From NCBI GenBank assembly GCA_946548065.1, contig CAMNPM010000004.1, positions 28,769 to 92,768 on the forward strand: DNA of 64,000 bases, written 5' to 3'. Origin of the DNA: an uncultured Prevotella sp. (GTDB lineage Bacteria > Bacteroidota > Bacteroidia > Bacteroidales > Bacteroidaceae). Below are positions 1-64,000 of the stretch, piece after piece. How positions within the stretch are numbered: position 1 is the first letter of the stretch; each line of letters begins with the position of its first letter. Both the position numbers and the translations under genes were made by a program. The notes beneath the pieces are model-generated. The model was not told the DNA's origin and made no database searches. It saw only the letters and a program-made list of their open reading frames with translations.

Positions 1-1407
1 ATCGGCATCGACACCTGGGGCGTCGACTTCGTCTTCATCGGCGACGACGGGGCCATCCTGCGCAATCCCATGGCCTATCGCGACCCGCATACCTTCGGGC
101 GCATGGACGAATACTTCGAGAAAGTGGTAGACCGCAAGACCGTCTACGACATCACCGGCATCCAGTTCATGAACTTCAACTCGCTCTTCCAGCTCTATGC
201 CATGCAGCAGGCCGGCAACTCGGCGTTGAAGCATTGTCAGAAGATACTCTTCATGCCCGATGCACTGTCCTGGATGCTCACGGGCGAGGCCGTCTGCGAA
301 TACACCATCGCCTCGACCTCGCAGATGCTCGACCCGACGACGGGCGACCTCTCCGCGAAGCTGATAGACAGCGTGGGACTGACGCGCCAGCACTTCGGCC
401 GCATGGTGCAGCCCGGCACAACGGTGGGTGTGCTCACTCCCGAGGTGCAGAAGATGACGGGCCTGGGCCCGGTACCCGTCATCGCCGTTGCCGGTCATGA
501 CACGGCCAGCGCGGTGGCTGCCGTACCGGCCAGCGACGAGCGCTTCGCCTATCTCAGCAGCGGCACCTGGAGCCTCATGGGTATCGAGACAAAGGATGCC
601 ATCATCAACGAGCACTCCTACGAACTCAACTTCACCAACGAGGGAGGCATAGAGGGTACCACCCGATTCCTGAAGAACATCTGCGGCATGTGGCTCTATG
701 AGCGCTGCCGCAAGGAGTGGGCTGTAAGAGGTGAGCGGATAGAGGTGAAGGGCAAGAGTCTGCCCGTAAGCGAAGTATCGCATCCCGAACTGCAAGGCTC
801 GGCCATGGGCGTGGAACCGTTCCGCAGCATCATCAATCCCGACGACCCTGCCTTTGCCAATCCGCCCAGCATGATAGAGGCCATCCAGGGCTATTGCCGA
901 CAGACGGGACAGCCCGTGCCGGAGACACCGGCCCAGATATGCCGCTGCATCTTCGATTCGCTGGCCCTGAGGTATCGTCAGGTCTTTGGGTGGCTCAAGG
1001 AATTTAAAGCCTCGATGGGTAAACCATCGAGCACAGGGGGGCCATCGAGCGCAGGGGGACCGTCGAGCACGGGGGGACCGTCGAGCGCGGGGGAACCGTC
1101 GAGCGCAGGGGGACCATCGAGCGCGGGGATTCAGGTGCTGCATATCATTGGCGGCGGGTCGCTCAACAAGTACCTCAACCAGCTCACGGCCGATGCTACT
1201 GGCGTTGAGGTGCTGGCCGGTCCGCAGGAGTGTACGGCCATCGGCAATATGATGCTGCAGGCCAAGGCTGCCGGGGCGGTCAGCGACGTATGGCAGATGC
1301 GCCGCATCATTGCCGACTCCGTGGAGATGGTGCCCTATCATCCACAAGGCGACGAGACCGCATGGGCTGCTGCCTACGAGAAATACTTAAAAGTAACTAA
1401 TCAATAA
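1..1407 (+). CDS. rhaB: Rhamnulokinase, 5' end outside the window
   Basis: Phosphorylates L-rhamnulose with ATP in cytoplasmic rhamnose breakdown. The frame is open from base 1 (IGIDTWGVDF, the N-terminal FGGY-kinase motif), so the Met at 70 in the ORF track is internal and the true start lies upstream. Further kinase signatures are GHDTASAV and GGGSLNKYLNQ. About 468 residues are visible, close to full length. A run of six PSSxGG repeats is inserted just before the IQVLHIIGGG strand, in what should be a surface loop. The next gene follows after 12 bases and the operon ends with rhaD, which supports rhamnulose rather than another ketose as substrate. Confidence 0.9.
   Translation: MGIDTWGVDFVFIGDDGAILRNPMAYRDPHTFGRMDEYFEKVVDRKTVYDITGIQFMNFNSLFQLYAMQQAGNSALKHCQKILFMPDALSWMLTGEAVCEYTIASTSQMLDPTTGDLSAKLIDSVGLTRQHFGRMVQPGTTVGVLTPEVQKMTGLGPVPVIAVAGHDTASAVAAVPASDERFAYLSSGTWSLMGIETKDAIINEHSYELNFTNEGGIEGTTRFLKNICGMWLYERCRKEWAVRGERIEVKGKSLPVSEVSHPELQGSAMGVEPFRSIINPDDPAFANPPSMIEAIQGYCRQTGQPVPETPAQICRCIFDSLALRYRQVFGWLKEFKASMGKPSSTGGPSSAGGPSSTGGPSSAGEPSSAGGPSSAGIQVLHIIGGGSLNKYLNQLTADATGVEVLAGPQECTAIGNMMLQAKAAGAVSDVWQMRRIIADSVEMVPYHPQGDETAWAAAYEKYLKVTNQ
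1024..1131 (+). repeat. In-frame 18-bp tandem repeat (six units) inside rhaB
   Basis: Six copies of an 18-bp unit (ccatcgagcgcaggggga and variants) encode PSSTGG/PSSAGG/PSSAGE. Unit changes keep the frame. Each unit carries a run of four to six G. The array sits between the helix GWLKEFKAS and the conserved strand VLHIIGGG. Confidence 0.93.
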
Positions 1408-1419
1408 AACAGAATAATT

Positions 1420-2850
1420 ATGGCAAAACCATTAGTAGAAACCAAAGCAAGAGTAGGCGTATTCAGTATCGCCCTTCAGGCATACCTGCCCCAGTTCCCA
1501 CAGCTCGTTCCTGAGTTCGAGGCTCAGTATGCGGCATTCAAGAAGACACTGCCCGATAGCATTGAGATTATCGACGGCGGCATGGTGACCACCAAGGAGC
1601 AGTCGATGGCGGCTGGCGACAAGTTCCGTGCTGCCGATGTCGACCTGGTCATCCTACAGATGCTCACCTATTGCACCTCTTATAATATGTTGCCCGCCGT
1701 GCGCGACCTCGATGTACCGGTGGTCATCGTCAACGTGCAGAAGAAGCTGGCTCCCGACTACGCCAAGACCGACATCCCCACCTGGCTGGGCGAGCTCTAT
1801 GCCTGCGGGGCCATTGGCGAGATGGTGGCCGACTTGAATCGTGCCGGCAAGCGGTCGGCAGTCATCACGGGTGTTGTCGAGGGTGGCGACCCCGAGGTGC
1901 AGGCTGAGATTGAGGACTGGTGCCGCGCCGCCCAGGTGCGCCGCCGCTTCCGCGATACCAATATCGCACAGATCGGACGTCCCTATCCTGGCATGATGGA
2001 CCTCTACATCGACGAGACCAATCTCTACCATCGCATGTTCGTCTACACCAAGCAGTTCGACTGGGAGCAGATGTGGGCCATTGCAGACAACGTCACTGAC
2101 GAGGCTGCCATCCGCGCCAAGGCGCAGGACATCCTCGACACCTTCGACATCGAGGGCGGCGGTACCATCGAGAAGGTGTGGGACATGGCGAAGTATGTCG
2201 TAGCCTTCGAGCAGTGGGTGAAGGACGAAAAGTTGGGCATGATTGCTTCCCACTATGCAGGCTTCGCACAGGGCGTGGCCGGCAAGCTCGACTCGATGCT
2301 GATTCCTGCCTTCTCGATGCTCATCAAGCAGCATACCGCCTGTGCCGTAGAGGGCGACATGAAGGTGGCGATGGCCATGTCGATACTGAAGACTATCTCT
2401 GGCACGGGAACCCTGGCCGAGATGTATAGCATCGACTTCCCCAAGGACATCTGTATCATCGGACACTCCGGATCGGGCGACTTCGACATCTCGCAGGCTC
2501 ACAAGCCCACGATGAAGATTGTGCCTGTGTTCCACGGAAAGACGGGTGGTGGCTATCTCACCCAGTTCTATCCCCCCACGGGGCCTGTCACCTATCTGGC
2601 CATCACACAGGACAAGAATGGTGTCTTCAAGTTTGTGGTGGCTGATGGCATCAACGAGGAGGGACCCATCTTCATGTTTGGCGACACCAATATGCGCACC
2701 AAGTTCTCGCTGCCCTGCCGCGAGTTTGTCAACAAGTGGAGCGAGGCCGGTCCTACCCACCACATGGCAGCCGCCGTGGGCCATCATATTGATACCATCC
2801 TCAAGGTGGCGAAGATTCTGAACATCGAGTGTGACATCGTTTGCAGATAA
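1420..2850 (+). CDS. L-arabinose/L-fucose isomerase-family ketol isomerase, candidate L-rhamnose isomerase
   Basis: A 476-residue protein of the AraA/FucI isomerase superfamily, not of the RhaA TIM-barrel family. The AraA-type metal ligands appear present: Glu in CAVEGDMK, Glu in TLAEMYSID, His in CIIGHSGSGD and His in the C-terminal VGHHIDTI. It lies between rhamnulokinase and an MFS porter, with rhaD at the operon end, in the place normally taken by rhaA. I infer that it converts L-rhamnose to L-rhamnulose; the sequence alone proves only an aldose-ketose isomerase of this fold. The start follows the rhaB stop by 12 bases, and six bases separate its stop from the next ATG. Confidence 0.75.
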   Translation: MAKPLVETKARVGVFSIALQAYLPQFPQLVPEFEAQYAAFKKTLPDSIEIIDGGMVTTKEQSMAAGDKFRAADVDLVILQMLTYCTSYNMLPAVRDLDVPVVIVNVQKKLAPDYAKTDIPTWLGELYACGAIGEMVADLNRAGKRSAVITGVVEGGDPEVQAEIEDWCRAAQVRRRFRDTNIAQIGRPYPGMMDLYIDETNLYHRMFVYTKQFDWEQMWAIADNVTDEAAIRAKAQDILDTFDIEGGGTIEKVWDMAKYVVAFEQWVKDEKLGMIASHYAGFAQGVAGKLDSMLIPAFSMLIKQHTACAVEGDMKVAMAMSILKTISGTGTLAEMYSIDFPKDICIIGHSGSGDFDISQAHKPTMKIVPVFHGKTGGGYLTQFYPPTGPVTYLAITQDKNGVFKFVVADGINEEGPIFMFGDTNMRTKFSLPCREFVNKWSEAGPTHHMAAAVGHHIDTILKVAKILNIECDIVCR

Positions 2851-2856
2851 AAGATT

Positions 2857-4197
2857 ATGGGACAGAATAGTGGAAGCTTGAAGAGCACGATAGCCGTGTC
2901 TCTCACCAATTACCTGGATGCCGGGGCCATCGTGGCCGGCGCGTCGGGACTGACTCTGTGGCAGCAGTATTTAGGACTCTCCGAGGTGCACCTGGGGTGG
3001 CTGAACTTCATCTCGGCCAACTGTCTGGGGGCAGCCGTCGGTGCCATCATTGGCGGTTTCCTGGCAGACAAGTACGGACGTAAGTTCATCTTTACCTACA
3101 ACCTGCTGGTCTATATGACGGGTGTGCTGCTCATCATGCTGAGCGTGAACTTTCCCATGCTGCTGTGCGGATTCCTTGTGACGGGAATCTCCGTCGGAGT
3201 AGGTGTGCCAGCGTCATGGACCTATATCTCGGAAAGCTCGGAGAACAACAACCGCGGACGCAACATCTGTATCTCGCAGATGTCGTGGGGAGTAGGCCCG
3301 ATGGTCATCCTCTTGTTGGGCATGCTGTTTGCCCCTGGAGGCTATCTGTTCGGATGGGTGGAGTCTGTAGCGCATGCTGTGGGCGGTGCCGACATGACGG
3401 AACAGGCTGTCAACGCCTTCTCGTCGCGACTGGTGTTCCTGTCGTTGTTTGTCGTTGCCTTCATTGCTTGGAACCTGCAGCGCCAGTTGCAGGAGAGTGC
3501 CGAGTTCACCAAGGGACAGGAGAGCGGCGAGAAGAAGGCCGGGCTGATGGACAATATCAAGGTGCTGTTCTCCAACAGCATTGCCGTGAAGACGGTTTGC
3601 TTCCTGGCCGTCATCTATCTGACGTGGAACCTCGTGGCCTCCGTGATGGGATTCTTCCAGCCGCATATCTATGAGACGGCGGGTGGCGTGAGCAACGAGC
3701 AGGCCAACTGGATGAACTTCATCCAGTGGGCCATCATCGTGGGCGTCACGTTCTGCACCTCGAAGCTCATCGACCACACCTCTCACAAGGCCATCTATGT
3801 CTTCGGACTCGTGGCAGCGCTCAGCGCCTGGCTCGTCATCGTCACCATCGGTGTCAACGGCCCTGCCGGATTGTGGGCCTTTGCCATCCTCTGGGGCATA
3901 CAGGGCGGTGCCTCGCCACAGATATTCTATGCGCTGTGGGGCTCGGAGCTGTTCCCTGCCAAGTTCCGTGCGGGAGCGCAGGGACTGATGTTCTTCATCG
4001 TGCGCGGACTGTCTGCCCTGTGGGGACTCGTCTTCACATATATATATGGAGAGAACGGCGAGGGCTTCACCATTGCCGCCTACTGCATGATAGCCTTGCT
4101 GCTCATCTCGCTCGTAGTGGGTGTCATCGGGGCTCCCAACACCCGTGGCCGCTCCCTTGACGACATCACCAAAGAAAGATATGGAGACAACTATTGA
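2857..4197 (+). CDS. MFS sugar porter, probable L-rhamnose permease
   Basis: Integral inner-membrane transporter of 446 residues with about 12 hydrophobic segments. The sugar-porter signature is seen after the second helix (GGFLADKYGRKFIF) and the second half keeps the expected WGxELFPAKFR-type motif (WGSELFPAKFRAGAQG). The family usually imports sugars by proton symport. Its place within the rhamnose operon suggests L-rhamnose uptake, in place of the DMT-type RhaT found in enterobacteria. Six bases separate it from the isomerase gene and 16 from rhaD, so co-transcription is likely. Substrate is inferred from context only. Confidence 0.8.
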   Translation: MGQNSGSLKSTIAVSLTNYLDAGAIVAGASGLTLWQQYLGLSEVHLGWLNFISANCLGAAVGAIIGGFLADKYGRKFIFTYNLLVYMTGVLLIMLSVNFPMLLCGFLVTGISVGVGVPASWTYISESSENNNRGRNICISQMSWGVGPMVILLLGMLFAPGGYLFGWVESVAHAVGGADMTEQAVNAFSSRLVFLSLFVVAFIAWNLQRQLQESAEFTKGQESGEKKAGLMDNIKVLFSNSIAVKTVCFLAVIYLTWNLVASVMGFFQPHIYETAGGVSNEQANWMNFIQWAIIVGVTFCTSKLIDHTSHKAIYVFGLVAALSAWLVIVTIGVNGPAGLWAFAILWGIQGGASPQIFYALWGSELFPAKFRAGAQGLMFFIVRGLSALWGLVFTYIYGENGEGFTIAAYCMIALLLISLVVGVIGAPNTRGRSLDDITKERYGDNY

Positions 4198-4213
4198 AGG
4201 AAATAAAATAACT

Positions 4214-5035
4214 ATGAAGAGTATTTTAGAAGGCCGCCCACAGTTGAAGGCCGTTATTGATCAGATTGCCGAGGTGACGGGCTACCTCTGGCAGAAAGGA
4301 TGGGCAGAGCGTAATGGCGGTAACATCACCGTCAACGTCACTGAGTATATGGACAACGAGTGCAAGCAGCTGCCTGCCATCTCGGAAGTGAAGCAGATAG
4401 GACTCACGCTGCCCCAGCTGAAAGGCAAGTATTTCTATTGCAAGGGAACCGGCAAGCGCATGCGCGACCTCGCCCGCGAGCCGATGCAGAACGGCAGCAT
4501 CATCCGCATCTGCGACGACTGCGCCTCCTACGTGGTCATTGCCGATGTCAACGTGGTACCCACCTCCGAGCTGCCCACCCATCTGGCCCTGCAGAACTAC
4601 CTGTTGGAGACGGGCTCGTGCTATAAGGCCACGCTCCACACTCATCCCATCGAACTGGTGGCAATGAGCCACATCCAGCGCTTTCTGAAGGGCGACGAGA
4701 TGACGCGCGTGCTCTGGTCGATGATTCCCGAGACCCTGGCCTTTGCTCCGCTTGGCATCGGCATCGTACCCTACGCCCTGCCGTCATCGGTGGCTCTGGC
4801 CGAGGCTACCCTCGAACAAATCAAGACCCACGACGTGGTGATGTGGGAGAAGCATGGCACCGTAGCCGTTGGTCAGGACATCATGGATGCCTTCGACCAG
4901 ACCGATGTGCTCTGTAAGGCTGCCAACATCTACATGTGCGCCCGCTCGATGGGCAGCGAGCCCGATGGCATGACCGAGGAGCAGATGAAGGAAGTTCAGG
5001 ACGTGTTCCAGTTGCCAAAGAAACGTCCTTGTTGA
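4214..5035 (+). CDS. rhaD: Rhamnulose-1-phosphate aldolase
   Basis: Class II zinc aldolase that cleaves L-rhamnulose-1-phosphate to dihydroxyacetone phosphate and L-lactaldehyde. Zinc ligands are visible as HTH in ATLHTHPIEL and the later His in WEKHGTVAVG. I place the start at 4214 (MKSILEGRPQ), giving 273 residues, the usual family length; the longer ORF at 4121 overlaps the porter gene. A purine-rich GAAGGAAAT precedes this ATG. It is the last gene of the rhamnose operon. No lactaldehyde reductase or oxidase is present in the window. It converges with greA with only four bases between stops and no obvious terminator hairpin. Confidence 0.92.
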   Translation: MKSILEGRPQLKAVIDQIAEVTGYLWQKGWAERNGGNITVNVTEYMDNECKQLPAISEVKQIGLTLPQLKGKYFYCKGTGKRMRDLAREPMQNGSIIRICDDCASYVVIADVNVVPTSELPTHLALQNYLLETGSCYKATLHTHPIELVAMSHIQRFLKGDEMTRVLWSMIPETLAFAPLGIGIVPYALPSSVALAEATLEQIKTHDVVMWEKHGTVAVGQDIMDAFDQTDVLCKAANIYMCARSMGSEPDGMTEEQMKEVQDVFQLPKKRPC

Positions 5036-5039
5036 ACGG

Positions 5040-5504
5040 CTATAGCTGGATGCTCTCAATGCGGAGCTTTATCAAACCTGCAGGCACACGGACCTCTACC
5101 GTGTCGCCTGCTTTTTTATTGAGCAGGGCTTGGGCGATGGGTGACTTGATAGAAATCTTTCCTTCCCTCAAATCGGCCTCATGTGGATTGACGATGGTAT
5201 AGGTCATCCTGCTGTTGGTCTTCAAGTTGGTCATCTCCACCTTGCTCAGTAATTGCACACAGTCTGTACCCAGTCGAGACATATCGATGACTCGGGCATT
5301 CTCGAGCACACGCTGTTTGAAGCGGATTCTACCCAGCAACCGGCCCTGCTCGCGCTTGGCTGCATGGTATTCGAAGTTTTCGCTCAAGTCGCCTTTGTCG
5401 CGTGCTTCAGCAATAGCCTCTCTGACTGCGGGCAGGTCGACCGTCTCCAACTGGCGTAGTTCGGCTACAAGCTTGTCGTAGCCCTCTTGTGACATATATT
5501 CCAT
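5040..5504 (-). CDS. greA: Transcription elongation factor GreA
   Basis: Binds stalled RNA polymerase and stimulates cleavage of backtracked RNA. The 154-residue protein has the N-terminal coiled coil with the acidic tip (ARDKGDLSENFEYHAAK) and the C-terminal FKBP-like domain ending in VPAGLIKLRIESIQL. The start MEYMSQEGYDKL at 5504 fits the family; the ORF track adds 20 unlikely residues upstream. A well-formed promoter lies about 58 bases upstream of the ATG and is back to back with the promoter of the flavoprotein gene. Confidence 0.95.
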   Translation of the reverse strand: MEYMSQEGYDKLVAELRQLETVDLPAVREAIAEARDKGDLSENFEYHAAKREQGRLLGRIRFKQRVLENARVIDMSRLGTDCVQLLSKVEMTNLKTNSRMTYTIVNPHEADLREGKISIKSPIAQALLNKKAGDTVEVRVPAGLIKLRIESIQL

Positions 5505-5561
5505 TTCTCGATTCTTTGTTCTATTTAGGTTTGCTGCTTTGTCATTCTTGCAAAAGCTGTG

Positions 5562-5592
5562 CAAAGGTACGCTTATTTTGGCAATAAAACAA
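5562..5592 (-). promoter_or_regulatory. Promoter of greA (Bacteroidetes type)
   Basis: On the minus strand, TTG (5590-5592), a 20-base spacer and TACCTTTG (5562-5569) match the TTTG/TAnnTTTG consensus of the Bacteroidetes housekeeping sigma factor. Confidence 0.75.
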
Positions 5593-5621
5593 GGAAGATG
5601 ATTGTATTTTCTTTCTTTTCT

Positions 5622-5652
5622 TTTGCACTTCTCTCGTTTTTTCGTAATTTTG
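5622..5652 (+). promoter_or_regulatory. Promoter of the HI0933-type flavoprotein gene
   Basis: TTTG (5622-5625), 19 bases, TAATTTTG (5645-5652). The box ends four bases before the ATG at 5657, so the expected transcription start falls on or next to the start codon (leaderless or nearly so). Confidence 0.8.
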
Positions 5653-5656
5653 CGCC

Positions 5657-6844
5657 ATGAAGACAGCGATTATAGGTGGTGGAGCGGCTGGTTTTTTCTT
5701 GGCCGTCAACCTTAAGGAGATGCTACCGGAGATGGAGGTCGACATTTTCGAGCGCAGCCAGCGTGTGCTGGCCAAAGTCGCCGTGAGTGGTGGCGGGCGA
5801 TGCAACTGTACAAACTCATTTCGCAGCGTCAGGGATTTGTCTGCCGTCTATCCTCGTGGACATCGGCTGATGAAGCGCTTGTTCAATGTGTTCAGTCCTC
5901 AGAATGCTTACCGCTGGTTCGAGAGTCATGGCGTGGAGCTTGTCATACAGGACGACGAGTGTGTGTTTCCCCAGGCGCAGAGTTCGCAGGCTATCATAGA
6001 TTGTTTCCTCTCTCTGGCACATCGTTACCATGTTCGTATCTTAAAGGGCAGGAAAGTGCAGTCCATGGCTGATGTATCCGACTATGATTTCGTGGCTGTT
6101 ACTACTGGGGGGTCTCCCAGCGGGGCAGGACTGAGGTGGCTGTCTGACCTTGGGCATCATATAGAGTCGCCCGTGCCTTCGCTCTTCTCTCTGCGTATCG
6201 ACGATTCTGGATTGTCATCTCTCCAGGGTATCGTGGTCAGCAATGCCATAGTTCATATTCCTGGCACGAAGTTGCGTGCTGCTGGGCCGTTGCTCATCAC
6301 CCATTGGGGTGTCAGCGGCCCTGCCATATTGAAACTCTCCAGCTATGCAGCGCGTTATCTGGCAGTCAATGGCTACCAGGCCGCTTTGTCTGTTAACTGG
6401 GTAGCATTGAGTGAACAGGAAACCCAGACGGCACTTTATGACATGATAGTACGGCAGCCGCAGAAGCAGCTCTCTACCTACAACCCCTTCGGACTGTCAC
6501 AACGTCTGTGGACTATCCTCTTGCACAGGGCTTTAGAGCTACGCTCACAGCTACGCTGGGTGGATGTCGGCAAAAAGAACATCAACCGTTTGGTCAATGT
6601 CCTTGTTAACGATACCTGTCAGATTGCAGGCCGCGCACCTTTCCATGACGAATTCGTCACTTGTGGCGGGGTGTCGCTGAAATCCGTGAACCCTTCAACC
6701 TTGGAAAGCCGACAAGTGCCACATCTCTATTTTGCGGGCGAGGTGCTCGATGTGGATGGCATCACGGGAGGCTTTAATTTTCAGGCAGCCTGGACTACGG
6801 CTTACACCGTAGCCCGTGCCATCCAGTCTGCGGCTACTCTTTAG
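5657..6844 (+). CDS. HI0933/BaiN-family NAD(P)/FAD-dependent oxidoreductase
   Basis: A 395-residue flavoprotein. It starts with a dinucleotide-binding motif (AIIGGGAAGFFLAVNL) and has the family stretch VSGGGRCNCTN and the C-terminal FAD motif VDGITGGFNFQAAW. Members are often annotated aminoacetone oxidase-like or BaiN-like, but the physiological substrate is generally unknown and I do not assign one. It is cytoplasmic, with no signal peptide. Its 3' end overlaps the 3' end of the convergent aldo/keto reductase gene by 11 bases. Predicted near-leaderless transcript. Confidence 0.88.
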   Translation: MKTAIIGGGAAGFFLAVNLKEMLPEMEVDIFERSQRVLAKVAVSGGGRCNCTNSFRSVRDLSAVYPRGHRLMKRLFNVFSPQNAYRWFESHGVELVIQDDECVFPQAQSSQAIIDCFLSLAHRYHVRILKGRKVQSMADVSDYDFVAVTTGGSPSGAGLRWLSDLGHHIESPVPSLFSLRIDDSGLSSLQGIVVSNAIVHIPGTKLRAAGPLLITHWGVSGPAILKLSSYAARYLAVNGYQAALSVNWVALSEQETQTALYDMIVRQPQKQLSTYNPFGLSQRLWTILLHRALELRSQLRWVDVGKKNINRLVNVLVNDTCQIAGRAPFHDEFVTCGGVSLKSVNPSTLESRQVPHLYFAGEVLDVDGITGGFNFQAAWTTAYTVARAIQSAATL

Positions 6845-8237
6845 TGCGGCTCAGCGTGTTCTGGCGCAGTGCCTCCACGTAGTTGCTGATCTTATACAAC
6901 TCCCTGGGGATGCGAATGCTCTGTGGGCAGTGGGGCGTACACTGTCCACATTGTATGCAGTGGTCGGCCTGTCGCAGCCGAGGAACCGAACGGTCCAGCC
7001 CGATGAGGTAATTGCGGCGCAGCGTCTTGTAGTTCTCGTCAGTACGGTCGGTAGGCAGCAAGCCCTCATTCTTGCACTTGTTATAATGTACGAAGATGGC
7101 AGGGATGTCAATGCCGTAGGGGCAAGGCATACAGTACTTACAGTCGTTGCAGGGAATATTCTCCAGACCAACGATTCGCTCTGCAACCTGCTCGTCAAGG
7201 TAACGCATCTCCGACTTCTTAAGCGGAACCAGCGGACAATACGACAACAGGTTGTCCTTGAGATGCTCCATATAGGTCATGCCTGAGAGCACCGTGAGCA
7301 CGCCCTCTGGTGTGCCGGCGTAGCGGAAAGCCCATGAGGCTACGCTGCGCTCCGGATTGCGTCGCTTCAGCTCAGTGGCCATAAACTGTGGCAGATTGGC
7401 CAGACGGCCGCCCAGCAGGGGCTCCATGATGACAGCTGGAATGTTCAGCTTGTGCAGTTCGTCATACAGATAGCTGGCATCCACATTGCTGCTGTTAATT
7501 TCGTTGGCGAAACTCCAGTCCAGGTAGTTCAGCTCAATCTGCACGAAGTCCCAGTGGTACTTGTCGTGCATGGCCAGTATCTCGTCGAACACAGATTTCA
7601 GTCCGTGGAAAGAGAATCCGAGGTTGCGTATACGACCGGCCTTGCGCTCCTCCATCAGGAAGTCCATCATTCCGTTGTCAACGTATCGGCGGTTGAACTC
7701 TTCCGTGCTGCCGCCAACAGCGTGCAGCAGGTAGTAGTCGATATAGTCTACCTGCAGTTGCTTCATCGAGTTCTTATACATGCCGATGCTGCCCTCGCGC
7801 GAATGGAAGGCGGGGTTGAAGTTCGACAGCTTGGTGGCGATGAAATATTCTGAGCGCTTGTGGCGGCTGAGGGCGATGCCTGTGCAGGCCTCCGACTTGC
7901 CCTGGCAGTAGACGGGCGATGTGTCGAAGTAGTTGACACCGTGTTCGATGGCATAGTCCACCTGTCGGTTGATCATCTCCTGGTCGTAGTCGTCTTGGTT
8001 CTCCGTCTTCGATGGCAGACGCATCATGCCATAACCGAGCAGGGAAACCTTGTCACCCGACACAGGATTGGTACGGTAGGTCATCTTGCCTATGGGGGGC
8101 TCCACTTGTTTGGTGTATTCACTGACAGCCTTCGTCTCTGTCTTTGACTTGCAGCCGGTCATGACGGCAGCTGTAGCCACAGCTCCACCACCCAGCATTT
8201 TCAGGAACGAACGGCGTGATATATCGTGCTTGCTCAT
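6834..8237 (-). CDS. Tat-exported aldo/keto reductase with C-terminal 2x[4Fe-4S] ferredoxin domain
   Basis: 467 residues. The N-terminus carries a twin-arginine signal (SRRSFLKMLGGGAVAT) followed by MTGCKSK, a possible lipoprotein cysteine. The aldo/keto reductase barrel (about 50-340) retains the Asp-Tyr-Lys-His tetrad: FDTSPVY, ATKLS, LLHAV. The C-terminal part has two cluster motifs, CNDCKYCMPCPYG and CIQCGQCTPHCPQ. It is the last gene of an operon that starts with tatA and tatC and includes a membrane polyferredoxin, its likely electron partner. Substrate unknown. A periplasmic location is unusual for a nicotinamide-dependent fold. The start ATG is preceded by an AT-rich spacer with TTAAGAA-like units. 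Confidence 0.85.
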   Translation of the reverse strand: MSKHDISRRSFLKMLGGGAVATAAVMTGCKSKTETKAVSEYTKQVEPPIGKMTYRTNPVSGDKVSLLGYGMMRLPSKTENQDDYDQEMINRQVDYAIEHGVNYFDTSPVYCQGKSEACTGIALSRHKRSEYFIATKLSNFNPAFHSREGSIGMYKNSMKQLQVDYIDYYLLHAVGGSTEEFNRRYVDNGMMDFLMEERKAGRIRNLGFSFHGLKSVFDEILAMHDKYHWDFVQIELNYLDWSFANEINSSNVDASYLYDELHKLNIPAVIMEPLLGGRLANLPQFMATELKRRNPERSVASWAFRYAGTPEGVLTVLSGMTYMEHLKDNLLSYCPLVPLKKSEMRYLDEQVAERIVGLENIPCNDCKYCMPCPYGIDIPAIFVHYNKCKNEGLLPTDRTDENYKTLRRNYLIGLDRSVPRLRQADHCIQCGQCTPHCPQSIRIPRELYKISNYVEALRQNTLSRTKE

Positions 8238-8262
8238 AATGCTTAACTCTAAATTCTTAATT

Positions 8263-9759
8263 CTATATTTCTTTATGCACCTCGTGTCCTTCTACGTAGA
8301 TGGCAGAGAACGGACGTGCGGGACACAGGTTTTCGCACGCGCCGCATCCTATGCATCGCGCCTCGTTGACGACAGGGATCATTGCCGACTCCTCGTCGTC
8401 GGGGTCAGAGAACACCATCTCGATGGCTCCCGTCGGACAGTGGCGTGCACAGTTGCCACACGACACACCGTCGGTCAGCGGGATGCAGTTTTTCTTGACC
8501 CATACCGCGTGACCTATCTGCGTCGAGGCTTTCACTTCTACTGCTATGGGCTTGATGGCTCCTGCCGGGCATACCTCCGAGCAGCGGTTGCACTCCGGGC
8601 GGCAATAGCCGCGCTCGTATGACATCACGGGCTGCATCAGGTGCCAGATGTCGTCAGAGGGTCGTAGCACCTGGTTGGGACATTCCGAGATACAGAGCTG
8701 GCATCCCGTGCAGCGGGTCTGCATGTTCTTCATCGACATCGATCCGGGAGGCGACAGCGGTGTCTGTCGCTCCGGGGCTACCTTGTCTTCGATTTCAGCC
8801 AGTCCGCCATCCATTACCTTGTCTTTCTGCTGCGCCATAGCCGTGCCGGCCAGCAGTGCCGATGAGAGAAGGAATGAGCGGCGCGAGCTGTCTTTAGGCT
8901 CACTGGTCTCACTAGTTTTACTAGGATTACTAGTGCTATTAGCTTTCCTTGCGTAGCTCAGTGCGCCATGCTTGCAGCTCTCTATGCAGTCGCCGCATAC
9001 CACACAGCGGGTGCTGTCTACCGTGTGCGTCTTGAAGTCGATGCACGAGGCCTTGCAGTTCTTGGTACACATCGAGCAGTTCTTGCACTTTGCTTCGTCG
9101 AAGCGAATCTTCAGCCATGAGAACTTGGCGAAAACCGATAGAATGGTGCCTACCGGGCAGATGGTGTTACACCAGGTGCGTCCGTTCCTCCAGGCCAGCA
9201 CGGCCAGCAGCACCAGCGTGACGGCGGCAATGCCGAGCGAGATGCCCGAGCGCAGCCACACCTCTGAGTGGTAGAACGCATAACTGTCGTAGTGCTCGGC
9301 AATGCTGGCCAGCACGTTGTTGCCCGCCACGTAGACGGGCTGCAGCAGGTTGGTGGCTATGCGCCCGAAGGCAGAATAGGGAGCCAGCAGCTGCACCAAC
9401 GAGCCGACACCCAGCACCAGGGCGATGAGAAAGGCGGTGAAGACTCCACAGTGCAATGCCGTCAGGGCCTTCGAGTACGTGTAGCGATTCTTCTTGGCCC
9501 GCTTGCCCAGCCATCCGAAGATGTCCTGCATGATGCCCAGCGGGCAGATGACGGAGCAGTAGATGCGTCCGAAGACGAGCGTCAGCACTACGAGTGCCGC
9601 GATGACCACCACGTTGACGGCCAGCACAGCCTCCAATAGCTGTACTTTAGCCATCCATGCGAGGAAGGTGTGGGCGGTTCCCGTGAAGTCTAAGAAGAGC
9701 CATGTAATGCCTAAGATCATCACTGTAGCCAGAATGATTCTGATTTTCCTTAAAGTCAT
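8263..9759 (-). CDS. Membrane polyferredoxin with internal Tat signal (NapH/NapG-like fusion)
   Basis: 498 residues. The N-terminal half resembles NapH/CcoG, with four hydrophobic segments (about 9-27, 42-64, 103-125, 171-190) and CxxxCP motifs (CSVICPLG, CNTICPVG). Two ferredoxin motifs follow (CKNCSMCTKNCK, CVVCGDCIESCK). At about 292-310 there is an internal twin-arginine signal (SSRRSFLLSSALLAGTAMA). The C-terminal NapG-like part has further clusters (CTGCQLCISECP, CGNCARHCP, CIGCGACENLCP). With an even number of preceding helices, the last part would be delivered to the periplasm by Tat. It probably passes electrons from quinol to the exported reductase. A CTAG-type repeat encodes the linker before the Tat motif. 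Confidence 0.85.
   Translation of the reverse strand: MTLRKIRIILATVMILGITWLFLDFTGTAHTFLAWMAKVQLLEAVLAVNVVVIAALVVLTLVFGRIYCSVICPLGIMQDIFGWLGKRAKKNRYTYSKALTALHCGVFTAFLIALVLGVGSLVQLLAPYSAFGRIATNLLQPVYVAGNNVLASIAEHYDSYAFYHSEVWLRSGISLGIAAVTLVLLAVLAWRNGRTWCNTICPVGTILSVFAKFSWLKIRFDEAKCKNCSMCTKNCKASCIDFKTHTVDSTRCVVCGDCIESCKHGALSYARKANSTSNPSKTSETSEPKDSSRRSFLLSSALLAGTAMAQQKDKVMDGGLAEIEDKVAPERQTPLSPPGSMSMKNMQTRCTGCQLCISECPNQVLRPSDDIWHLMQPVMSYERGYCRPECNRCSEVCPAGAIKPIAVEVKASTQIGHAVWVKKNCIPLTDGVSCGNCARHCPTGAIEMVFSDPDDEESAMIPVVNEARCIGCGACENLCPARPFSAIYVEGHEVHKEI
8899..8943 (-). repeat. In-frame 9-bp CTAG array in the polyferredoxin linker
   Basis: On the coding strand the units AATAGC, ACTAGTAAT, CCTAGTAAA, ACTAGTGAG and ACCAGTGAG encode NS-TSN-PSK-TSE-TSE. 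The period is 9 bp with a CTAG core, the same design as the nuoH-nuoI spacer. Confidence 0.85.
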
Positions 9760-9766
9760 AAAGTCG

Positions 9767-10516
9767 TTATTTGTTTCGTTTAGTCAATTTTACAATCCAG
9801 ATGCTCAGTTCGTAGAGCAGATAAATAGGTAGGGCCACGATGAAGAGCGTAAAGACATCGGTCGTGGGAGTGATGATGGCGGCAACGATGAGTATTGCCA
9901 CAACAGCATGGCGGCGGTATTCGCTCATCCACTCGTCGGTCAGCAGTCCCATGCGGCCCATCAGCCCGCACACCACGGGCAGTTCGAAGACGATGCCCAT
10001 CACCAGGCTCATGCCCAGCAGTGTGTCAATATACGATTGCAGTGTCAGCATGTTGGCTACATCGGGACTCACCTGATAGGTACCCAGGAAACGCACCGTC
10101 AGTGGGAACACTACGAAGTAGTTGACCAGTGTACCCAGAAGAAACATTGCGTAGGCTGCCCCTACTATCCATACAGCATAGCGTTGCTCATTCTTGTAGA
10201 GAGCTGGCGACACAAAGCTGAACAGCTCGTATAGGATATAGGGCGAAGCCACCAGCAGTCCGGCATACATGGCGGTACGCATGTGAATCATGAACTGCTC
10301 GGTCAGTCCAGTGTTCATCAGATGTAGCTTAAAAGGTGCTGCGTCCAGCAACCTATAGGTCAGAAAGTCACTGCTTCGTGGGGCCAGTACCACGCCGAAC
10401 AGCTCGTCTTTCATCAAGAATGCTGCAACGGCGAACACCACTATAGCCGCAGCGATACGTATCAATACCGAACGCAATACGTCCAGATGGTCCCAGAATG
10501 TCTGTGGCTCATTCAT
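9767..10516 (-). CDS. tatC: Sec-independent protein translocase TatC
   Basis: 249-residue polytopic membrane protein, the signal-peptide receptor of the twin-arginine translocase. Family features include the N-terminal [14 protein letters not shown], the loop with [23 protein letters not shown] and six hydrophobic segments. It overlaps tatA by eight bases (tatA stop inside the tatC start region) and is followed after seven bases by the polyferredoxin gene. The gene order implies that TatA, TatC and two Tat substrates are made from one transcript. Confidence 0.95.
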
Positions 10517-10703
10517 TCTTTACGGGCTTGTTCTTGGTCTCGTCTTCCGTTGTGTTGTCATCGTCTGTACCCTTCATGCCGTCCTTGAAGCTTTTCACAC
10601 CCTTGCCAAGACCACTCATCAGTTCGGGAATCTTCTTGCCCCCAAACAGCAACAGCACAATCAGGGTAATGACGATAATCTCCTGCATTCCTATTCCAAA
10701 CAT
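10509..10703 (-). CDS. tatA: Twin-arginine translocase subunit TatA
   Basis: 64 residues: one N-terminal transmembrane helix ([14 protein letters not shown]), the conserved hinge [16 protein letters not shown], an amphipathic helix and a short charged tail. This is the pore-forming subunit. No separate tatB is seen, as is usual for minimal TatAC systems. It is the first gene of the tatA-tatC-polyferredoxin-reductase operon and has a good promoter 37 bases upstream. Confidence 0.95.
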
Positions 10704-10739
10704 ATCCTTTGATTTTTGTTTCTAGTTCCTTTATGGCAG

Positions 10740-10771
10740 CAAAGTTACGAAAAATCGTGTGATAAGCCAAA
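10740..10771 (-). promoter_or_regulatory. Promoter of the tat operon
   Basis: Minus strand TTTG (10768-10771), 20 bases, TAACTTTG (10740-10747), a close match to the Bacteroidetes consensus. Confidence 0.75.
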
Positions 10772-10860
10772 TTTCTTTGTGTTTTTTTGACGTGCAGTAA
10801 CTTCTCTGGGTAAAAGTAGGTTCGATTTTGCCAAATAGACAATATATTTCTGGACTGCAC

Positions 10861-10915
10861 ACAAAAAATATTTCCCCTGCACTCGAAAAAGTTTTTGAGT
10901 GCAGGGGAAATATTT
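10861..10915 (-). terminator. Intrinsic terminator of the Gly/Ser-rich protein gene
   Basis: A perfect 19-bp inverted repeat (AAATATTTCCCCTGCACTC at 10866-10884 and its complement at 10897-10915) with an A5/T5 inner part. On the minus strand it is followed by a T run. It lies 23 bases beyond the stop at 10938. Confidence 0.9.
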
Positions 10916-10937
10916 GCTGAGTATTATATTACTTTCA

Positions 10938-12038
10938 TTATCTGCGTCCGCCGAAGGAACGTCCTCCGCCCATGCTCCGTCCACCACCGCTGTGGCCTCC
11001 TCCGCTGAAGCTTCCACCACCGCGTGTACCGCCTCCGCCAAAGCTTCCGCTGCTACCGAAGGACCGGCCTCCGCTGCCATAGGAGCTGCTGCGCCCACCT
11101 CCGCTGAAGCCTCCGCTGCTGTGGCTTCTGCCGCTAAAGCTTCCGCTGCCATAGGAGCTGCTGCGCCCGCCTCCACTGAAGCTTCCGCTGCTCTGGCTTC
11201 TGCCGCTAAAGCTTCCGCTGCCATAGGAGCTGCTGCGCCCGCCTCCGCTAAAGCTTCCGCTGCCATAAGAGCTGCTGCGCCCGCCTCCGTTGAAACTGCC
11301 GCTGCTGTGGCTTCTGCCGCTAAAGCTTCCGCTGCCGTAGTTGCCCGAGGTGCTGCCCGAGGGACGGCTACCGAAGGTGCGACCGCTGTTGTATGTGGTG
11401 CGACGTCCGCTGCTGCCTATGCCGGTTCGTCCGTGAACGGTGGTGCGGGTCGAGCTGATGCGGTAGCCGCCACCGTATGTGACGTGATGTCTGCTACTGT
11501 GGTGAACGCTGCGGAAGTCACCGCGGTTCCAACGGTCGAGCATTCCGAAGTGGCTTCGTCCTACGGGACGGAAGTGTTCGCGACGGCTGTGGTACCATCC
11601 GCGTCCGCCAACGACATGCCAAGCGTGTCCGCCTCTGTAGCTGGCGTAGAACGCCGGGCGTCCGAAGTAGAAATAGTCGCGGTGTGGATAGCGGGCGTAT
11701 ACGGCAAAGTGCCAGTAGCCGGCATCCCAGTAGAGTGGGCGGTAGAAATAGGTGGCGGCACAGAAAGCCTGCCACTGCCAGTCGAGCAGGATATAGCTCA
11801 TGTCGAGATTGCGACGCTCCCAATAGGTGGCGTAGACATCGTCGTAGCTGGTCACGCCCATCAGGTAGTCGAGGTTAATCTCGTAGGCAGCCTCATACTG
11901 CTCGTCGGTGAGATTAAGCTCATAGGCCATCTTGTCGGTCAGGAACAGAGCCTCGTTGCGAGCCTGCTCGTAGCTCATTGCCTTGCCCGTTGCTGCTATC
12001 GTCAGCAATGCTATCAGGGTCATCATCAACTTCTTCAT
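10938..12038 (-). CDS. Secreted Gly/Ser/Arg-rich repeat protein of unknown function
   Basis: 366 residues with a signal peptide (MKKLMMTLIALLTIAATGKA). Residues 21-180 form an aromatic- and His-rich region (repeated YWHFAVYARY-like text) and residues about 225-366 are a low-complexity GSGSFSGGGRSSSY tail with some Arg. I recognise this kind of exported Bacteroidetes protein but know no function. The tail repeats of 24, 14, 24 and 24 residues suggest recent expansion. The opposite strand is also open for 402 codons over this region, an artefact of the repeat. A TAATTTTG box lies about 50 bases upstream and a strong terminator follows. Confidence 0.75.
   Translation of the reverse strand: MKKLMMTLIALLTIAATGKAMSYEQARNEALFLTDKMAYELNLTDEQYEAAYEINLDYLMGVTSYDDVYATYWERRNLDMSYILLDWQWQAFCAATYFYRPLYWDAGYWHFAVYARYPHRDYFYFGRPAFYASYRGGHAWHVVGGRGWYHSRREHFRPVGRSHFGMLDRWNRGDFRSVHHSSRHHVTYGGGYRISSTRTTVHGRTGIGSSGRRTTYNSGRTFGSRPSGSTSGNYGSGSFSGRSHSSGSFNGGGRSSSYGSGSFSGGGRSSSYGSGSFSGRSQSSGSFSGGGRSSSYGSGSFSGRSHSSGGFSGGGRSSSYGSGGRSFGSSGSFGGGGTRGGGSFSGGGHSGGGRSMGGGRSFGGRR
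11079..11336 (-). repeat. Tandem 72/42-bp coding repeats in the Gly/Ser-rich tail
   Basis: Four units of 24, 14, 24 and 24 residues (GSGSFSGRSHSSGSF + GGGRSSSY type) are nearly identical at DNA level. The 14-residue unit is the long unit lacking its middle part. Confidence 0.85.
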
Positions 12039-12087
12039 TGTTTTTATCTTTTAAGCGTTATACATACTTTTTTATCTGTTCACGCTG

Positions 12088-12095
12088 CAAAATTA
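12088..12095 (-). promoter_or_regulatory. Promoter -7 element for the Gly/Ser-rich protein gene
   Basis: TAATTTTG on the minus strand, about 50 bases before the ATG. No clear TTTG at the expected upstream distance. Confidence 0.5.
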
Positions 12096-12189
12096 CGAAG
12101 AATATGATGGAAAAGAAAAGGAATTCCCCTAAACCCAGTGGGGGAAATCCCTATAGATGACAGATGAGAGATGTCTCACCTCTTGCTTC

Positions 12190-12579
12190 TTACCATTTAG
12201 TGAAGACCCATTGTCGGCCGTCCTTGCTCAGCAGCAGACGGTCGGAGTCGAGCTGGTCTATCTTCAGGCGGATGTCGGTGAAGGGCTTGAAGCCGAAGTC
12301 CTGTTCTATCAGCAAGGTGTCGGAGGGCAGGCTTTCGGTGGATACACACTGTATGAAGATACTGTCGCCCCGATGCTGGAAGTTGCCATATACGTTGCAC
12401 TGGTCAACTATTTGCAGTCGTGTGACCGCTCCTGAGAAGCTGATATATTGGTCGTCGGCTCCGTTGAGTCGCCACTGTCCGAAGAGGTCGCCAGCCTCGC
12501 TCCCTTCCTGACAGGAAAATAGAAGCAGGAGGGAAGTGGCAAGAAGTAAGAGACGGGTATGTCTATAGAATTTTTCCAT
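12190..12579 (-). CDS. Small lipocalin-like lipoprotein, unknown function
   Basis: 129 residues with a lipoprotein signal (LLLLATSLLLLFSCQEG), Cys at position 23. The rest has alternating short beta strands beginning LFGQWRLNGADDQYISF, as in lipocalin-like domains that Bacteroidetes use in many lipoproteins. Its start overlaps the end of the Wzi-like gene by 17 bases, so it is translated from the polysaccharide transcript. Its role there is unknown; an outer-membrane partner of the Wzi-like barrel is possible but only a guess. Confidence 0.7.
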   Translation of the reverse strand: MEKFYRHTRLLLLATSLLLLFSCQEGSEAGDLFGQWRLNGADDQYISFSGAVTRLQIVDQCNVYGNFQHRGDSIFIQCVSTESLPSDTLLIEQDFGFKPFTDIRLKIDQLDSDRLLLSKDGRQWVFTKW

Positions 12580-14071
12580 GATAGCCTATTCTAAAGTTGA
12601 AAGTGGTACAATTGCCGAATGTGTTGCCTCGGTCGAAGGCGAAGGCAGCTGAGAACTGCCAGGGTCCAAGCTGATAGTTGCCCTGCAGGAGCGCGTCGAA
12701 AGAGTGGCTCTTTCGGGTGAGCGGATGCGTATAGGTGCCCAGTCCCTCGCGGTAGGAGCCTTTGACAAGATAGGACAGCCGTGGGGTCAGCTCGCCGTTG
12801 ACGGCCAGGTGCCAAGCGCGGACGCGGTTGTCGCGGAACGAGGTGTAGCCATCCTTATTATATATAGGTGAGGTGATGAACCCGATGCCGGGTGTCATAC
12901 CGTAATGGGAATAGCCGTCGTAGAACCTGTGATAGTAATAGTCGTCATTGCCCACAACCAGATCAGTAATCTGACTGCGAATGGGCTCTGGATAGTCACC
13001 GCTGTCCCAATGTAATGGTCCGCCCTGATTGGTGCTCTGGAAGTATTCGAACACGGCCCCGCGCACATACTGACGGCCAGGGGTCTTGTTGGAGTATTGC
13101 AATCCCCAAAGTCCGTCCCATCCGTTGCCTTTACGCATACCAGACCCGTCTTCGAAAGGATTGTCGAGATAGGCTTGCACCTGGTGGTACTTGTTGATGT
13201 TCCAGCCAGCCTGGAAGGTGAGCACTCCCAGATGGTTGCCGTAGACCCAGTCTTCCATTGCATTGTGCTCCTGGTATTTGCTGTCGCCCACAGGCAGGAT
13301 GACTTTCCAGAAGGCTTTCAGGTTGGTGGGCTTGCTCTTGGCGGTCAGCACACCGTCGACATAGCTGTAGTTGGTGCCGCCAAACTGTGCCACATGCTCA
13401 ATGCCGGCCGTCACAAAGAAACGCTTTGTGGGGTTAGAGCGGATGTAGAGGTGCTTCTGGTGATAGTAGATTCCGGTGGCATACTGTTGGTTGATGTGGT
13501 CGGCCTCGGTCTGATGGAACCTGTCCTCGCGATAGCCGCTGTCCAAGTACTTGCCGTAGCCGAAGTCGACGTTAATCTGCACCCACCTCTTGGTGAAGGG
13601 AACGTCCCAGAACCCGTTGGTTCCAAAGTGTACCTGAGGAACAGGCTTGGCATTGGTGCCTTTTACAAACGAGCCTACTGAGAGCAGGTTGTCGCGTATC
13701 ACCTGAGGCTGCTCGCGACTGCCCACTTCGAGAAAGAAGTGCTTCCAGCTCAGGTTGACGTAGCATTGCTGCAGATACGCCTTGTGGTCGGCATGTACGG
13801 AGGCCAGGGCGTCGACGGCTCCCGACAGCTTCCAGTCCTTGCTGAAAGTATGCTCCACACGGACTGCTCCGCGCAGATAGGCGGTATTGGGTCGGGTGGC
13901 CAGCACGTGATGGCGGTTGGCCGTAAGCTGGTAGGCGGTGTAGTCGCCGCTGCCCACGCTGACCTCCGTGCCCAGGTCGTAGGTGATGTGCGTAGCCAAA
14001 GTGTCCTGAGCTTGTACAAGAGAAGGAAACTGCAAGAAGCAAGCGCAGAATAGGGTATATTTATAATTCAT
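12563..14071 (-). CDS. Wzi-like capsule assembly outer-membrane protein
   Basis: 502 residues from the ATG at 14071 (MNYKYTLFCACFLQFPSLVQA, signal peptide); the ORF track adds eight residues. The body is rich in amphipathic strands and ends in FNFRIGYHGKIL, as expected of an outer-membrane beta barrel. It resembles the capsule assembly Wzi family, whose Escherichia member anchors polysaccharide at the cell surface. It follows the sugar transferase gene after seven bases, which supports a role in surface polysaccharide. The family assignment rests on length, barrel character and context. Confidence 0.72.
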   Translation of the reverse strand: MNYKYTLFCACFLQFPSLVQAQDTLATHITYDLGTEVSVGSGDYTAYQLTANRHHVLATRPNTAYLRGAVRVEHTFSKDWKLSGAVDALASVHADHKAYLQQCYVNLSWKHFFLEVGSREQPQVIRDNLLSVGSFVKGTNAKPVPQVHFGTNGFWDVPFTKRWVQINVDFGYGKYLDSGYREDRFHQTEADHINQQYATGIYYHQKHLYIRSNPTKRFFVTAGIEHVAQFGGTNYSYVDGVLTAKSKPTNLKAFWKVILPVGDSKYQEHNAMEDWVYGNHLGVLTFQAGWNINKYHQVQAYLDNPFEDGSGMRKGNGWDGLWGLQYSNKTPGRQYVRGAVFEYFQSTNQGGPLHWDSGDYPEPIRSQITDLVVGNDDYYYHRFYDGYSHYGMTPGIGFITSPIYNKDGYTSFRDNRVRAWHLAVNGELTPRLSYLVKGSYREGLGTYTHPLTRKSHSFDALLQGNYQLGPWQFSAAFAFDRGNTFGNCTTFNFRIGYHGKIL

Positions 14072-14078
14072 ACTGGAA

Positions 14079-14714
14079 TTAGAATTTCTTGCCAAAAGAA
14101 ATATTCAAGAAAGTAAGACCAATGATTTTAAGGTCCAGCCACCAAGAGCGATTTTTCAGATATTCCAGGTCCATTTCCAGTCGTTTCAGCATCTTCTCCA
14201 TGCTGTCAGTATAGCCATTGTAGATGGTGGCCATGGAAGTAATACCTGGGCGAATCTGGTATAGGAATTCGTAGCGTGGGTCATGCTCCATGATTTGTTG
14301 GATATAGAATTTGCGTTCTGGGCGTGGCCCTACAAATGACATGTCGCCTTTCAGCACATTCCAGAATTGCGGCAGCTCGTCCAGATGGTGGTCACGCAGA
14401 AACTTTCCAGTTTTTGTGATGCGTTCATCCGATTCAGTATTCCTCAACTGCGGACCGTCGCTTTCTGCGTCTACTCGCATACTGCGGAATTTATAGATGA
14501 AGAAAGGTCGCCCAAATCGCCCTATGCGTACTTGCTTATAGATAACAGGCCCGTCATGGTCTCTCTTAATGGCAATGTAGCAGATTAGGAAAAGCGGTGA
14601 GAAGATGATAAGGCAAAATAGTGCTGCAAAGAAATCAAACCATCGTTTGACCTCTCTTTCAAAAGCATTCATTTTGTCATATATGTAGAATTTATCGTAG
14701 TTTTGTTCCATTGG
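14079..14714 (-). CDS. Polyprenyl-phosphate sugar-1-phosphate transferase (WbaP/ExoY type), initiating
   Basis: Starts repeat-unit synthesis by moving a sugar-1-phosphate from a nucleotide sugar to undecaprenyl phosphate at the inner membrane. 211 residues from the ATG at 14714; the track start at 14747 is a GTG. Family motifs: KRWFDFFAALFCLIIFSP membrane hairpin, YKFRSMRVDAE, LDELPQFWNVLKGDMSFVGPRPE, and RPGITSMATIYNG. It is the single-domain short form without the N-terminal multi-helix domain. It sits between the sugar aminotransferase and the Wzi-like gene on one strand. Confidence 0.93.
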   Translation of the reverse strand, partial: PMEQNYDKFYIYDKMNAFEREVKRWFDFFAALFCLIIFSPLFLICYIAIKRDHDGPVIYKQVRIGRFGRPFFIYKFRSMRVDAESDGPQLRNTESDERITKTGKFLRDHHLDELPQFWNVLKGDMSFVGPRPERKFYIQQIMEHDPRYEFLYQIRPGITSMATIYNGYTDSMEKMLKRLEMDLEYLKNRSWWLDLKIIGLTFLNISFGKKF

Positions 14715-14787
14715 CATATCTTTGCGCGTTTGTATTAAAACGCTCACGATCGTCTTTTATTGTATTTTCCGATGATAATTCTTCGCT

Positions 14788-15933
14788 TTATTGAAAACGG
14801 TTAATCTGTTGGACGATTTCTTGCATTTCTTGTATTGTCGATACCGGGCTGATGGGCAGGCTCAGCTCCTCGCGGTGAATCTGTTCGGTGATGGGCAGGC
14901 TGAGTCCGCGCCACTCTTGATAGCACGACTGCTGGTGAGGTGGGATGGGGTAGTGTACCATCGTCTCAATACCCTGCTGCCTCAGATGCTGCTGCAGCTG
15001 GTCGCGCCGGGAGCATAGTATGGGAAAGATGTGGTAGACGTGCTGGCCGTTTGCCGACTTTCGTGGCAGTCTGACGAGCGGGTTGTCCAGGCGGTCGTAG
15101 TAATACTGGGCTATCTGCTGTCGCCGCTGGTTGTCGCTGTCCAAATGGCGCAGCTTCACATCCAGCACGGCAGCCTGAATCTCATCCATCCGGCTGTTGC
15201 GACCCTTGTACTCAAACACGTACTTCTTGGCAGAACCGTAGTTGGCCAATGCGCGGATGCAGTCTGCCAGCTCTTTGTCGTCGGTGGTCACGGCTCCCGC
15301 GTCGCCTAGAGCCCCCAGGTTCTTGGTGGGGTAGAAGCTGTGGCCCGCCGCATCGCCCAGCGAACCCGTACGTATTCCGCTATCCTTCTCAGCTCTTTCC
15401 TCTGGCTTCTCATCTCCTGCCCCTATATATCTGCACCCGTGGGCCTGGGCATTGTCCTCCACCAGCTTCAGTTTGTATTTCTTGCACAGTTGTCCGATGC
15501 GCTCGGTAAAGGCACAGCGGCCATACAGATGGACAATCATGATGGAACGGGTGCGTGGAGTAATATGCTGCTCGATGAGGCTGTCGTCAATCTCCAGCGT
15601 GTCGATGTCGGGCTCTACCAGCACGGGCTTCAGCCCGTTCTCCGTGATGGCCAGTATGGAGGCGATATAGGTGTTGGCAGGCACGATGACCTCGTCGCCC
15701 GCCTGCATCACTCCCATCTCGATATAGGCGCGATAGATGAGCGTCAGCGCGTCGAGTCCGTTGCCCACACCCACGCAGTATTTTGTCCCGATGTATCCGG
15801 CATAGTGTTCCTCGAACGCGGCATTCGCCTCGCCCTGCAGATACCAGCCCGAGCTGACAACCCTCCGGACTGCCTGCTCTATCTCGTCAACATACTGCTG
15901 GTTCACGCGTTTCAGGTCTAAAAACTTTATCAT
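14788..15933 (-). CDS. DegT/DnrJ/EryC1-family sugar aminotransferase (FdtB/QdtB-like)
   Basis: PLP-dependent transfer of an amino group to a keto sugar nucleotide. 381 residues from [11 protein letters not shown] at 15933. PLP-site text: [17 protein letters not shown] near the N-terminus, VEDNAQAHG, and the Lys in [16 protein letters not shown]. The overall pattern is like dTDP-3-amino-3,6-dideoxyhexose transaminases, but no matching isomerase or acyltransferase is adjacent, so the product is uncertain. A 17-residue charged insertion ([17 protein letters not shown]) splits the usual short loop before TGSLGDAAG. Its promoter box ends five bases before the ATG. Confidence 0.88.
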
Positions 15934-15938
15934 GGCTG

Positions 15939-15969
15939 CAAAGGTACGATTAAACGAGGAAAATGCAAA
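15939..15969 (-). promoter_or_regulatory. Promoter of the sugar aminotransferase operon
   Basis: Minus strand TTTG (15966-15969), 19 bases, TACCTTTG (15939-15946). The ATG at 15933 lies five bases further on, so the mRNA should be leaderless or nearly so. Confidence 0.8.
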
Positions 15970-16042
15970 GGAAAAGCGCTTTTTTCTTCTCATTTGGACG
16001 ACTTGGAATCCTCAGTGCATCCAGTTTGAAGGATGTTTTTTC

Positions 16043-16121
16043 TGAGTTAACTCAAGTCTTCAGATGAGCTAACTCGCAAAAAGTTTTGAGCTAGCTCGTG
16101 AACCCGTCTGAGTTAACTCAA
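16043..16121. promoter_or_regulatory. Four evenly spaced GAGYTARCTC palindromes between divergent polysaccharide promoters
   Basis: GAGTTAACTC (16044), GAGCTAACTC (16066), GAGCTAGCTC (16089) and GAGTTAACTC (16111) start 22, 23 and 22 bases apart, about two DNA turns each. Three are perfect 10-bp palindromes. They lie between the two divergent -7 boxes. They could be binding sites for a dimeric regulator or a dispersed intergenic repeat. Confidence 0.7.
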
Positions 16122-16176
16122 CTTTTTGCTGGCGATAATTTATCTAAAGAATATTTTTTTTCTAATTAATTATTTG

Positions 16177-16184
16177 TACCTTTG
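16177..16184 (+). promoter_or_regulatory. Promoter -7 element of the plus-strand glycosyltransferase
   Basis: TACCTTTG, ten bases before the ATG at 16195. The upstream T-rich tract has no exact TTTG at 19-21 bases. Confidence 0.6.
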
Positions 16185-16194
16185 CAGGCAGATT

Positions 16195-17313
16195 ATGAAA
16201 ATACTGCATTTAGGTAAGTTCTATCCCGTTGGTGGCGGCGTGGAGAAAGTCATGCTGGATATTGTTAAAGGCTTGTCGGAGAGAGACATTGCTTGTGATA
16301 TGTTGTGCGCCAATGTAGGGAAAGGCAGTAGGGAAATCGTTTTGACTCCTCAGAACCGCATAATCTGTACCCGGACACTTCTGAAGAAATATGCTACGAT
16401 GATATCGCCGCAGATGATTACGACATTGAGAAGGATTGCGGCATCGTATGATATCGTGCATGTTCACCATCCTGATCCGATGGCCGCTCTCAGTCTATGG
16501 CTGTCGGGATACAAAGGTAGGGTAGTGCTACACTGGCATAGCGACATTGTCAAGCAAAAGAAGCTGCTGGGCCTCTATCTGCCCCTGCAGAGCTGGCTCA
16601 TACGCAGAGCCGACTTGATTGTGGGTACCACTTCTGTCTACATCGCAGCATCAAGATACCTGACAGAGGTGCAGCACAAATGTACTCATCTGCTTATTGG
16701 CATACCTCCAGTAGTGCCAAAGGCCGATGCCGTGGAGCTAATCCGCCGTCGATATGCTCATAAGAAGATTGTTTTCTCTCTTGGAAGGTTGGTGCATTAC
16801 AAGGGTTACCGTTATCTCATAGATGCTGCCGGGCATCTGGACGACAGCTATGTGGTACTGATAGGCGGCTCAGGGCCCTTGCGCGATGAACTGCAGCAGC
16901 AGATAGACGACAATGGGTTGAACAATCGCGTCAGGTTGCTGGGATCTCTGACGGACGAAGAGTTGCCGGCATACTATGGCGCCTGCGATGTCTACTGTCT
17001 GAGTAGTATTATGAAGACAGAGGCCTTTGCCATTGTGCAGATTGAGGCGATGTCGTGTGGAAAGCCTGTCGTGTCTTGTAACATAGAAGGGTCTGGAGTA
17101 CCCTGGGTCAATGCTGATGGTGAGTCGGGCCTGGTGGTCGAGGTAGAGGACGGGCAGGCACTGGCAGATGCCATTCGTCGTATTATGGACCGTCCTGACT
17201 TCTACGAGCAACTCTCCGCAGGCGCACTCAACCGCTATCAGAAGTTTTTTACCAAGGAAAAGATGATAGACCGCTGCGTTGAGCTCTATCAGCAGTTACT
17301 CCGCCGGGCTTAA
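16195..17313 (+). CDS. Family 4 glycosyltransferase (GT-B)
   Basis: 372 residues from MKILHLGKFYPVGGGVEKV at 16195; the track start adds 23 residues that lie in the promoter. Rossmann-type acceptor domain (PVGGGVEKVMLDIVKGL, VVLHWHSDIVKQKK) followed by the donor domain with SLGRLVHYKGYRYLID and the EAFAIVQIEAMSCGKPVV signature containing the EX7E motif. It probably adds one sugar of the surface polysaccharide at the cytoplasmic membrane face. It stands alone on the plus strand, divergent from the aminotransferase operon, and overlaps the broken glycosyltransferase tail to tail by 18 bases. Confidence 0.9.
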   Translation: MKILHLGKFYPVGGGVEKVMLDIVKGLSERDIACDMLCANVGKGSREIVLTPQNRIICTRTLLKKYATMISPQMITTLRRIAASYDIVHVHHPDPMAALSLWLSGYKGRVVLHWHSDIVKQKKLLGLYLPLQSWLIRRADLIVGTTSVYIAASRYLTEVQHKCTHLLIGIPPVVPKADAVELIRRRYAHKKIVFSLGRLVHYKGYRYLIDAAGHLDDSYVVLIGGSGPLRDELQQQIDDNGLNNRVRLLGSLTDEELPAYYGACDVYCLSSIMKTEAFAIVQIEAMSCGKPVVSCNIEGSGVPWVNADGESGLVVEVEDGQALADAIRRIMDRPDFYEQLSAGALNRYQKFFTKEKMIDRCVELYQQLLRRA

Positions 17314-18133
17314 AGTCTTTTCTATAAGCCGGATGGCTGTTTCTGCCGTCTTCATGAAATTGTATTTGTTCTCTACCCAGTCGTCAACGTTGCAGTCGCC
17401 CGAAGGAATATGCATCAGCTTTTCTGCCAAGTCATCGCTGTCGCCACAATGGAAGAAGATGGCGGGAGTGCCTTGGTAGATTTCCCGATGCGTGGGGATG
17501 TCGGAAACTATAGCGGGTGTCCCAAGATACATTGCTTCCAATGGCGGGATGCCAAAACCTTCATAGTGTGAAGGGGATACTAAGGCCCGAGCTCCCGACA
17601 GCAGTTGGAAGAGCCGGAAGTTGTCTGCATCGGTGACAAACTCGATGTCATCATCGTGTTGCTCCATCAGTCGCAGCACGTCTGCATCCATTGTACGGGC
17701 ATCTTTGCGCCCTATAATCAGAAGCCTGCAGTCAAAACGCCCCGTAGCCCGTGCTTTGTGGTAGGCTTCTGTCAGGTCCTTGATGCCTTTGTATATCTTC
17801 AGGTTGCCAAGATATACGATGTAGTTGCCTTTCTGTTCCTTGCATCCGTATTCCTGCCGGTATTGTTTCAACTCTTGTCCGATGCCGTTGTACACTACTT
17901 GTACGTCACCCCGAAGCAGAAGAGTTCCTGCAGTGTGAAACTCTAAACAATGGAGCTATGCGATACACCTCTATGCCGTTGACGGTGTCCATGCGCGTGA
18001 TGCCGTCTTGACTGAAGCATACCACATAGTTGTCAAAGGAACTCAGCCCCTCGGCCATATATTTCGTAACCGTCTCAATGCCGCCCTCCACAGGGGAATA
18101 GTATTTTGCAATCTGGAGTATCGTTTTTTTCAT
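17296..18133 (-). pseudogene. Broken family 4 glycosyltransferase: N-terminal and C-terminal pieces out of frame
   Basis: The 5' piece (17906-18133) encodes MKKTILQIAKYYSPVEGGIE through VYRIAPLFRV, a GT4 acceptor-domain start, then runs out of frame to a stop. The 3' piece (to 17296) encodes a GT4 donor domain: VVYNGIG, YLGNLKIYKGIKDL, SHYEGFGIPPLEAMYLGTP. Together they make about 270 residues against about 370-390 for an intact enzyme, so roughly 100 residues are missing as well as the frame. The two halves resemble different GT4 subfamilies, so a deletion joining two neighbouring genes is as likely as decay of one gene. The 199-residue ORF depends on a GTG start and would lack the acceptor domain. 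Confidence 0.8.
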
Positions 18134-18214
18134 GAAGAATCTGTTATTACTTATAACACCTTTTTACTTTGAATATTGTTGAGATACACGGTCTGTTTGT
18201 TATATATGAAAGGG

Positions 18215-19111
18215 TCAACCCAGAAATTTACAGATTATTTGTTGTGCTTTTTGTGCTAAATAGATTTCCCATAGAGGATATTTCATATATTTGTGGTAGT
18301 AGATTATGTCGGAGTCGCGAATGATTTGATTCACGAAATTATAATGGCGCTTGGATTCCTTGTAGCTACTTTGACCTCCAAGGTGGGTTACGCTTACAGA
18401 TGCTTCATAGTAGCTACGTTTACCGATGGCTTTCATGCGTTCAGCCAATATTTCTTCTTCGCGATATAGGAAAGTACTATTGTCCATCATGCCTACACGT
18501 ATGTAATCGGAAAGTTCAACCATAAAGAAACACCCAACAAGCGTGTTATAAAAGCCGCTAACTAATTGTTTCGTTTGTTTCTCGCTTCTTTTTTTTAGAA
18601 GATTTGGAACCCAGCGCATGCTAATGGGATAGATGGTATAAAGCATATAGCGTTTCCATAATGACCAATAAGGAAAGGGTCCTTGGGCGTTTCCGCCTGG
18701 CTTTAATATCTTTGGGGCAAAGCATCCTATTGAGTTGTCGTTTGCCCGTCGGTTGATGAGATGAGATATTACATCGGTATCATTGATGATGATATCGTCG
18801 TTGGAAAATAAAATATACTTAGAATGAATAAAGCGTTCAACAAAAAAAGCACCTTGATTGTTCCCTCGGGCAAAGCCTTGATTATCCTCGTTGTACAAGA
18901 TGATAACTTTGGAACCGTTATATTCGTTTCCTGTCGAAATCTCGGAATTTGGAATCGATGTATGTAAGTTATCGTTTGATTCCTTTGTTGCTTCATTGTT
19001 TACGATGACAATGTGATCAACCTCAGGACACTTGTTAAGTTCCTGGTTGACATATTTGCATGTCATTTCTTCGTTTCTATAGCTTACTATAATGGCAGAG
19101 ACCAAACTCAT
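18215..19111 (-). CDS. Family 2 glycosyltransferase (rhamnosyltransferase-like)
   Basis: 298 residues with the GT-A start VSAIIVSYRNEEMTCKYV, DNQGFARGNNQGA and the metal-binding motif SNDDIIIND. A late His-containing stretch (VSVTHLGGQSS) resembles rhamnosyltransferase-type GT2 enzymes that act on polyprenyl-linked repeat units. Donor and acceptor cannot be told from sequence. Seven... bases or fewer separate it from the upstream GT4 gene, so both are in the same polysaccharide operon. Codon use is AT-rich like its neighbours to 25 kb. Confidence 0.85.
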   Translation of the reverse strand: MSLVSAIIVSYRNEEMTCKYVNQELNKCPEVDHIVIVNNEATKESNDNLHTSIPNSEISTGNEYNGSKVIILYNEDNQGFARGNNQGAFFVERFIHSKYILFSNDDIIINDTDVISHLINRRANDNSIGCFAPKILKPGGNAQGPFPYWSLWKRYMLYTIYPISMRWVPNLLKKRSEKQTKQLVSGFYNTLVGCFFMVELSDYIRVGMMDNSTFLYREEEILAERMKAIGKRSYYEASVSVTHLGGQSSYKESKRHYNFVNQIIRDSDIIYYHKYMKYPLWEIYLAQKAQQIICKFLG

Positions 19112-19117
19112 AGAATG

Positions 19118-20284
19118 TTAATCCTTTAAAATTTTGGAGTAAACATTTGTAACGATGTCTAATGTGATGCTTTTCCACGAATTGTTGCCCGTTTCAAAGT
19201 CGGAATGGATATTTTTTGCAAATTCTTCTACAAGTTTTGGATTTTCCAGCAAGTAGTTAATTCCTTTGCGGAGAGAGTCGGTATCGTTGGGGGACACAAT
19301 TTTTCCGTATCTGCCGTCAATGACCTCATTAGGTAGATTCCCTACGTTGGTACAAATCATGGGCTTGTCAAGGGCGATGGCTGATTTTGTAACACCACTT
19401 TGCGTCGCAGATTTATAGGGCAGTATGACAAATAGACTATTTACTATGAGCGTAGCAAGTTCACCATTCTCTATGTATCTGTTCAGGACAATGATATCGT
19501 CATCGTGGGTGTTATGCAGAACGTTGCCTTCAATGTCTTTTCCAGCTATCACTAATTTTACTTGATGATTCTTGCAATTTGACATTTTAAAGGCTTTGAT
19601 AAGAATGTCAATACCTTTATATGGTCTGATGGTTCCAAAAAACAGTATGTATTTGCCGTATTTATTACGTTCGATAGGATAGCCTCTCAGGTATGTATAG
19701 GGGCCAAGTTTTGAAAAAAATATTTGATGGGTGTTAGGATTCAGATTTTTTTCCAAAAGATTGGCGTCTACGTGTGATAGCAATAGGATATTGTTGAAAT
19801 GCTTTAGCGTAAGACTGCGGCAAATTCTATCATACCAATAATGTGTAAAAGAAGGCTTGTCGTGAGGGACTATGTCATGGATGGTAACTATTTTTTTGAT
19901 ATTTTTGGAAATATGTTTGGTCAGCAATACTTGTAAAAGTCCATACATGGTTATGTGCAGAATATCTGGTTGATATTCATTGATAACCTCGGCGACTTTC
20001 TTGGCCAGAATTGATGAAGTTTTATAATTGGAGCCTTTTGGATTGTTTACGATGGACCAATGCTCAAGTGTTAGCATGTTGGTATATTTTTCCATGCCAG
20101 GATATTGGGTAGCAGGTATTACACCCAATTCGTCAAGCTGACTTTCCAGACTGATAGCTCCTGACTTTTTCGTCTTAGGCAATATTAACATCAATACCTT
20201 TACATCGACAAGCTTTTCAAGCTCGGCAACATAAGAAATCTCTAAATCAGAGAATGGAATATTTGTGAAATATAATACTTTCAT
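19118..20284 (-). CDS. Family 4 glycosyltransferase
   Basis: 388 residues. N-terminal domain starts MKVLYFTNIPFSDLEISYV; the C-terminal donor domain has ILFFGTIRPYKGIDILIKAF, KLVIAGKDIEG and ILPYKSATQSGVTKSAIALDKP, where the usual EGFG stretch is replaced by SATQSGV, as in some GT4 enzymes. Cytoplasmic, membrane-associated, adding one sugar to the repeat unit. Tight spacing on both sides (six and nine bases) places it in the wza-to-glycosyltransferase operon. Strongly AT-rich. Specificity unknown. Confidence 0.83.
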   Translation of the reverse strand: MKVLYFTNIPFSDLEISYVAELEKLVDVKVLMLILPKTKKSGAISLESQLDELGVIPATQYPGMEKYTNMLTLEHWSIVNNPKGSNYKTSSILAKKVAEVINEYQPDILHITMYGLLQVLLTKHISKNIKKIVTIHDIVPHDKPSFTHYWYDRICRSLTLKHFNNILLLSHVDANLLEKNLNPNTHQIFFSKLGPYTYLRGYPIERNKYGKYILFFGTIRPYKGIDILIKAFKMSNCKNHQVKLVIAGKDIEGNVLHNTHDDDIIVLNRYIENGELATLIVNSLFVILPYKSATQSGVTKSAIALDKPMICTNVGNLPNEVIDGRYGKIVSPNDTDSLRKGINYLLENPKLVEEFAKNIHSDFETGNNSWKSITLDIVTNVYSKILKD

Positions 20285-20293
20285 ATTTGCTTA

Positions 20294-20842
20294 TTATCTT
20301 AACCAAGGTCTGTAATATAGCTCATATGTTAACGGGTTATTCCGTAGACCTATTCGCTTGGCAGGCACTCCTCCCCAAATCTCATTGGCGGGAATGTCTT
20401 TTGTTACGATAGCGCCAGCTGCAATAATAGCCCCTCGTCCTATTTTAACTCCTGGAAGAATTTGGGCGCGGCATCCCACCCATACATGGTCTTCTATGAC
20501 CACTGGAGCAGATGTCGTTTGATGAGAAATTGAAGATACATCGTGTTCTAGTGTCCATATCATAGCCTCCGCAGCAATGTCAACATTGTCGCCAATGGTC
20601 AGTGTGGAGCCTCTTCCGTCAAGAAATACTCTTTGATTGATAATGACATGATTGCCGATGAATATGTTTTTAGGATTCCACAATTCTACGTGACGGAGTA
20701 CTGATGAACTTGAACCGAAGTGGCCGGAAAAAATACGCATGAAAAGAATCCTAACCCAATGGAAATGTGACCACATAACTATGTCCGTGAGTAGCTGTCG
20801 AACTCCCTCTTTAATAGACCATATTTCGTATCGGATATTCAT
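20294..20842 (-). CDS. Left-handed beta-helix acyltransferase (WbbJ/maltose O-acetyltransferase type)
   Basis: 182 residues with hexapeptide repeats (IFIGNHVIINQRVFLDG, LTIGDNVDIAAEAMIW, VVIEDHVWVGCRAQILPGVKIGRGAIIAAGAIVTKDIP). The His in LEHDVSS fits the catalytic position. It should transfer an acetyl group from acetyl-CoA to a sugar of the repeat unit. It lies between the polymerase and a GT4 gene of the same operon. Acceptor sugar unknown. Confidence 0.88.
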   Translation of the reverse strand: MNIRYEIWSIKEGVRQLLTDIVMWSHFHWVRILFMRIFSGHFGSSSSVLRHVELWNPKNIFIGNHVIINQRVFLDGRGSTLTIGDNVDIAAEAMIWTLEHDVSSISHQTTSAPVVIEDHVWVGCRAQILPGVKIGRGAIIAAGAIVTKDIPANEIWGGVPAKRIGLRNNPLTYELYYRPWLR

Positions 20843-20865
20843 ATTGGTTTGTTTTAATAGATTTT

Positions 20866-22026
20866 TTATTGTTCGCCGTAACGATTGTGGATATATAATC
20901 GCTCCTCGTATGACTTAGCACCGAAAAGAACATTATCATATTGGCTTGTTATGACATTGGTATGACCTATCATTTTAAGCATGCAATAGAAGAAAAGAAA
21001 ACCAACGAAGAGCCTTCTGTTGTTTTCTATCGAATAACACTTAATAATATCTCGCCACAATATCCAATAGGCGAAAATGAACAAGTAAGACATTCGCAAA
21101 CTGGCTTCCTTGAACTCGCTGAAATAAAAAGTCAACACGAAGTAGATGATGAAAGAGTTGATGAAAATAGCATTGTTTTTTCTCACCTCCACCAGTTTGT
21201 CATAATAGCAGAAGACAAGAAAACAAGAAAAAAGACGTTCCAAATATCCTATTGAAATACCGCTAGCTACATCCATAGTTCCAGAAGTATATGCTTTAAG
21301 CATATCTGAAAGTCGTCCACTGTCTGTGCCTATGAAAATGGACATTATTTTCAGAAAAATAGAAGTGTGTGTGAGGAAAATGTAATTGCCTAAGAGAAAA
21401 ATGCCTACAAAAATCCATTTATTGATTCTTTTGTGGAGAAAGAAGTAGGTTGGTAGGTACATTAAGGCTGATAGATGAAATGTGATTGCAAGAATACATA
21501 ATAGGAAAAATTGGATGGGTTTGCGTTCGTCAATGTATTTAATTGCGTTAATAAAAATCATAATGGCGATGGTGTTTCGCATTAGATTTGTACTCATGAT
21601 GATACCTCCGAAACAGAGATACAGAATAGCCGCAAAAGGGAAATTGTCAAATTTCTGCTGTTTAAAGAAATTAAATAGTAAGGCAGTGCTTATAGCAGTG
21701 CATACAAAATTGAAAAAATAATAGTTGTCGAAGATGCTCTTGCATGTAGCCATTAAAAAAGTAAAACCAGGCTCGCATGTCCATTGTGAGTTTTTATACG
21801 TATAAACGTTATACCATACATTTTCAAAAGAGCATTTCTGGAATAGAGTATAGTATATCTGCCAGTCATCAAAGATAAATCCCCTAAATCCGAAAAATAC
21901 GAGCATGACCGCAAAGCAGAAAAAAATAATCTTGCTTTGTGTATCTTTGTCTTCTGTCTGTTCATAATGCATGGACAGATAGAAGAGAAACAGCAGGAGT
22001 ATCAGATATGGGATTGTGTAAATCAT
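20866..22026 (-). CDS. EpsG-family polysaccharide polymerase (Wzy function)
   Basis: 386-residue hydrophobic protein with about ten membrane segments and the EpsG-type pattern (FFGFRGFIFDDWQIYYTLF, SQWTCEPGFTFL, STNLMRNTIAIMIF, AITFHLSALMYLP). Such proteins polymerise repeat units at the periplasmic face in Wzx/Wzy pathways. Its stop overlaps the... start region of its upstream partner wzz by four bases, which suggests coupled translation of polymerase and chain-length regulator. Confidence 0.83.
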   Translation of the reverse strand: MIYTIPYLILLLFLFYLSMHYEQTEDKDTQSKIIFFCFAVMLVFFGFRGFIFDDWQIYYTLFQKCSFENVWYNVYTYKNSQWTCEPGFTFLMATCKSIFDNYYFFNFVCTAISTALLFNFFKQQKFDNFPFAAILYLCFGGIIMSTNLMRNTIAIMIFINAIKYIDERKPIQFFLLCILAITFHLSALMYLPTYFFLHKRINKWIFVGIFLLGNYIFLTHTSIFLKIMSIFIGTDSGRLSDMLKAYTSGTMDVASGISIGYLERLFSCFLVFCYYDKLVEVRKNNAIFINSFIIYFVLTFYFSEFKEASLRMSYLFIFAYWILWRDIIKCYSIENNRRLFVGFLFFYCMLKMIGHTNVITSQYDNVLFGAKSYEERLYIHNRYGEQ

Positions 22027-23090
22027 TTCTTATATTTCGCTTTCAGCTTATTGACAGCTTCTCTAAGATACATAATCCATAGGGCGCATAATATTGCTCC
22101 AAAAATCATGTAGCCAATAACCATAAGCGAGCGTGGAAAACTCGAGGCCTTTAATGGAATACTGGCTTCTTGTATGACAGAGAAAGCAGGCATTCTCTCT
22201 TGAAGTTTGGCACGTGCAACGTGGAGTTGCTTTGTCATTTGCTGATATACACCGTATTTTAGCTGCATATCATTCTCTAATTCTTCCAATTTCGATTGAT
22301 ATGAAGCCATTACAACATTTGTACTGGCATCAGCAGTGTTGGCATATTTGCGTCGTGCATTTTCATAATCCTGCTTGGCGTCGTTGAATAATGATTCATA
22401 ATAATTCACATCTATGCGGGATTTTTTTGTCCTGTATTGGATGATGTACTGTTGAAGGCGGGAGAGAATGGTGTCAGCCATGATGGCAGAAACCACGGGG
22501 TCGTTGTCCTCAAAGGAGATAGAGATTACACTGGTTTTCTTGTCAACGATACAGGAAACCCGCGAACGAAAGAGCGTACAAACATTAGACTGTTCTTTCG
22601 TTAGGCAGAAGGGGTCTATTTCTTTAGAACTTGTTCCACCGTCTTTTTCAAATAGTTGAGAAATCCAAATCGTAGGCCAAGACCAGAAAGGGACTTTAAT
22701 ATCTTCTATAATGTGATTGTAGTATGTTTTTTCTGTGCTGTCCTTTAATCGAACTTTAACATTGAATAAATTTATGATAAAGCGTGATGAGGCAATAACA
22801 TCTGGATAAATTTCAGGATAGATAGCGTCGATACTTGAATTATTAGAGTTAAAATTCACGCCAACCATTGATGCCAGATCACTCAAGTTATCCAACATAC
22901 CTCCTGCTCCTGATACTTCAGGTGCCAAAAGGACGTTTGTCGTGTATGACTTGGGCGTGTTTAAAGCAATCACTACGCCAACCACAGCCGAAACTCCTAC
23001 AAACTTCAATAGCAGTTTCCATTCCGTAAGTACCCGCTTGACGATGCCTATGATGTCAATTTCAAGACTTTTCTTTTTGTTTTCTTCCAT
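22023..23090 (-). CDS. Wzz-type polysaccharide chain-length determinant
   Basis: 355 residues. N-terminal cytoplasmic segment, TM1 (about 28-46, LLKFVGVSAVVGVVIAL), a large periplasmic domain with a predicted coiled coil (NYYESLFNDAKQDYENARRKY), the Pro-rich motif AFSVIQEASIPLKASSFPRS before TM2 (about 322-342) and a basic tail. No tyrosine kinase domain is attached and none is seen nearby. It sets polymer length together with the EpsG-type polymerase; the genes overlap by four bases (ATGA). Confidence 0.9.
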   Translation of the reverse strand: MEENKKKSLEIDIIGIVKRVLTEWKLLLKFVGVSAVVGVVIALNTPKSYTTNVLLAPEVSGAGGMLDNLSDLASMVGVNFNSNNSSIDAIYPEIYPDVIASSRFIINLFNVKVRLKDSTEKTYYNHIIEDIKVPFWSWPTIWISQLFEKDGGTSSKEIDPFCLTKEQSNVCTLFRSRVSCIVDKKTSVISISFEDNDPVVSAIMADTILSRLQQYIIQYRTKKSRIDVNYYESLFNDAKQDYENARRKYANTADASTNVVMASYQSKLEELENDMQLKYGVYQQMTKQLHVARAKLQERMPAFSVIQEASIPLKASSFPRSLMVIGYMIFGAILCALWIMYLREAVNKLKAKYKK

Positions 23091-23095
23091 ATAAT

Positions 23096-23842
23096 TTAAG
23101 TAAATATCCCTTTAATGAGGGACTGAGTTGTTATTTTGATGAAATGAATGAATTTCCTTAGATTAAACCTTCTTTCGGAGGTAATGAGGTAGTTGTACCA
23201 AAAACTCCGGATGGTATGGTCAGAGATGCCTTCCTTTAGGAAAGACTGTATTTCCAAATTTAATTTGTAAAATCTGAAACCTTGTTTGTAAAGACGATGA
23301 ATGAGTTCCCAGTCTAGTGCATATCCCAGTTGATTGTGCTTGCTGAGGTCGAACTTGTTGGCCTTGTGGACCTTTGCTCTTACGAATGAGGAACCGTGTC
23401 TATAGGCAGGCACTAAATCCATGATACCAGGATTGGCATAGGCTTCGATGTGACGGGATTTTCCGTGGCGGATTTCCCGTGAATTACCATAGATGATATC
23501 AGCCTCTATTTTATGGCTTAGTTCCATGCAACGCTGTAGTACGTTCTTATTTGCAAACAAGTCGCCACTATTCAGAAAGTTTATCCAGTCACCGGTTGCA
23601 TGCTCAATCCCTTTGTTCATTGCGTCATAAATACCTGCATCTGTCTCCGAACACCAAAAAGCAAGTTGGTCTCCATATTCACGGATAATGTCAACAGTGC
23701 CGTCAGTACTTCCACCGTCTATGACAATGTATTCCTTTTCTTCCCACGTTTGTGAAAAGAAACTCTCCATGGTTTCCCTGATATGTGTTACATCATTGAA
23801 TACAACTGTAATGACACTAATCTTATTGCCTATTTTTTCCAT
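23096..23842 (-). CDS. Family 2 glycosyltransferase (WcaE-like)
   Basis: 248 residues from the ATG at 23842; the track start at 23863 is a TTG inside wzx. GT-A features: ISVITVVFNDVTHIRETMES, YIVIDGGSTDGTVDIIREY, DAGIYDAMNKGIEHATGDWI and the motif LNSGDLF. The sequence resembles WcaE-type enzymes of colanic-acid-like loci. Its start overlaps the wzx end by 13 bases and it is followed after five bases by wzz. Substrate unknown. Confidence 0.88.
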   Translation of the reverse strand: MEKIGNKISVITVVFNDVTHIRETMESFFSQTWEEKEYIVIDGGSTDGTVDIIREYGDQLAFWCSETDAGIYDAMNKGIEHATGDWINFLNSGDLFANKNVLQRCMELSHKIEADIIYGNSREIRHGKSRHIEAYANPGIMDLVPAYRHGSSFVRAKVHKANKFDLSKHNQLGYALDWELIHRLYKQGFRFYKLNLEIQSFLKEGISDHTIRSFWYNYLITSERRFNLRKFIHFIKITTQSLIKGIFT

Positions 23843-25167
23843 ATTCCCGTGGCTTTTTGACAAATTATTAGTCTACACTGATAAAGGTGTATAAGGCTCA
23901 TTATAGCATAGCATATAGCCATACTAAGCACAATGCCTTCAATTCCCCATATACGACCGTAAATAACGATTGCTATTAGGTATGCAACAGTACAAAATAT
24001 AGATGTAAGAATTTGCACCCGTATTGTGTTTAAACCATTAAGGAGGTAGGTAACACAGTTGTTCAGGTTAAAGAATGTGATGAAGGTTAGCACGGCTGCT
24101 GATACAGAAAGAGGAATCGTAACTGAGCGTCCAATCCAAAAAAGGTAAAAAATATTACATATCGAAAGCATGATAAGTCCGGCAAAAACTGTTAACCCCC
24201 AAAAAAATAATGTTTTGCTGAAAGTCTGACGAATCCATGTCCAGTCATTTTTGACGTATGCATCAGTATAAGCATTCCATATCGGTGCAATTATAATTGT
24301 ATACCCTATAATCAAAAGGTTAAAGAACTTATATGCAATGTTGTATGTTGTTACTGCTTCTGGCCCTTGATAATGGGAAATAAAGAAGTTTGACCCACCA
24401 AAAATAATCAGGCAACTGGTTATCTGTATGATAAAGAAACCAGAACCTTTCATAATAATGTTTTTACTAAAATCAATGTCGATGCATTTTAAGGATGGTC
24501 TAAAGGCTGGATATTTTGTAAAGAGGGGAAGTCCTCCTAAAAGGAAAACTAGAACAGGAATGCCCATAAAGGTGGTGACAACGTAAATGAGATTGCCTGT
24601 GGTAGTTTTTGATAGAATGAATATTGTAATTAGTGCTAATACAGAACCTCCAACTGTTAGGAGGTCATTGATTGCATATTTCTGCATAGCGACATAGATG
24701 AATCCGATATTTTTGGCTACAAATTGAATGAGCGTCAGTATAAGTGCGGATAATATCACAGTCTGTAGAGTACTATTATTGATATTTGAGGTATTGAGTA
24801 TCTGGCAAAAATCAAGGTTCTTGATTAAAAGGGCTGATATGAGTCCAATAATAAATGCCCCCAAAAACAGCATGGCAAAAGCTGAACTTATATATGCTCG
24901 TGCTGCTTTATAGTCATTGATAGATATTGCCGCTGTAAGATAGTTGCGCATACCATTGCCTAGTCCAATATCAAAAGTGTAGATCCAAAAAGCCATAGAC
25001 GAGATCGCCATCCATAGACCGTACGGTTCTTTGTCCAAATAATCAAGTGTTACAGGAACAACTAAAAAGGAAGTACAAAGACTAACAGCTTTTAATACGC
25101 CAGAGAATATAATGTTATTGCGTAACATTGTATTTCTGTTGTTAAGCTTAATCTTTTTTTCTTCCAT
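23830..25167 (-). CDS. Wzx-type polysaccharide flippase (MOP superfamily)
   Basis: 445 residues and about 12-14 membrane segments. The N-terminal part (NIIFSGVLKAVSLCTSFLVVPVTLDYLDKEPYGLW) and FDIGLGNGMRNYL are typical of polysaccharide flippases. It moves the lipid-linked repeat unit from the cytoplasmic to the periplasmic face. It follows the AAA-nuclease remnant after nine bases and overlaps the GT2 gene. Strongly AT-rich compared with wza upstream, so the repeat-unit cassette may have been acquired or exchanged from here downstream. Confidence 0.9.
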   Translation of the reverse strand: MEEKKIKLNNRNTMLRNNIIFSGVLKAVSLCTSFLVVPVTLDYLDKEPYGLWMAISSMAFWIYTFDIGLGNGMRNYLTAAISINDYKAARAYISSAFAMLFLGAFIIGLISALLIKNLDFCQILNTSNINNSTLQTVILSALILTLIQFVAKNIGFIYVAMQKYAINDLLTVGGSVLALITIFILSKTTTGNLIYVVTTFMGIPVLVFLLGGLPLFTKYPAFRPSLKCIDIDFSKNIIMKGSGFFIIQITSCLIIFGGSNFFISHYQGPEAVTTYNIAYKFFNLLIIGYTIIIAPIWNAYTDAYVKNDWTWIRQTFSKTLFFWGLTVFAGLIMLSICNIFYLFWIGRSVTIPLSVSAAVLTFITFFNLNNCVTYLLNGLNTIRVQILTSIFCTVAYLIAIVIYGRIWGIEGIVLSMAICYAIMSLIHLYQCRLIICQKATGIWKK

Positions 25168-25176
25168 ACTTTCTCT

Positions 25177-25629
25177 TTATTTCTTCAACAGGTTTGTTAC
25201 CTTTTCTATTCTGCACTCATGTCTCTTGGTTTTGGGGTCGTAGTTAATGCCTACGAGGATAACCTGACCGTCGTATTGGGCAACTTTGCCTGTATACTCT
25301 TTCTTATGTATCTGGCTGATGGCAGCATTGGCCGAGTTGTCATACTTCGGCTCAAGCAGTATTTTGTTCAGGTGTTGCTCGAATGAGGCATCGCCTGTTA
25401 TCTTCAAGTCTTCGAACAGGTGGCGTGAGTCGCATGACTGGTCGTAGTATGCAAACAGCATCTTGGCCGCCATCGACTTGCCGAAGCGACGGCAACGACT
25501 GACACAGCTCATGCAGTGTTCGGTGTTCAGCGTACTGTTGATGACGGAGATCAGCGCAGACTTGTCGACATATTCTCCGTTGCGTGCTCTCTGGAATCCC
25601 GAGTTGCCAGTGTTGATATATGTTCCCAT
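25177..25629 (-). pseudogene. Internally deleted AAA-ATPase-like / PD-(D/E)XK nuclease family protein
   Basis: The start at 25629 gives MGTYINTGNSGFQRARN, the usual N-terminus of the abundant Bacteroidetes family joining an AAA-ATPase-like domain to a PD-(D/E)XK nuclease-like domain. The P-loop region CRRFGKSMAAKML is present. After SFEQHLNK the text jumps to ILLEPKYDNSANAAISQI, the C-terminal nuclease part. The product is 150 residues against about 500 or more, so most of the ATPase domain and the start of the nuclease domain are gone, with the frame kept. It sits 17 bases after the wza-like gene and nine before wzx. Probably a remnant rather than a working gene. Confidence 0.8.
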
Positions 25630-25646
25630 ACCTTTGTCCTCTCTCC

Positions 25647-28178
25647 TTATTTCTTCAGCAGGTTGGCAATGGTGGCGAACATGGTGCCGAGCGAGGCTGC
25701 ACTGGTGCCTATGCTCATCCATTCGGTGATGCCCAGTGTGCGTCCGCGGCGTTTGGTGGGTACTACTATCTGGCATCCTGGGGCAGGCTTGTGCTTGCGG
25801 TCGGCACGGGCCACCATACCGTTCATGTAAATAATGATGGTCTGGCTCTTCTTGGCTGTCGAGGTGGTGCCGCCTGCCAGGTCGATGTAGTAGTCGGTGT
25901 TCTTTCCTTCCTTAAAGTATACGGTGTTGGGATAGAGCACCTCTCCGTTGATTTTCACCGTGCCGTCATAGCGTGGCACTACGATGCGGTCGCCTTCGCG
26001 CAGGATTGGGTCGTCTTCGCTGCCGGGGTTCTTCATGGCTTTGTCCAGCTCGATGCCTACAGGGTAGTTGGCGTTGGTCATCAGCTTCTTCACGTCGATG
26101 GAGTCTTTGCCCGAGTTGCGCTGAGCGGTGCGCAGCACAGTCTCCATCATGTCGCGCTCTTCAGGGGTCATCAGTCGCAGCAGCTTGGCACCTTCGGGGT
26201 AGGCACGCTTGGTCAGTCCGCCTGCCAGCTTGATGACCTCGCTCAGCCGCTGTCCTTTGTTGGCCAGAGCATAGGTGCCTTCAAACTGAACTTCGCCCTC
26301 TACGATTACATTCTGCTGCTCGGTATAGTTGGGCGAGCGGCGCACGTACACCTCGTCGAAGGGCTGCAGCCGGAACTCGGGCTGCTCGGCTATCGAGAAG
26401 TCGGAGGTCAGCCGGAAGCTAAAGGTCTGTGCTATCTGGTCTTCAGCTTCGGTGGCCAGGGGGTTGGTGATGCGTCGGGCCACGTCGACCTTTACCAGCG
26501 AGGCCGCCTCTGTGGGACCGCCAGCCTGCAGGATAAGGTCTTCCACGGTCTCGTTCTCAGCAAAGCGATAGACGCCGGGGTAGAGCACCTCACCGCTGAT
26601 GGTCACTGTCTTCTGCTCGTTGCGCTCCTCGCGGCTGGCTATGTATATCACGTCTTCGTTTCTCAAAGGCACATCGGGTGCGGTGCCTTCCAGAATGCCG
26701 CTAATGTCTACGCTCTGCACCTCCAGTGTGCGGTCGGCTCGCATGCGGTGCATCACGGCATGCTGGCCGATGGCTTCCTCGGTCAGTCCGTCGGCAGCTT
26801 CAACCAATGCCTTGACGGTGCTGATGTTGCCGCCCACCTGATACATACCAGGACGGAACACGGCACCCTTGATTTCCACCATGTTCTGATAGCGGGTCAG
26901 TGTGGAGTCTACGCTCACCGAGTCTTCATCCATCAGTCGGAAACTGTTCAGGTCGAATTCGCCCACGCTGAACACAGAGTATTGTTGTCCTGCCTTTCGA
27001 TTGATGCGGACGGCTTTCCGATAAGCGTCGCCCGTGAATCCGCCGGCATAGCGAATCAGCGTGGCGGCACTCTCCGAAGTCTTCATTTCGTAGAACATAG
27101 GGCGCTTCACCTTGCCCGTGATGTTCACCAGCGCCTCGTAGGGCGACACGGTGATGACATCGTTGTCCTGCAGCCGTACGTCGCCTGTCAGCTTGCCGTT
27201 CAGCAGGAAGTCATAGACATCCACGTTGCTTAGCAGTCTGCCCTGTCGGTATACCTTCACGTTGCGCAGCGTACCAATCTCGTTCGGGCCGCCCGCCATG
27301 TAGAGGGCATTGTATACGGTGGCGAAAGCCGACATGGTATAGGTGCCTGGTACCTTCACCTCGCCCATCACGCTGACGGTGATGGTGCGCGTCTGACCCA
27401 GTGTCAGTTCAATCTTCGACCCCTGGAAGCGCGGACCCAGCACCTGGCGCAGACGAGCCTTGGCCTGGCTCACCGACAGTCCTCCCAGCTGCACCACGCC
27501 GATGGCCTCGATGGTGATGGTGCCGTCGGGCGAGATAGTCTCAGTGATGCTCTCCTGCGAGGCCCCCCAGATGTCTATGTTCACGGCATCGCCCGGACCC
27601 AGACGGTAGTTCTGGGGTGTGGCCAGGTTCATCGAGCTCTCGAAAGTAAGGTTTTTGTTGTTGAACACGTCGTGTCCGAAGATTTTGCGCTTCTCCGGCT
27701 TCTCGTCTTCCAGGTAGTATTTCAGCGAGTCGGGCATCATAAAGTCCATCGCCTCGTCCATCTCCACAAAGTCGGGATCGTCTTCGTCATAGGTGTGGCG
27801 CACCTGCTGGTTTTGCTTCTTGGTGTCTTTCACGCGATATTGAGAAGCTTTCTGGCGGTCGCTCTTCTTCTGTTCCTCGCGTAGCTCTCCGTTCTGCTGG
27901 CGCATGCGCGTCTTCACCTCCTTCGAACCCGCCGTGATGTCGTCGGCTCCCAGCGCTCCGTTCTTCATCTGCTTCTGGTACTTCTTCTGTATGCGGCGTA
28001 TCTGCTCGATGGTCACACCGCGCTGCATCAACTGCGTCACTATCTTCTGGCGCGACACGCCCTGGGCATTCTGCTCTATCACATAGTCCATCACCTGATT
28101 GTCTGTCATGCCTGACTGAGCCCAGCCCGACAAAGCCGACAGCATCGCAAAGAGTAGTGTGATTGTTATCTTTTTCAT
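25647..28178 (-). CDS. Wza-like polysaccharide export protein with many SLBB domains
   Basis: 843 residues from MKKITITLLFAMLSALSGWAQ (signal peptide) at 28178; the track ORF is 77 residues longer and runs through the promoter. After a charged coiled region comes the poly-export domain (NYRLGPGDAVNIDIWG, ETISPDGTITIEAIGVVQLGG) and then a series of SLBB repeats with ITGKVKRPMFYE, IKGAVFRPGMYQVGG, ISGEVLYPGVYRF and VEGEVQFEGTYAL. The Bacteroidetes version is much longer than the Escherichia Wza. It forms the periplasmic/outer-membrane exit channel. It is the first gene of the minus-strand cluster and is GC-richer than the cassette behind it. Confidence 0.92.
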   Translation of the reverse strand: MKKITITLLFAMLSALSGWAQSGMTDNQVMDYVIEQNAQGVSRQKIVTQLMQRGVTIEQIRRIQKKYQKQMKNGALGADDITAGSKEVKTRMRQQNGELREEQKKSDRQKASQYRVKDTKKQNQQVRHTYDEDDPDFVEMDEAMDFMMPDSLKYYLEDEKPEKRKIFGHDVFNNKNLTFESSMNLATPQNYRLGPGDAVNIDIWGASQESITETISPDGTITIEAIGVVQLGGLSVSQAKARLRQVLGPRFQGSKIELTLGQTRTITVSVMGEVKVPGTYTMSAFATVYNALYMAGGPNEIGTLRNVKVYRQGRLLSNVDVYDFLLNGKLTGDVRLQDNDVITVSPYEALVNITGKVKRPMFYEMKTSESAATLIRYAGGFTGDAYRKAVRINRKAGQQYSVFSVGEFDLNSFRLMDEDSVSVDSTLTRYQNMVEIKGAVFRPGMYQVGGNISTVKALVEAADGLTEEAIGQHAVMHRMRADRTLEVQSVDISGILEGTAPDVPLRNEDVIYIASREERNEQKTVTISGEVLYPGVYRFAENETVEDLILQAGGPTEAASLVKVDVARRITNPLATEAEDQIAQTFSFRLTSDFSIAEQPEFRLQPFDEVYVRRSPNYTEQQNVIVEGEVQFEGTYALANKGQRLSEVIKLAGGLTKRAYPEGAKLLRLMTPEERDMMETVLRTAQRNSGKDSIDVKKLMTNANYPVGIELDKAMKNPGSEDDPILREGDRIVVPRYDGTVKINGEVLYPNTVYFKEGKNTDYYIDLAGGTTSTAKKSQTIIIYMNGMVARADRKHKPAPGCQIVVPTKRRGRTLGITEWMSIGTSAASLGTMFATIANLLKK

Positions 28179-28233
28179 AAATCTATCGTATACATTATTT
28201 AATAAATAACACCCTTGGGGGTGAAATATTGCG

Positions 28234-28241
28234 CAAATATA
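28234..28241 (-). promoter_or_regulatory. Promoter -7 element of the wza-led operon
   Basis: TATATTTG on the minus strand, about 55 bases before the ATG at 28178. No exact TTTG at the expected distance. Divergent from the ssrA promoter. Confidence 0.5.
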
Positions 28242-28262
28242 AATAAAAAAAGCGAAAAACAC

Positions 28263-28292
28263 TTGCTTTCTTGGAAAAAATTCGTAACTTTG
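28263..28292 (+). promoter_or_regulatory. Promoter of ssrA
   Basis: TTG (28263-28265), 19 bases, TAACTTTG (28285-28292), about 25 bases before the mature tmRNA 5' end. Confidence 0.75.
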
Positions 28293-28320
28293 CAGCGATT
28301 TCGTACGGAATCTCACACTT

Positions 28321-28717
28321 GGGGTTGACTGGATTTGACAGCAAGACGAGATGGTACGTAAGCATGCGGAGCGACGGCTGTAGGCTCCATAATCTCTTCG
28401 GTCGAACAATTAATTGGCGAAAACAAGTACGCTCTCGCTGCCTAATCGAAGTACAGTAGATTACTGGCTTTATCCTCTTACAAGGTAGGAGGACGAGACA
28501 TCGCTCCAAGGATGTGGTTCCGAATCTGAGGGTTCAGCGGTGCAGGTAAATCGGAAATAGCCAAAGGGGTGCTCCGACCCTTCGGTGAAGCTTTAGGAGA
28601 TAAGGCTGCAGTTGGTGGCTTGGGTCTTGCTGCAGCACGAAAACGAAGGCCAAGATAAGCATGTAGAAAGCGTATGGTTTCCTTGTTTGGACGAGGGTTC
28701 GACTCCCTCCAGCTCCA
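28321..28717 (+). ncRNA. ssrA: tmRNA
   Basis: Rescues stalled ribosomes and tags the incomplete protein. The 5' end GGGGTTG pairs with CAGCTCC at the 3' end, and the T arm GAGGGTTCGACTCCCTC is clear. The tag frame at 28416-28445 reads GGC GAA AAC AAG TAC GCT CTC GCT GCC TAA, giving GENKYALAA. After the discriminator A (28717) the genome reads CTA rather than CCA, so CCA must be added after transcription. The region after the tag contains several hairpin-forming segments consistent with pseudoknots. Own promoter and terminator. Confidence 0.96.
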
Positions 28718-28735
28718 CTAGCGTCCCGCTTACGC

Positions 28736-28770
28736 AGAGTTCTCACTCTTGTGAGAGCTCTTTTTGTTTT
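28736..28770 (+). terminator. Intrinsic terminator of ssrA
   Basis: An 11-bp stem (AGAGTTCTCAC / GTGAGAGCTCT) with a four-base loop, followed by TTTTGTTTTT. Confidence 0.9.
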
Positions 28771-28814
28771 TAAATCAAGAAAACACGAGCAGGGAAGGAA
28801 TATTTGCAAAATTA

Positions 28815-28846
28815 TTTGGTGAAATAAAATTAAAGTCGTACATTTG
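28815..28846 (+). promoter_or_regulatory. Promoter of the capD-like gene
   Basis: TTTG (28815-28818), 20 bases, TACATTTG (28839-28846). Leader of about 80 bases to the ATG at 28933. Confidence 0.8.
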
Positions 28847-28885
28847 CAGTCTGAAATATAATTATGATTATATGGTGTTGTAATA

Positions 28886-28960
28886 ATGGCCTGCGAGGGC
28901 TGTATGGTGAAGCGTAGAAGAAAGAAGAGCTTATGGGTAAACTCATTGACAGAATACTGA
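28886..28960 (+). other. Possible 24-codon leader ORF overlapping the capD-like start
   Basis: ATG at 28886 opens MACEGCMVKRRRKKSLWVN, in another frame from the main gene, and stops 25 bases inside it. It carries CxxC and a basic cluster. May be chance; listed because it could couple or attenuate translation. Confidence 0.25.
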
Positions 28961-30921
28961 ATTGGTATTTTAAGAGGGATTCGCTGCCCTATTGGTGCAT
29001 TATAATACTCGACAGTCTGTTGCTATTTATGTCGGGATTCTTTGTCTATTGGGTATTCCACAAAACTAATATACTGGTGGAGATGCGCTTTGAGGTGCTC
29101 TACACCATGCTAATCTATGTGGCCTTTGGATGGGTGGGTTTCCGCCTCTTCCATACCTATTCGGGCATCGTGCGCTACAGCTCGTTTGTTGACCTGATGC
29201 ATGTGGCCTATGGCAGTTCGGTATCGATGGTGCTGGCACTGGTCTACTCGCTGTTGATGGAGCATCAGGGACTGACCCTCCTGACGGCACTCTCGCAGAC
29301 TGAGACGGTGTTGACTTTTACCGTAGCTACGCTGCTGATGTGGGCAGAGCGCATCCTGGTGAAGACGCTCTACGATATTTCGTTCATGAACAGTCGTGCC
29401 AAGCGGGTGCTCATCTACGGTGCAATGTCGGGTGGCATCGGGCTGGCCAAGAACATCAATACCCAGCGGCCGCGGCGTTTCTCGCTGCAAGGCTTTATCT
29501 CTCATGACAACCGCGCCCGCCACCTGCTGCTTATGGGCCGCAAGGTGTATAACATCGATGACGACCTTGCCGGTATCATCGACCGTGAACGCATTGAGGC
29601 TATTCTGGTATCTCCCTTGCGCAACCGCGACTTTCAGCGCAATCAGGAGCTTCAGGACATGCTGATTGGCAAGGGCATCAAGATATACATGGCTGAGAGT
29701 GCCAAAGAGTGGAAGGAGGATGAGGACGACTTCGAGCATGTCAGCATGAAAGAAGTGTCGGTGGAAGACCTGCTGCCGCGCGACGAAATCAAGGTAGACA
29801 TGGACTCTGTGGGTAGCGAGCTCACCGGTAAGCGCATACTCATCACGGGTTCGGCCGGGTCGATAGGCTCAGAGATGGTGCGCCAGGTGGCCGTCTACAA
29901 ACCTGCTGCGATGATGCTCATCGATCAGGCCGAGACACCACAGCACGACATACGGCTGATGATGGCCAAGGACTTCCCCGATATCCCGGCCGAGACGGTG
30001 GTGACGAGCATCAGCCGTCAGCGCCGCATGGAGAAAGTGTTCAGCACGTTCCGTCCTGACTATGTGTTTCATGCTGCTGCCTACAAGCACGTGCCGATGA
30101 TGGAGAACAATCCATCGGAGGCGGTCATCAATAATATACATGGTACGAAGATTATAGCTGACATGTCGGTGAAATATGGTGTGAAGAAATTCGTTATGGT
30201 GTCGACCGACAAGGCTGTCAATCCCACCAATGTCATGGGATGTTCGAAGCGCATCTGCGAGATTTACGTCCAGTCGCTGGATAAAGCCGTGAAGGAGCGT
30301 CGCATTGGCGGGTTCCTTGACAAGCTCGGTAATCTGGCCAGCTTTGTCACCGCTTCACAGATGGCAAGTCCTACCGCTCGGACTCAGTTTGTGACTACAC
30401 GCTTCGGCAATGTATTGGGGTCGAACGGTAGTGTGATACCCCTGTTCCAAGAGCAGATTAAGCGAGGCGGTCCTGTGACGGTGACCCATCCTGACATCAT
30501 CCGCTTCTTCATGCTCATTCCCGAGGCTTGTAAACTGGTGCTGGAGGCTGGCACTAAAGGACACGGAGGCGAGATTTTCGTCTTCGACATGGGCAAGCCC
30601 GTGAAGATAGCCGACCTGGCCAGGCGCATGATTCAGCTGTCGGGTGCCAAGAATGTGGAGATCAAGTTTACTGGTCTGCGTGCCGGAGAAAAACTCTATG
30701 AGGAAGTGCTCAACGAGTTGGAGGGTACCAAGCCCTCGTTCCATGAGAAGATACGTATTGCCGAGGTGCGCGAGTACGATTATGCGAAGGTGAACAAGGA
30801 TATAGAAGAACTGATAGAGATAGCCAAGCATTACGATGATATGGCTACCGTGAAGAAGATGAAGGATATAGTGCCAGAATACAAGAGCAACAACTCTATC
30901 TATGAGCAGTTGGACAAATAA
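28933..30921 (+). CDS. Membrane-bound nucleotide-sugar 4,6-dehydratase (CapD/WbpM/PglF type)
   Basis: 662 residues: four N-terminal membrane segments (about 20-135), a first CoA-binding-like Rossmann domain (about 155-240), then an extended SDR domain with TGSAGSIGSEMVRQ, HAAAYKHVPMMENNP, STDKAVNPTNVMGCSKR and FGNVLGSNGSVIPLF. Met replaces the usual catalytic Tyr before the Lys (MGCSK), as in the large WbpM/PglF members that act on UDP-GlcNAc. An extra stretch of about 20 residues precedes TQFVTTRFGNV. It likely supplies a 4-keto-6-deoxy sugar for the polysaccharide locus, with the nearby DegT-type aminotransferase as a possible next step. Confidence 0.9.
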   Translation: MGKLIDRILNWYFKRDSLPYWCIIILDSLLLFMSGFFVYWVFHKTNILVEMRFEVLYTMLIYVAFGWVGFRLFHTYSGIVRYSSFVDLMHVAYGSSVSMVLALVYSLLMEHQGLTLLTALSQTETVLTFTVATLLMWAERILVKTLYDISFMNSRAKRVLIYGAMSGGIGLAKNINTQRPRRFSLQGFISHDNRARHLLLMGRKVYNIDDDLAGIIDRERIEAILVSPLRNRDFQRNQELQDMLIGKGIKIYMAESAKEWKEDEDDFEHVSMKEVSVEDLLPRDEIKVDMDSVGSELTGKRILITGSAGSIGSEMVRQVAVYKPAAMMLIDQAETPQHDIRLMMAKDFPDIPAETVVTSISRQRRMEKVFSTFRPDYVFHAAAYKHVPMMENNPSEAVINNIHGTKIIADMSVKYGVKKFVMVSTDKAVNPTNVMGCSKRICEIYVQSLDKAVKERRIGGFLDKLGNLASFVTASQMASPTARTQFVTTRFGNVLGSNGSVIPLFQEQIKRGGPVTVTHPDIIRFFMLIPEACKLVLEAGTKGHGGEIFVFDMGKPVKIADLARRMIQLSGAKNVEIKFTGLRAGEKLYEEVLNELEGTKPSFHEKIRIAEVREYDYAKVNKDIEELIEIAKHYDDMATVKKMKDIVPEYKSNNSIYEQLDK

Positions 30922-31004
30922 GTGTGCGGATGATTGATACCGTCAAGCACTAAAGGCGGCTACTGCTGGTCAGCCAAAGGGACATAAAGAAAAAGGGCTC
31001 TCAC

Positions 31005-33868
<2,864 letters not shown>

Positions 33869-33872
<4 letters not shown>

Positions 33873-34576
33873 TGCTCACCTCCTGTTCCGTTGCTGGTTT
33901 TGTTGAAGTCGCGTATCAAGTTGACATCGCGCCGGATGTTGTATTCTATCCCGTCAGCACCACGTGCTTTCACCACGACGAAGTAGACACCGTCCTTGAC
34001 TGGTGAACCGTTGTAGGTGCCGTCCCAGCCTGTACTGATGTCGGTCCATTCAAAGAGCTTGTGGCCCCAGCGGTTAAAGATATAGGCATGGAAACTGACA
34101 ATACTCCTGTAGTGATCGCTGCTTTCCGGATTGCATACCCCCTTGGCTGCATATATATCATTGGTGCCGTCGCCATTGGGCGAGAAGGCGTTGGGCATTT
34201 CCAGATGGCTCTCGCTGATGGTGATATTGATACTGCCCTCGTCCACCACCTCGTCGCCCTCCTTGACCAGTAGCGTCACAATGGTCACTCCAGACTGCGT
34301 GAAGTCGAACTCCGGACTCTCTTCGTAGCGCGTTACCTCACTGATGCTTCCTGCTGACTGATGCTGGAAGTGCCACTCGATGATGGAGCCTGAAGCAAAC
34401 AACGAAGTGTCGAACTCGAAACGTACATGCAGGGGAGCCTCTTCAGTGAAACCGTCGGTAGTAGTCACTGGCTGCCCTTTGCTGTCTGTATAGATGGCGG
34501 TGATGTCAATGGTGGCAAAGCTGCACAGAGGTATCAACAAAACCGCGAAAAGACTATAAAATCTGCTTTTTTTCAT
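33869..34576 (-). CDS. Secreted protein with type B T9SS C-terminal sorting domain
   Basis: 235 residues from MKKSRFYSLFAVLLIPLCSFA at 34576 (signal peptide); the ORF track adds 60 residues upstream. A beta-sandwich region (about 25-130) resembles PKD-like modules, and the C-terminal domain carries the type B sorting pattern: MPNAFSPNGDGTNDIY, YIFNRWGHKLFEW, GWDGTYNG and VKDGVYFVVVKARG. Proteins of this kind leave the cell through the type IX system. It precedes uvrA with a four-base overlap, an odd pairing of a surface protein with a repair gene. Confidence 0.85.
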
Positions 34577-34597
34577 CTTGATGTGTGATAATTTGTG

Positions 34598-34605
34598 CAA
34601 AATTA
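34598..34605 (-). promoter_or_regulatory. Promoter -7 element of the sorting-domain protein / uvrA unit
   Basis: TAATTTTG on the minus strand, 21 bases before the ATG at 34576. No clear -33 element. Confidence 0.5.
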
Positions 34606-34638
34606 CGGAAAAAAGTAGAACTTCCGCATCTTTTTTTG

Positions 34639-34646
34639 TAATTTTG
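34639..34646 (+). promoter_or_regulatory. Promoter -7 element of the LysM-protein operon
   Basis: TAATTTTG, 27 bases before the ATG at 34674, divergent from the previous element. Confidence 0.5.
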
Positions 34647-34673
34647 TAGCGCAAAAGAGAAAAAAGTAAGATT

Positions 34674-36059
34674 ATGAGACATACCTTAAAGCGTTTTCTG
34701 CTGTTTGCTGTCGTTTCGTTTGTAGCTGAGACACTGGCAGCACAGCAGATTTTCAAGGACCTTCACGAAGTAAAGCGCAAGGAGACCCTCTTCGGCATTG
34801 CCCGCGACAACGGCTTGACAGTGCAGGAACTGTTGGATGCGAATCCGGAAATGAACACACCGGGCTATGAACTAAAAAAAGGAACCATCATCAAAATACC
34901 CTTTCCGAAGGGGCAACAGGTGCAGCGCATACAAGAAAACTATGCGCCGGCTACGGGGGCGGCGACTCCCTCAGGGCAGCGGACAGCAGCTACGGATATG
35001 CGCCAGCGCGCCATCCGCCTTGGGGTGATGCTGCCGTTGCACAATATCAATGGCGACGGTAAGCGCATGGTAGAGTACTACCGAGGTGTGCTGATGGCAT
35101 GCGACAGCTTGCGAGCCAATGGCATTTCGGTAGATGTACGGGCGTGGAACGTACACGAAGACGCTGATGTCCAACAGGTGCTGCGCGACCCGCAAGCTGC
35201 CAACCGCGACTTGATTATCGGACCGCTCTATACCAAGCAGGTGAAACTCCTGGGCGACTTTGCCAAGGCTCAGGGCATCAGGGTGCTCATTCCCTTCAGC
35301 ATCAACTCGACCGAGGTGTTTAACAACGGCAGCTTGTTTCAGGTCTATCAGAGTTCGACCCGACTGAATGAAGCCTATATCCATCATTTCTTTGAGCGCT
35401 TCAGAAACTATCATCCCATCATCGTCGACTGCAACGATACGACAAGTACCAAGGGTAGTTTCACTACCGCCCTGCGAAGAAAACTGGAACAGGAGGGTAT
35501 TGTCTACTCGATTACCAACCTGAGGTCGAGCGAGGCGATGTTCCAGAAATGCTTCTCGACGACGAAGACCAACATCGTCATCCTGAATACCAGCCGTTCG
35601 GCCGACCTGAATGTGGCCTTTGCTAAGCTCAACGGACTCTTGATGACTGCACCCGGTGTGAAGATTTCTATGTTCGGATATACCGAATGGCTGCAGTACA
35701 CGCGCTCGCATCTGGAGAATTTCTATAAATTCGATGTCTACGTGCCTTCCACCTATTTCATGAATCCGCTGGCACTGAACATTCAGCGCTTCAGTCAGAA
35801 ATATCGCAGGAACTTCCATCAAGATATGCAACCCTATCCGCAGCGCTTCGCTGTAACGGGCTTCGACCAGACGTATTTCTTCATCAAGGGACTCCATCTG
35901 TATGGCAACCGATTCACGGGCGCATCGGGGATGGTGGGATATTCGCCATTGCAGACACCCCTGCACTTCGAACGCATTGGAAACGGAGGCATGCAGAACA
36001 GGGCTTTGCTCTTTGTACACTATATGCCAACGCATAAGATAGAAACCATTAAATTTTGA
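34674..36059 (+). CDS. Periplasmic LysM protein with receptor-like ligand-binding domain
   Basis: 461 residues: signal peptide (MRHTLKRFLLFAVVSFVAETLAAQ), one LysM peptidoglycan-binding domain (about 30-80, HEVKRKETLFGIARDNGLTV), a short linker and a type 1 periplasmic-binding-protein fold (about 110-460, LGVMLPLHNINGDGKRM, DLIIGPLYTKQVKLLGDFAKAQG, IRVLIPFSIN). The combination resembles LysM/LpoA-like lipoprotein regulators in arrangement, but no lipobox is present and no function is known to me. First gene of a plus-strand group with a barrel protein and a POT transporter; its stop is close to the barrel gene start. Confidence 0.8.
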   Translation: MRHTLKRFLLFAVVSFVAETLAAQQIFKDLHEVKRKETLFGIARDNGLTVQELLDANPEMNTPGYELKKGTIIKIPFPKGQQVQRIQENYAPATGAATPSGQRTAATDMRQRAIRLGVMLPLHNINGDGKRMVEYYRGVLMACDSLRANGISVDVRAWNVHEDADVQQVLRDPQAANRDLIIGPLYTKQVKLLGDFAKAQGIRVLIPFSINSTEVFNNGSLFQVYQSSTRLNEAYIHHFFERFRNYHPIIVDCNDTTSTKGSFTTALRRKLEQEGIVYSITNLRSSEAMFQKCFSTTKTNIVILNTSRSADLNVAFAKLNGLLMTAPGVKISMFGYTEWLQYTRSHLENFYKFDVYVPSTYFMNPLALNIQRFSQKYRRNFHQDMQPYPQRFAVTGFDQTYFFIKGLHLYGNRFTGASGMVGYSPLQTPLHFERIGNGGMQNRALLFVHYMPTHKIETIKF

Positions 36060-36097
36060 ACCACGATATGACGGCTTACTTTATATATAAGGTTGCA

Positions 36098-36886
36098 ATG
36101 CAGAGGAAGTGTCTTCTGCTTTTCGGCTTGTTATCCCTTTTACCCTTAGCCTCGAAGGCCCAGGTGGGCCAGTATCGTAACGACCTTGCCGTGGGTGTCA
36201 ATGGCGGATACCTGCTCAACAAGATTTCGTTCACCCCAGAGGTTCCGCAGGATATGATGGGCGGTATGACAGCCGGTCTGACCGTTCGCTATACCTGTGA
36301 GAAGTATTTCAGTAGTATCTGTGCCATCACGGCAGAAGTGAACTATGCGCAGATGGGTTGGAAGGAGAGTATCCTTGATATGGACAACCAACCGGTGATT
36401 AACAACGACACTGGGGTTGCTGAAGAGTATAGTCGTCGGGTCACTTACATCCAGGTACCGCTGATGGCCCGGCTGGGATGGGGGCGGGAACGGAAGGGTT
36501 TTCAGGCTTTCGTTCAGGTAGGACCACAGCTGGGATTCTACCTCAGCGAATCGACCAACTGCAACTTTGATATTGACCATCCCAATATTAACGACCGCGC
36601 GTCGCACATCTCCGGACCCACCATCGGTGACAATGTCTTTTCCAATATGTACCATTTGCCCGTAGAGAAAAAGTTCGACTATGGTATCATAGGCGGTGCC
36701 GGACTGGAGTACTCGCATCCCAAGGTAGGACACTTCCTGTTGGAAGCCCGCTACTATTTCGGACTGGGTAATATCTATGGCAACACGAAGCAGGACTATT
36801 TTGGCAAGTCGAACAATGGAGCCATCGTCATCAAAATGAGCTATCTGTTTGATGTAATCAAAACGAAAAACCCTAAAATAAAATAA
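36098..36886 (+). CDS. Outer-membrane beta-barrel protein (PorT-family type)
   Basis: 262 residues from MQRKCLLLFGLLSLLPLASKAQ at 36098, where the signal peptide begins; ATG 36068 and TTG 36056 are longer alternatives. The remainder has the strand-and-turn pattern of small barrels: LAVGVNGGYLLNKISF, YIQVPLMARLGWG, AFVQVGPQLGFYLSES, GGAGLEYSHPKVGHFLLEARYYFGLGNIY. It belongs to the broad PorT-like group; it is not shown to be PorT itself. Linked closely to the LysM gene and, after three bases, to the POT transporter. Confidence 0.78.
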   Translation: MQRKCLLLFGLLSLLPLASKAQVGQYRNDLAVGVNGGYLLNKISFTPEVPQDMMGGMTAGLTVRYTCEKYFSSICAITAEVNYAQMGWKESILDMDNQPVINNDTGVAEEYSRRVTYIQVPLMARLGWGRERKGFQAFVQVGPQLGFYLSESTNCNFDIDHPNINDRASHISGPTIGDNVFSNMYHLPVEKKFDYGIIGGAGLEYSHPKVGHFLLEARYYFGLGNIYGNTKQDYFGKSNNGAIVIKMSYLFDVIKTKNPKIK

Positions 36887-36889
36887 GTT

Positions 36890-38434
36890 ATGTTTGAAGG
36901 ACAACCGAAAGGACTATTTGCGTTGGCACTGGCCAACACGGGCGAGCGCTTCGGCTACTATACCATGCTGGCCGTCTTCGCCTTGTTTCTGAGAGCTAAC
37001 TATGGATTGTCACCTGCTCTGGCGGGTACTATCTATAGTGCGTTCCTCATGTTTGTGTATTTCTTCCCACTGTTTGGCGGCATGTTGGCCGACAAGTTCG
37101 GATTCGGGCGTATGGTCACTACTGGCATCATCATCATGTTTGCCGGCTATCTGCTGCTGAGTATTCCTCTTGGCGGCGATTCCTTTGCGCTTATCGTGAT
37201 GCTGGCTGCACTGCTGCTCATAGGTTTTGGAACGGGACTCTTCAAGGGAAACCTGCAAGTGATGGTGGGCGACCTTTATAATGATGCCCAATATTCTGAC
37301 AAGCGTGATGCCGGATTCTCTATCTTCTATATGGCTATCAACATCGGTGCACTCTTTGCACCCACTGCTGCCATCAAAATCAAGGAGTATGCCGAGGTGT
37401 CACTGGGCTATTCGAGCAACGATGCCTATCACTTCTCGTTTGCGGTAGCTTGTGCTTCACTGATACTGTCGATTGCTATCTACTACCTGTTCCGTGCTAC
37501 TTTCCGTCACGTAGAAGGAAATAAGGGCAGAGTCAATGCGGCAGCAGGCAGTCAGGCAGAAAAAGCTGCCGAGCCAGAACTCTCGAAGGAAGAGACCAAG
37601 CAACGCATCGTAGCATTGTGTCTTGTCTTTGCAGTGGTCATCTTCTTCTGGATGGCATTCCATCAGAACGGATTATCGCTCACCTACTTTGCCGACGAGT
37701 TTACCGCCCAGTCAGCGCAGGGGCTGCAGGCTATGTGCTTCGATGTATGGAACCTGGTGGCGGTCATCTTCATCGTCTATGCCTTGTTCTCGTTGTTCCA
37801 GTCGAAGACGGGCAAAGGTAAGGCTATTTCTGCATTTGTCATCGCTATGGCAGTGTGCTTCCTCTGCCTACAGTATGACGCAGAGGGGACGGTGAGTGTT
37901 TCTGCTCCTATCTTCCAGCAGTTCAACCCCTTCTATGTGGTGGCACTAACACCTGTTTCGATGGCAATCTTCGGCTCCTTGGCAGCCAAGGGTAAGGAAC
38001 CTTCCGCTCCGCGAAAGATTGCCTACGGTATGATTGTCGCTGCTGTGGCTTATGCCCTGATGGCATTCGGCTCGATGGGGCTTCCCATGCCCACCACCGA
38101 GATAGGTGCTGATGGCAATCCCACTGCTGTCCACATGGCTGACGTGACACCCAATCTGCTCATCAGTGTCTATCTGGTGCTGACCTTTGGCGAGCTATTG
38201 CTGTCGCCTATGGGTATCTCGTTCGTGTCAAAGGTGGCACCTCCAAAATATAAAGGTATGATGATGGGAGGCTGGTTTGTGGCTACTGCCATCGGCAACC
38301 AGCTTGTCGTCGTGGGCGGACTGCTTTGGGGTGCCGTACCCCTGTGGCTCTGTTGGAGCGTATTCATGGCTGTATGCCTTGTTGCTGCTGTCTTCATGTT
38401 TGTCATGATGAAGCGTCTGGAGAAGGTCTGTTGA
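36890..38434 (+). CDS. POT/PTR2-family peptide MFS transporter
   Basis: 514 residues, about 14 membrane segments. Di/tripeptide importers of this proton-coupled family have an ExxERFxYY motif on helix 1; here it reads NTGERFGYY, so the first Glu is Asn while the second Glu and Arg stay. The later family motif GFSIFYMAINIGALFAP and the region GTGLFKGNLQVMVGDLY are clear. The changed first Glu may alter proton coupling. The gene follows the barrel gene after three bases. Substrate probably small peptides, not proven. Confidence 0.88.
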   Translation: MFEGQPKGLFALALANTGERFGYYTMLAVFALFLRANYGLSPALAGTIYSAFLMFVYFFPLFGGMLADKFGFGRMVTTGIIIMFAGYLLLSIPLGGDSFALIVMLAALLLIGFGTGLFKGNLQVMVGDLYNDAQYSDKRDAGFSIFYMAINIGALFAPTAAIKIKEYAEVSLGYSSNDAYHFSFAVACASLILSIAIYYLFRATFRHVEGNKGRVNAAAGSQAEKAAEPELSKEETKQRIVALCLVFAVVIFFWMAFHQNGLSLTYFADEFTAQSAQGLQAMCFDVWNLVAVIFIVYALFSLFQSKTGKGKAISAFVIAMAVCFLCLQYDAEGTVSVSAPIFQQFNPFYVVALTPVSMAIFGSLAAKGKEPSAPRKIAYGMIVAAVAYALMAFGSMGLPMPTTEIGADGNPTAVHMADVTPNLLISVYLVLTFGELLLSPMGISFVSKVAPPKYKGMMMGGWFVATAIGNQLVVVGGLLWGAVPLWLCWSVFMAVCLVAAVFMFVMMKRLEKVC

Positions 38435-38460
38435 TAATGGACTATTAAAATAATGAGAAA

Positions 38461-39432
38461 ATGAGGGATGCTATATTTCGTTTTAGCTTGACGCTGATAT
38501 GTATCTCTCATTTTCTTGCTTTCTCTTTTTCTCAATCTCTTTCGATGGTCGAACTGAATTGCGAGAACCTGTTCGACTATCGACATGACTCGCTGAAACA
38601 AGACACTGAATGGTTGCCTACATCAGTGCGTTCTTGGACTCCCGCCCGCTATTGGAGAAAACTGAATAGCATAGGACAGGTTATCCTGTCGTGCCAGCAG
38701 GAGGGGGTTCCCGACTTGGTAGCACTGGTCGAGGTGGAGAACGATAGCGTATTGTTCGACCTGACGCGCAGATCACTATTGCGCAATGCTGGTTATGAGT
38801 TTCTTATCACACAGTCGCCCGACCTTCGTGGCATTGACGTCGCGTTGCTCTACCAGTCCTTTAGCTTCCGACCGATATGCTACGATTATCTTGAGGTAGA
38901 ACCGCTGAAGGGAATGCGGCCTACACGCGACATCCTGTATGTCAAAGGCGAAATGAGGAACCTCGACACGTTGCACATTTTTGTGGTTCATGCTCCAAGC
39001 CGGTTTGGAGGTGAACGCCAGACGCGACCCTATCGACGGCAGGTGGCCGACCGGCTCATGACAGTTGTCAGAGGGCTTCCGCCAACGGCTCATATTGTTG
39101 TGGCTGGAGATTTCAACGACTATGCAGACAGCCCGGTACTTCTCTATCTGGAGCAAGAAGGATTCTGCAATGTCACCCGACAGGCAAAGGGATGGCACGG
39201 ACAGGCGCTTGGCACCTATTGTTACGAAGGGCGCTGGGAAAGTATAGACCACATTCTCGTCAGCAAGACGTTGGCAGCTTCTGTGCAGTCGGTATATGTG
39301 AATGATGCTCCATTCCTGCTGGAGGTTGATCGGCATTATGGTGGTTTCAAACCGCTGCGCACCTATAATGGCCTGCGCTATCAGCGGGGCTTCAGCGACC
39401 ACCTGCCTCTGGTGGTACACTTTGGTCTATAG
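38461..39432 (+). CDS. Exported endonuclease/exonuclease/phosphatase-family protein
   Basis: 323 residues with a signal peptide (MRDAIFRFSLTLICISHFLAFSFS). EEP-fold motifs appear in order: VELNCENLFDY, LVALVEVENDSV (metal-binding Glu), FVVHAPSRFGG, IVVAGDFNDYADSP (catalytic Asp/Asn) and the final FSDHLPLVVHF (SDH). Hydrolysis of phosphodiester bonds outside the cytoplasm is expected; DNA, nucleotides or lipids are all possible substrates. Starts 26 bases after the transporter gene, with no separate promoter seen. Confidence 0.85.
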   Translation: MRDAIFRFSLTLICISHFLAFSFSQSLSMVELNCENLFDYRHDSLKQDTEWLPTSVRSWTPARYWRKLNSIGQVILSCQQEGVPDLVALVEVENDSVLFDLTRRSLLRNAGYEFLITQSPDLRGIDVALLYQSFSFRPICYDYLEVEPLKGMRPTRDILYVKGEMRNLDTLHIFVVHAPSRFGGERQTRPYRRQVADRLMTVVRGLPPTAHIVVAGDFNDYADSPVLLYLEQEGFCNVTRQAKGWHGQALGTYCYEGRWESIDHILVSKTLAASVQSVYVNDAPFLLEVDRHYGGFKPLRTYNGLRYQRGFSDHLPLVVHFGL

Positions 39433-39502
39433 GCTTTATATATATTAATGTACGCGTGGTAATTAGTGATTGCCTGTTAATATTGCTTTTCTGGGGGGCA
39501 AA

Positions 39503-39534
39503 TTTGGATATTTCAGGAGATTTTCTTACCTTTG
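39503..39534 (+). promoter_or_regulatory. Promoter of the PafA-like phosphatase gene
   Basis: TTTG (39503-39506), 20 bases, TACCTTTG (39527-39534). The ATG at 39540 follows after five bases, predicting a leaderless or nearly leaderless mRNA. Confidence 0.8.
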
Positions 39535-39539
39535 CAAAC

Positions 39540-41063
39540 ATGAAGAATAGTAATCTGACAAAACGTTTTTTTTTAGTGTGTTTACTGGTGGCTAGTCTGA
39601 CAGTGCAGCTGCAGGCTCAGCCGAGTTTCAACAGTCGTCCCAAGCTGGTCGTTGGCATCGTGGTCGACCAAATGCGATGGGACTATCTGTCGCGCTATTA
39701 CGACCGCTTCGGGGGGGATGGGTTCCGTAGGCTGATAGACCAAGGCTTCTCGTTCAACAACTGCTTGATTAATTATGTTCCGACAGTGACGGCAATCGGA
39801 CATACGAGTGTCTATACGGGTAGCACACCAGCGTTTCATGGCATTTGCGGTAACAACTTCAGCATCGACGGACGAGCAGTCTATTGCTGCGATGATGCGA
39901 GTGTGATGCCTGTGGGTAGTGACAACAAGAAAGACGGTCAGATGTCTCCTGTCAACCTGTTGACCACCACCATCGGTGACCAGCTGCGACTGCACACTGA
40001 CTTCCGTGCTAAGGTCATTGGGGTGTCGTATAAGGACCGTGCGGCAATCCTGCCTGCAGGACACTCGGCTAATGGTGCCTATTGGCTGGACCGGAAAAAT
40101 CGCTGTTTCATTACCAGTACCTATTATATGACTGAACTGCCTGAGTGGGCAAAGGTGTTTAATCACGATTTGAAGAACAACGAGGAGTTCAAGCGTTTGG
40201 GGCAGGATATCGGTTTGTCGCCTGAAGCAGGACATATCACTGTCGATATGGCCATTGCTGCCTTACGGGGTGAGAAGCTGGGGCAGGGTAGTGAGACCGA
40301 CATGTTGTGTGTGAGCTTTTCTCAGACCGATGTTATCGGTCATAAGTGGAGCACACGCGGGGAACATACCGACGAGGCTTATATGGGCGTAGACCGCGAT
40401 TTGGCTAAGCTCTTTCAGGTTCTCGACGAGAAGGTGGGCAAAGGTCAGTATCTGGTATTTCTTACTGCCGATCATGGAGCAGCCCACAATAGCCAGTTTA
40501 TGGTAGACAATCGGCTGCATGGTGGTCAATGGCTGTCGCGTGAGGTACGTGCTGACTTGGAGAAGTATATTGCTGATAAATTGGGCAACCGGCAGCCTGT
40601 GGTAGAGGCCATCCGCGACTACCGCTTTTACCTCGACCATGCCGCCATCGCCCAGCAGGGCCTCGACCTGCAACGAGTGAAAGACCTGGCCATCGAATTC
40701 TTGCGCAAGAGTCCATACCTGTCGTTCGTTGTAGACTTCGAGAAGGCAGCCTATGCACCGATTCCTCCCGTTTTGCGTGAACGTATCTTGATGGGATATC
40801 ATTATCGCCGCTCAGGTGACATCATCGTTGTGGTGGAACCTGGGTTCTATGAGTTTGGCCCTTGGTCGTCGCCAGTGGGAACCACTCATGGAGAATGGAA
40901 TCCCTACGATGCTCACATACCTCTGCTGTTTTATGGGTGGCAGGTTCCGCATGGACAATCGGAAGCTGAAGTATACATCACAGATATAGCACCTACGGTC
41001 TGTTCGTTGTTACATATTCAACAACCTAATGCTTGTGTAGGGCGCGCTCTGAAATTTAATTGA
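39540..41063 (+). CDS. PafA-like alkaline phosphatase superfamily enzyme
   Basis: 507 residues from MKNSNLTKRFFLVCLLVASLTVQLQAQ (signal peptide) at 39540; the track start at 39456 lies upstream of the promoter. Alkaline phosphatase superfamily features: LVVGIVVDQMRWDYL (metal-binding Asp), the stretch VPTVTAIGHTSVYTG where PafA has its nucleophilic Thr, FSQTDVIGHKWS, LTADHGAAHN and the late THGEWNPYDAHIPLLFYG. PafA is the phosphate-irrepressible periplasmic phosphomonoesterase of Bacteroidetes. Free phosphate release from organic phosphates in the periplasm is likely. Confidence 0.85.
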   Translation: MKNSNLTKRFFLVCLLVASLTVQLQAQPSFNSRPKLVVGIVVDQMRWDYLSRYYDRFGGDGFRRLIDQGFSFNNCLINYVPTVTAIGHTSVYTGSTPAFHGICGNNFSIDGRAVYCCDDASVMPVGSDNKKDGQMSPVNLLTTTIGDQLRLHTDFRAKVIGVSYKDRAAILPAGHSANGAYWLDRKNRCFITSTYYMTELPEWAKVFNHDLKNNEEFKRLGQDIGLSPEAGHITVDMAIAALRGEKLGQGSETDMLCVSFSQTDVIGHKWSTRGEHTDEAYMGVDRDLAKLFQVLDEKVGKGQYLVFLTADHGAAHNSQFMVDNRLHGGQWLSREVRADLEKYIADKLGNRQPVVEAIRDYRFYLDHAAIAQQGLDLQRVKDLAIEFLRKSPYLSFVVDFEKAAYAPIPPVLRERILMGYHYRRSGDIIVVVEPGFYEFGPWSSPVGTTHGEWNPYDAHIPLLFYGWQVPHGQSEAEVYITDIAPTVCSLLHIQQPNACVGRALKFN

Positions 41064-41117
41064 GACTTGGCGAAACAATTTCTACAATAAAGTGCTGATA
41101 TTATGAGATTTATTCTG

Positions 41118-41125
41118 TACCTTTG
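41118..41125 (+). promoter_or_regulatory. Promoter -7 element of the small XRE regulator
   Basis: TACCTTTG, 43 bases before the ATG. No clear upstream TTTG. Confidence 0.5.
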
Positions 41126-41168
41126 CAGCCGAATAATACAGAAATAGCTAAATTTAAGCGCTGAAGGT

Positions 41169-41381
41169 ATGAACATAGGTAAGCACATTGAAGAAGTTTT
41201 GAGAAAGCAGGGCAGATCTGCGCAGTGGCTGGCTTCAGAAATTCCCTGCGAGCGAACGAATGTCTACAACATCTTTAAAAGAAAGAGTCTGGACGTGCGT
41301 CTGCTGATGAGAATCAGTATTATTCTGGAATACGATTTCTTTGCGGAACTATCGCAGGAAGCGTTTCCCAAGACTAAATGA
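41169..41381 (+). CDS. Small XRE-like helix-turn-helix protein
   Basis: 70 residues and almost only a helix-turn-helix domain: MNIGKHIEEVLRKQGRSAQW, then LASEIPCERTNVYNIFKRKSLDVRLLMRI as the HTH core and a short acidic end. Small proteins of this shape are common in Bacteroidetes. It has its own promoter box and a strong terminator, so it is a single-gene unit just upstream of the nuo operon. Target unknown; regulation of nuo is possible only by position. Confidence 0.82.
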   Translation: MNIGKHIEEVLRKQGRSAQWLASEIPCERTNVYNIFKRKSLDVRLLMRISIILEYDFFAELSQEAFPKTK

Positions 41382-41386
41382 TACAG

Positions 41387-41419
41387 GCCGTTACCTTTGA
41401 GGTAACGGCTTTTATTTTC
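41387..41419 (+). terminator. Intrinsic terminator after the XRE gene
   Basis: Nine-bp perfect stem GCCGTTACC / GGTAACGGC with loop TTTGA, followed by TTTTATTTTC. Confidence 0.92.
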
Positions 41420-41483
41420 TTTATTTTTCCAGTTTTTATTCAAATTATTCTTCCTATATTCTTCATTATTCATTTTTTATTTG

Positions 41484-41491
41484 TAACTTTG
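41484..41491 (+). promoter_or_regulatory. Promoter -7 element of the nuo operon
   Basis: TAACTTTG about 41 bases before the nuoA ATG. The -33 region is AT-rich without an exact TTTG. Confidence 0.55.
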
Positions 41492-41532
41492 CATCCGCTT
41501 AAGCGAGTACAATATTATAATATTATATTTTT

Positions 41533-41883
41533 ATGAACTTTACTTTGTTAATTACCGTCTTGTTGACGGCTGTAACATTGGTGGCAGGAGCTTACGTTGT
41601 TGCTAAGCTCATAGGACCCCGTTCTTATAACAAAGTGAAAGGCGAACCCTACGAGTGTGGTATTCCCACTCACGGCTCGTCTTGGCTTCCTGTAAGCGTG
41701 GGATTCTATCTGTTTGCTATCTTGTTCCTGATGTTCGACGTGGAGACAGTTTTTCTGTACCCGTGGGCAGTAGTTGTAAAGGAATTCGGTGCTGCCGCAT
41801 TGATGAGCATCGGATTCTTTTTGGTTGTTCTGGTGCTGGGCTTGGCTTATGCCTGGCGGAAAGGAGACTTGGAATGGAAGTAA
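41533..41883 (+). CDS. nuoA: Complex I subunit A
   Basis: 116 residues with three membrane helices. It belongs to the membrane arm next to the quinone site. Conserved loop KGEPYECGIPTHGSSWLPVSVGFYLFAILFLMFDVETVFLYPW, of which EPYECGI and FDVETVF are diagnostic. First gene of the nuo operon; nuoB begins ten bases before its end. Confidence 0.96.
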   Translation: MNFTLLITVLLTAVTLVAGAYVVAKLIGPRSYNKVKGEPYECGIPTHGSSWLPVSVGFYLFAILFLMFDVETVFLYPWAVVVKEFGAAALMSIGFFLVVLVLGLAYAWRKGDLEWK

Positions 41884-42608
41884 GAAAACCGCACATCAAG
41901 AGTATTCCCTACGAGGAGTGGAATGACAACACCTCGCTGGAGAAGATTATTGACGAGCTCCATGAGGGCGGAGTCAATGTGGTGACTGGTTCGCTTGACC
42001 AGCTGATTAACTGGGGCCGTTCCAACTCGCTGTGGTCGCTTACCTTTGCTACTTCGTGCTGTGGCATCGAGTTTATGGCTTGCGGCTGCTCCCGTTACGA
42101 CTTTGCACGTTTCGGTTTCGAGGTGACGCGAAACTCACCTCGCCAGGCCGACTTGATTATGTGTGCAGGAACCATAACTCACAAAATGGCACCTGCATTG
42201 AAGCGTTTGTACGATGAGATGGCTGAGCCTAAATACGTGATTGCTGTTGGTGGATGTGCCATCAGCGGTGGACCGTTCAAGTCGAGCTATCATGTGGTGA
42301 AGGGTATCGAGGAGATTGTACCGGTAGATGTGTTCATTCCCGGCTGTCCTCCACGCCCAGAGGCTATCATGTATGGCATGATGCAGTTGCAGCGTAAGGT
42401 GAAGATTGAGAAATTCTTCGGTGGTGTCAACCATAAGCAGACAGCAGCAGAGAAAGAGTTGGGCGTGTCGAATGAAGAGCTGATCTTCCGCAATAAGTTG
42501 GGCGACCACCGCCGCGAGCCTATTGTGGTGACCGATGTCCCCAAGGAGTTTACGGACGAACTGAAGAATTCAAGTGTTGAAGAATTGAAGAAGGAGGACA
42601 AGGCATGA
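41874..42608 (+). CDS. nuoB: Complex I subunit B
   Basis: 244 residues from MEVRKPHIKS; the ORF-track start at 41655 lies inside nuoA. It binds cluster N2, the electron donor to quinone: the tandem Cys in TSCCGIEFMA, the Cys in IMCAGTIT and the Cys in IPGCPPRPEA are present. It has an extra charged C-terminal tail of about 60 residues (KQTAAEKELGVSNEELIFR onward). It overlaps nuoA by ten bases and nuoCD by four. Confidence 0.96.
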   Translation: MEVRKPHIKSIPYEEWNDNTSLEKIIDELHEGGVNVVTGSLDQLINWGRSNSLWSLTFATSCCGIEFMACGCSRYDFARFGFEVTRNSPRQADLIMCAGTITHKMAPALKRLYDEMAEPKYVIAVGGCAISGGPFKSSYHVVKGIEEIVPVDVFIPGCPPRPEAIMYGMMQLQRKVKIEKFFGGVNHKQTAAEKELGVSNEELIFRNKLGDHRREPIVVTDVPKEFTDELKNSSVEELKKEDKA

Positions 42609-44218
42609 AACTGGAATTCTTATCATTCGATTTTGACAAGTTCGCTCAGCAGATGCAGAACTTGAAAAGCCAGAAGGGTTTCGACTATCTGGTGACCATC
42701 GTGGGTGAAGACTTCGGATCCGAAGAGGGTCTGGGGTGTATCTATATCCTGGAGAATAGCCAGACCCATGAGCGTTGCTCGGTGAAGCAGCTGGCCAAGA
42801 CACAGGTTTGCGGCGACGGCATCGCTTCCAATGGTGCCGGTGAGACCGACGGACAGCTTATCCCCTATATCCCCACCGTATCGCATATATGGCGTGTTGC
42901 CGACTTGTTGGAGCGTGAGGTATATGACTTCTTTGGCATTGTGTTCTTGGGACATCCCGACATGCGTCGTCTGTTCCTGAGAAGCGATTTCAAGGGCTAT
43001 CCCTTCAGGAAGGACTGGAAATTCAACGATGAGTATACCCTTGAAGACGATGTAGAACCCGACTATGGTCTGGAGTATTTCCTCGACAAGGACGGCAATC
43101 TGCAGTCTAAGCAGAACAAGCTGTTCACGGCCGACGACTATGTCATCAACATCGGTCCGCAGCACCCCTCTACTCATGGAGTGCTCCGTCTGCAGACAGT
43201 GCTCGACGGTGAGACTGTGAAGCGTGTCTACCCGCATCTGGGCTATATCCATCGCGGTATCGAGAAGATGTGCGAGTCGATGACTTATCCCCAGACACTG
43301 GCACTGACCGACCGTCTGAACTATCTCTCCGCCATGATGCACCGCCATGCATTGGTAGGTGTCATAGAAGAGGGTATGGGTGTGGAACTGACCGACCGCA
43401 TCAAGTATATCCGCACCATCATGGACGAGTTGCAGCGAATCGACTCCCACCTGTTGTATGTGGGTTGCTGCGCTCAGGATATGGGTGCTTTGACAGCCTT
43501 CCTCTACTCCATGCGCGACCGTGAGCATGTGCTCAACTGCATGGAGGAGACCACGGGTGGCCGTCTGATTCAGAACTACTACCGCATCGGTGGCTTGCAG
43601 GATGATATCGATCCTAACTTCGTGAAGAACGTGAAGGACTTGGTGAAGTATCTGAAGCCTATGATTCAGGAGTATGTCGATGTGTTTGGCGACAACGTGA
43701 TTACTCACAACCGTTTCGAGAAGGTGGGACCGATGTCGCTCGACGATTGCATCTCGTATGCTGTTACAGGTCCTGCCGGTCGTGCTTCTGGTTGGAAGAA
43801 TGACGTGCGCAAGAATCATCCTTATGATATGTATGACAAGGTAGAGTGGGAGCAGGTTACGATGAACGGTTGCGATACGATGGACCGTTATACTTGCCAT
43901 ATCACTGAGATGTATCAGAGCCTGCATATCATAGAGCAGCTGATAGACAACATTCCCGAGGGCGACTTCTATGTGAAGCAGAAGCCCATCATCAAGGTTC
44001 CTGAGGGACAGTGGTACTTCTCTGTCGAAGGTGCCAGCGGTGAGTTCGGTGTCTATCTCGACTCGCGTGGAGACAAGTCACCCTATCGCTTGAAGATGCG
44101 TCCCATGGGTCTCTCGCTCACCGGAGCACTTGATCCCATGTTGCGCGGACAGAAGATTGCCGACCTCGTTGCTACCGGTGCTGCTATCGACTTTGTGATT
44201 CCTGATATCGACAGATAA
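42605..44218 (+). CDS. nuoC: Complex I fused subunit C/D
   Basis: 537 residues joining NuoC (about 1-150, ending with RRLFLRSDFKGYPFRKDW) to NuoD (about 180-537, starting VINIGPQHPSTHGVLRLQ). The NuoD part has YIHRGIEKMCE and ends DPMLRGQKIADLVATGAAIDFVIPDIDR, near the quinone pocket. The C-D fusion is known from enterobacteria and many Bacteroidetes. Overlap with nuoB by four bases suggests coupled translation. Confidence 0.95.
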   Translation: MKLEFLSFDFDKFAQQMQNLKSQKGFDYLVTIVGEDFGSEEGLGCIYILENSQTHERCSVKQLAKTQVCGDGIASNGAGETDGQLIPYIPTVSHIWRVADLLEREVYDFFGIVFLGHPDMRRLFLRSDFKGYPFRKDWKFNDEYTLEDDVEPDYGLEYFLDKDGNLQSKQNKLFTADDYVINIGPQHPSTHGVLRLQTVLDGETVKRVYPHLGYIHRGIEKMCESMTYPQTLALTDRLNYLSAMMHRHALVGVIEEGMGVELTDRIKYIRTIMDELQRIDSHLLYVGCCAQDMGALTAFLYSMRDREHVLNCMEETTGGRLIQNYYRIGGLQDDIDPNFVKNVKDLVKYLKPMIQEYVDVFGDNVITHNRFEKVGPMSLDDCISYAVTGPAGRASGWKNDVRKNHPYDMYDKVEWEQVTMNGCDTMDRYTCHITEMYQSLHIIEQLIDNIPEGDFYVKQKPIIKVPEGQWYFSVEGASGEFGVYLDSRGDKSPYRLKMRPMGLSLTGALDPMLRGQKIADLVATGAAIDFVIPDIDR

Positions 44219-44250
44219 TTAAGAGTTAAGAATAAAGAATTATAGAATAT
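44219..44250 (+). repeat. Degenerate 7-bp TTAAGAA-type spacer before nuoH
   Basis: The nuoCD-nuoH spacer reads as units TTAAGAG, TTAAGAA, TAAAGAA and TTATAGAA up to the ATG. The spacer before the aldo/keto reductase gene (8238-8262, minus) is built in the same way. Confidence 0.55.
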
Positions 44251-45339
44251 ATGTTCGACTTTTCTATCATAACACGATGGTTCGACGCTCTCCTGAGAGA
44301 CACATTGGGTCTGGGAGATTTTCTGTCGATATTGATTGAGTGCGTGCTGGTAGGCGTTGCCATCCTTGTGGGATATGCGCTGATAGCCATCGTACTGATA
44401 TTTATGGAGCGTAAGGTGTGTGCCTATTTCCAGTGTCGCTTAGGCCCGATGCGTGTAGGCCCCTGGGGCTTGCTGCAGGTGTTTGCCGATGTGCTGAAGA
44501 TGCTCATCAAGGAGATTTTCTTCGTCGACCGTGCCGACAAGTTGCTCTATGCCGTTGCTCCGCTGCTGGTGATTGTTGGCTCTGTGGGGGCTTTCTCGTT
44601 CTTGCCTTGGAACAACGGAGCCACTGTGCTCGACTTCAATGTAGGCGTGTTCCTGCTTACCGCCATCTCATCGATAGGCGTGGTAGGCATCTTCCTCGCC
44701 GGATGGGGCTCTAACAACAAGTACTCGGTAGTCTCAGCCATGCGTGGTGCCGTGCAGATGATATCCTACGAGATGTCGCTCTGTCTTTGTCTCATCACGG
44801 CTGTCATCTTGACGGGTACCATGCAGATGAGTGGCATCGTTGAGGCTCAGACTGGTCCTTGGAAGTGGCTTATCTTCCAGGGACATGTGCCTGCCATCAT
44901 CGCCTTCCTCGTCTTCCTCGTGGCTGGTAATGCTGAGGCCAACCGTGGCCCGTTCGATATGGCAGAGGCAGAGAGCGAGCTCACGGCCGGTCATCATACT
45001 GAGTATTCGGGTATGGGCTTCGGATTCTTCTATCTGGCTGAGTTCCTCAACCTCTTTATCATTGCAGGCATTGCTGCTACCGTGTTCCTCGGTGGCTGGG
45101 CACCCGTCAACATCGGTGTCGCTGCTTTCGATCAGGTGATGAACTATATCCCGGGCATCGTCTGGTTCATGGGTAAGGCCTTTGCGCTGGTGTGGATTCT
45201 GATGTGGATCAAATGGACATTCCCCCGTCTGCGTATCGACCAGATTCTGAAGCTGGAATGGAAGTATCTCATGCCGCTGGGACTCATCAACCTGGTGCTG
45301 ATGACTATTGTAGTGGCTTTAGGCTTATATATTAAATAA
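44251..45339 (+). CDS. nuoH: Complex I subunit H
   Basis: 362 residues and eight or nine membrane helices, forming the quinone-access tunnel with NuoB and NuoD. Diagnostic loops: ERKVCAYFQCRLGPMRVGPWGLLQ, NRGPFDMAEAESELTAGHHTEYSGMGF and the late WIKWTFPRLRIDQ. It starts after a short AT-rich 7-bp-unit spacer. Confidence 0.96.
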   Translation: MFDFSIITRWFDALLRDTLGLGDFLSILIECVLVGVAILVGYALIAIVLIFMERKVCAYFQCRLGPMRVGPWGLLQVFADVLKMLIKEIFFVDRADKLLYAVAPLLVIVGSVGAFSFLPWNNGATVLDFNVGVFLLTAISSIGVVGIFLAGWGSNNKYSVVSAMRGAVQMISYEMSLCLCLITAVILTGTMQMSGIVEAQTGPWKWLIFQGHVPAIIAFLVFLVAGNAEANRGPFDMAEAESELTAGHHTEYSGMGFGFFYLAEFLNLFIIAGIAATVFLGGWAPVNIGVAAFDQVMNYIPGIVWFMGKAFALVWILMWIKWTFPRLRIDQILKLEWKYLMPLGLINLVLMTIVVALGLYIK

Positions 45340-45340
45340 G

Positions 45341-45382
45341 TAAACTAGAAATGCTAGCGATACTAGTTAAACTAGAAAAACA
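45341..45382 (+). repeat. 9-bp CTAG array as the nuoH-nuoI spacer
   Basis: Units AAACTAGAA, ATGCTAGCG, ATACTAGTT, AAACTAGAA then AAAC directly before the nuoI ATG. Period 9, core CTAG, as in the polyferredoxin linker array. Confidence 0.85.
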
Positions 45383-45928
45383 ATGGAAGAAAATAAAACA
45401 TATTTCGGAGAAATAGGACACGGCTTGAAGACGCTGGCTACGGGCATGAAGGTGACCTGGAAGGAATACTTCAAGGACTTCTTCACCAACAAGTCTACCG
45501 AGCAGTATCCTGAAAACCGCAAGACGACGCTGCATGTTTCCAGCCGCCACCGTGGACGCTTGGTGTTCAAACGCAACGAGGATGGTTCATATAAGTGTAC
45601 GGCTTGTACATTGTGTGAGAAATCTTGCCCCAACGGCACCATCAAGATTGTGAGCCACATGGCAGAAGATCCTGAGACGGGCAAGAAGAAAAAGGTGCTG
45701 GATGATTATCTGTACGACCTGGGCGACTGTATGTTCTGTCAACTCTGTACCAACGCCTGCAACTTCGATGCTATCGAGTTTACCAACGATTTCGAGAACG
45801 CGGTTTTCGATCGCAGCAAGCTGGTACTCCATCTGGACAAGGAAGTGTACAAAGGTGGTTCGCTGCCCCATCTGATTGATGGCGGAGCTCCGCTGACAGT
45901 CGGTAAGTTTAACACTAAAACGAAGTAA
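45383..45928 (+). CDS. nuoI: Complex I subunit I
   Basis: 181-residue ferredoxin-type subunit carrying two [4Fe-4S] clusters (N6a/N6b) that pass electrons to NuoB. Motifs: CTACTLCEKSCP and CMFCQLCTNACN; the usual Pro after the last Cys is Asn. With NuoE, F and G absent, it is the likely entry point for electrons. It begins directly after the CTAG spacer; nuoJ follows after six bases. Confidence 0.95.
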   Translation: MEENKTYFGEIGHGLKTLATGMKVTWKEYFKDFFTNKSTEQYPENRKTTLHVSSRHRGRLVFKRNEDGSYKCTACTLCEKSCPNGTIKIVSHMAEDPETGKKKKVLDDYLYDLGDCMFCQLCTNACNFDAIEFTNDFENAVFDRSKLVLHLDKEVYKGGSLPHLIDGGAPLTVGKFNTKTK

Positions 45929-45934
45929 AAGACT

Positions 45935-46456
45935 ATGGCAAATATGATTATGTTTTGCATTCTCGCCGTTGTCATCCTCGGTTCTGCCGTGATGTGTGTG
46001 ACAACGACGCGCATTATGCGAGCCGCTACATTCATGTTGTTTGTGCTCTTTGGTGTGGCAGGTCTTTACTTCCTGCTCGACTATACCTATCTGGGTGCTG
46101 CCCAGATATCGGTCTATGCCGGTGGCGTGACCATGATTTATGTCTTCGCCATCCAGCTCGTTTCCAAGCGCACCCTGCAGGGCCTCACTGAGCGCATCAA
46201 GTGCAGTCGCGCCATCTGGGGTGGTCTGCTTGCAGTCATCGGATGTGCTACGGTCGTCCTGGTGCTGCTCAAGAATCAGTTCTTGTTTGTTGGAAATGCA
46301 GTCCCCGATGCCGAGTTGCCTATGAAGACCATCGGTAAGGCTTTGGTTGGTTCTGGCCGTTATGAGTATGTGCTGGCCTTCGAGTTCATCTCGCTGTTCC
46401 TGTTGGCATGTATCATTGGCGGTTTGGTTGTTTCACGTAAAGAGGAGGAGAAGTAA
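45935..46456 (+). CDS. nuoJ: Complex I subunit J
   Basis: 173 residues, five membrane helices, including the conserved helix 3 region YLGAAQISVYAGGVTMIYVFAIQLV. It lies in the proton-pumping membrane arm. Three bases separate it from nuoK and six from nuoI. Confidence 0.94.
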   Translation: MANMIMFCILAVVILGSAVMCVTTTRIMRAATFMLFVLFGVAGLYFLLDYTYLGAAQISVYAGGVTMIYVFAIQLVSKRTLQGLTERIKCSRAIWGGLLAVIGCATVVLVLLKNQFLFVGNAVPDAELPMKTIGKALVGSGRYEYVLAFEFISLFLLACIIGGLVVSRKEEEK

Positions 46457-46459
46457 ACT

Positions 46460-46768
46460 ATGGTACCTGTTGAATGTTATTTTGTGCTCAGTGCACTGTT
46501 GTTCTTTATCGGTGTCTTCGGCTTCGTCACTCGTCGCAACCTCATTGCTATGCTCATCTCTGTCGAGCTGGTGCTCAATGCCGTCGACCTCAACTTTGCC
46601 GCTTTCAACCGTCTGCTTTTCCCTGGCTCTATGGAGGGAATGTTCATGACGCTCTTCTCCATCGGTGTATCTGCTGCTGAGTCGGCAGTGGCCATTGCTA
46701 TCATCATCAATGTCTACCGCAACTTCCATAGCGACAGCGTTGACAGTATCACTGAAATGAAGTGGTAA
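46460..46768 (+). CDS. nuoK: Complex I subunit K
   Basis: 102 residues, three membrane helices, homologous to MrpC. Conserved Glu residues occur in LISVELVLNAVDLNF and SAAESAVAIAIII, which take part in proton translocation. Followed by a 45-base AT-rich spacer before nuoL. Confidence 0.95.
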   Translation: MVPVECYFVLSALLFFIGVFGFVTRRNLIAMLISVELVLNAVDLNFAAFNRLLFPGSMEGMFMTLFSIGVSAAESAVAIAIIINVYRNFHSDSVDSITEMKW

Positions 46769-46813
46769 GGGATAAGAAATAAAGAATGTATAAACTGAAT
46801 AATTAAAGTTTTT

Positions 46814-48736
46814 ATGGATATATATAGTTATTCCTTCCTGATTCTTCTGCTGCCTGCGCTCTCCTTCGTGATTCTTGCGCTGGCGGGTATGAAGATGTCG
46901 CATAAGACCGCAGGCCTTATCGGCACCACCTCGTTAGGATTGGTTACCGTGCTGTCCTATCTGACGGCTTTCGCCTATTTCGGAGGCGACCGTCTGGCTA
47001 ATGGCACATTCCCCACATTGGTTCCCTACAACTTCACCTGGCTGCCGCTGGGCAACCTACACTTCGACATGGGCATCCTGCTGGATCCTATCTCGGTGAT
47101 GATGCTCATCGTCATCAGCACGGTGTCGTTTATGGTACATGTCTATTCCTTCGGCTATATGCACGGTGAGAAGGGTTTCCAGCGTTACTACGCCTTCCTC
47201 TCGCTGTTCACCATGTCGATGCTCGGACTGGTGCTTGCCACCAATATCTTCCAGATGTACACTTTCTGGGAACTGGTGGGCGTCAGCTCTTATCTGCTCA
47301 TCGGTTTCTACTATCCGCTGAAGCCGGCCATAGCAGCATCCAAGAAAGCATTTATCGTGACGCGCTTTGCCGATATGTTCTTCCTTATCGGTATTCTGCT
47401 CTTCGGTTTCTATTCCGGTACGTTCTCATTCGACTTCACCGTCGAGGGTTCGGTACGCGAGTATGCCGGTGCTGCCTTCGTCCTGCCTACTGCCCTGGTG
47501 CTGATGTTCATTGGTGGTGCCGGTAAGTCGGCCATGTTCCCGCTGCACATTTGGCTGCCCGACGCTATGGAGGGTCCTACGCCTGTCTCCGCACTCATCC
47601 ATGCCGCTACGATGGTGGTGGCCGGTGTGTTCCAGATTGCACGTATGTTCCCCTTGTGGATCAATTACGCACCCTCGTCACTGAGCATTGTGGTCTGGGT
47701 GGGTGTATTCACCGCTTTCTATGCTGCCGCTGTGGCGTGTGCACAGAGTGACATCAAGCGTGTGCTGGCTTTCTCCACCATCTCGCAGATTGCCTTCATG
47801 ATGGTGGCTCTCGGTGTTTGTCTGCCCGGACATCATGGCGCCGTGCTCGACAACCACGCTCAGCTGGGCTATATGGCCTCGATGTTCCACCTGTTCACTC
47901 ACGCCATGTTCAAGGCTTGCTTGTTCCTTGGGGCCGGATGCATCATTCATGCTGTCCACAGCAACGAGATGTCGATGATGGGTGGCTTGCGCAAGTACAT
48001 GCCTATCACTCACATCACGTTCCTCATTTCATGTCTGGCCATTGCCGGTATTCCACCGTTCTCGGGATTCTTCTCGAAGGATGAGATCCTGACTGCCTGC
48101 ATGCAGTACAGTCCTGTCTGCGGTTGGATTATGACGGGTGTGGCTGCGATGACGGCATTCTATATGTTCCGCCTTTACTACGGCATCTTCTGGGGAACAG
48201 AGAATAAGGAGGCTCATGCTCATCATACACCCCACGAGGCACCGTGGACCATGACCTTCCCGCTGATATTCCTTTCGGTGGTCACCTGTCTGTGTGGCTT
48301 CCTGCCCTTCGGACACTTCGTGTCTGCCAGCGGTCAGGCCTACGACATCCACCTCGACTGGACCGTTGCAGGAACCTCTATTGTCATAGCAGTCTGCTCC
48401 ATCTGTCTGGCCACCTATATATATAAAGGTGAGTCGCAGCCCGTTGCCGACCGTCTGTTCAAGACGTTCCCACGTCTGCACCAGGCAGCCTACAAGCGCT
48501 TCTATCAGGATGAGATCTGGCAGTATGTCACTCACCGCATCATCTTCCGCTGCATCTCCAAGCCCGTGGCCTGGTTCGACCGCCACGTGGTTGACGGAAC
48601 GTTCAATTTCTTGGCCTGGGGTGCCAACGAGGCCGGTGAGAGCCTCCGTCCCTGGCAGAGCGGTGATGTGCGCCAGTATGCTGTGTGGTTCCTCACGGGA
48701 ACGGTGGCTTTAACGCTGGTTCTTTTGGCGGTTTAA
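46814..48736 (+). CDS. nuoL: Complex I subunit L
   Basis: 640-residue antiporter-like subunit at the distal end of the membrane arm, with about 16 helices and the lateral helix. Diagnostic text: YTFWELVGVSSYLLIGFYY, SAMFPLHIWLPDAMEGPTPVSALIHAATMVVAG, DIKRVLAFSTISQIAFMMVALG, THAMFKACLFLGAGCIIH and GIPPFSGFFSKDEIL. The three antiporter-like genes nuoL, nuoM and nuoN are in the usual order. Confidence 0.96.
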   Translation: MDIYSYSFLILLLPALSFVILALAGMKMSHKTAGLIGTTSLGLVTVLSYLTAFAYFGGDRLANGTFPTLVPYNFTWLPLGNLHFDMGILLDPISVMMLIVISTVSFMVHVYSFGYMHGEKGFQRYYAFLSLFTMSMLGLVLATNIFQMYTFWELVGVSSYLLIGFYYPLKPAIAASKKAFIVTRFADMFFLIGILLFGFYSGTFSFDFTVEGSVREYAGAAFVLPTALVLMFIGGAGKSAMFPLHIWLPDAMEGPTPVSALIHAATMVVAGVFQIARMFPLWINYAPSSLSIVVWVGVFTAFYAAAVACAQSDIKRVLAFSTISQIAFMMVALGVCLPGHHGAVLDNHAQLGYMASMFHLFTHAMFKACLFLGAGCIIHAVHSNEMSMMGGLRKYMPITHITFLISCLAIAGIPPFSGFFSKDEILTACMQYSPVCGWIMTGVAAMTAFYMFRLYYGIFWGTENKEAHAHHTPHEAPWTMTFPLIFLSVVTCLCGFLPFGHFVSASGQAYDIHLDWTVAGTSIVIAVCSICLATYIYKGESQPVADRLFKTFPRLHQAAYKRFYQDEIWQYVTHRIIFRCISKPVAWFDRHVVDGTFNFLAWGANEAGESLRPWQSGDVRQYAVWFLTGTVALTLVLLAV

Positions 48737-48741
48737 TAACA

Positions 48742-48797
48742 TCGAAATATCGAAGTCTCGAAACTTCGAAACCTCGAAATAACGAAACAACGAAACA
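48742..48797 (+). repeat. 8-bp tandem array (seven units) as the nuoL-nuoM spacer
   Basis: ATCGAAAT, ATCGAAGT, CTCGAAAC, TTCGAAAC, CTCGAAAT, AACGAAAC, AACGAAAC follow each other without gaps and end at the base before the nuoM ATG. Confidence 0.93.
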
Positions 48798-50279
48798 ATG
48801 AGTATATTAAGTTTATTTGTCGTAATTCCCGCCCTGATGCTCTTGGGCCTTTGGCTGGCCAAGAACCTTAGTCAGGTGCGTGGTGTGATGGTGGCAGGTG
48901 CCTCATGTCTGCTGGCCCTGTCCGTATGGCTTACCATCTATTTCGTTCAGCAGCGAGCCGCAGGCAATACCGACGTGATGCTGCTGACGGCTTCCACACC
49001 GTGGTTCAAGCCTCTGAATATAGCCTATTCCGTGGGTGTCGACGGCATTTCGGTGGTCATGCTGCTCCTGTCGAGCATCATCGTCTTCACCGGTACCTTC
49101 GCTTCCTGGCAGTTGAAACCTATGACGAAGGAGTATTTCCTTTGGTTCACCCTCCTCTCGACGGGTGTCTATGGCTTCTTCATCTGCACCGATATGTTCA
49201 CCATGTTTATGTTCTATGAGGTGGCTCTGATTCCCATGTACCTGCTGATAGGCGTGTGGGGCTCTGGCAACAAGGAGTATGCTGCTATGAAGCTGACCCT
49301 GATGCTGATGGGTGGCTCAGCCCTGCTGATTCTCGGCATCCTGGGCATCTATTACTTCAGTGGTGCCACTACGATGAATGTCAACGAGATTGCTGCCATG
49401 CACAATATCCCCGTTGAGACGCAGAAGATCTTCTTCCCGTTCATCTTCATCGGATTTGGCGTGCTGGGTGCGCTGTTCCCCTTCCATACATGGTCGCCCG
49501 ACGGTCATGCTTCAGCCCCTACGGCAGTGTCGATGCTGCATGCGGGTGTGCTGATGAAGCTGGGAGGCTACGGCTGTTTCCGTGTAGCCATGTACTTGCT
49601 GCCTGATGCTGCCAACGAACTGGCTTGGATATTCCTTATCCTGACCACCATCTCGGTAGTCTATGGTGCCTTCTCGGCTTGTGTGCAGACCGACCTGAAG
49701 TACATCAATGCTTATTCGTCCGTGTCGCACTGTGGACTGGTGCTCTTTGCTCTGCTCATGATGACCAAGACCTCTTGCACGGGTGCTATCCTGCAGATGC
49801 TGTCGCACGGTCTGATGACGGCCCTCTTCTTTGCCCTCATTGGTATGATCTATGGCCGCACCCACACCCGCGACATCCGCTACTTGGACGGTCTGATGAA
49901 GATTATGCCGTTCCTGGCCGTGGGCTATGTCGTGGCTGGTCTGGCCAACCTCGGTCTGCCGGGCTTCTCGGGCTTCATCGCTGAGATGACTATCTTCGTG
50001 GGTTCGTTCGAGAATGCCGACACCTTCCATCGTGTGGCTACCATCATCGCCTGTACGTCGATTGTCGTCACCGCTGTCTATATCCTGCGTGTCGTCGGTA
50101 AGATTCTGTATGGCGAGGTGAAGAACCCCCACTATCTGGAGCTCACCGATGCTACCTGGGACGAGCGTGTCGCCGTCATCTGCCTCATTGCTTGTGTGGC
50201 AGGCCTCGGACTCTTCCCCCTCTGGGCAAGCAATGTTATCAGCGATGCTGTAGGGCCCATCCTCGCGAACATCATATAA
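48798..50279 (+). CDS. nuoM: Complex I subunit M
   Basis: 493 residues, about 14 helices, antiporter-like proton pump subunit. Conserved Glu in MFYEVALIPMYLLIGVWG, the channel helix FPFHTWSPDGHASAPTAVSMLHAGVLMKLGGYG and DLKYINAYSSVSHCGLVLF. The gene is flanked on both sides by short-period repeat spacers. Confidence 0.96.
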   Translation: MSILSLFVVIPALMLLGLWLAKNLSQVRGVMVAGASCLLALSVWLTIYFVQQRAAGNTDVMLLTASTPWFKPLNIAYSVGVDGISVVMLLLSSIIVFTGTFASWQLKPMTKEYFLWFTLLSTGVYGFFICTDMFTMFMFYEVALIPMYLLIGVWGSGNKEYAAMKLTLMLMGGSALLILGILGIYYFSGATTMNVNEIAAMHNIPVETQKIFFPFIFIGFGVLGALFPFHTWSPDGHASAPTAVSMLHAGVLMKLGGYGCFRVAMYLLPDAANELAWIFLILTTISVVYGAFSACVQTDLKYINAYSSVSHCGLVLFALLMMTKTSCTGAILQMLSHGLMTALFFALIGMIYGRTHTRDIRYLDGLMKIMPFLAVGYVVAGLANLGLPGFSGFIAEMTIFVGSFENADTFHRVATIIACTSIVVTAVYILRVVGKILYGEVKNPHYLELTDATWDERVAVICLIACVAGLGLFPLWASNVISDAVGPILANII

Positions 50280-50281
50280 AC

Positions 50282-50339
50282 GGTAAATTCGCCAAATAGT
50301 AAATAAATCGTAAATAGTAAATCGTTAAATCGTAAATTA
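50282..50339 (+). repeat. 7-8-bp (C/A)GTAAAT array as the nuoM-nuoN spacer
   Basis: Units of the type CGTAAAT, AGTAAAT and CGTTAAAT fill the spacer. It contains the word AAATCGTAAATAGTAAATCG (plus T), which is repeated exactly inside nuoN at 50643. Confidence 0.88.
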
Positions 50340-50344
50340 CTTTT

Positions 50345-51826
50345 ATGGGATATAGTCAATTCTTAAATATGATTCCCGAGGCCTTCCTGGTTCTCGCATT
50401 GATTCTGGTGTTCTTTGCCGACTTCAGCCTGATGAAGAGCGAGCGCAAGAATGCCGTGCTCAGCAAGCTGACCGGAGCCTTGCTCATCTGTCTGATGCTG
50501 CTTACCACCACCGTGAGTCCCGCTCAGGCTTTTGGTGGCATGTACATCTCGTCCCAGGCCGCCAATGTGATGAAGATGATCCTGACCCTGGGAACGCTCA
50601 TCGTGGTTATCATGGCACAGCCCTGGCTCGAAGGCGGTTGCCAAATCGTAAATAGTAAATCGTCAAGTAGTAAATACAGTGGCGAGTTCTATCTGCTGGT
50701 GCTCTCGACACTGTTGGGCATGTTCATCATGATGTCCAGCGGCCACTTCCTGCTGTTCTTCCTCGGACTGGAGACAGCCTCGGTGCCTATGGCCTGTCTG
50801 GTGGCTTTCGACAAGTGGAAGCGAAACTCAGCTGAGGGTGCTGCCAAATACATTCTGACGGCTACCTTCTCCAGCGGCGTGATGCTTTATGGCCTGTCGT
50901 TCCTCTATGGCGGCGTGGGTACTCTCTACTTTGATGATGTGGCCCAGCGCATTGCCTATTTCGCTCAGTATAAGAGCCAGCTGCCCTTGCTCATCATGGG
51001 GCTGGTGTTCTTCTTCAGCGGCCTGGGCTTCAAGCTGTCGCTCGTACCCTTCCACTTCTGGACGGCCGACACCTATCAGGGTGCTCCCACACCCGTCACT
51101 GGCTATCTCTCGGTAGTCTCGAAGGGTGCTGCCGCTTTTGCTCTGATGATCATCCTTGTGAAGGCCTTCGGTCCGCTTACTCAGTATTGGGAGTATCTGC
51201 TCTACATCGTCATCGTGCTTAGCATCACCATTGCCAACCTGTTTGCCATCCGCCAGTTGGAGCTCAAGCGTTTCATGGCCTTCAGCTCTATCTCACAGGC
51301 CGGATACATCATGCTGGCCGTCATCGGTTCCGCACAGGTGGGCATGACCGCTCTGATGTATTATGTGCTGATCTATGTGGTAGCCAACATGGCTGTGTTC
51401 ACTGTCATCTCGACGGTCGAGCAGAATAATGGCGGCACCACCCAGATGTCGAGCTACGACGGACTATACCAGACCAACCCCAAGCTGGCGTTCCTCATGA
51501 CGCTCGCCCTCTTCTCGCTGGCCGGTATTCCTCCGTTTGCAGGTATGTTCTCCAAGTTCTTCGTCTTCATGGCCGCCGCCCAGCAGGGTTCCTTCTGGGC
51601 CTATTTCGTGGTGTTCATCGCTTTGGTCAATACGGTGGTGAGCTTGTACTACTATCTGCTCATTGTCAAGGCGATGTATATCAAGCAGACCGACAGCCCG
51701 CTGCCCACCTTCACGACGGCTGGCAGTACGCGTCTGGCTCTGGCCGTCTGCACCGCAGGCATCGTGCTCTTCGGCATCTGCTCTTGCATCTACGACTATC
51801 TCTTTGCAGCGTCTGCTACATTGTAG
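50345..51826 (+). CDS. nuoN: Complex I subunit N
   Basis: 493 residues, about 14 helices, antiporter-like subunit at the inner end of the arm. Diagnostic text: HFLLFFLGLETASVPMACLVAFDKWKRNSAEGAAKY, KLSLVPFHFWTADTYQGAPTPVTGYLSVVSKGAAA, LKRFMAFSSISQAGYIMLAVIG and GIPPFAGMFSKFFVF. A low-complexity insertion QIVNSKSSSSKYS lies in the loop before GEFYLLVLSTLLG and is encoded by a copy of the upstream spacer repeat. Last gene of the operon, followed by a strong hairpin terminator. Confidence 0.96.
   Translation: MGYSQFLNMIPEAFLVLALILVFFADFSLMKSERKNAVLSKLTGALLICLMLLTTTVSPAQAFGGMYISSQAANVMKMILTLGTLIVVIMAQPWLEGGCQIVNSKSSSSKYSGEFYLLVLSTLLGMFIMMSSGHFLLFFLGLETASVPMACLVAFDKWKRNSAEGAAKYILTATFSSGVMLYGLSFLYGGVGTLYFDDVAQRIAYFAQYKSQLPLLIMGLVFFFSGLGFKLSLVPFHFWTADTYQGAPTPVTGYLSVVSKGAAAFALMIILVKAFGPLTQYWEYLLYIVIVLSITIANLFAIRQLELKRFMAFSSISQAGYIMLAVIGSAQVGMTALMYYVLIYVVANMAVFTVISTVEQNNGGTTQMSSYDGLYQTNPKLAFLMTLALFSLAGIPPFAGMFSKFFVFMAAAQQGSFWAYFVVFIALVNTVVSLYYYLLIVKAMYIKQTDSPLPTFTTAGSTRLALAVCTAGIVLFGICSCIYDYLFAASATL
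50642..50676 (+). repeat. In-frame copy of the nuoM-nuoN spacer repeat inside nuoN
   Basis: CAAATCGTAAATAGTAAATC and the following GTCAAGTAGTAAAT encode QIVNSKSSSSK. The first 21 bases after the C are identical to part of the spacer about 330 bases upstream. Confidence 0.92.
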
Positions 51827-51847
51827 GCAGACTGTTCTCTCTTTGAG

Positions 51848-51895
51848 AGTGCAGCTTCGCAATCTTGCTTCGCGAGTGTCACCTCGCAGTGAGTG
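51848..51895. repeat. 13-14-bp GAGTGnnnCTTCGC-type array after nuoN
   Basis: Units GAGTGCAGCTTCGC, AATCTTGCTTCGC, GAGTGTCACCTCGC and AGTGAGTG lie between the nuoN stop and the terminator. Confidence 0.55.
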
Positions 51896-51910
51896 CCATT
51901 CATAAAATGA

Positions 51911-51948
51911 GAATCCCGCTGGGGCAGAGCCCTGGCGGGATTCTTTTT
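51911..51948 (+). terminator. Intrinsic terminator of the nuo operon
   Basis: Long hairpin: outer stem GAATCCCGC / GCGGGATTC and inner stem TGGGGC / GCCCTG with loop AGA, followed by TTTTT. It may also stop the convergent minus-strand transcript. Confidence 0.92.
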
Positions 51949-51964
51949 GCTGTGTCGTCACAGC

Positions 51965-53209
51965 TTATTTCTTCAAGTTGAATCGGATGCCCAGCTGTAG
52001 GTTCCAGTTGGCGGGGTGGTCTTTGAAGAAGTTCTGCACCTTGCTGCCGTTGTCCGGATAGTAGCGCAGTCCAGGCTCCACGTAGATGCCCAGCCACGGG
52101 GCTACATGATATTCAGCTCCTACGGCACCCCCCATCGACCATTGCGGACGGTCGCGCTGCATCTGTGTCTCCACGCCCTCAGTCACCGACTTGGCATGTA
52201 GGTTCCAGTCTATCTCCATACCCGCTGAGGCATACAGTCGCCATCGTTGTCTCTCCACGATGTCGTATTGTATGCTGAGGGGTACACCCAGATAGTGCAG
52301 TGTCTGGTCGGTACCGATGCTCACCTGTTTCATCGTGGTGCTGAAGTCCGACCGCAGTCGGGTATAAACCAGACCGGTGCCTATAGTCCATCGTGTGCTC
52401 AGCGGGTAGCTGACGGTCAGTCCTATGGATATGGGCTGACTGTGGTGCTGTCGCTCCTCATGTCCTACCAGCCAGATGGGTTCGTTGCTGTTAGCAGTGC
52501 GTGTGGGCAGATAGTCGGAGAAGTCGTAGTGCTTAGCCATCTCGGGACTCATCTGTACCCCATTGCTGTGTGTGTAGGCTAATAGTCCTCCGTTGGCATG
52601 CAGTCCGAGGCTCAGCGACTTACGCCCTTTCTTGGCTGGCTGTCGGGCTGTCGTGGGTTCCTGCTGTCGGGCTGTCATAGTTCCCTGTTGTCGGTTGGCA
52701 GGCTTGGTGCTCTGGGGGTGGGGTAGAGTGGGCTGTTGCGCTCCGTGTTGTTCACCGTTAGCATTGCCGTTGCTGGCGTCGACCATCTCGCTATGATCTG
52801 TCCTTGCATTATTGTCGGTCATCTCGCTATCATTGGTCGCCTCGCAGATCTGGCTGTCTGCGCGGTGTGGCAGGGGTGCTGTCGCCGTGCTGAGGGGGCG
52901 TTCTGCCTGTGCGGTGGCTTTCTCCATTGTCAGGACTGATGCTTGCTGCTGTGCTGTCGCTGGTGCCTGCTGCTGTGCTGTCAGTAGGGCTTGCTGTTGC
53001 TGCTTGTTGGCAGGCCATAGCCACCAGGCGGTGCTGCTGACCATTAACAGTACTGCTGCCGCACTGACCCAGCGGTGCCAGAGGGGTGTTGTCTTTGTGT
53101 GCTGCTGAGGCAACGACTGTTTGATGTCGGTCCACAGCCCTTCTGGGACGGCTGCTTCGTAGTCGGCCATCCTGTCGCGCAGTTTCTGGGTCCAGTCTTG
53201 TTGCTTCAT
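51965..53209 (-). CDS. Candidate anti-sigma protein joining a cytoplasmic segment, one TM helix and an outer-membrane barrel
   Basis: 414 residues. Residues 1-45 (DWTQKLRDRMADYEAAVPEGLWTDI) resemble the N-terminal segments of Bacteroidetes proteins encoded next to ECF sigma factors. One membrane helix follows at about 48-65 (VSAAAVLLMVSSTAWWLW), then a Q/T/A/N-rich linker to about 195 and a barrel-like domain (SLSLGLHANGGLLAY to WNLQLGIRFNLKK). There is no N-terminal signal peptide. It overlaps the ECF sigma gene by four bases. I infer a membrane-bound partner of that sigma factor; barrel insertion in the outer membrane is a prediction. The linker holds two sets of 24-bp duplications. Confidence 0.7.
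   Translation of the reverse strand: MKQQDWTQKLRDRMADYEAAVPEGLWTDIKQSLPQQHTKTTPLWHRWVSAAAVLLMVSSTAWWLWPANKQQQQALLTAQQQAPATAQQQASVLTMEKATAQAERPLSTATAPLPHRADSQICEATNDSEMTDNNARTDHSEMVDASNGNANGEQHGAQQPTLPHPQSTKPANRQQGTMTARQQEPTTARQPAKKGRKSLSLGLHANGGLLAYTHSNGVQMSPEMAKHYDFSDYLPTRTANSNEPIWLVGHEERQHHSQPISIGLTVSYPLSTRWTIGTGLVYTRLRSDFSTTMKQVSIGTDQTLHYLGVPLSIQYDIVERQRWRLYASAGMEIDWNLHAKSVTEGVETQMQRDRPQWSMGGAVGAEYHVAPWLGIYVEPGLRYYPDNGSKVQNFFKDHPANWNLQLGIRFNLKK
52646..52693 (-). repeat. 24-bp duplication in the linker (RQQGTMTA / RQQEPTTA)
   Basis: Two adjacent eight-codon units, sharing a CGACAGCAGG/GACAGC pattern, encode residues 173-188 of the barrel-linker protein, just before the barrel. Confidence 0.75.
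52934..52981 (-). repeat. 24-bp duplication in the linker (TAQQQAPA / TAQQQASV)
   Basis: Two adjacent eight-codon units encode residues 77-92, shortly after the membrane helix. Confidence 0.75.
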
Positions 53210-53748
53210 AGCTTGTTGTTTTTTATATAGTTGTTGATGAGTCTGGCGAGTGTTTGTTTCGCCCTTGCGTATTGCGAGGCAGAGGTTTCGGGCTTGATGC
53301 CTAAGAGTTGGCCTATTTCGCGGTGCGACAGCTGTTGGAAGATGTATAGGTTGAGCACCGTTCTATAGCCAGTAGGCAGCTGTGCTATCAGCCTGTTGAG
53401 CACATCGGGAGGCACTCGCCCCACGTCGGGCTCCTCTTCTGCTGCCGCCTCTGGCAGATGGTCGGTCAGCAGTAGCCGGTCGTGTCGCTTCAGATGGTCA
53501 ATGGCCTGATGGGCCACTATTCGCAGCACCCACGCCTTGAGCGACCCCTCGCCGCGATAGCCAAATCGGCTGATGGTGGTCAGAATGCTGACGAAGCTGT
53601 CTTGCACCACGTCGCGAGCCGCGTCCTGGCTGCCCACATAGCGCAGTGCCGTGGCCATAGCCATGCCCGCAAAGCGTTCGTACAGTCGTTGCTGTGCGCC
53701 TTGTTCGCCACTCCTGATGCTCTCCAGCAGACGTTGCTCTGTCTCCAC
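53206..53748 (-). CDS. ECF sigma-70 family RNA polymerase sigma factor
   Basis: 180 residues with sigma region 2 (RLYERFAGMAMATALRYVGSQDAARDVVQDSF, and the helix RGEGSLKAWVLRIVAHQAIDHLKR) and region 4 (LPTGYRTVLNLYIFQQLSHREIGQLLGIKPETSASQYARAK). It directs transcription of a small regulon, probably including its own operon. Downstream partner gene overlaps by four bases (ATGA). Upstream lies a lipoprotein gene 16 bases away, so lipoprotein, sigma and barrel-linker protein form one unit. No TAnnTTTG box is seen before this unit, which is in line with a sigma-specific promoter. Confidence 0.92.
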   Translation of the reverse strand: METEQRLLESIRSGEQGAQQRLYERFAGMAMATALRYVGSQDAARDVVQDSFVSILTTISRFGYRGEGSLKAWVLRIVAHQAIDHLKRHDRLLLTDHLPEAAAEEEPDVGRVPPDVLNRLIAQLPTGYRTVLNLYIFQQLSHREIGQLLGIKPETSASQYARAKQTLARLINNYIKNNKL

Positions 53749-53764
53749 GGTATGCGTTCTCTTC

Positions 53765-54358
53765 TCAGTTCAGGCGTTTGGTGGTCACGAGTGTGAGGGG
53801 CAGTGGCGGCTCAAGTGTGTTGGCATCGTCGGTCACCAGCGAAGAATACATATTGTAAATCTTCACCTTCTGTACGCTCCACACGATGGTCCACGTGTCC
53901 TTTACCGTGTCCCACATCGAGAGAAGTGTTGCCTGTATGTCTACTCGGTATATTGTCTTGCCCACCTCCACCATGTAGTGGCTCCACTGCTCGGTGTCGT
54001 CCTGCTCGTTGTAGATGACGTCAAGCGTGTATCCATACGGACTGATGTGCCATTCTGGGTAGCTGATGTTTTTGATGTCGGCCGTCTGCTCGTTGGTGGG
54101 CAGGAAAGGACGTACCACGAATTCGTTGGGCATGTGGGCCACTGAGATGGTGTTGCCGTTGATGGTCATCTGCGTCTTGTCCACCACCTGTTGATTGACC
54201 ACCCACTGGGCTTCATACTGCGTTCCCTGCATGCTGTTCGTCATGTTGTTCTGCGCGTAGCCCGCAGGCAGTTCCGATTCTTCTTTGCTGCAGCTGCTGC
54301 AGAGGCCGAGTGTCAGCACGAGTAGCAGCAGACGGTTGAATGTTTTTTGTTTCATCAT
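53765..54358 (-). CDS. Lipoprotein of unknown function, first gene of the ECF sigma operon
   Basis: 197 residues from MMKQKTFNRLLLLVLTLGLCSSCSKEE at 54358 with a lipoprotein signal; the 333-residue ORF of the track runs 136 residues too far upstream. The rest is beta-rich with no family I recognise (NGNTISVAHMPNEFVVRPFLP, PEWHISPYGYTLDVIYN, VEVGKTIYRVDIQATLL). It may be an immunoglobulin-like or lipocalin-like surface protein. Sixteen bases separate it from the sigma gene, and a role in sensing or as a regulon member is possible. Confidence 0.75.
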   Translation of the reverse strand: MMKQKTFNRLLLLVLTLGLCSSCSKEESELPAGYAQNNMTNSMQGTQYEAQWVVNQQVVDKTQMTINGNTISVAHMPNEFVVRPFLPTNEQTADIKNISYPEWHISPYGYTLDVIYNEQDDTEQWSHYMVEVGKTIYRVDIQATLLSMWDTVKDTWTIVWSVQKVKIYNMYSSLVTDDANTLEPPLPLTLVTTKRLN

Positions 54359-54509
54359 TGTGGTCGTTCGTTTTTTACTATATAAACTAATGTACGCGTA
54401 AATCCTTGCACCATACTCTCGCTGTTTAACTTTTATTAACCGATCGCCATGCAAGTTTTTTTTACTCAGCAGGTTTATGTCAATATAAACCATTTTAAAG
54501 TTAGCAGAT

Positions 54510-55769
54510 ATGATGAGAAATCTCTTAATTGCACTGCCCGTTGCCTTGGCGATGACAGCATGCAGCAGTAACAGTGACGACCAGCCCTCTCCGGTCATCT
54601 GTCCTACATCCGGTATCACCTTGACACGGACCGAGCAGGCACTCGTGGCATCGAACAACGACTTTGCCTTCAACCTCTTGCGGCAGGCCACCCCCCAGTA
54701 TGCCCCTAACGGCCCTCGCTCAGATGAAGCTGAGAAGAATCTGATACTGTCGCCCATCAGCATCACTTACGCGCTGGGCATGCTGAACAATGGTGCTGCG
54801 GGCGAGACACAGCAGCAGATTAATAAGGTGCTGGGATTCCAGGATGCCGGACAGGTCAACGAATTCTGCCGGAAGATGTACCATGAGGCTCCCCGTCTGG
54901 ATGAGAGCACCAAGGTGTCCATCGCCAACAACATCTATGTGAACCAGGGTTATGAGCTGCGCCCGGCATTCGTGGAGAAAGCTCTCAGCTACTACGATGC
55001 GCAGCCCGAGACGCGCAACTTCCACGACGGTCAGACCATGAACGTCATCAACCAGTGGGCCAGCAGCCACACCAACGGTATGATCAGCAAGGTGCTTAAT
55101 GAGGATACGTTCAACCCCGATGCGGTGAGCTATCTGCTCAATGCCACCTACTTCAAGGGCGAATGGAGTCGGAAATTTAATAAGTCGCAGACCCACAAGC
55201 AGCCGTTCCGTGGTTTAACGAGCGTCAGTCAGGTGGAGATGATGAGTCTGGAAGCCCGTTTCAGCTACACCAGCGATGATGACTGCAAACTGCTACAGCT
55301 GCCTTACGGCAACGGTGCCTACTGCATGACCATCCTGCTGCCCAACAGTCAGACGGCCACGCTTGCCCAGCTGAGAGCGAAGCTTACCTCTGTGTACTGG
55401 CAGCAGTTGCTGCGGCAGTGTACCAACGAGGATGTCGTGGTCCAGTTGCCCCGCTTTGAGGCACAGACCGACACCGACCTGATTAGCTACCTGTCTGCAC
55501 TCGGCATGTCCAGGGCTTTCGACCCATATAATGCTGAGTTCCCAGACTTCTGCAACCGCTCCACCTACATCGGAATGATGAAGCAGGCGGCCCGCATCCG
55601 TGTCGACGAGGAAGGTGCCGAGGCTGCTGCCGTCACTACCACAGGCATGTGTACGACTAGCATTGACTACTACAGGAAAAGTTTCATTGCCGACCATCCC
55701 TTCCTCTATGTCATCAGTGAGCAGTCTACCGGAGCCATCTTCTTCATTGGCCAGTACACCGGCAACTGA
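54510..55769 (+). CDS. Serpin-family lipoprotein (protease inhibitor)
   Basis: 419 residues. Lipoprotein signal ALPVALAMTACSSN, then a full serpin fold: NLILSPISITYALGMLNNGA, LLNATYFKGEWSRKF and the C-terminal HPFLYVISEQSTGAIFFIGQY. The reactive-centre hinge EEGAEAAAVTTT keeps small residues as in inhibitory serpins. Counting from the hinge Gly as P15, P1-P1' would be Thr-Ser in GMCTTSID, with an uncertainty of one or two positions. It probably guards the cell surface against host or competitor proteases. Own terminator follows. Confidence 0.93.
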   Translation: MMRNLLIALPVALAMTACSSNSDDQPSPVICPTSGITLTRTEQALVASNNDFAFNLLRQATPQYAPNGPRSDEAEKNLILSPISITYALGMLNNGAAGETQQQINKVLGFQDAGQVNEFCRKMYHEAPRLDESTKVSIANNIYVNQGYELRPAFVEKALSYYDAQPETRNFHDGQTMNVINQWASSHTNGMISKVLNEDTFNPDAVSYLLNATYFKGEWSRKFNKSQTHKQPFRGLTSVSQVEMMSLEARFSYTSDDDCKLLQLPYGNGAYCMTILLPNSQTATLAQLRAKLTSVYWQQLLRQCTNEDVVVQLPRFEAQTDTDLISYLSALGMSRAFDPYNAEFPDFCNRSTYIGMMKQAARIRVDEEGAEAAAVTTTGMCTTSIDYYRKSFIADHPFLYVISEQSTGAIFFIGQYTGN

Positions 55770-55813
55770 GCTCCGTCATAGCGAAGTCCAACTCACAACT
55801 GTTATACACAATT

Positions 55814-55849
55814 ACGCCGGCTCGATGCGGACATCGGGCCGGCGTTTTG
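55814..55849 (+). terminator. Intrinsic terminator of the serpin gene
   Basis: A 14-bp stem (ACGCCGGCTCGATG / CATCGGGCCGGCGT) with loop CGGA and a following TTTTG. Confidence 0.9.
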
Positions 55850-55851
55850 TC

Positions 55852-57912
55852 TTATAGATTGAAGTGGTATTTCGCTCCTACCTTGAGCCACAGACCTGGC
55901 TGCGGCACGTTGCCGTAGTCGACGTAGCGATGCGACAGCAAGTTGTTGGCCTCCATATAAACAGAATAGGTGTCGGCATTCCAACTGAGACGGCTGTCGA
56001 TGATGGAGTAGGGGTGATAAGCCTGCACCAGTCCATTAGTGTCGGTATACGACCCCATGCGGTCTTGCCATCGATAGCAGAGCGTCCAGTCAATGCGGCT
56101 GGTGAGGTGCATCAGCAGTTGTGCCGTCAGCTTGTGGCGCAGATACTCCAGCGAGTATTGCGACTGCAGATAGTCCTCCACATCCTTGTCCTGATGCAGG
56201 AAGCAGTAAGACAAGTTGAGAGTTGAGAGTTCAGAGTTGAGAGTGACAGTTGTCTCGAAGCCCACGGTGTTGATGCGCGTGAGGTTGACGCTCTGCCATA
56301 CGGGATCAGCTTCGCGGGTGTCGCGCACCCAGTCGATGGTGTTGCGCTGGTGATGATGGAAGACGCTGGCCTTGGCTGAGAGCCAGCGGTTGTTATACCT
56401 GATGCCTCCCTCTACGGCATGCAGCTCTTCAGGCTTCAGATACTTGTCTGCCTTATGTCCGCCCACGCTGTAGTAGAGCTCGGTAAACGAGGGCATGCGC
56501 AGCGAGGAGTTGTATGAGGCATACACCTTCCAGTTGTCGCCCAGCCGGTAGCTGGCATCAATACCTGGGTAGACCTTGAAGGGCATTTGGTTCCATGTGT
56601 TCTTGACGGCAATGAATCCGGCAGAGAGGGTGAAGCGCCGCAGCAGGATGTTGTGCTCCAGGTGGAACGAGAGGTTAGAACGGTTCAGTCCTACTTTATA
56701 ATGGCTAAATGCCTCATTGAGGGGTTCACCCAGATTGGTGCTGACAATGTCCTCGTTGCGAAACTCGGCACCGAAGGCCGTGCGGCCCAGCAGCCAGTCG
56801 AACCAGCTGTTCAGGTTGATGCCGAATACATCAGTGCGGTGGTAGTTGAAGGGTACTTTTGCCTCCGAACCCCGTATCAGTTCGAAGCGGTCGTGGCCGC
56901 GGTTCCAGCTGATGGCGGGCTTGAAGTGCCATTTCCCCACCACGATGTCGCCCTGAAGGGCGGTAAAGAGCTTGGTGGTATTCTCATACTGCTCGTCGTA
57001 CTTGGCACTGTAGAAGGTGTTGGATCCGAATCCCTTGGTGGAGAGTCCTGCGTGCCAGGAGAGGTGGGAAGCCTCTCCCCCTGCCCCTCCCTGTATGGCG
57101 GGGAGTAAAATGTGGCCTTGATAGAAGGCCTTGAAGCCCGAGTAGTCGCTGTTGAGTGCTCCACTCTTCGAGCGTGAGTAGCCATCGCTGCGCGTGAAGT
57201 TGGCACTCAGGCTGTGCTGTCCTAAAGCCACTCGGCCTGCCCCTGAGAGATAGCCATATGAGCCACCTTCTGCTCTTACCTCAGCCATCTTACATCCGAC
57301 ATCTTTCGTCACGATGTTAATCGCGCCTACCAATGAGCTGGTGCCATACACGCGTCCAGCAGGCCCCTCCAGCACCTCGATGCGCTCAATGTCTGAGAGG
57401 TCGCAGGGCAGGTCGAAGGCGTTGTGGCCCGTCTGCGGGTCGCAGATGTTGATGCCGTTGAGCAGGATGGTAATCTGCTCCTGTGTACCCCCTCGGATGC
57501 CCACGTCCGTCTGGGCACCAATAGGTCCGCGCTGACGTACGTCAACGCCTACGGCCATCTTCAGCAAATCGTTAATACTTTGTACTGGCGCCGCCTGAAT
57601 ATCCTCGCGGCTCAGTACAGTGACCATTCTCGCGGCTTGCCCGAGAGCAAGCGGTGCGCGTGAGCCCGTCACCTCGACATTGTCGAGGGTCGCCTCCTTG
57701 TCGATGCCGTCGTCGATAGCCGTCGTGCTGACTGAAGTGCCGTCAGCCACTGTCACATCATCGGCAGTGGTGCTGGCAGCAGCTCTGAGTGTTGCTACGC
57801 TGAGCACACCGATGGTGACCACGCGTCCCAGACAGGCAAACAGGGCATACCCTTTCCGCGAAAACTGGCGGAAACGGAGGGCCTTGCGCTGGTTGAATTG
57901 TGGTTTGTACAT
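55852..57912 (-). CDS. TonB-dependent outer-membrane receptor (BtuB-like)
   Basis: 686 residues from MYKPQFNQRKALRFRQFSRK at 57912 with a long signal region. The plug domain has NVEVTGSRAPLALGQ, NDLLKMAVGVDVRQRG, DVGIRGGTQEQITILLNGI and IEVLEGPAGRVYG; the barrel ends WLKVGAKYHFNL with a terminal aromatic-containing strand. The pattern is of the BtuB/siderophore group rather than SusC. No cobalamin riboswitch is visible in the short leader, so the ligand is open. Two insertions with repeat-like DNA occur in barrel loops (56213-56244 and 57059-57105). Confidence 0.9.
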   Translation of the reverse strand: MYKPQFNQRKALRFRQFSRKGYALFACLGRVVTIGVLSVATLRAAASTTADDVTVADGTSVSTTAIDDGIDKEATLDNVEVTGSRAPLALGQAARMVTVLSREDIQAAPVQSINDLLKMAVGVDVRQRGPIGAQTDVGIRGGTQEQITILLNGINICDPQTGHNAFDLPCDLSDIERIEVLEGPAGRVYGTSSLVGAINIVTKDVGCKMAEVRAEGGSYGYLSGAGRVALGQHSLSANFTRSDGYSRSKSGALNSDYSGFKAFYQGHILLPAIQGGAGGEASHLSWHAGLSTKGFGSNTFYSAKYDEQYENTTKLFTALQGDIVVGKWHFKPAISWNRGHDRFELIRGSEAKVPFNYHRTDVFGINLNSWFDWLLGRTAFGAEFRNEDIVSTNLGEPLNEAFSHYKVGLNRSNLSFHLEHNILLRRFTLSAGFIAVKNTWNQMPFKVYPGIDASYRLGDNWKVYASYNSSLRMPSFTELYYSVGGHKADKYLKPEELHAVEGGIRYNNRWLSAKASVFHHHQRNTIDWVRDTREADPVWQSVNLTRINTVGFETTVTLNSELSTLNLSYCFLHQDKDVEDYLQSQYSLEYLRHKLTAQLLMHLTSRIDWTLCYRWQDRMGSYTDTNGLVQAYHPYSIIDSRLSWNADTYSVYMEANNLLSHRYVDYGNVPQPGLWLKVGAKYHFNL
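56213..56244. repeat. In-frame 7-bp AGTTGAG array in the TonB receptor gene
   Basis: AGTTGAG, AGTTGAG, AGTTCAG, AGTTGAG on the plus strand; on the coding strand it gives the SELSTLNLS stretch. Confidence 0.85.
57059..57105 (-). repeat. G-rich CTCCCC...GGGGAG element inserted in frame in the TonB receptor gene
   Basis: Coding strand CTCCCCGCCATACAGGGAGG then GGCAGGGGGAGAGGC encodes LPAIQGGAGGEAS. It can form a CTCCCC/GGGGAG hairpin and has three G runs. It resembles a dispersed G-rich repeat that I have met in other Bacteroidetes genomes, from memory only. Confidence 0.55.
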
Positions 57913-57936
57913 GATGTTTTTTAATAAAAAGACGTG

Positions 57937-57969
57937 CAAAGGTACATAATTTCTCTTAACTTTCAGCAA
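57937..57969 (-). promoter_or_regulatory. Promoter of the TonB receptor gene
   Basis: Minus strand TACCTTTG (57937-57944) with TTG (57967-57969) 22 bases upstream, slightly longer than consensus. Confidence 0.6.
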
Positions 57970-57990
57970 TTAATGGAAACAAAATGATAA

Positions 57991-58776
57991 TTATTCCTTC
58001 CTGTTTAGCACGTAAAAGCATGAAGTGGTATAGAAATTACGCACATACGGAATGCCGCCCAAACACTCAGGCACCTGCAGCGGATGCCATCCGAACTTCG
58101 TCTCATAATGAGGGTTGATGAACCAGAGAGTACGGTCGGTGATGGTCATATTGCCTATGCTTTTCAGTAAATGTTCAAACAGTTCTATCGATGTCCTTGT
58201 TTCTTTTATCGACATCATTTCCTTGATGCAGCCATCATTCTCTCCGCATGCTTTCAGAAGCAGGCGGTATAGCGCATTGGGAAAGAGATGTACAAAGGGC
58301 AGATGGCTGATTACCTTGCTCCTGCATATTTGCTGATGTCCACCGAAAGGCATGTGCCAGGCTGGAAACGACATGAAGATGATGCCGTCTTTGGCGAGAA
58401 ACTGCGGCAATAGCGAAAGGAAACGCTGTTTTTCACTAATGTGCTCAATCACATCATGGCAGATGATGATGTCGAACGTACCGTGCAGTTCTTCCAGTAA
58501 GAATACGTTCGATGCAATAAAGTCGCCTGTAGCGTTGCAGTCTCTAAAAAACTTCCGTGCATCAGCAATTCTCCCCTCCGCAATGTCCACCCCTAGCGTG
58601 TAGCATCCCATTTGGGAGAAAGGCAGCAGATTGCCGCCGTCGCCGCAGCCTATTTCCAATATGCGGCAGTCCTCTCCAAGGTGTTTGAACTGCTTGATAT
58701 ACGGAATAAAGTACTTTCGACTGGTCTGGGCCAGTTCGTTAAAATAGAGCCTCCTGTTCTTGTGACGTTCTTGCAT
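57991..58776 (-). CDS. Class I SAM-dependent methyltransferase
   Basis: 261 residues. Motif I CRILEIGCGDGGNLLPF, motif II acidic VDIAEGRI, and FDIIICHDVIEHISEKQRFL are the typical AdoMet-binding features of the methyltransferase type 11/23 group. The C-terminal half has no diagnostic acceptor motif. Often such enzymes modify sugars, quinones or small molecules; no neighbour points to a substrate. Transcribed alone from a TAACTTTG promoter box. Confidence 0.85.
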   Translation of the reverse strand: MQERHKNRRLYFNELAQTSRKYFIPYIKQFKHLGEDCRILEIGCGDGGNLLPFSQMGCYTLGVDIAEGRIADARKFFRDCNATGDFIASNVFLLEELHGTFDIIICHDVIEHISEKQRFLSLLPQFLAKDGIIFMSFPAWHMPFGGHQQICRSKVISHLPFVHLFPNALYRLLLKACGENDGCIKEMMSIKETRTSIELFEHLLKSIGNMTITDRTLWFINPHYETKFGWHPLQVPECLGGIPYVRNFYTTSCFYVLNRKE

Positions 58777-58816
58777 ATCCTTTTTACTCTCTTTGAATTA
58801 GAAATAAAACTGGATG

Positions 58817-58824
58817 CAAAGTTA
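58817..58824 (-). promoter_or_regulatory. Promoter -7 element of the methyltransferase gene
   Basis: TAACTTTG on the minus strand, about 40 bases before the ATG. No exact TTTG at 19-21 bases. Confidence 0.5.
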
Positions 58825-58935
58825 CGACAATATTTCGCAAGCGATAACAGTTGACTATGGAAACGTGCAGACGCTAAATCATTGTAGTACAGTGGGTTGT
58901 GTGTCTGATGGGGTGCTGGTGGTGGAATCGTCATT

Positions 58936-60051
58936 TCATTTTGCAAAAACTTTTCGTCCGTTGACGATGTTCACGCCCTTTTGCAGGGAAATGATGCGCT
59001 GGCCTTGGAGGGTGTAGATAGCATCCTTTGCCTCCGTTTTTTTACTTTTTACCTCTGCAATGCCTGTTGTTTGTGTATCGAATTGGCCTGTGAATGACTC
59101 TTGGCTATTCTCTATATCAACGGTGTAGTGTCCTTTGGGGTAGGCTGAGATGTCAATGTTGAGTCCCACGATGGTGCCTGCATTGATAGCTTTCTCATAG
59201 AAGGACTTGCCCGTTTCGCCTGTGATGCGTACCTGATAGGCATCATCAATCGGGGCGAGGTCGATACTGAGCTGTTTGTCGTTGTATTCGCCATATAGCG
59301 ATTGGCTTGCACTCCTCCATAGGGGGGCTTTAGGCCTTTTCTTGGTGGTGTGGTTGAAGTCGATGCGTTGTTTGGAGGCGTTCGTTATCTCAGGGGTGGC
59401 TCCGTCTTCATACTCATGGTTGTGGTAGATGACTTCGCCATCAATGGTGCACGACATCAGGAGAGGCGCTGTATCTGTCATTGCACCATCAATGATGTTT
59501 ATAGTCGGGCCATAGAAACCTCCTACACTTTCCATCCAAGTGGTTTTATGTGACATATTGTCTTCAACTTCCCTGTAAAAACCCTTAAACCCTTGTATGC
59601 CTCCTGACTCCCTCTGGCCTATGACATAACGTTGATGATTAATCTGTAGTGTGTCATAGGCATCAAGGGAGAAGTCATACATCATCAGGAAATGTTCGTT
59701 AGCCGAGTTATATAGGTACACTTTCCTTTCCGCTTCGTACCATGCTCCTACATAGCTCGGTGATGGCTGTTGTGAAATGGCATCATAATCAGGATAGTCA
59801 GGGCTGGCATACCGCTGGCACATCATCTGCTTGCAGGACTTCCCGTCGATGATGGTATCACCATCGAAAAAATAGTACTCAACCCACTGCACAGGGTTAC
59901 CCGAATTGGCAGCTCCAACCTTCCATACCTTACCATCTTCGATGAATGGACGGTAGTCCATCTGCGTGGCGTGGTCAGGATTAGAACTTGCCTGAGCCAG
60001 CATGGCCAGTGTTGCCAGCGTGTTCACGATAAGTAATAATGTTCGTTTCAT
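58936..60051 (-). CDS. Secreted protein with Prevotella-type C-terminal tail
   Basis: 371 residues with signal peptide (MKRTLLLIVNTLATLAMLAQA). The body (about 30-300) has beta-rich text of no family known to me (FIEDGKVWKVGAANSGNPVQWVEYYFFDGDTI, WMESVGGFYGP). The end, DAIYTLQGQRIISLQKGVNIVNGRKVFAK, matches the tail seen on many Prevotella exported proteins and may act as a sorting or anchoring signal. It is 25 bases after the TPR-HTH gene, which suggests one operon with that regulator. Confidence 0.75.
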   Translation of the reverse strand: MKRTLLLIVNTLATLAMLAQASSNPDHATQMDYRPFIEDGKVWKVGAANSGNPVQWVEYYFFDGDTIIDGKSCKQMMCQRYASPDYPDYDAISQQPSPSYVGAWYEAERKVYLYNSANEHFLMMYDFSLDAYDTLQINHQRYVIGQRESGGIQGFKGFYREVEDNMSHKTTWMESVGGFYGPTINIIDGAMTDTAPLLMSCTIDGEVIYHNHEYEDGATPEITNASKQRIDFNHTTKKRPKAPLWRSASQSLYGEYNDKQLSIDLAPIDDAYQVRITGETGKSFYEKAINAGTIVGLNIDISAYPKGHYTVDIENSQESFTGQFDTQTTGIAEVKSKKTEAKDAIYTLQGQRIISLQKGVNIVNGRKVFAK

Positions 60052-60076
60052 ATCTGTCTTTTTTTTGTTTCACCTT

Positions 60077-61465
60077 TCATTGCTTAAGAATCTGCTCCAG
60101 CGTGATGTCAGGGCTGGTTTCTCCGAATACGTCCTTCTTCAGCTTGAGCTTGCGGTGCTGGACGGCTGAGATGGTAATGCAGTAGATGTTGCCAATGTTG
60201 CGGTTGCTGATACCGAGTCGGGTGAGAATGCACAGCCGGATGTCATCCTCCTGCATCATGGGATACTGCTTACGAAGGTTGGCGAAGCGGTTGTTGTCGA
60301 TGGCATTCAGCGTACGTTCTATTTCGTTCCACTCGTGGGGACTGAGATAGATGAGCGAATCGCCAGTTTGGTTGAGCTTCTTCATCACCTCCATGCGTTC
60401 GAGAATGAAGCTCTGAAGAAAGGCAACCACTTCGTTAGCTTGGTGAAGCAGGGCCTTCTGATGCTCTGCCTCCTGCTGCAGTTGGCGCTTCTCCTGGCGT
60501 TGTGCCTGCATTCTATATCGAACAACCAGCAGCATCGCTGAGATAACAAAGAACGATGCAATAATGATGATTATTAGTGTGCGCGCGTACATCTTCGAGC
60601 TGTATTCCAGTTGTTGGTTCTCCATTTCTTGGCGCAGTGTGTTCTGATAGTATTCGTCTTTCTGCTTGAGTGCCTTGTAATAGAAATCCTCTGCTTTCTC
60701 GAAGGCTTCTGCCACACTGTCTTCTACCTGTTTGGCGCCCATCCGTCGGAGTGCAATCTTGGCGAGGTTGCTCTGCACGATGTATGCCAGGTGCGGGTCA
60801 TCGCCCGGATTGATCTTCCGATAGGCTGCTTCTGCCGAATCAATCATGTTGAGACTGAGATAACTGCGAGCCTGTACTTGTAGTATGCCAGGTCGCAGGT
60901 CGTCTGTCGCTACCTGTTCTGCCTGATGGGCATATTTCAGAGCCTGTCGATAGTCCTCTTTTGCCCAGGCGATGTTTGCCAGGCTGGTCAGCGTCTGGCA
61001 CACCATGTCGTTCATCCTGCTTTTCTTGGCAATGTTGTATGCTCGATGAATGTATCTGAGTGCTTCGTCGTAAGTCCCTTCCTTGCTATAGGCTACTTGT
61101 GCAGCGAAGGTTCCTGCATAGTCGAGCAGGATGACGTAGTTGTGCTCGTTGTCAGGATGCTGTTCGTAAATGGTCAGCGCTTGCTTCATCAGTAATAGGG
61201 CTTCCTCTGGGTTGCTCTCCGACAGTGCTTCTGCCAGTCGCTGGTGTGCAATATAGTTGGTGTGCCAATCCTCTGACGCTTCAGCCAGATGGATGGCCTC
61301 TCGCAGCAAAGTCTCGCCCAGACGGATGCTGTCGCCGGCTAAAGCTGTCTCAGCCTCTTCCAGACAGTCTGTTGCAGTCTGGACCCTGATGTCCTGCTGC
61401 TGGCAAGCCGCCAGCAGAAAGGTTGTCATGAGTATGTACCACGTCTTAGTAAGCATAGTAAGCAT
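60077..61465 (-). CDS. TPR lipoprotein-like regulator with TM helix and LuxR-type HTH
   Basis: 462 residues from MLTMLTKTWYILMTTFLLAACQQQ at 61465; the track start at 61486 is a TTG. TPR-like helical repeats fill about 30-280, then a membrane helix (TLIIIIIASFFVISAMLLVVRY, about 300-322), a coiled coil, and a C-terminal LuxR/GerE-like HTH (LRKQYPMMQEDDIRLCILTRLGISNRNIGNIYCITISAVQHRK). The topology puts the TPR part in the periplasm and the HTH in the cytoplasm, as in one-component membrane regulators of Bacteroidetes. It is co-transcribed with the following secreted protein gene. Signal and target genes unknown. Confidence 0.83.
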   Translation of the reverse strand: MLTMLTKTWYILMTTFLLAACQQQDIRVQTATDCLEEAETALAGDSIRLGETLLREAIHLAEASEDWHTNYIAHQRLAEALSESNPEEALLLMKQALTIYEQHPDNEHNYVILLDYAGTFAAQVAYSKEGTYDEALRYIHRAYNIAKKSRMNDMVCQTLTSLANIAWAKEDYRQALKYAHQAEQVATDDLRPGILQVQARSYLSLNMIDSAEAAYRKINPGDDPHLAYIVQSNLAKIALRRMGAKQVEDSVAEAFEKAEDFYYKALKQKDEYYQNTLRQEMENQQLEYSSKMYARTLIIIIIASFFVISAMLLVVRYRMQAQRQEKRQLQQEAEHQKALLHQANEVVAFLQSFILERMEVMKKLNQTGDSLIYLSPHEWNEIERTLNAIDNNRFANLRKQYPMMQEDDIRLCILTRLGISNRNIGNIYCITISAVQHRKLKLKKDVFGETSPDITLEQILKQ

Positions 61466-61483
61466 AGCTACAGAATTTTGATG

Positions 61484-61491
61484 CAAAGTTA
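61484..61491 (-). promoter_or_regulatory. Promoter -7 element of the TPR-HTH operon
   Basis: TAACTTTG on the minus strand, 18 bases before the ATG at 61465. Confidence 0.55.
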
Positions 61492-61678
61492 CAATTTATT
61501 TTTTACATGTCGTGTTGTTGACTCATGGAAAATGTGCAAACAGCAGAAAATCAGAAACAGCTATTAATCAGATTGTTACAGAAATACAGCCTGCAATCAT
61601 TATGGAAAATTGTTGGTCTGGACATGGAAAGAAAGCAAAAATCATTGCCTGTTATTTCCTAATCTGATAAATAAGTTG

Positions 61679-61686
61679 TACCTTTG
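61679..61686 (+). promoter_or_regulatory. Promoter -7 element of queC
   Basis: TACCTTTG, 24 bases before the ATG at 61711. No exact TTTG upstream and no room for a preQ1 riboswitch in the leader. Confidence 0.6.
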
Positions 61687-61710
61687 CACAAGACTATCGA
61701 CAAGCGTAAC

Positions 61711-62367
61711 ATGGAAAAAGATACAGTTTTGATATTGAGCGGTGGCGTGGATTCCACTACCTTATTATATGATGAGCAGGAGCGCATTGCCCTTGCCATC
61801 TCGTTCGACTATGGCAGCAAGCATAACGCCCGCGAGATACCCTTTGCCCGCTGGCACTGTGAGCAGTTAGGCATCCGCCATATCGTGATACCGTTGGACT
61901 TTATGACGCGCTATTTCAAGAGCTCGCTGCTGGAGGGGGGCGAGGAGATTCCTGAGGGACATTATGCCGACGACAACATGAAGTCGACGGTGGTGCCTTT
62001 CCGCAATGGCATCATGCTCTCGATAGCCGTAGGCATTGCCGAGTCGAACGGGTTGCGGTATGTGATGATGGCCAACCACGGGGGCGACCATACCATCTAT
62101 CCCGACTGCCGTCCGGAGTTCGTCGATGCCTTCGATGCGGCAGCCTCGGCAGGAACCTTTGTCAATGTACACCTGCGCTCGCCCTATACCCACCTCACCA
62201 AAGCCGACATAGCCCGTCGTGGTAAAGCCTTGGGCATCGACTATGCGAAGACCTGGTCGTGCTACAAGGGTGGCGACAGGCACTGCGGCCGTTGCGGCAC
62301 CTGTGTCGAGCGACGCGAGGCCTTCGCTGAAGCTGGCGTGGACGACCCTACAGCGTATGAGAGTTGA
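61711..62367 (+). CDS. queC: 7-cyano-7-deazaguanine synthase
   Basis: 218 residues from MEKDTVLILSGGVDSTTLLY at 61711; the track start lies in the promoter. Converts 7-carboxy-7-deazaguanine to preQ0 with ATP and ammonia, a step in queuosine biosynthesis. PP-loop ATP motif SGGVDSTT at residues 10-17, the stretch VPFRNGIMLSIAVGIAE, and the C-terminal zinc site with CYKGGDRHCGRCGTC. No other queuosine genes are next to it; it converges with radA, 11 bases between stops. Confidence 0.95.
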   Translation: MEKDTVLILSGGVDSTTLLYDEQERIALAISFDYGSKHNAREIPFARWHCEQLGIRHIVIPLDFMTRYFKSSLLEGGEEIPEGHYADDNMKSTVVPFRNGIMLSIAVGIAESNGLRYVMMANHGGDHTIYPDCRPEFVDAFDAAASAGTFVNVHLRSPYTHLTKADIARRGKALGIDYAKTWSCYKGGDRHCGRCGTCVERREAFAEAGVDDPTAYES

Positions 62368-62378
62368 GTAACCGACCC

Positions 62379-63764
62379 TTATCCGAACAGGGCGCGGAGG
62401 GCTTCTTCGACCTTGCGGACGGCGACGAGCTCTATCTTGAACTTCTTGCGGTTCAGGCCAGAGAGATTGTACTTGGGGATGATGATATGCTGAAATCCTA
62501 ATTTCTCAGCTTCGGAGATGCGCTGCTCGATACGCGCCACGGGACGAACCTCGCCCGACAGCCCCACCTCGCCGGCCATGCACCAGCCTTCATCGATAGG
62601 CGTATCGACATTGCTGCTCAGCACGGCGGCAATGACGGAGAGGTCCATCGCCATATCGGTGACTCGCAGGCCGCCGGCAATATTCAGGAAGACATCCTTT
62701 TGCATCAGCTTGAAACCCACCCGCTTCTCAAGCACGGCCAGCAGCATGTTCAACCGACGCTGGTCGAAACCGGTGGCCGAGCGCTGGGGAGTGCCGTAGG
62801 CTGCTGACGAGACCAGTGCCTGTGTCTCGACAAGGAAGGGGCGCACACCCTCGATGGCACTGGAGATGGCCACACCCGATAGTCCGTTGTGGTCTTCAGT
62901 GAGCAGCAGTTCTGAGGGATTGCTGACCTGCCGCAGTCCCGTCTGCTGCATCTCGTAGATGCCCAGCTCGGAAGTGGAGCCAAAGCGGTTCTTGATGCTG
63001 CGCAGGATACGGTACATATAATGCTGGTCGCCCTCAAACTGGATGACGGTGTCAACAATGTGCTCCAGGATCTTAGGACCAGCCAGCGAACCCTCTTTGG
63101 TGATGTGACCAATCAGGATGACGGGCACACCCGAGGTCTTGGCAAAGCGCAATAGGGCAGAGGCACACTCGCGCACTTGAGCTATGCTGCCCGCACTGCT
63201 CTCTACGTCTTCTGTCGATATGGTTTGTATCGAGTCGATGATGACCAGCTCGGGCTGTACCTCCTTGATATGGCTGAAGATGTTCTCCAGCGAGTTCTCA
63301 CATAGAATAAGGAAGTTGTCAGTTTCCTGATGTGGGATTCGTTCTGCGCGCATCTTCAGCTGGTGGGCACTCTCCTCACCGCTGACATACAGCACCCGCT
63401 TGTCAGTCAGTGCCAGCATCGTCTGCAGCGAGAGTGTAGACTTGCCGATGCCAGGCTCACCGCCTAAGAGCACAATGCTGCCCGGCACCAGTCCGCCGCC
63501 CAGCACACGGTTCAGCTCCTGGTCGTGCATGTCGATGCGTGGGTCATCGTGGGCGGAAATATCTTTCAGCCGCAGTATCTTGTTCTGTCGCAGCTGATGG
63601 CCTGCTGATGCCGCAGCCGAGGTGGCTGCCACCTGCTTGCGGGTCTCGGCAACCTTAATCTCCTTATACGTATTCCACTGCCCGCAGGCCGGACACTTGC
63701 CAATCCATTTTGCTGACTCCTGTCCGCAGTTGGAGCAGACATACATTGTCTTGTCTTTTGCCAT
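62379..63764 (-). CDS. radA: DNA repair protein RadA/Sms
   Basis: 461 residues: N-terminal zinc finger (YVCSNCGQESAKWIGKCPACGQW), RecA-like ATPase with Walker A GGEPGIGKSTLSLQ, the RadA hallmark KNRFGSTSELGIYEM and a C-terminal Lon-protease-like domain (DLSVIAAVLSSNVDTPIDEG, GEVGLSGEVRPVARIEQR). RadA helps branch migration in recombination and repair. Single-gene unit with a TAATTTTG promoter box about 33 bases upstream. Confidence 0.96.
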   Translation of the reverse strand: MAKDKTMYVCSNCGQESAKWIGKCPACGQWNTYKEIKVAETRKQVAATSAAASAGHQLRQNKILRLKDISAHDDPRIDMHDQELNRVLGGGLVPGSIVLLGGEPGIGKSTLSLQTMLALTDKRVLYVSGEESAHQLKMRAERIPHQETDNFLILCENSLENIFSHIKEVQPELVIIDSIQTISTEDVESSAGSIAQVRECASALLRFAKTSGVPVILIGHITKEGSLAGPKILEHIVDTVIQFEGDQHYMYRILRSIKNRFGSTSELGIYEMQQTGLRQVSNPSELLLTEDHNGLSGVAISSAIEGVRPFLVETQALVSSAAYGTPQRSATGFDQRRLNMLLAVLEKRVGFKLMQKDVFLNIAGGLRVTDMAMDLSVIAAVLSSNVDTPIDEGWCMAGEVGLSGEVRPVARIEQRISEAEKLGFQHIIIPKYNLSGLNRKKFKIELVAVRKVEEALRALFG

Positions 63765-63796
63765 AATAATAAGACCAATTATTCACCAATCGTCTG

Positions 63797-63804
63797 CAAA
63801 ATTA
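63797..63804 (-). promoter_or_regulatory. Promoter -7 element of radA
   Basis: TAATTTTG on the minus strand, 32 bases before the ATG. Confidence 0.5.
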
Positions 63805-63862
63805 CAAAATTTCTCTTAGCTATCACTTCTAAATCGAGTAAAAAACATCATTTTTTTCATTT

Positions 63863-64000
63863 TTTAGAGTTCCTCTATGCCACGCAACACTGTGTCCGCG
63901 CTTGGGAAGCGGGTATGCGGACGCTCGGTAAGAACGTCCTTCAGATACAGGTTGAGGTCTTCCATACAGTCACCACCGCAGCAGAACACGGAGAAGATGG
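63863..64000 (-). pseudogene. Fragment of an IS1380-family transposase, cut by a stop codon
   Basis: The minus-strand frame from the window end reads FSVFCCGGDCMEDLNLYLKD and then RFPSADTVLRGIEEL followed by TAA. This matches, from memory, the N-terminal part of IS1380-type transposases, where the text normally goes on with a long catalytic domain. The stop at 63863 cuts it off before the DDE region, and no inverted repeat is seen after it. The 5' part lies outside the window. Likely a dead insertion-sequence remnant next to radA. Confidence 0.6.

Follow-up and report, generated by a model that had tools for sequence, protein, structure and literature searches.

The 61-nt spacer between nuoL and nuoM in an uncultured Prevotella sp. 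contains a tandem array of seven degenerate 8-mers, which is one of many arrays scattered over the genome, sense-oriented and placed within operons. Arrays of this class show patterns of multi-unit duplication and, at orthologous junctions, are replaced by other repeats or absent. On balance, we favor the explanation that the array is an intercistronic repeat that has grown by local duplication and is tolerated as a permissive, A-rich stretch on which ribosomes can land. Under this scenario, one to four 8-bp units would have been duplicated locally at a once compact nuoL-nuoM junction, with the copies subsequently diverging via point mutation. The product would be tolerated, and perhaps be mildly useful, owing to an A-rich sense strand and to about 20 nt before the start that are predicted to be unpaired, as initiation independent of the Shine-Dalgarno (SD) sequence is thought to require in Bacteroidetes. 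The array would then be an interchangeable ribosome-landing spacer and not a conserved regulator of nuoM.

The array between nuoL and nuoM

The window analyzed here is the whole 64,000-nucleotide stretch of DNA. In this window, the open reading frame of nuoL (46814–48736, plus strand; NCBIfam NuoL, E = 2.8e-176) ends with a TAA stop codon at 48734–48736, and that of nuoM (48798–50279, plus strand; NCBIfam NDH_I_M, E = 2.8e-126) begins after a spacer at 48737–48797. The array, at 48742–48797 on the plus strand, consists of 8-mers of the form (T/A)CGAANNN, which read, in order, TCGAAATA TCGAAGTC TCGAAACT TCGAAACC TCGAAATA ACGAAACA ACGAAACA, followed by the ATG at 48798. None of 20,000 dinucleotide-preserving shuffles reached the lag-8 score of the spacer, which rules out a chance origin. 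The seven 8-mers with a CGAA core described in the earlier note, ending at the nuoM start codon, are thus real. They do not fill the spacer exactly, as had been claimed, given that 5 nt separate the nuoL stop codon from the array, and their perfect phasing to the ATG reflects the choice of register: the array can also be read as NNNCGAAA from 48740, and in the sister octamer arrays, the distance between the last CGAA and the ATG varies from 1 to 62 nt, so that there is no fixed phase. The units are far from identical, with five kinds among the seven and 78% matches at period 8 in Tandem Repeats Finder (TRF). In the same program, period 24 scored higher than period 8 (71 against 57), which suggests that the units were probably duplicated in threes.

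There were no Rfam matches above the gathering score between positions 41000 and 52000 of the window, ruling out a known structured RNA family, and no sigma-70-like promoter was predicted between 48600 and 48900, although Bacteroidetes promoters fall outside the models of that tool. The spacer itself contains no TAACTGA, and no GC-rich palindrome adjoins the array.

Short-period spacers had also been noted before nuoH, nuoI and nuoN. All of these are on the plus strand, and the claim holds for nuoI, where the nuoH-nuoI spacer (45340–45382) carries a 9-bp CTAG array whose score was reached by 18 of 20,000 shuffles, and for nuoN, where the nuoM-nuoN spacer (50280–50344) carries a 7-bp array of TAAATCG/TAAATAG (140 of 20,000). 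It holds only weakly for nuoH: the 7-bp array (TTAAGAG/A) in the nuoCD-nuoH spacer (44219–44250) was matched by 291 of 20,000 shuffles. The companion statement that the remaining nuo junctions all overlap or measure 3–6 nt is refuted by the nuoK-nuoL spacer (46769–46813, plus strand), which is 45 nt long and array-free (11,197 of 20,000 shuffles reached its best score). The NCBIfam matches of NuoL, M, N, H and D were above the cut-offs, whereas I gave weaker matches. Upstream of nuoA (41440–41540), a T-rich, TTCATT-type stretch is followed by TTTGTAACTTTGCA, which we take to resemble a Bacteroidetes promoter; given this arrangement, T-rich arrays may accompany promoters and A-rich arrays internal starts. 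The longer tandem repeats at 1023–1128 (18 bp) and 11070–11340 (72 and 114 bp), with periods divisible by three, probably lie within coding sequence.

Repeat words and their placement in Prevotella genomes

Short-period arrays are common in this part of the genus. We surveyed spacers of 15–400 nt; in unannotated stretches, genes came from a home-made codon-usage caller that considers ATG starts only, and the spacer counts vary slightly between surveys, as the gene models differ. In 432,768 bases of the host genome (bin G000), self-matches at lags 7 and 8 were in excess in both codirectional spacers (z = 5.0 and 7.6) and divergent ones (z = 3.8 and 8.3), and 29 of 190 spacers were periodic at p ≤ 0.01, against 1.9 expected. 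At the same threshold and with codon models trained per genome, 111 of 584 sampled spacers from eight related Prevotella contained arrays, and periodic arrays were found in 5 of 114 spacers from seven other Prevotella, 7 of 139 from seven other Bacteroidota samples and none of 26 from E. coli. Among the 116 periodic spacers in the pool of 698 from 15 Prevotella (shuffle p ≤ 0.01), period 7 prevailed (70 arrays), followed by 8 (23), 9 (9), 10 (8), 11 (5) and 12 (1), with none at 5 or 6. The words found include CGAAAYAT, TAAATAG/TAAATCG, GAATTAA, GAGTTGA, CTAG 9-mers and TAAATGA, and several of them coexist in one genome. A nuo-specific device is ruled out because the same kind of array precedes unrelated genes.

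Across 150 genomes of the genus, the octamer pattern was found at 9 loci in the host genome, 14 in G040 and 9 in G083 (17, 25 and 14 overlapping matches, respectively), at 1–2 loci in 13 further genomes, and at none in the remaining 134; the reversed pattern, used as a control, had no match in these 150 genomes. A close variant of the pattern matched only the host among 198 sampled genomes of the phylum. In a scan of GTDB genomes, the matches listed were mostly Prevotella and Bacteroidales bins, many of which bear titles that mention rumen or forestomach. Other genomes favor other words: G101 is rich in TAAATMG arrays and G032 in TAAATGA arrays. Judged by these sequence matches, the octamer is a lineage-specific word, or “dialect”. 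Genome-specific sub-variants of the unit were not significant (permutation p = 0.12).

Within the octamer unit, the CG core is conserved and the triplet preceding it is variable, with minority counts of 2 and 7 against 33, 24 and 19 (chi-square p = 7e-8, a value that is biased because the register was chosen by CG). The same tendency is present, less cleanly, in the nuoL-nuoM arrays of relatives, and it hints at a constraint on the word. Spacers without arrays show no excess of single CGAA copies (14 observed against 18.0 expected), so that a lone CGAA can be rejected as a general start-site motif, and no stock of seed units is seen.

The placement of the octamer arrays is strongly biased. In the host genome, G083 and G040, 28 of 32 arrays occupy codirectional spacers, and 30 of 31 face the next gene, often beginning 1–8 nt past the stop codon. 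For a broader set, 69 of 80 loci among the matches listed were used, the other 11 being left out because their titles did not indicate Bacteroidales; among these matches listed, 57 of 71 arrays in Bacteroidales loci have codirectional neighbors and the sense orientation, 6 of 71 are inside called ORFs, and 61 of the 64 intergenic arrays with a called right neighbor face its start. In the pooled set, which derives in part from the matches listed, 87 of 94 octamer arrays are in codirectional spacers, compared with 502 of all 698 spacers, and 85 of the 87 are in the sense orientation; four arrays from G040 and G083 were probably counted twice, and for unique arrays, the respective values would be 83 of 90 and 81 of 83. 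Convergent spacers account for only 2 of these 94 arrays (again partly from the matches listed) but for 87 of the 698 spacers, an avoidance that plain slippage is insufficient to explain. The codirectional bias is clear in the octamer class only, because for all array classes together, the comparison is not significant (89 of 502 codirectional and 10 of 87 convergent spacers; Fisher p = 0.17). The best families of ten proteins encoded downstream of octamer arrays are groEL, ftsZ, mraY, pyrH and purE, along with gldM, lgt, manA, a C-terminal protease and a carboxylase subunit.

Turnover at orthologous junctions

Comparison of nuo operons from 21 species revealed arrays (p ≤ 0.01) at nuoCD-H in 7 species, H-I in 7, K-L in 2, L-M in 10 and M-N in 4, and none at the readable A-B (20), B-C, I-J or J-K junctions; two artefact rows (G128 B-C and G106 M-N) were left out of these counts, and loci L010 and L018 had no usable spacer. 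Of the 47 spacers measuring 30 nt or more, 30 were arrays, compared with none of the 28 spacers of 15–29 nt, and another 111 junctions were shorter than 15 nt or overlapping. Thus, nuo junctions are either compact or mostly filled with arrays.

At the L-M junction, the spacer length varies among species between 6 and 180 nt, and the arrays of the 10 species belong to four word families: octamers in seven (G000, G037, G032, G106, G051, G006 and G028), two kinds of 9-mer (G094 and G069) and a 7-mer (G138). The other 11 species have no significant array, eight of them with spacers of 6–15 nt and three with 37–47 nt. Relatives devoid of repeat structure, which the earlier note had named as counting against its reading, were thus found in about half of the cases. 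The array before nuoM is dispensable, given that 11 of 21 species lack a significant one and that eight of these manage with 6–15 nt; a conserved regulatory element at nuoM is ruled out. The 15-nt L-M spacer ATCGAAAGTACAATT is common to G074 and G055. Not every array-free ortholog retains a seed unit; one is present in some, such as CGAAAATAACAAT in G083, and absent from others. At the H-I junction, CTAG-type 9-bp arrays are present in 4 of 20 relatives. At other sites, one junction carries TAAATAG words in the host but octamers in G040, a second has a 150-nt octamer array in the host against 6 nt in G101, and a third has octamers in G040 and G083 and none in the host.

Three further loci are worth recording. 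A second nuoM in the host bin (G000:C55:473-1951; L031) encodes a 97% identical protein and is preceded by an L-M spacer with TAAAT-type words, as read by eye; it is probably the contribution of a related strain or species to a mixed assembly. In G138 (L285), where NuoM is 99% identical, inverted arrays of ATGAGAA and TTCTCAT flank a GGGCTGCGCC palindrome within the 180-nt L-M spacer. Finally, at an orthologous operon boundary (L050:2122-2305 in G000; L230:2053 onwards in G040), a loop lies between a purine-rich array and the inverse complement of that array, immediately upstream of a TAnnTTTG-type sequence, presumably a promoter motif. Between the two genomes, both arms have been replaced by a new word, with the complementarity retained.

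Origin and possible role of the arrays

The best self-match was at 16, 24 or 32 bp in 19 of 38 octamer arrays, which points to duplication of several units at a time. The mean longest substring common to different octamer arrays was close in length to the expectation under the unit-order null (host, 17.4 and 17.2, respectively; G040, 18.7 and 17.8). There is thus no signal of recent copying of multi-unit blocks between loci, and growth appears to have been local and stepwise because such blocks are not shared across loci beyond chance.

Ribosomes of Bacteroidetes retain the anti-SD sequence but hardly use it. The nuoM spacer had been described as unstructured, and this applies to its last 20 nt (48778–48797, plus strand), which are predicted to be unpaired; the 5' two thirds are predicted to fold, with diverged units paired in a hairpin at 48742–48777 (plus strand), that is, at or beyond position -21, and a minimum free energy of -11.0 kcal/mol, where shuffles average -5.5. 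In Prevotella bryantii, a hairpin of -9 kcal/mol at -21 left expression unlowered, whereas a structure of -5.2 kcal/mol near the start reduced it to about one fifth (PMC3155529). In Flavobacterium johnsoniae, a Bacteroidetes model, A at -3, -6, -12 and -13 is reported as favorable (PMC6847099), and nuoM has A at three of these positions (-3, -12 and -13), as well as at -1, but G at -6. The suggested suitability for translation initiation is partly supported: the A-rich sense strand, the tail predicted to be unpaired and A at -3, -12 and -13 agree with it, and G at -6 does not. More generally, near-start arrays in codirectional spacers have more A than T in 51 of 60 cases, array tails are predicted to fold less stably than those of non-array spacers (mean -4.1 and -6.9, respectively) but more stably than their own shuffles (-3.0), and for all 29 of the octamer arrays compared, weaker folding is predicted on the sense than on the antisense strand. 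The predicted features of the nuoM spacer and the A-rich, weakly folded array tails fit a permissive landing stretch.

Local growth combined with tolerance accounts for the presence, direction and turnover of the arrays. It leaves unaccounted the occurrence of one word at many unlinked junctions, the avoidance of convergent spacers and the conserved core. In particular, the same octamer occupies 9–14 unlinked loci in three genomes and 0–2 in the other 147, a pattern that neutral growth does not explain. A bolder reading, which we advance as possible but doubtful, is that each Prevotella lineage writes its own 7–9-bp sense word between stop and start codons in many housekeeping operons and swaps it rapidly at orthologous junctions; for example, CGAAAYAT precedes nuoM here, and groEL and ftsZ in a sister genome. 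If so, either a lineage-specific RNA-binding reader, for which the word would be an initiation signal replacing the SD sequence, or an unknown seeding process would be needed. It seems unlikely to us that the octamer is a selected cis element in the intercistronic mRNA, recognized by an RNA-binding protein (S1-like, of the cold-shock type or another) through which de novo initiation on the next gene would be promoted, with words differing between lineages because the reader differs. The sense orientation and codirectional bias of the octamer arrays (in the pool partly from the matches listed), the lineage specificity of the words, the CG core conserved next to variable triplets and the placement before groEL, ftsZ, mraY and pyrH would all agree with such an element, but the lack of enrichment of single-copy CGAA in non-array spacers, the other words or none at orthologous genes and the multiple words within one genome speak against it.

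The presence of one word at many unlinked loci could also be explained if gene conversion, template switching or a mobile element similar to REP sequences had carried copies of array fragments from one junction to another, with orientation then filtered by selection. We consider this improbable: the substrings shared by octamer arrays do not exceed the unit-order null, and the octamer arrays inspected in G000, G083 and G040 have no palindrome beside them of the kind that makes the G032 arrays look like a mobile composite. In that genome (L365-L379; e.g., L365:3780-3806, reverse complement), TAAATGA arrays are nearly always placed directly after a short GC palindrome, of which cgggcttcgccc and cggcctgcggcc are examples, and 18 of 28 are in the sense orientation between codirectional genes; the composite looks like a REP-type mobile element. 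A telomerase-like reverse transcriptase of the DRT10 type, if it wrote repeats from a template at breaks, would likewise put the same word at many loci, and such enzymes produce tandem-repeat DNA (PMC12632851), but we regard its involvement as extremely improbable. The RVT_1 domain was unmatched in G000 (74% complete), G040, G083, G101 and G032, four of these bins being only 73–84% complete, and was matched in 4 of 7 other genomes searched. A contingency device, in which unit numbers change at a high rate and tune the NuoM level along the lines of the earlier note, draws on the wide range of L-M spacer lengths and appears very unlikely. Units with 78% matches lower slippage, about half of the species lack the array at nuoM, and the subunits of complex I are needed in a fixed ratio. 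The suggestion of the earlier note that the arrays set subunit stoichiometry is not supported, as the array at nuoM is dispensable and the same arrays precede groEL, ftsZ and purE. Contingency loci made of simple sequence repeats typically have near-identical units near genes and vary in length among strains, unlike the five kinds of unit in seven found here.

Among known systems, cyanobacterial heptameric STRR sequences, which are 7-bp intergenic arrays with lineage-specific words, resemble the Prevotella arrays by description. The closest published case is that of the TAACTGA repeats of marine Beggiatoaceae, Cyanobacteria and some Bacteroidetes (MacGregor 2015, PMC4679880). These repeats share with the Prevotella arrays the short forward tandem units just upstream of starts, the many unrelated loci per genome and the patchy phylogeny, and a role in translation was proposed for them. 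The Prevotella arrays differ in that the word is another octamer, the units are degenerate, several words occur per genome, the spacer from stop to start is filled, and words are swapped at orthologous junctions. The SD-independent initiation regions of Bacteroidetes have a similarly A-rich, weakly structured stretch before the start and tolerate a hairpin at -21, but in the main texts on them they are not described as tandem repeats, the word “repeat” appearing 0 times (PMC3155529, PMC6847099). Among the open-licence PMC papers listed by our searches, none has a title or abstract opening that describes such arrays in Prevotella.

These observations caution against taking one neat array for a gene-specific regulator. 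More broadly, they bear on how the ribosomes of Bacteroidetes find internal starts in operons. With words turning over rapidly at shared junctions in essential operons, the clade offers a natural swap experiment and provides many pairs of orthologous start sites that differ mainly in the upstream word and its length. If the word or the length matters, the initiation rule becomes readable from such pairs; if neither does, the pairs show the freedom of these regions and the way in which operon spacers grow.

Follow-up and report, generated by a model that had tools for sequence, protein, structure and literature searches.

A Dma-type anti-sigma factor predicted to link an ECF sigma factor to the outer membrane in an uncultured Prevotella sp.

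In FecR-type signaling, the state of the outer membrane controls an ECF sigma factor through an inner-membrane anti-sigma factor, and a separate TonB-dependent receptor is needed. In 2022, an anti-sigma factor of P. vulgatus (M0N98_03760/03761 pair) was predicted to span the periplasm and to carry a barrel in the outer membrane. A protective regulon was switched on when the anti-sigma factor was lost or the BcpT toxin was present, and the sigma gene was up 33-fold under BcpT (PMC9308784). In 2026, the dual membrane-spanning anti-sigma (Dma) family, made of four parts and found only in Bacteroidota, was described; dma genes adjoin ECF21 sigma genes, and loss of Dma raises vesicle production (PMC13088901). 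The Δdma2 phenotype requires das2, which itself rises, and Dma2 affects mainly its own operon and PULs (PMC13088901). Dma1 and Dma2, with Das1 and Das2 of Bacteroides thetaiotaomicron, go back to a PNAS 2024 description (pmid 38422018, as cited in PMC13088901). As to what triggers Dma, these papers go no further than probable envelope stress (PMC9308784, PMC13088901).

The window (the whole 64-kb stretch of DNA that was analyzed) encodes a 414-aa protein in which barrel and anti-sigma factor form one chain, as opposed to the separate components of FecR-type signaling. Its gene, the main parts of its product and the adjacent sigma gene are as follows.

51965..53209, minus strand: Dma-type anti-sigma gene, 414 aa (Pfam, AlphaFold model, alignment, fold match)
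53075..53209, minus strand: residues 1-45, predicted cytoplasmic helical anti-sigma domain, W6, L10 and I29 conserved (alignment and model helices)
53015..53080, minus strand: single predicted inner-membrane helix, residues ~44-65 (model and hydropathy)
52619..53014, minus strand: disordered linker, residues ~66-197, predicted to cross the periplasm (pLDDT; length 132 aa)
51968..52618, minus strand: residues 198-414, predicted 8-strand outer-membrane beta-barrel (Pfam, model, fold match)
53206..53748, minus strand: cognate ECF sigma factor gene, 180 aa, GTG start (Sigma70_r2 and r4_2 by Pfam; tree)

A sequence-only reading of this DNA had described a short N-terminus, one helix, a linker of ~130 aa and a barrel-like domain of ~215 aa, for which we measured 45 aa, one helix, 132 aa and 217 aa. 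Its overall view, of one chain reaching from the sigma factor to the outer membrane, was correct in outline and largely right. It was also already in print; because an identical layout and interpretation have been published (PMC9308784, PMC13088901), the reading of this locus is not new.

The likeness to Dma1 and Dma2 of B. thetaiotaomicron comprises an N-terminal sigma-binding domain, one helix, a long disordered tether and a barrel, beside an ECF sigma gene. It is a likeness of layout and gene pairing; sequence homology was established against the P. vulgatus protein, and the loci returned by a contig scan with a Phocaeicola-type protein included none from B. thetaiotaomicron. Unlike that of Dma2, which contains a DUF4943 gene, the window operon begins with an unrelated lipoprotein gene; the genus also differs. 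The P. vulgatus pairs (M0N98_03760/03761 and our locus L114) likewise consist of a sigma gene followed by an anti-sigma factor predicted to span the periplasm and end in a barrel. P. vulgatus carries two such sigma/anti-sigma pairs, of which L114 is one; either could be M0N98_03760/03761. The L114 protein, from P. vulgatus ATCC 8482, is homologous to the window protein over its full length (BLASTP E 1.3e-37, 25% identity), with E 2e-7 for the N-terminus and E 1e-35 for the barrel; the two linkers gave no significant BLASTP match. At L114, unlike at the window locus, a NigD-like lipoprotein gene lies divergently, and the upstream motif is another one. Dma3 shares the order sigma factor, membrane helix, linker and barrel but is one polypeptide, and its copies from the genus of the window have no separate anti-sigma domain.

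Such proteins are widespread in the genus and family of the window. Matches were found in 111 of 150 genomes of the genus and, at the family level, in 89 of 121 genomes and 15 of 16 genera; across the order, 43 of 148 genomes had a match at E 1e-10. The family here is the GTDB Bacteroidaceae, as its genome G340 shares motif coordinates with the Phocaeicola massiliensis record G411. The genome assembly of the window, which is 74% complete, has one such gene. Dma3-like fusions are common in the genus, and the seven examined (L039-L045) form one sigma clade, each being a single ~550-610-aa ORF that joins the sigma factor to a membrane helix, a linker and a barrel and lacks a separate anti-sigma domain. 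A SAM methyltransferase-like gene lies beside the fusions L040 and L041 and also beside the split pair L172 of P. vulgatus, a shared neighbor suggesting one genomic site for both the fused and the split form.

The C-terminal domain is predicted to be an outer-membrane barrel. Pfam OMP_b-brl_2 matches it above the family cut-off (E 1.7e-12), and in the AlphaFold model (input, a 36-row alignment) the strands fall between residues 199 and 412, with pLDDT >90 across most of 251-410. A sequence search against solved structures gave no match for the protein. By VIA-align, the best solved-structure match to the modeled barrel was OprF (4rlc; Z 16.4, rmsd 2.0, 132 of 135 residues), with further matches to OmpA (1bxw, Z 15.8), NspA (15.4) and OmpW (15.2), rmsd ranging from 2.0 to 3.3; designed transmembrane barrels were also among the matches. 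The predicted model is thus a closed 8-strand barrel of the OmpA/OprF type, and the protein ends in LQLGIRFNLKK, conserved as LQxGxR in most relatives. The sequence-only reading would have fallen had a soluble periplasmic beta domain been predicted; since the top-ranked structures are 8-strand outer-membrane barrels, a membrane barrel is the predicted form.

At the other end of the chain, the model places helices at residues 3-14 and 25-32 and the membrane helix at 44-63, with the hydropathy maximum at 47-65. As the sole hydrophobic helix of the N-terminal part, this segment would act as a signal anchor. A ~40-residue N-terminal motif, W..L..LW..I, is conserved across relatives. The pLDDT of the N-terminus was only ~65 in the model of the anti-sigma factor alone and ~80-90 in a read-through fusion fold with the sigma factor of the relative L029, a weak result which we do not use as proof of sigma contact because the read-through forced one continuous fused helix. 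A fold search with the read-through model matched ECF sigma factors, several of them from sigma/anti-sigma complexes, and the anti-sigma part lay outside the matches.

The genetic linkage to the sigma factor is tight. The anti-sigma gene starts within the sigma gene stop, in a 4-nt overlap (ATGA), which is also the commonest spacing among relatives (58 of 112 loci). Of 124 loci (a set that includes the window and counts a few loci twice), 112 have a co-oriented ECF sigma gene immediately upstream, and sigma factor and barrel share one ORF in seven, which were picked from long frames so that their share is no frequency. No sigma gene was found in the stretch examined at the other 5 of 124 loci, at least two of which are gene fragments. 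In the sigma tree, all dma-linked sigma factors, including that of P. vulgatus ATCC 8482 and the fusions, fell on one side of a 100/99 branch, the contrast set being the six other ECF sigma factors of the window genome, several of them long-branched. A single sigma clade, the 4-nt overlap and the conserved N-terminal motif together support the sigma/anti-sigma pairing proposed from the letters of the DNA; binding of the adjacent ECF sigma factor by residues 1-45 is predicted.

The linker (residues ~66-198 in the model) has no secondary structure, and its pLDDT is mostly below 50-55. It contains two in-frame repeat arrays, claimed earlier as 24-bp duplications.

52936..53004, minus strand: 24-bp tandem array 1 of the linker, 2.8 copies (overlapping TRF rows)
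52639..52694, minus strand: 24-bp tandem array 2 of the linker, 2.3 copies

Both have period 24, with scores of 80 (array 1) and 77 (array 2); the former encodes TAQQQAPA/TAQQQAS from residue 77 and the latter TARQQEPT/TARQP from residue 179. Both exceed chance, a score of 77 being reached by 0 of 1,000 codon shuffles of the window linker. Tandem arrays were detected in 16 of 111 linkers (codon-shuffle mean, 0.5), the best period being a multiple of three in 14 of them; the 111 barrels and the 111 N-terminal parts had none. In the nearest relative (L010), the 109-aa linker carries period-24 and period-30 arrays of its own. The in-frame arrays of relatives indicate that, between species, linkers change length by in-frame duplication, and the earlier suggestion that linker length may vary was borne out at the species level. 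Over 112 split proteins, one of them truncated, linker length averaged 131.7 aa (SD 15.3, range 99-182), and pairwise identity was 11% for the linker versus 33% for the barrel and 32% for the N-terminal domain. What appears to be kept in the linker is therefore its length, not its sequence. Taking 0.36 nm per residue, the contour length is 36 nm for the shortest linker and 47 nm for that of the window. A free coil of 132 residues would measure ~10 nm, and the periplasm is ~20 nm or more in width, so a spanning linker would be stretched.

Upstream of the sigma gene, the operon contains one more gene, preceded by a promoter-like element.

53765..54358, minus strand: operon-leading gene for a predicted 197-aa lipoprotein, with lipobox LCSSC and then SKEE
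54381..54410, minus strand: element TGCAAGGATTTACGCGTACATTAGTTTATA, resembling a promoter (TGCAAG-N17-GTTTATA), 22 nt ahead of the start of the lipoprotein gene

The lipoprotein gene ends 16 nt before the sigma gene on the same strand. SKEE after the lipobox cysteine resembles a surface-export signal, the published consensus being C-X-K-(D/E)2 (PMC5080379). For the window lipoprotein, Pfam gave nothing even with an E limit of 10; a NigD-like identity was rejected, as it matched neither NigD_N nor NigD_C, domains that are present near other dma loci. A same-strand ORF lies just upstream of the sigma gene in 59 of 112 loci, 34 of these with a lipobox by a simple pattern, and relatives of the window lipoprotein were recognizable at only 12 other loci (phmmer, weakest E 3.5e-4). 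The lipoprotein-like genes that precede the sigma gene in ~59 loci are fast-evolving. Around the operon, by eye, a serpin-like lipoprotein gene (54510-55769) is divergent from it, and nuoL-, nuoM- and nuoN-like genes for NADH dehydrogenase subunits (46814-51826, read from translations) lie on the opposite strand and converge with it.

The element at 54381-54410 is a candidate operon promoter. Visual comparison of several upstream regions yielded a pattern (TGCAAG, then optionally G/A, ATT, 10-15 free bases, GTT, A/T) that occurred in 16 of 109 upstream regions. The reverse strand had 2 occurrences, and none of 20 shuffles had more than 1; these counts flatter the pattern because it was built partly from the same sequences. 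It occurs once in the window, at 54410-54384 on the minus strand, just before the lipoprotein gene. The form TGCAAGATTT-N10-13-GTTA was found exactly once per genome in seven related genomes, ~1.2-1.4 kb before the anti-sigma gene, i.e., at the head of the dma operon; in G142, the single match lay on another contig. It was absent from two genomes scanned, including that of the window, and its reversed control had no match in the genome-wide scan of related genomes. TGCAAG-N16-18-GTTTATA had one match in the whole assembly, at the window operon; since this pattern was taken from the window itself, the one informative point is that the assembly has no further site. TAnnTTTG is the Bacteroides housekeeping -7 box, and it lies inside the element spacer in some relatives, making a housekeeping promoter an alternative reading of the element. 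A single genome-wide site at the operon head agrees with autoregulation of the operon, which has been described for Dma2 (PMC13088901). Elsewhere in the family, GCAGTA-N13-17-CATTT stands 27-56 nt before the dma-linked sigma gene in 23 of 112 loci, mostly of Phocaeicola/Bacteroides (L096, L114, L118, L126 and others), and is a candidate sigma factor promoter; it also precedes the divergent NigD-like gene in G355 and other lipoprotein-like genes. The Phocaeicola motif GCAGTAT-N14-CATTT had no match in the genome of the window.

Taken as a whole, the locus is best explained, with a probability of roughly 0.87, by a chain that probably extends from the cytoplasm across both membranes and keeps hold of the sigma factor as long as the outer membrane is undisturbed. 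Its N-terminal 45 residues would bind the adjacent ECF sigma factor and retain it on the cytoplasmic side; the signal-anchor helix would cross the inner membrane, leaving the C-terminus outside; the stretched disordered tether would bridge the periplasm; and the barrel, folded in the outer membrane, would be the sensor. Were the barrel perturbed, misassembled, lost or bound, tether tension might change or the anchor might be cleaved, freeing the sigma factor, which would then transcribe its own operon (lipoprotein, sigma factor, anti-sigma factor) from the element at 54381-54410.

A disordered linker unconserved in sequence would be easy to cut, and a protease might cut it constitutively, leaving an inner-membrane anti-sigma stub and a free small outer-membrane barrel that are linked by co-production, with no transducer between them. 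We consider this improbable: linker length stays near 132 aa (SD 15, minimum 99) at 11% identity, as expected if the periplasm must be spanned, and the sigma-barrel fusions retain the membrane helix-linker-barrel layout. A structural tether across the periplasm, or a porin, that happens to follow a sigma gene would suit a fold common among small barrels, but the sigma linkage (112 of 124 loci plus the seven fusions), the single sigma clade, the 4-nt overlap and the conserved W..L..LW..I motif make it very hard to credit.

The lipoprotein raises a different issue. It could be a partner of the anti-sigma barrel, and should it be the lipoprotein that really senses the outer membrane, or should it act as a lid over the barrel, the system would have a separate receptor after all. 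The frequency of same-strand ORFs before the sigma gene, many with a lipobox, and the export-signal-like SKEE of the window copy point that way; against it, these lipoproteins are highly divergent, many loci are without one, and the lipoprotein may just as well be one of the products that the sigma factor turns on. On balance we find a lipoprotein sensor rather unlikely and favor the barrel as the sensor. A tentative further reading, possible but still doubtful, is that this lineage has a closed circuit in which the one dedicated promoter of the sigma factor in the genome is that of its own operon. Outer-membrane stress would then chiefly yield a lipoprotein exported to the surface, which would cap or repair the barrel and so switch the system off.

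The new detail lies in a linker whose length is kept without its sequence, in-frame repeats confined to linkers, an operon-first lipoprotein with an export-like motif and a promoter-like element. The candidate promoter offers a handle for testing the regulon. Whereas envelope stress signals mostly pass through several proteins in turn, a single chain may here connect the outer membrane with a transcription switch.
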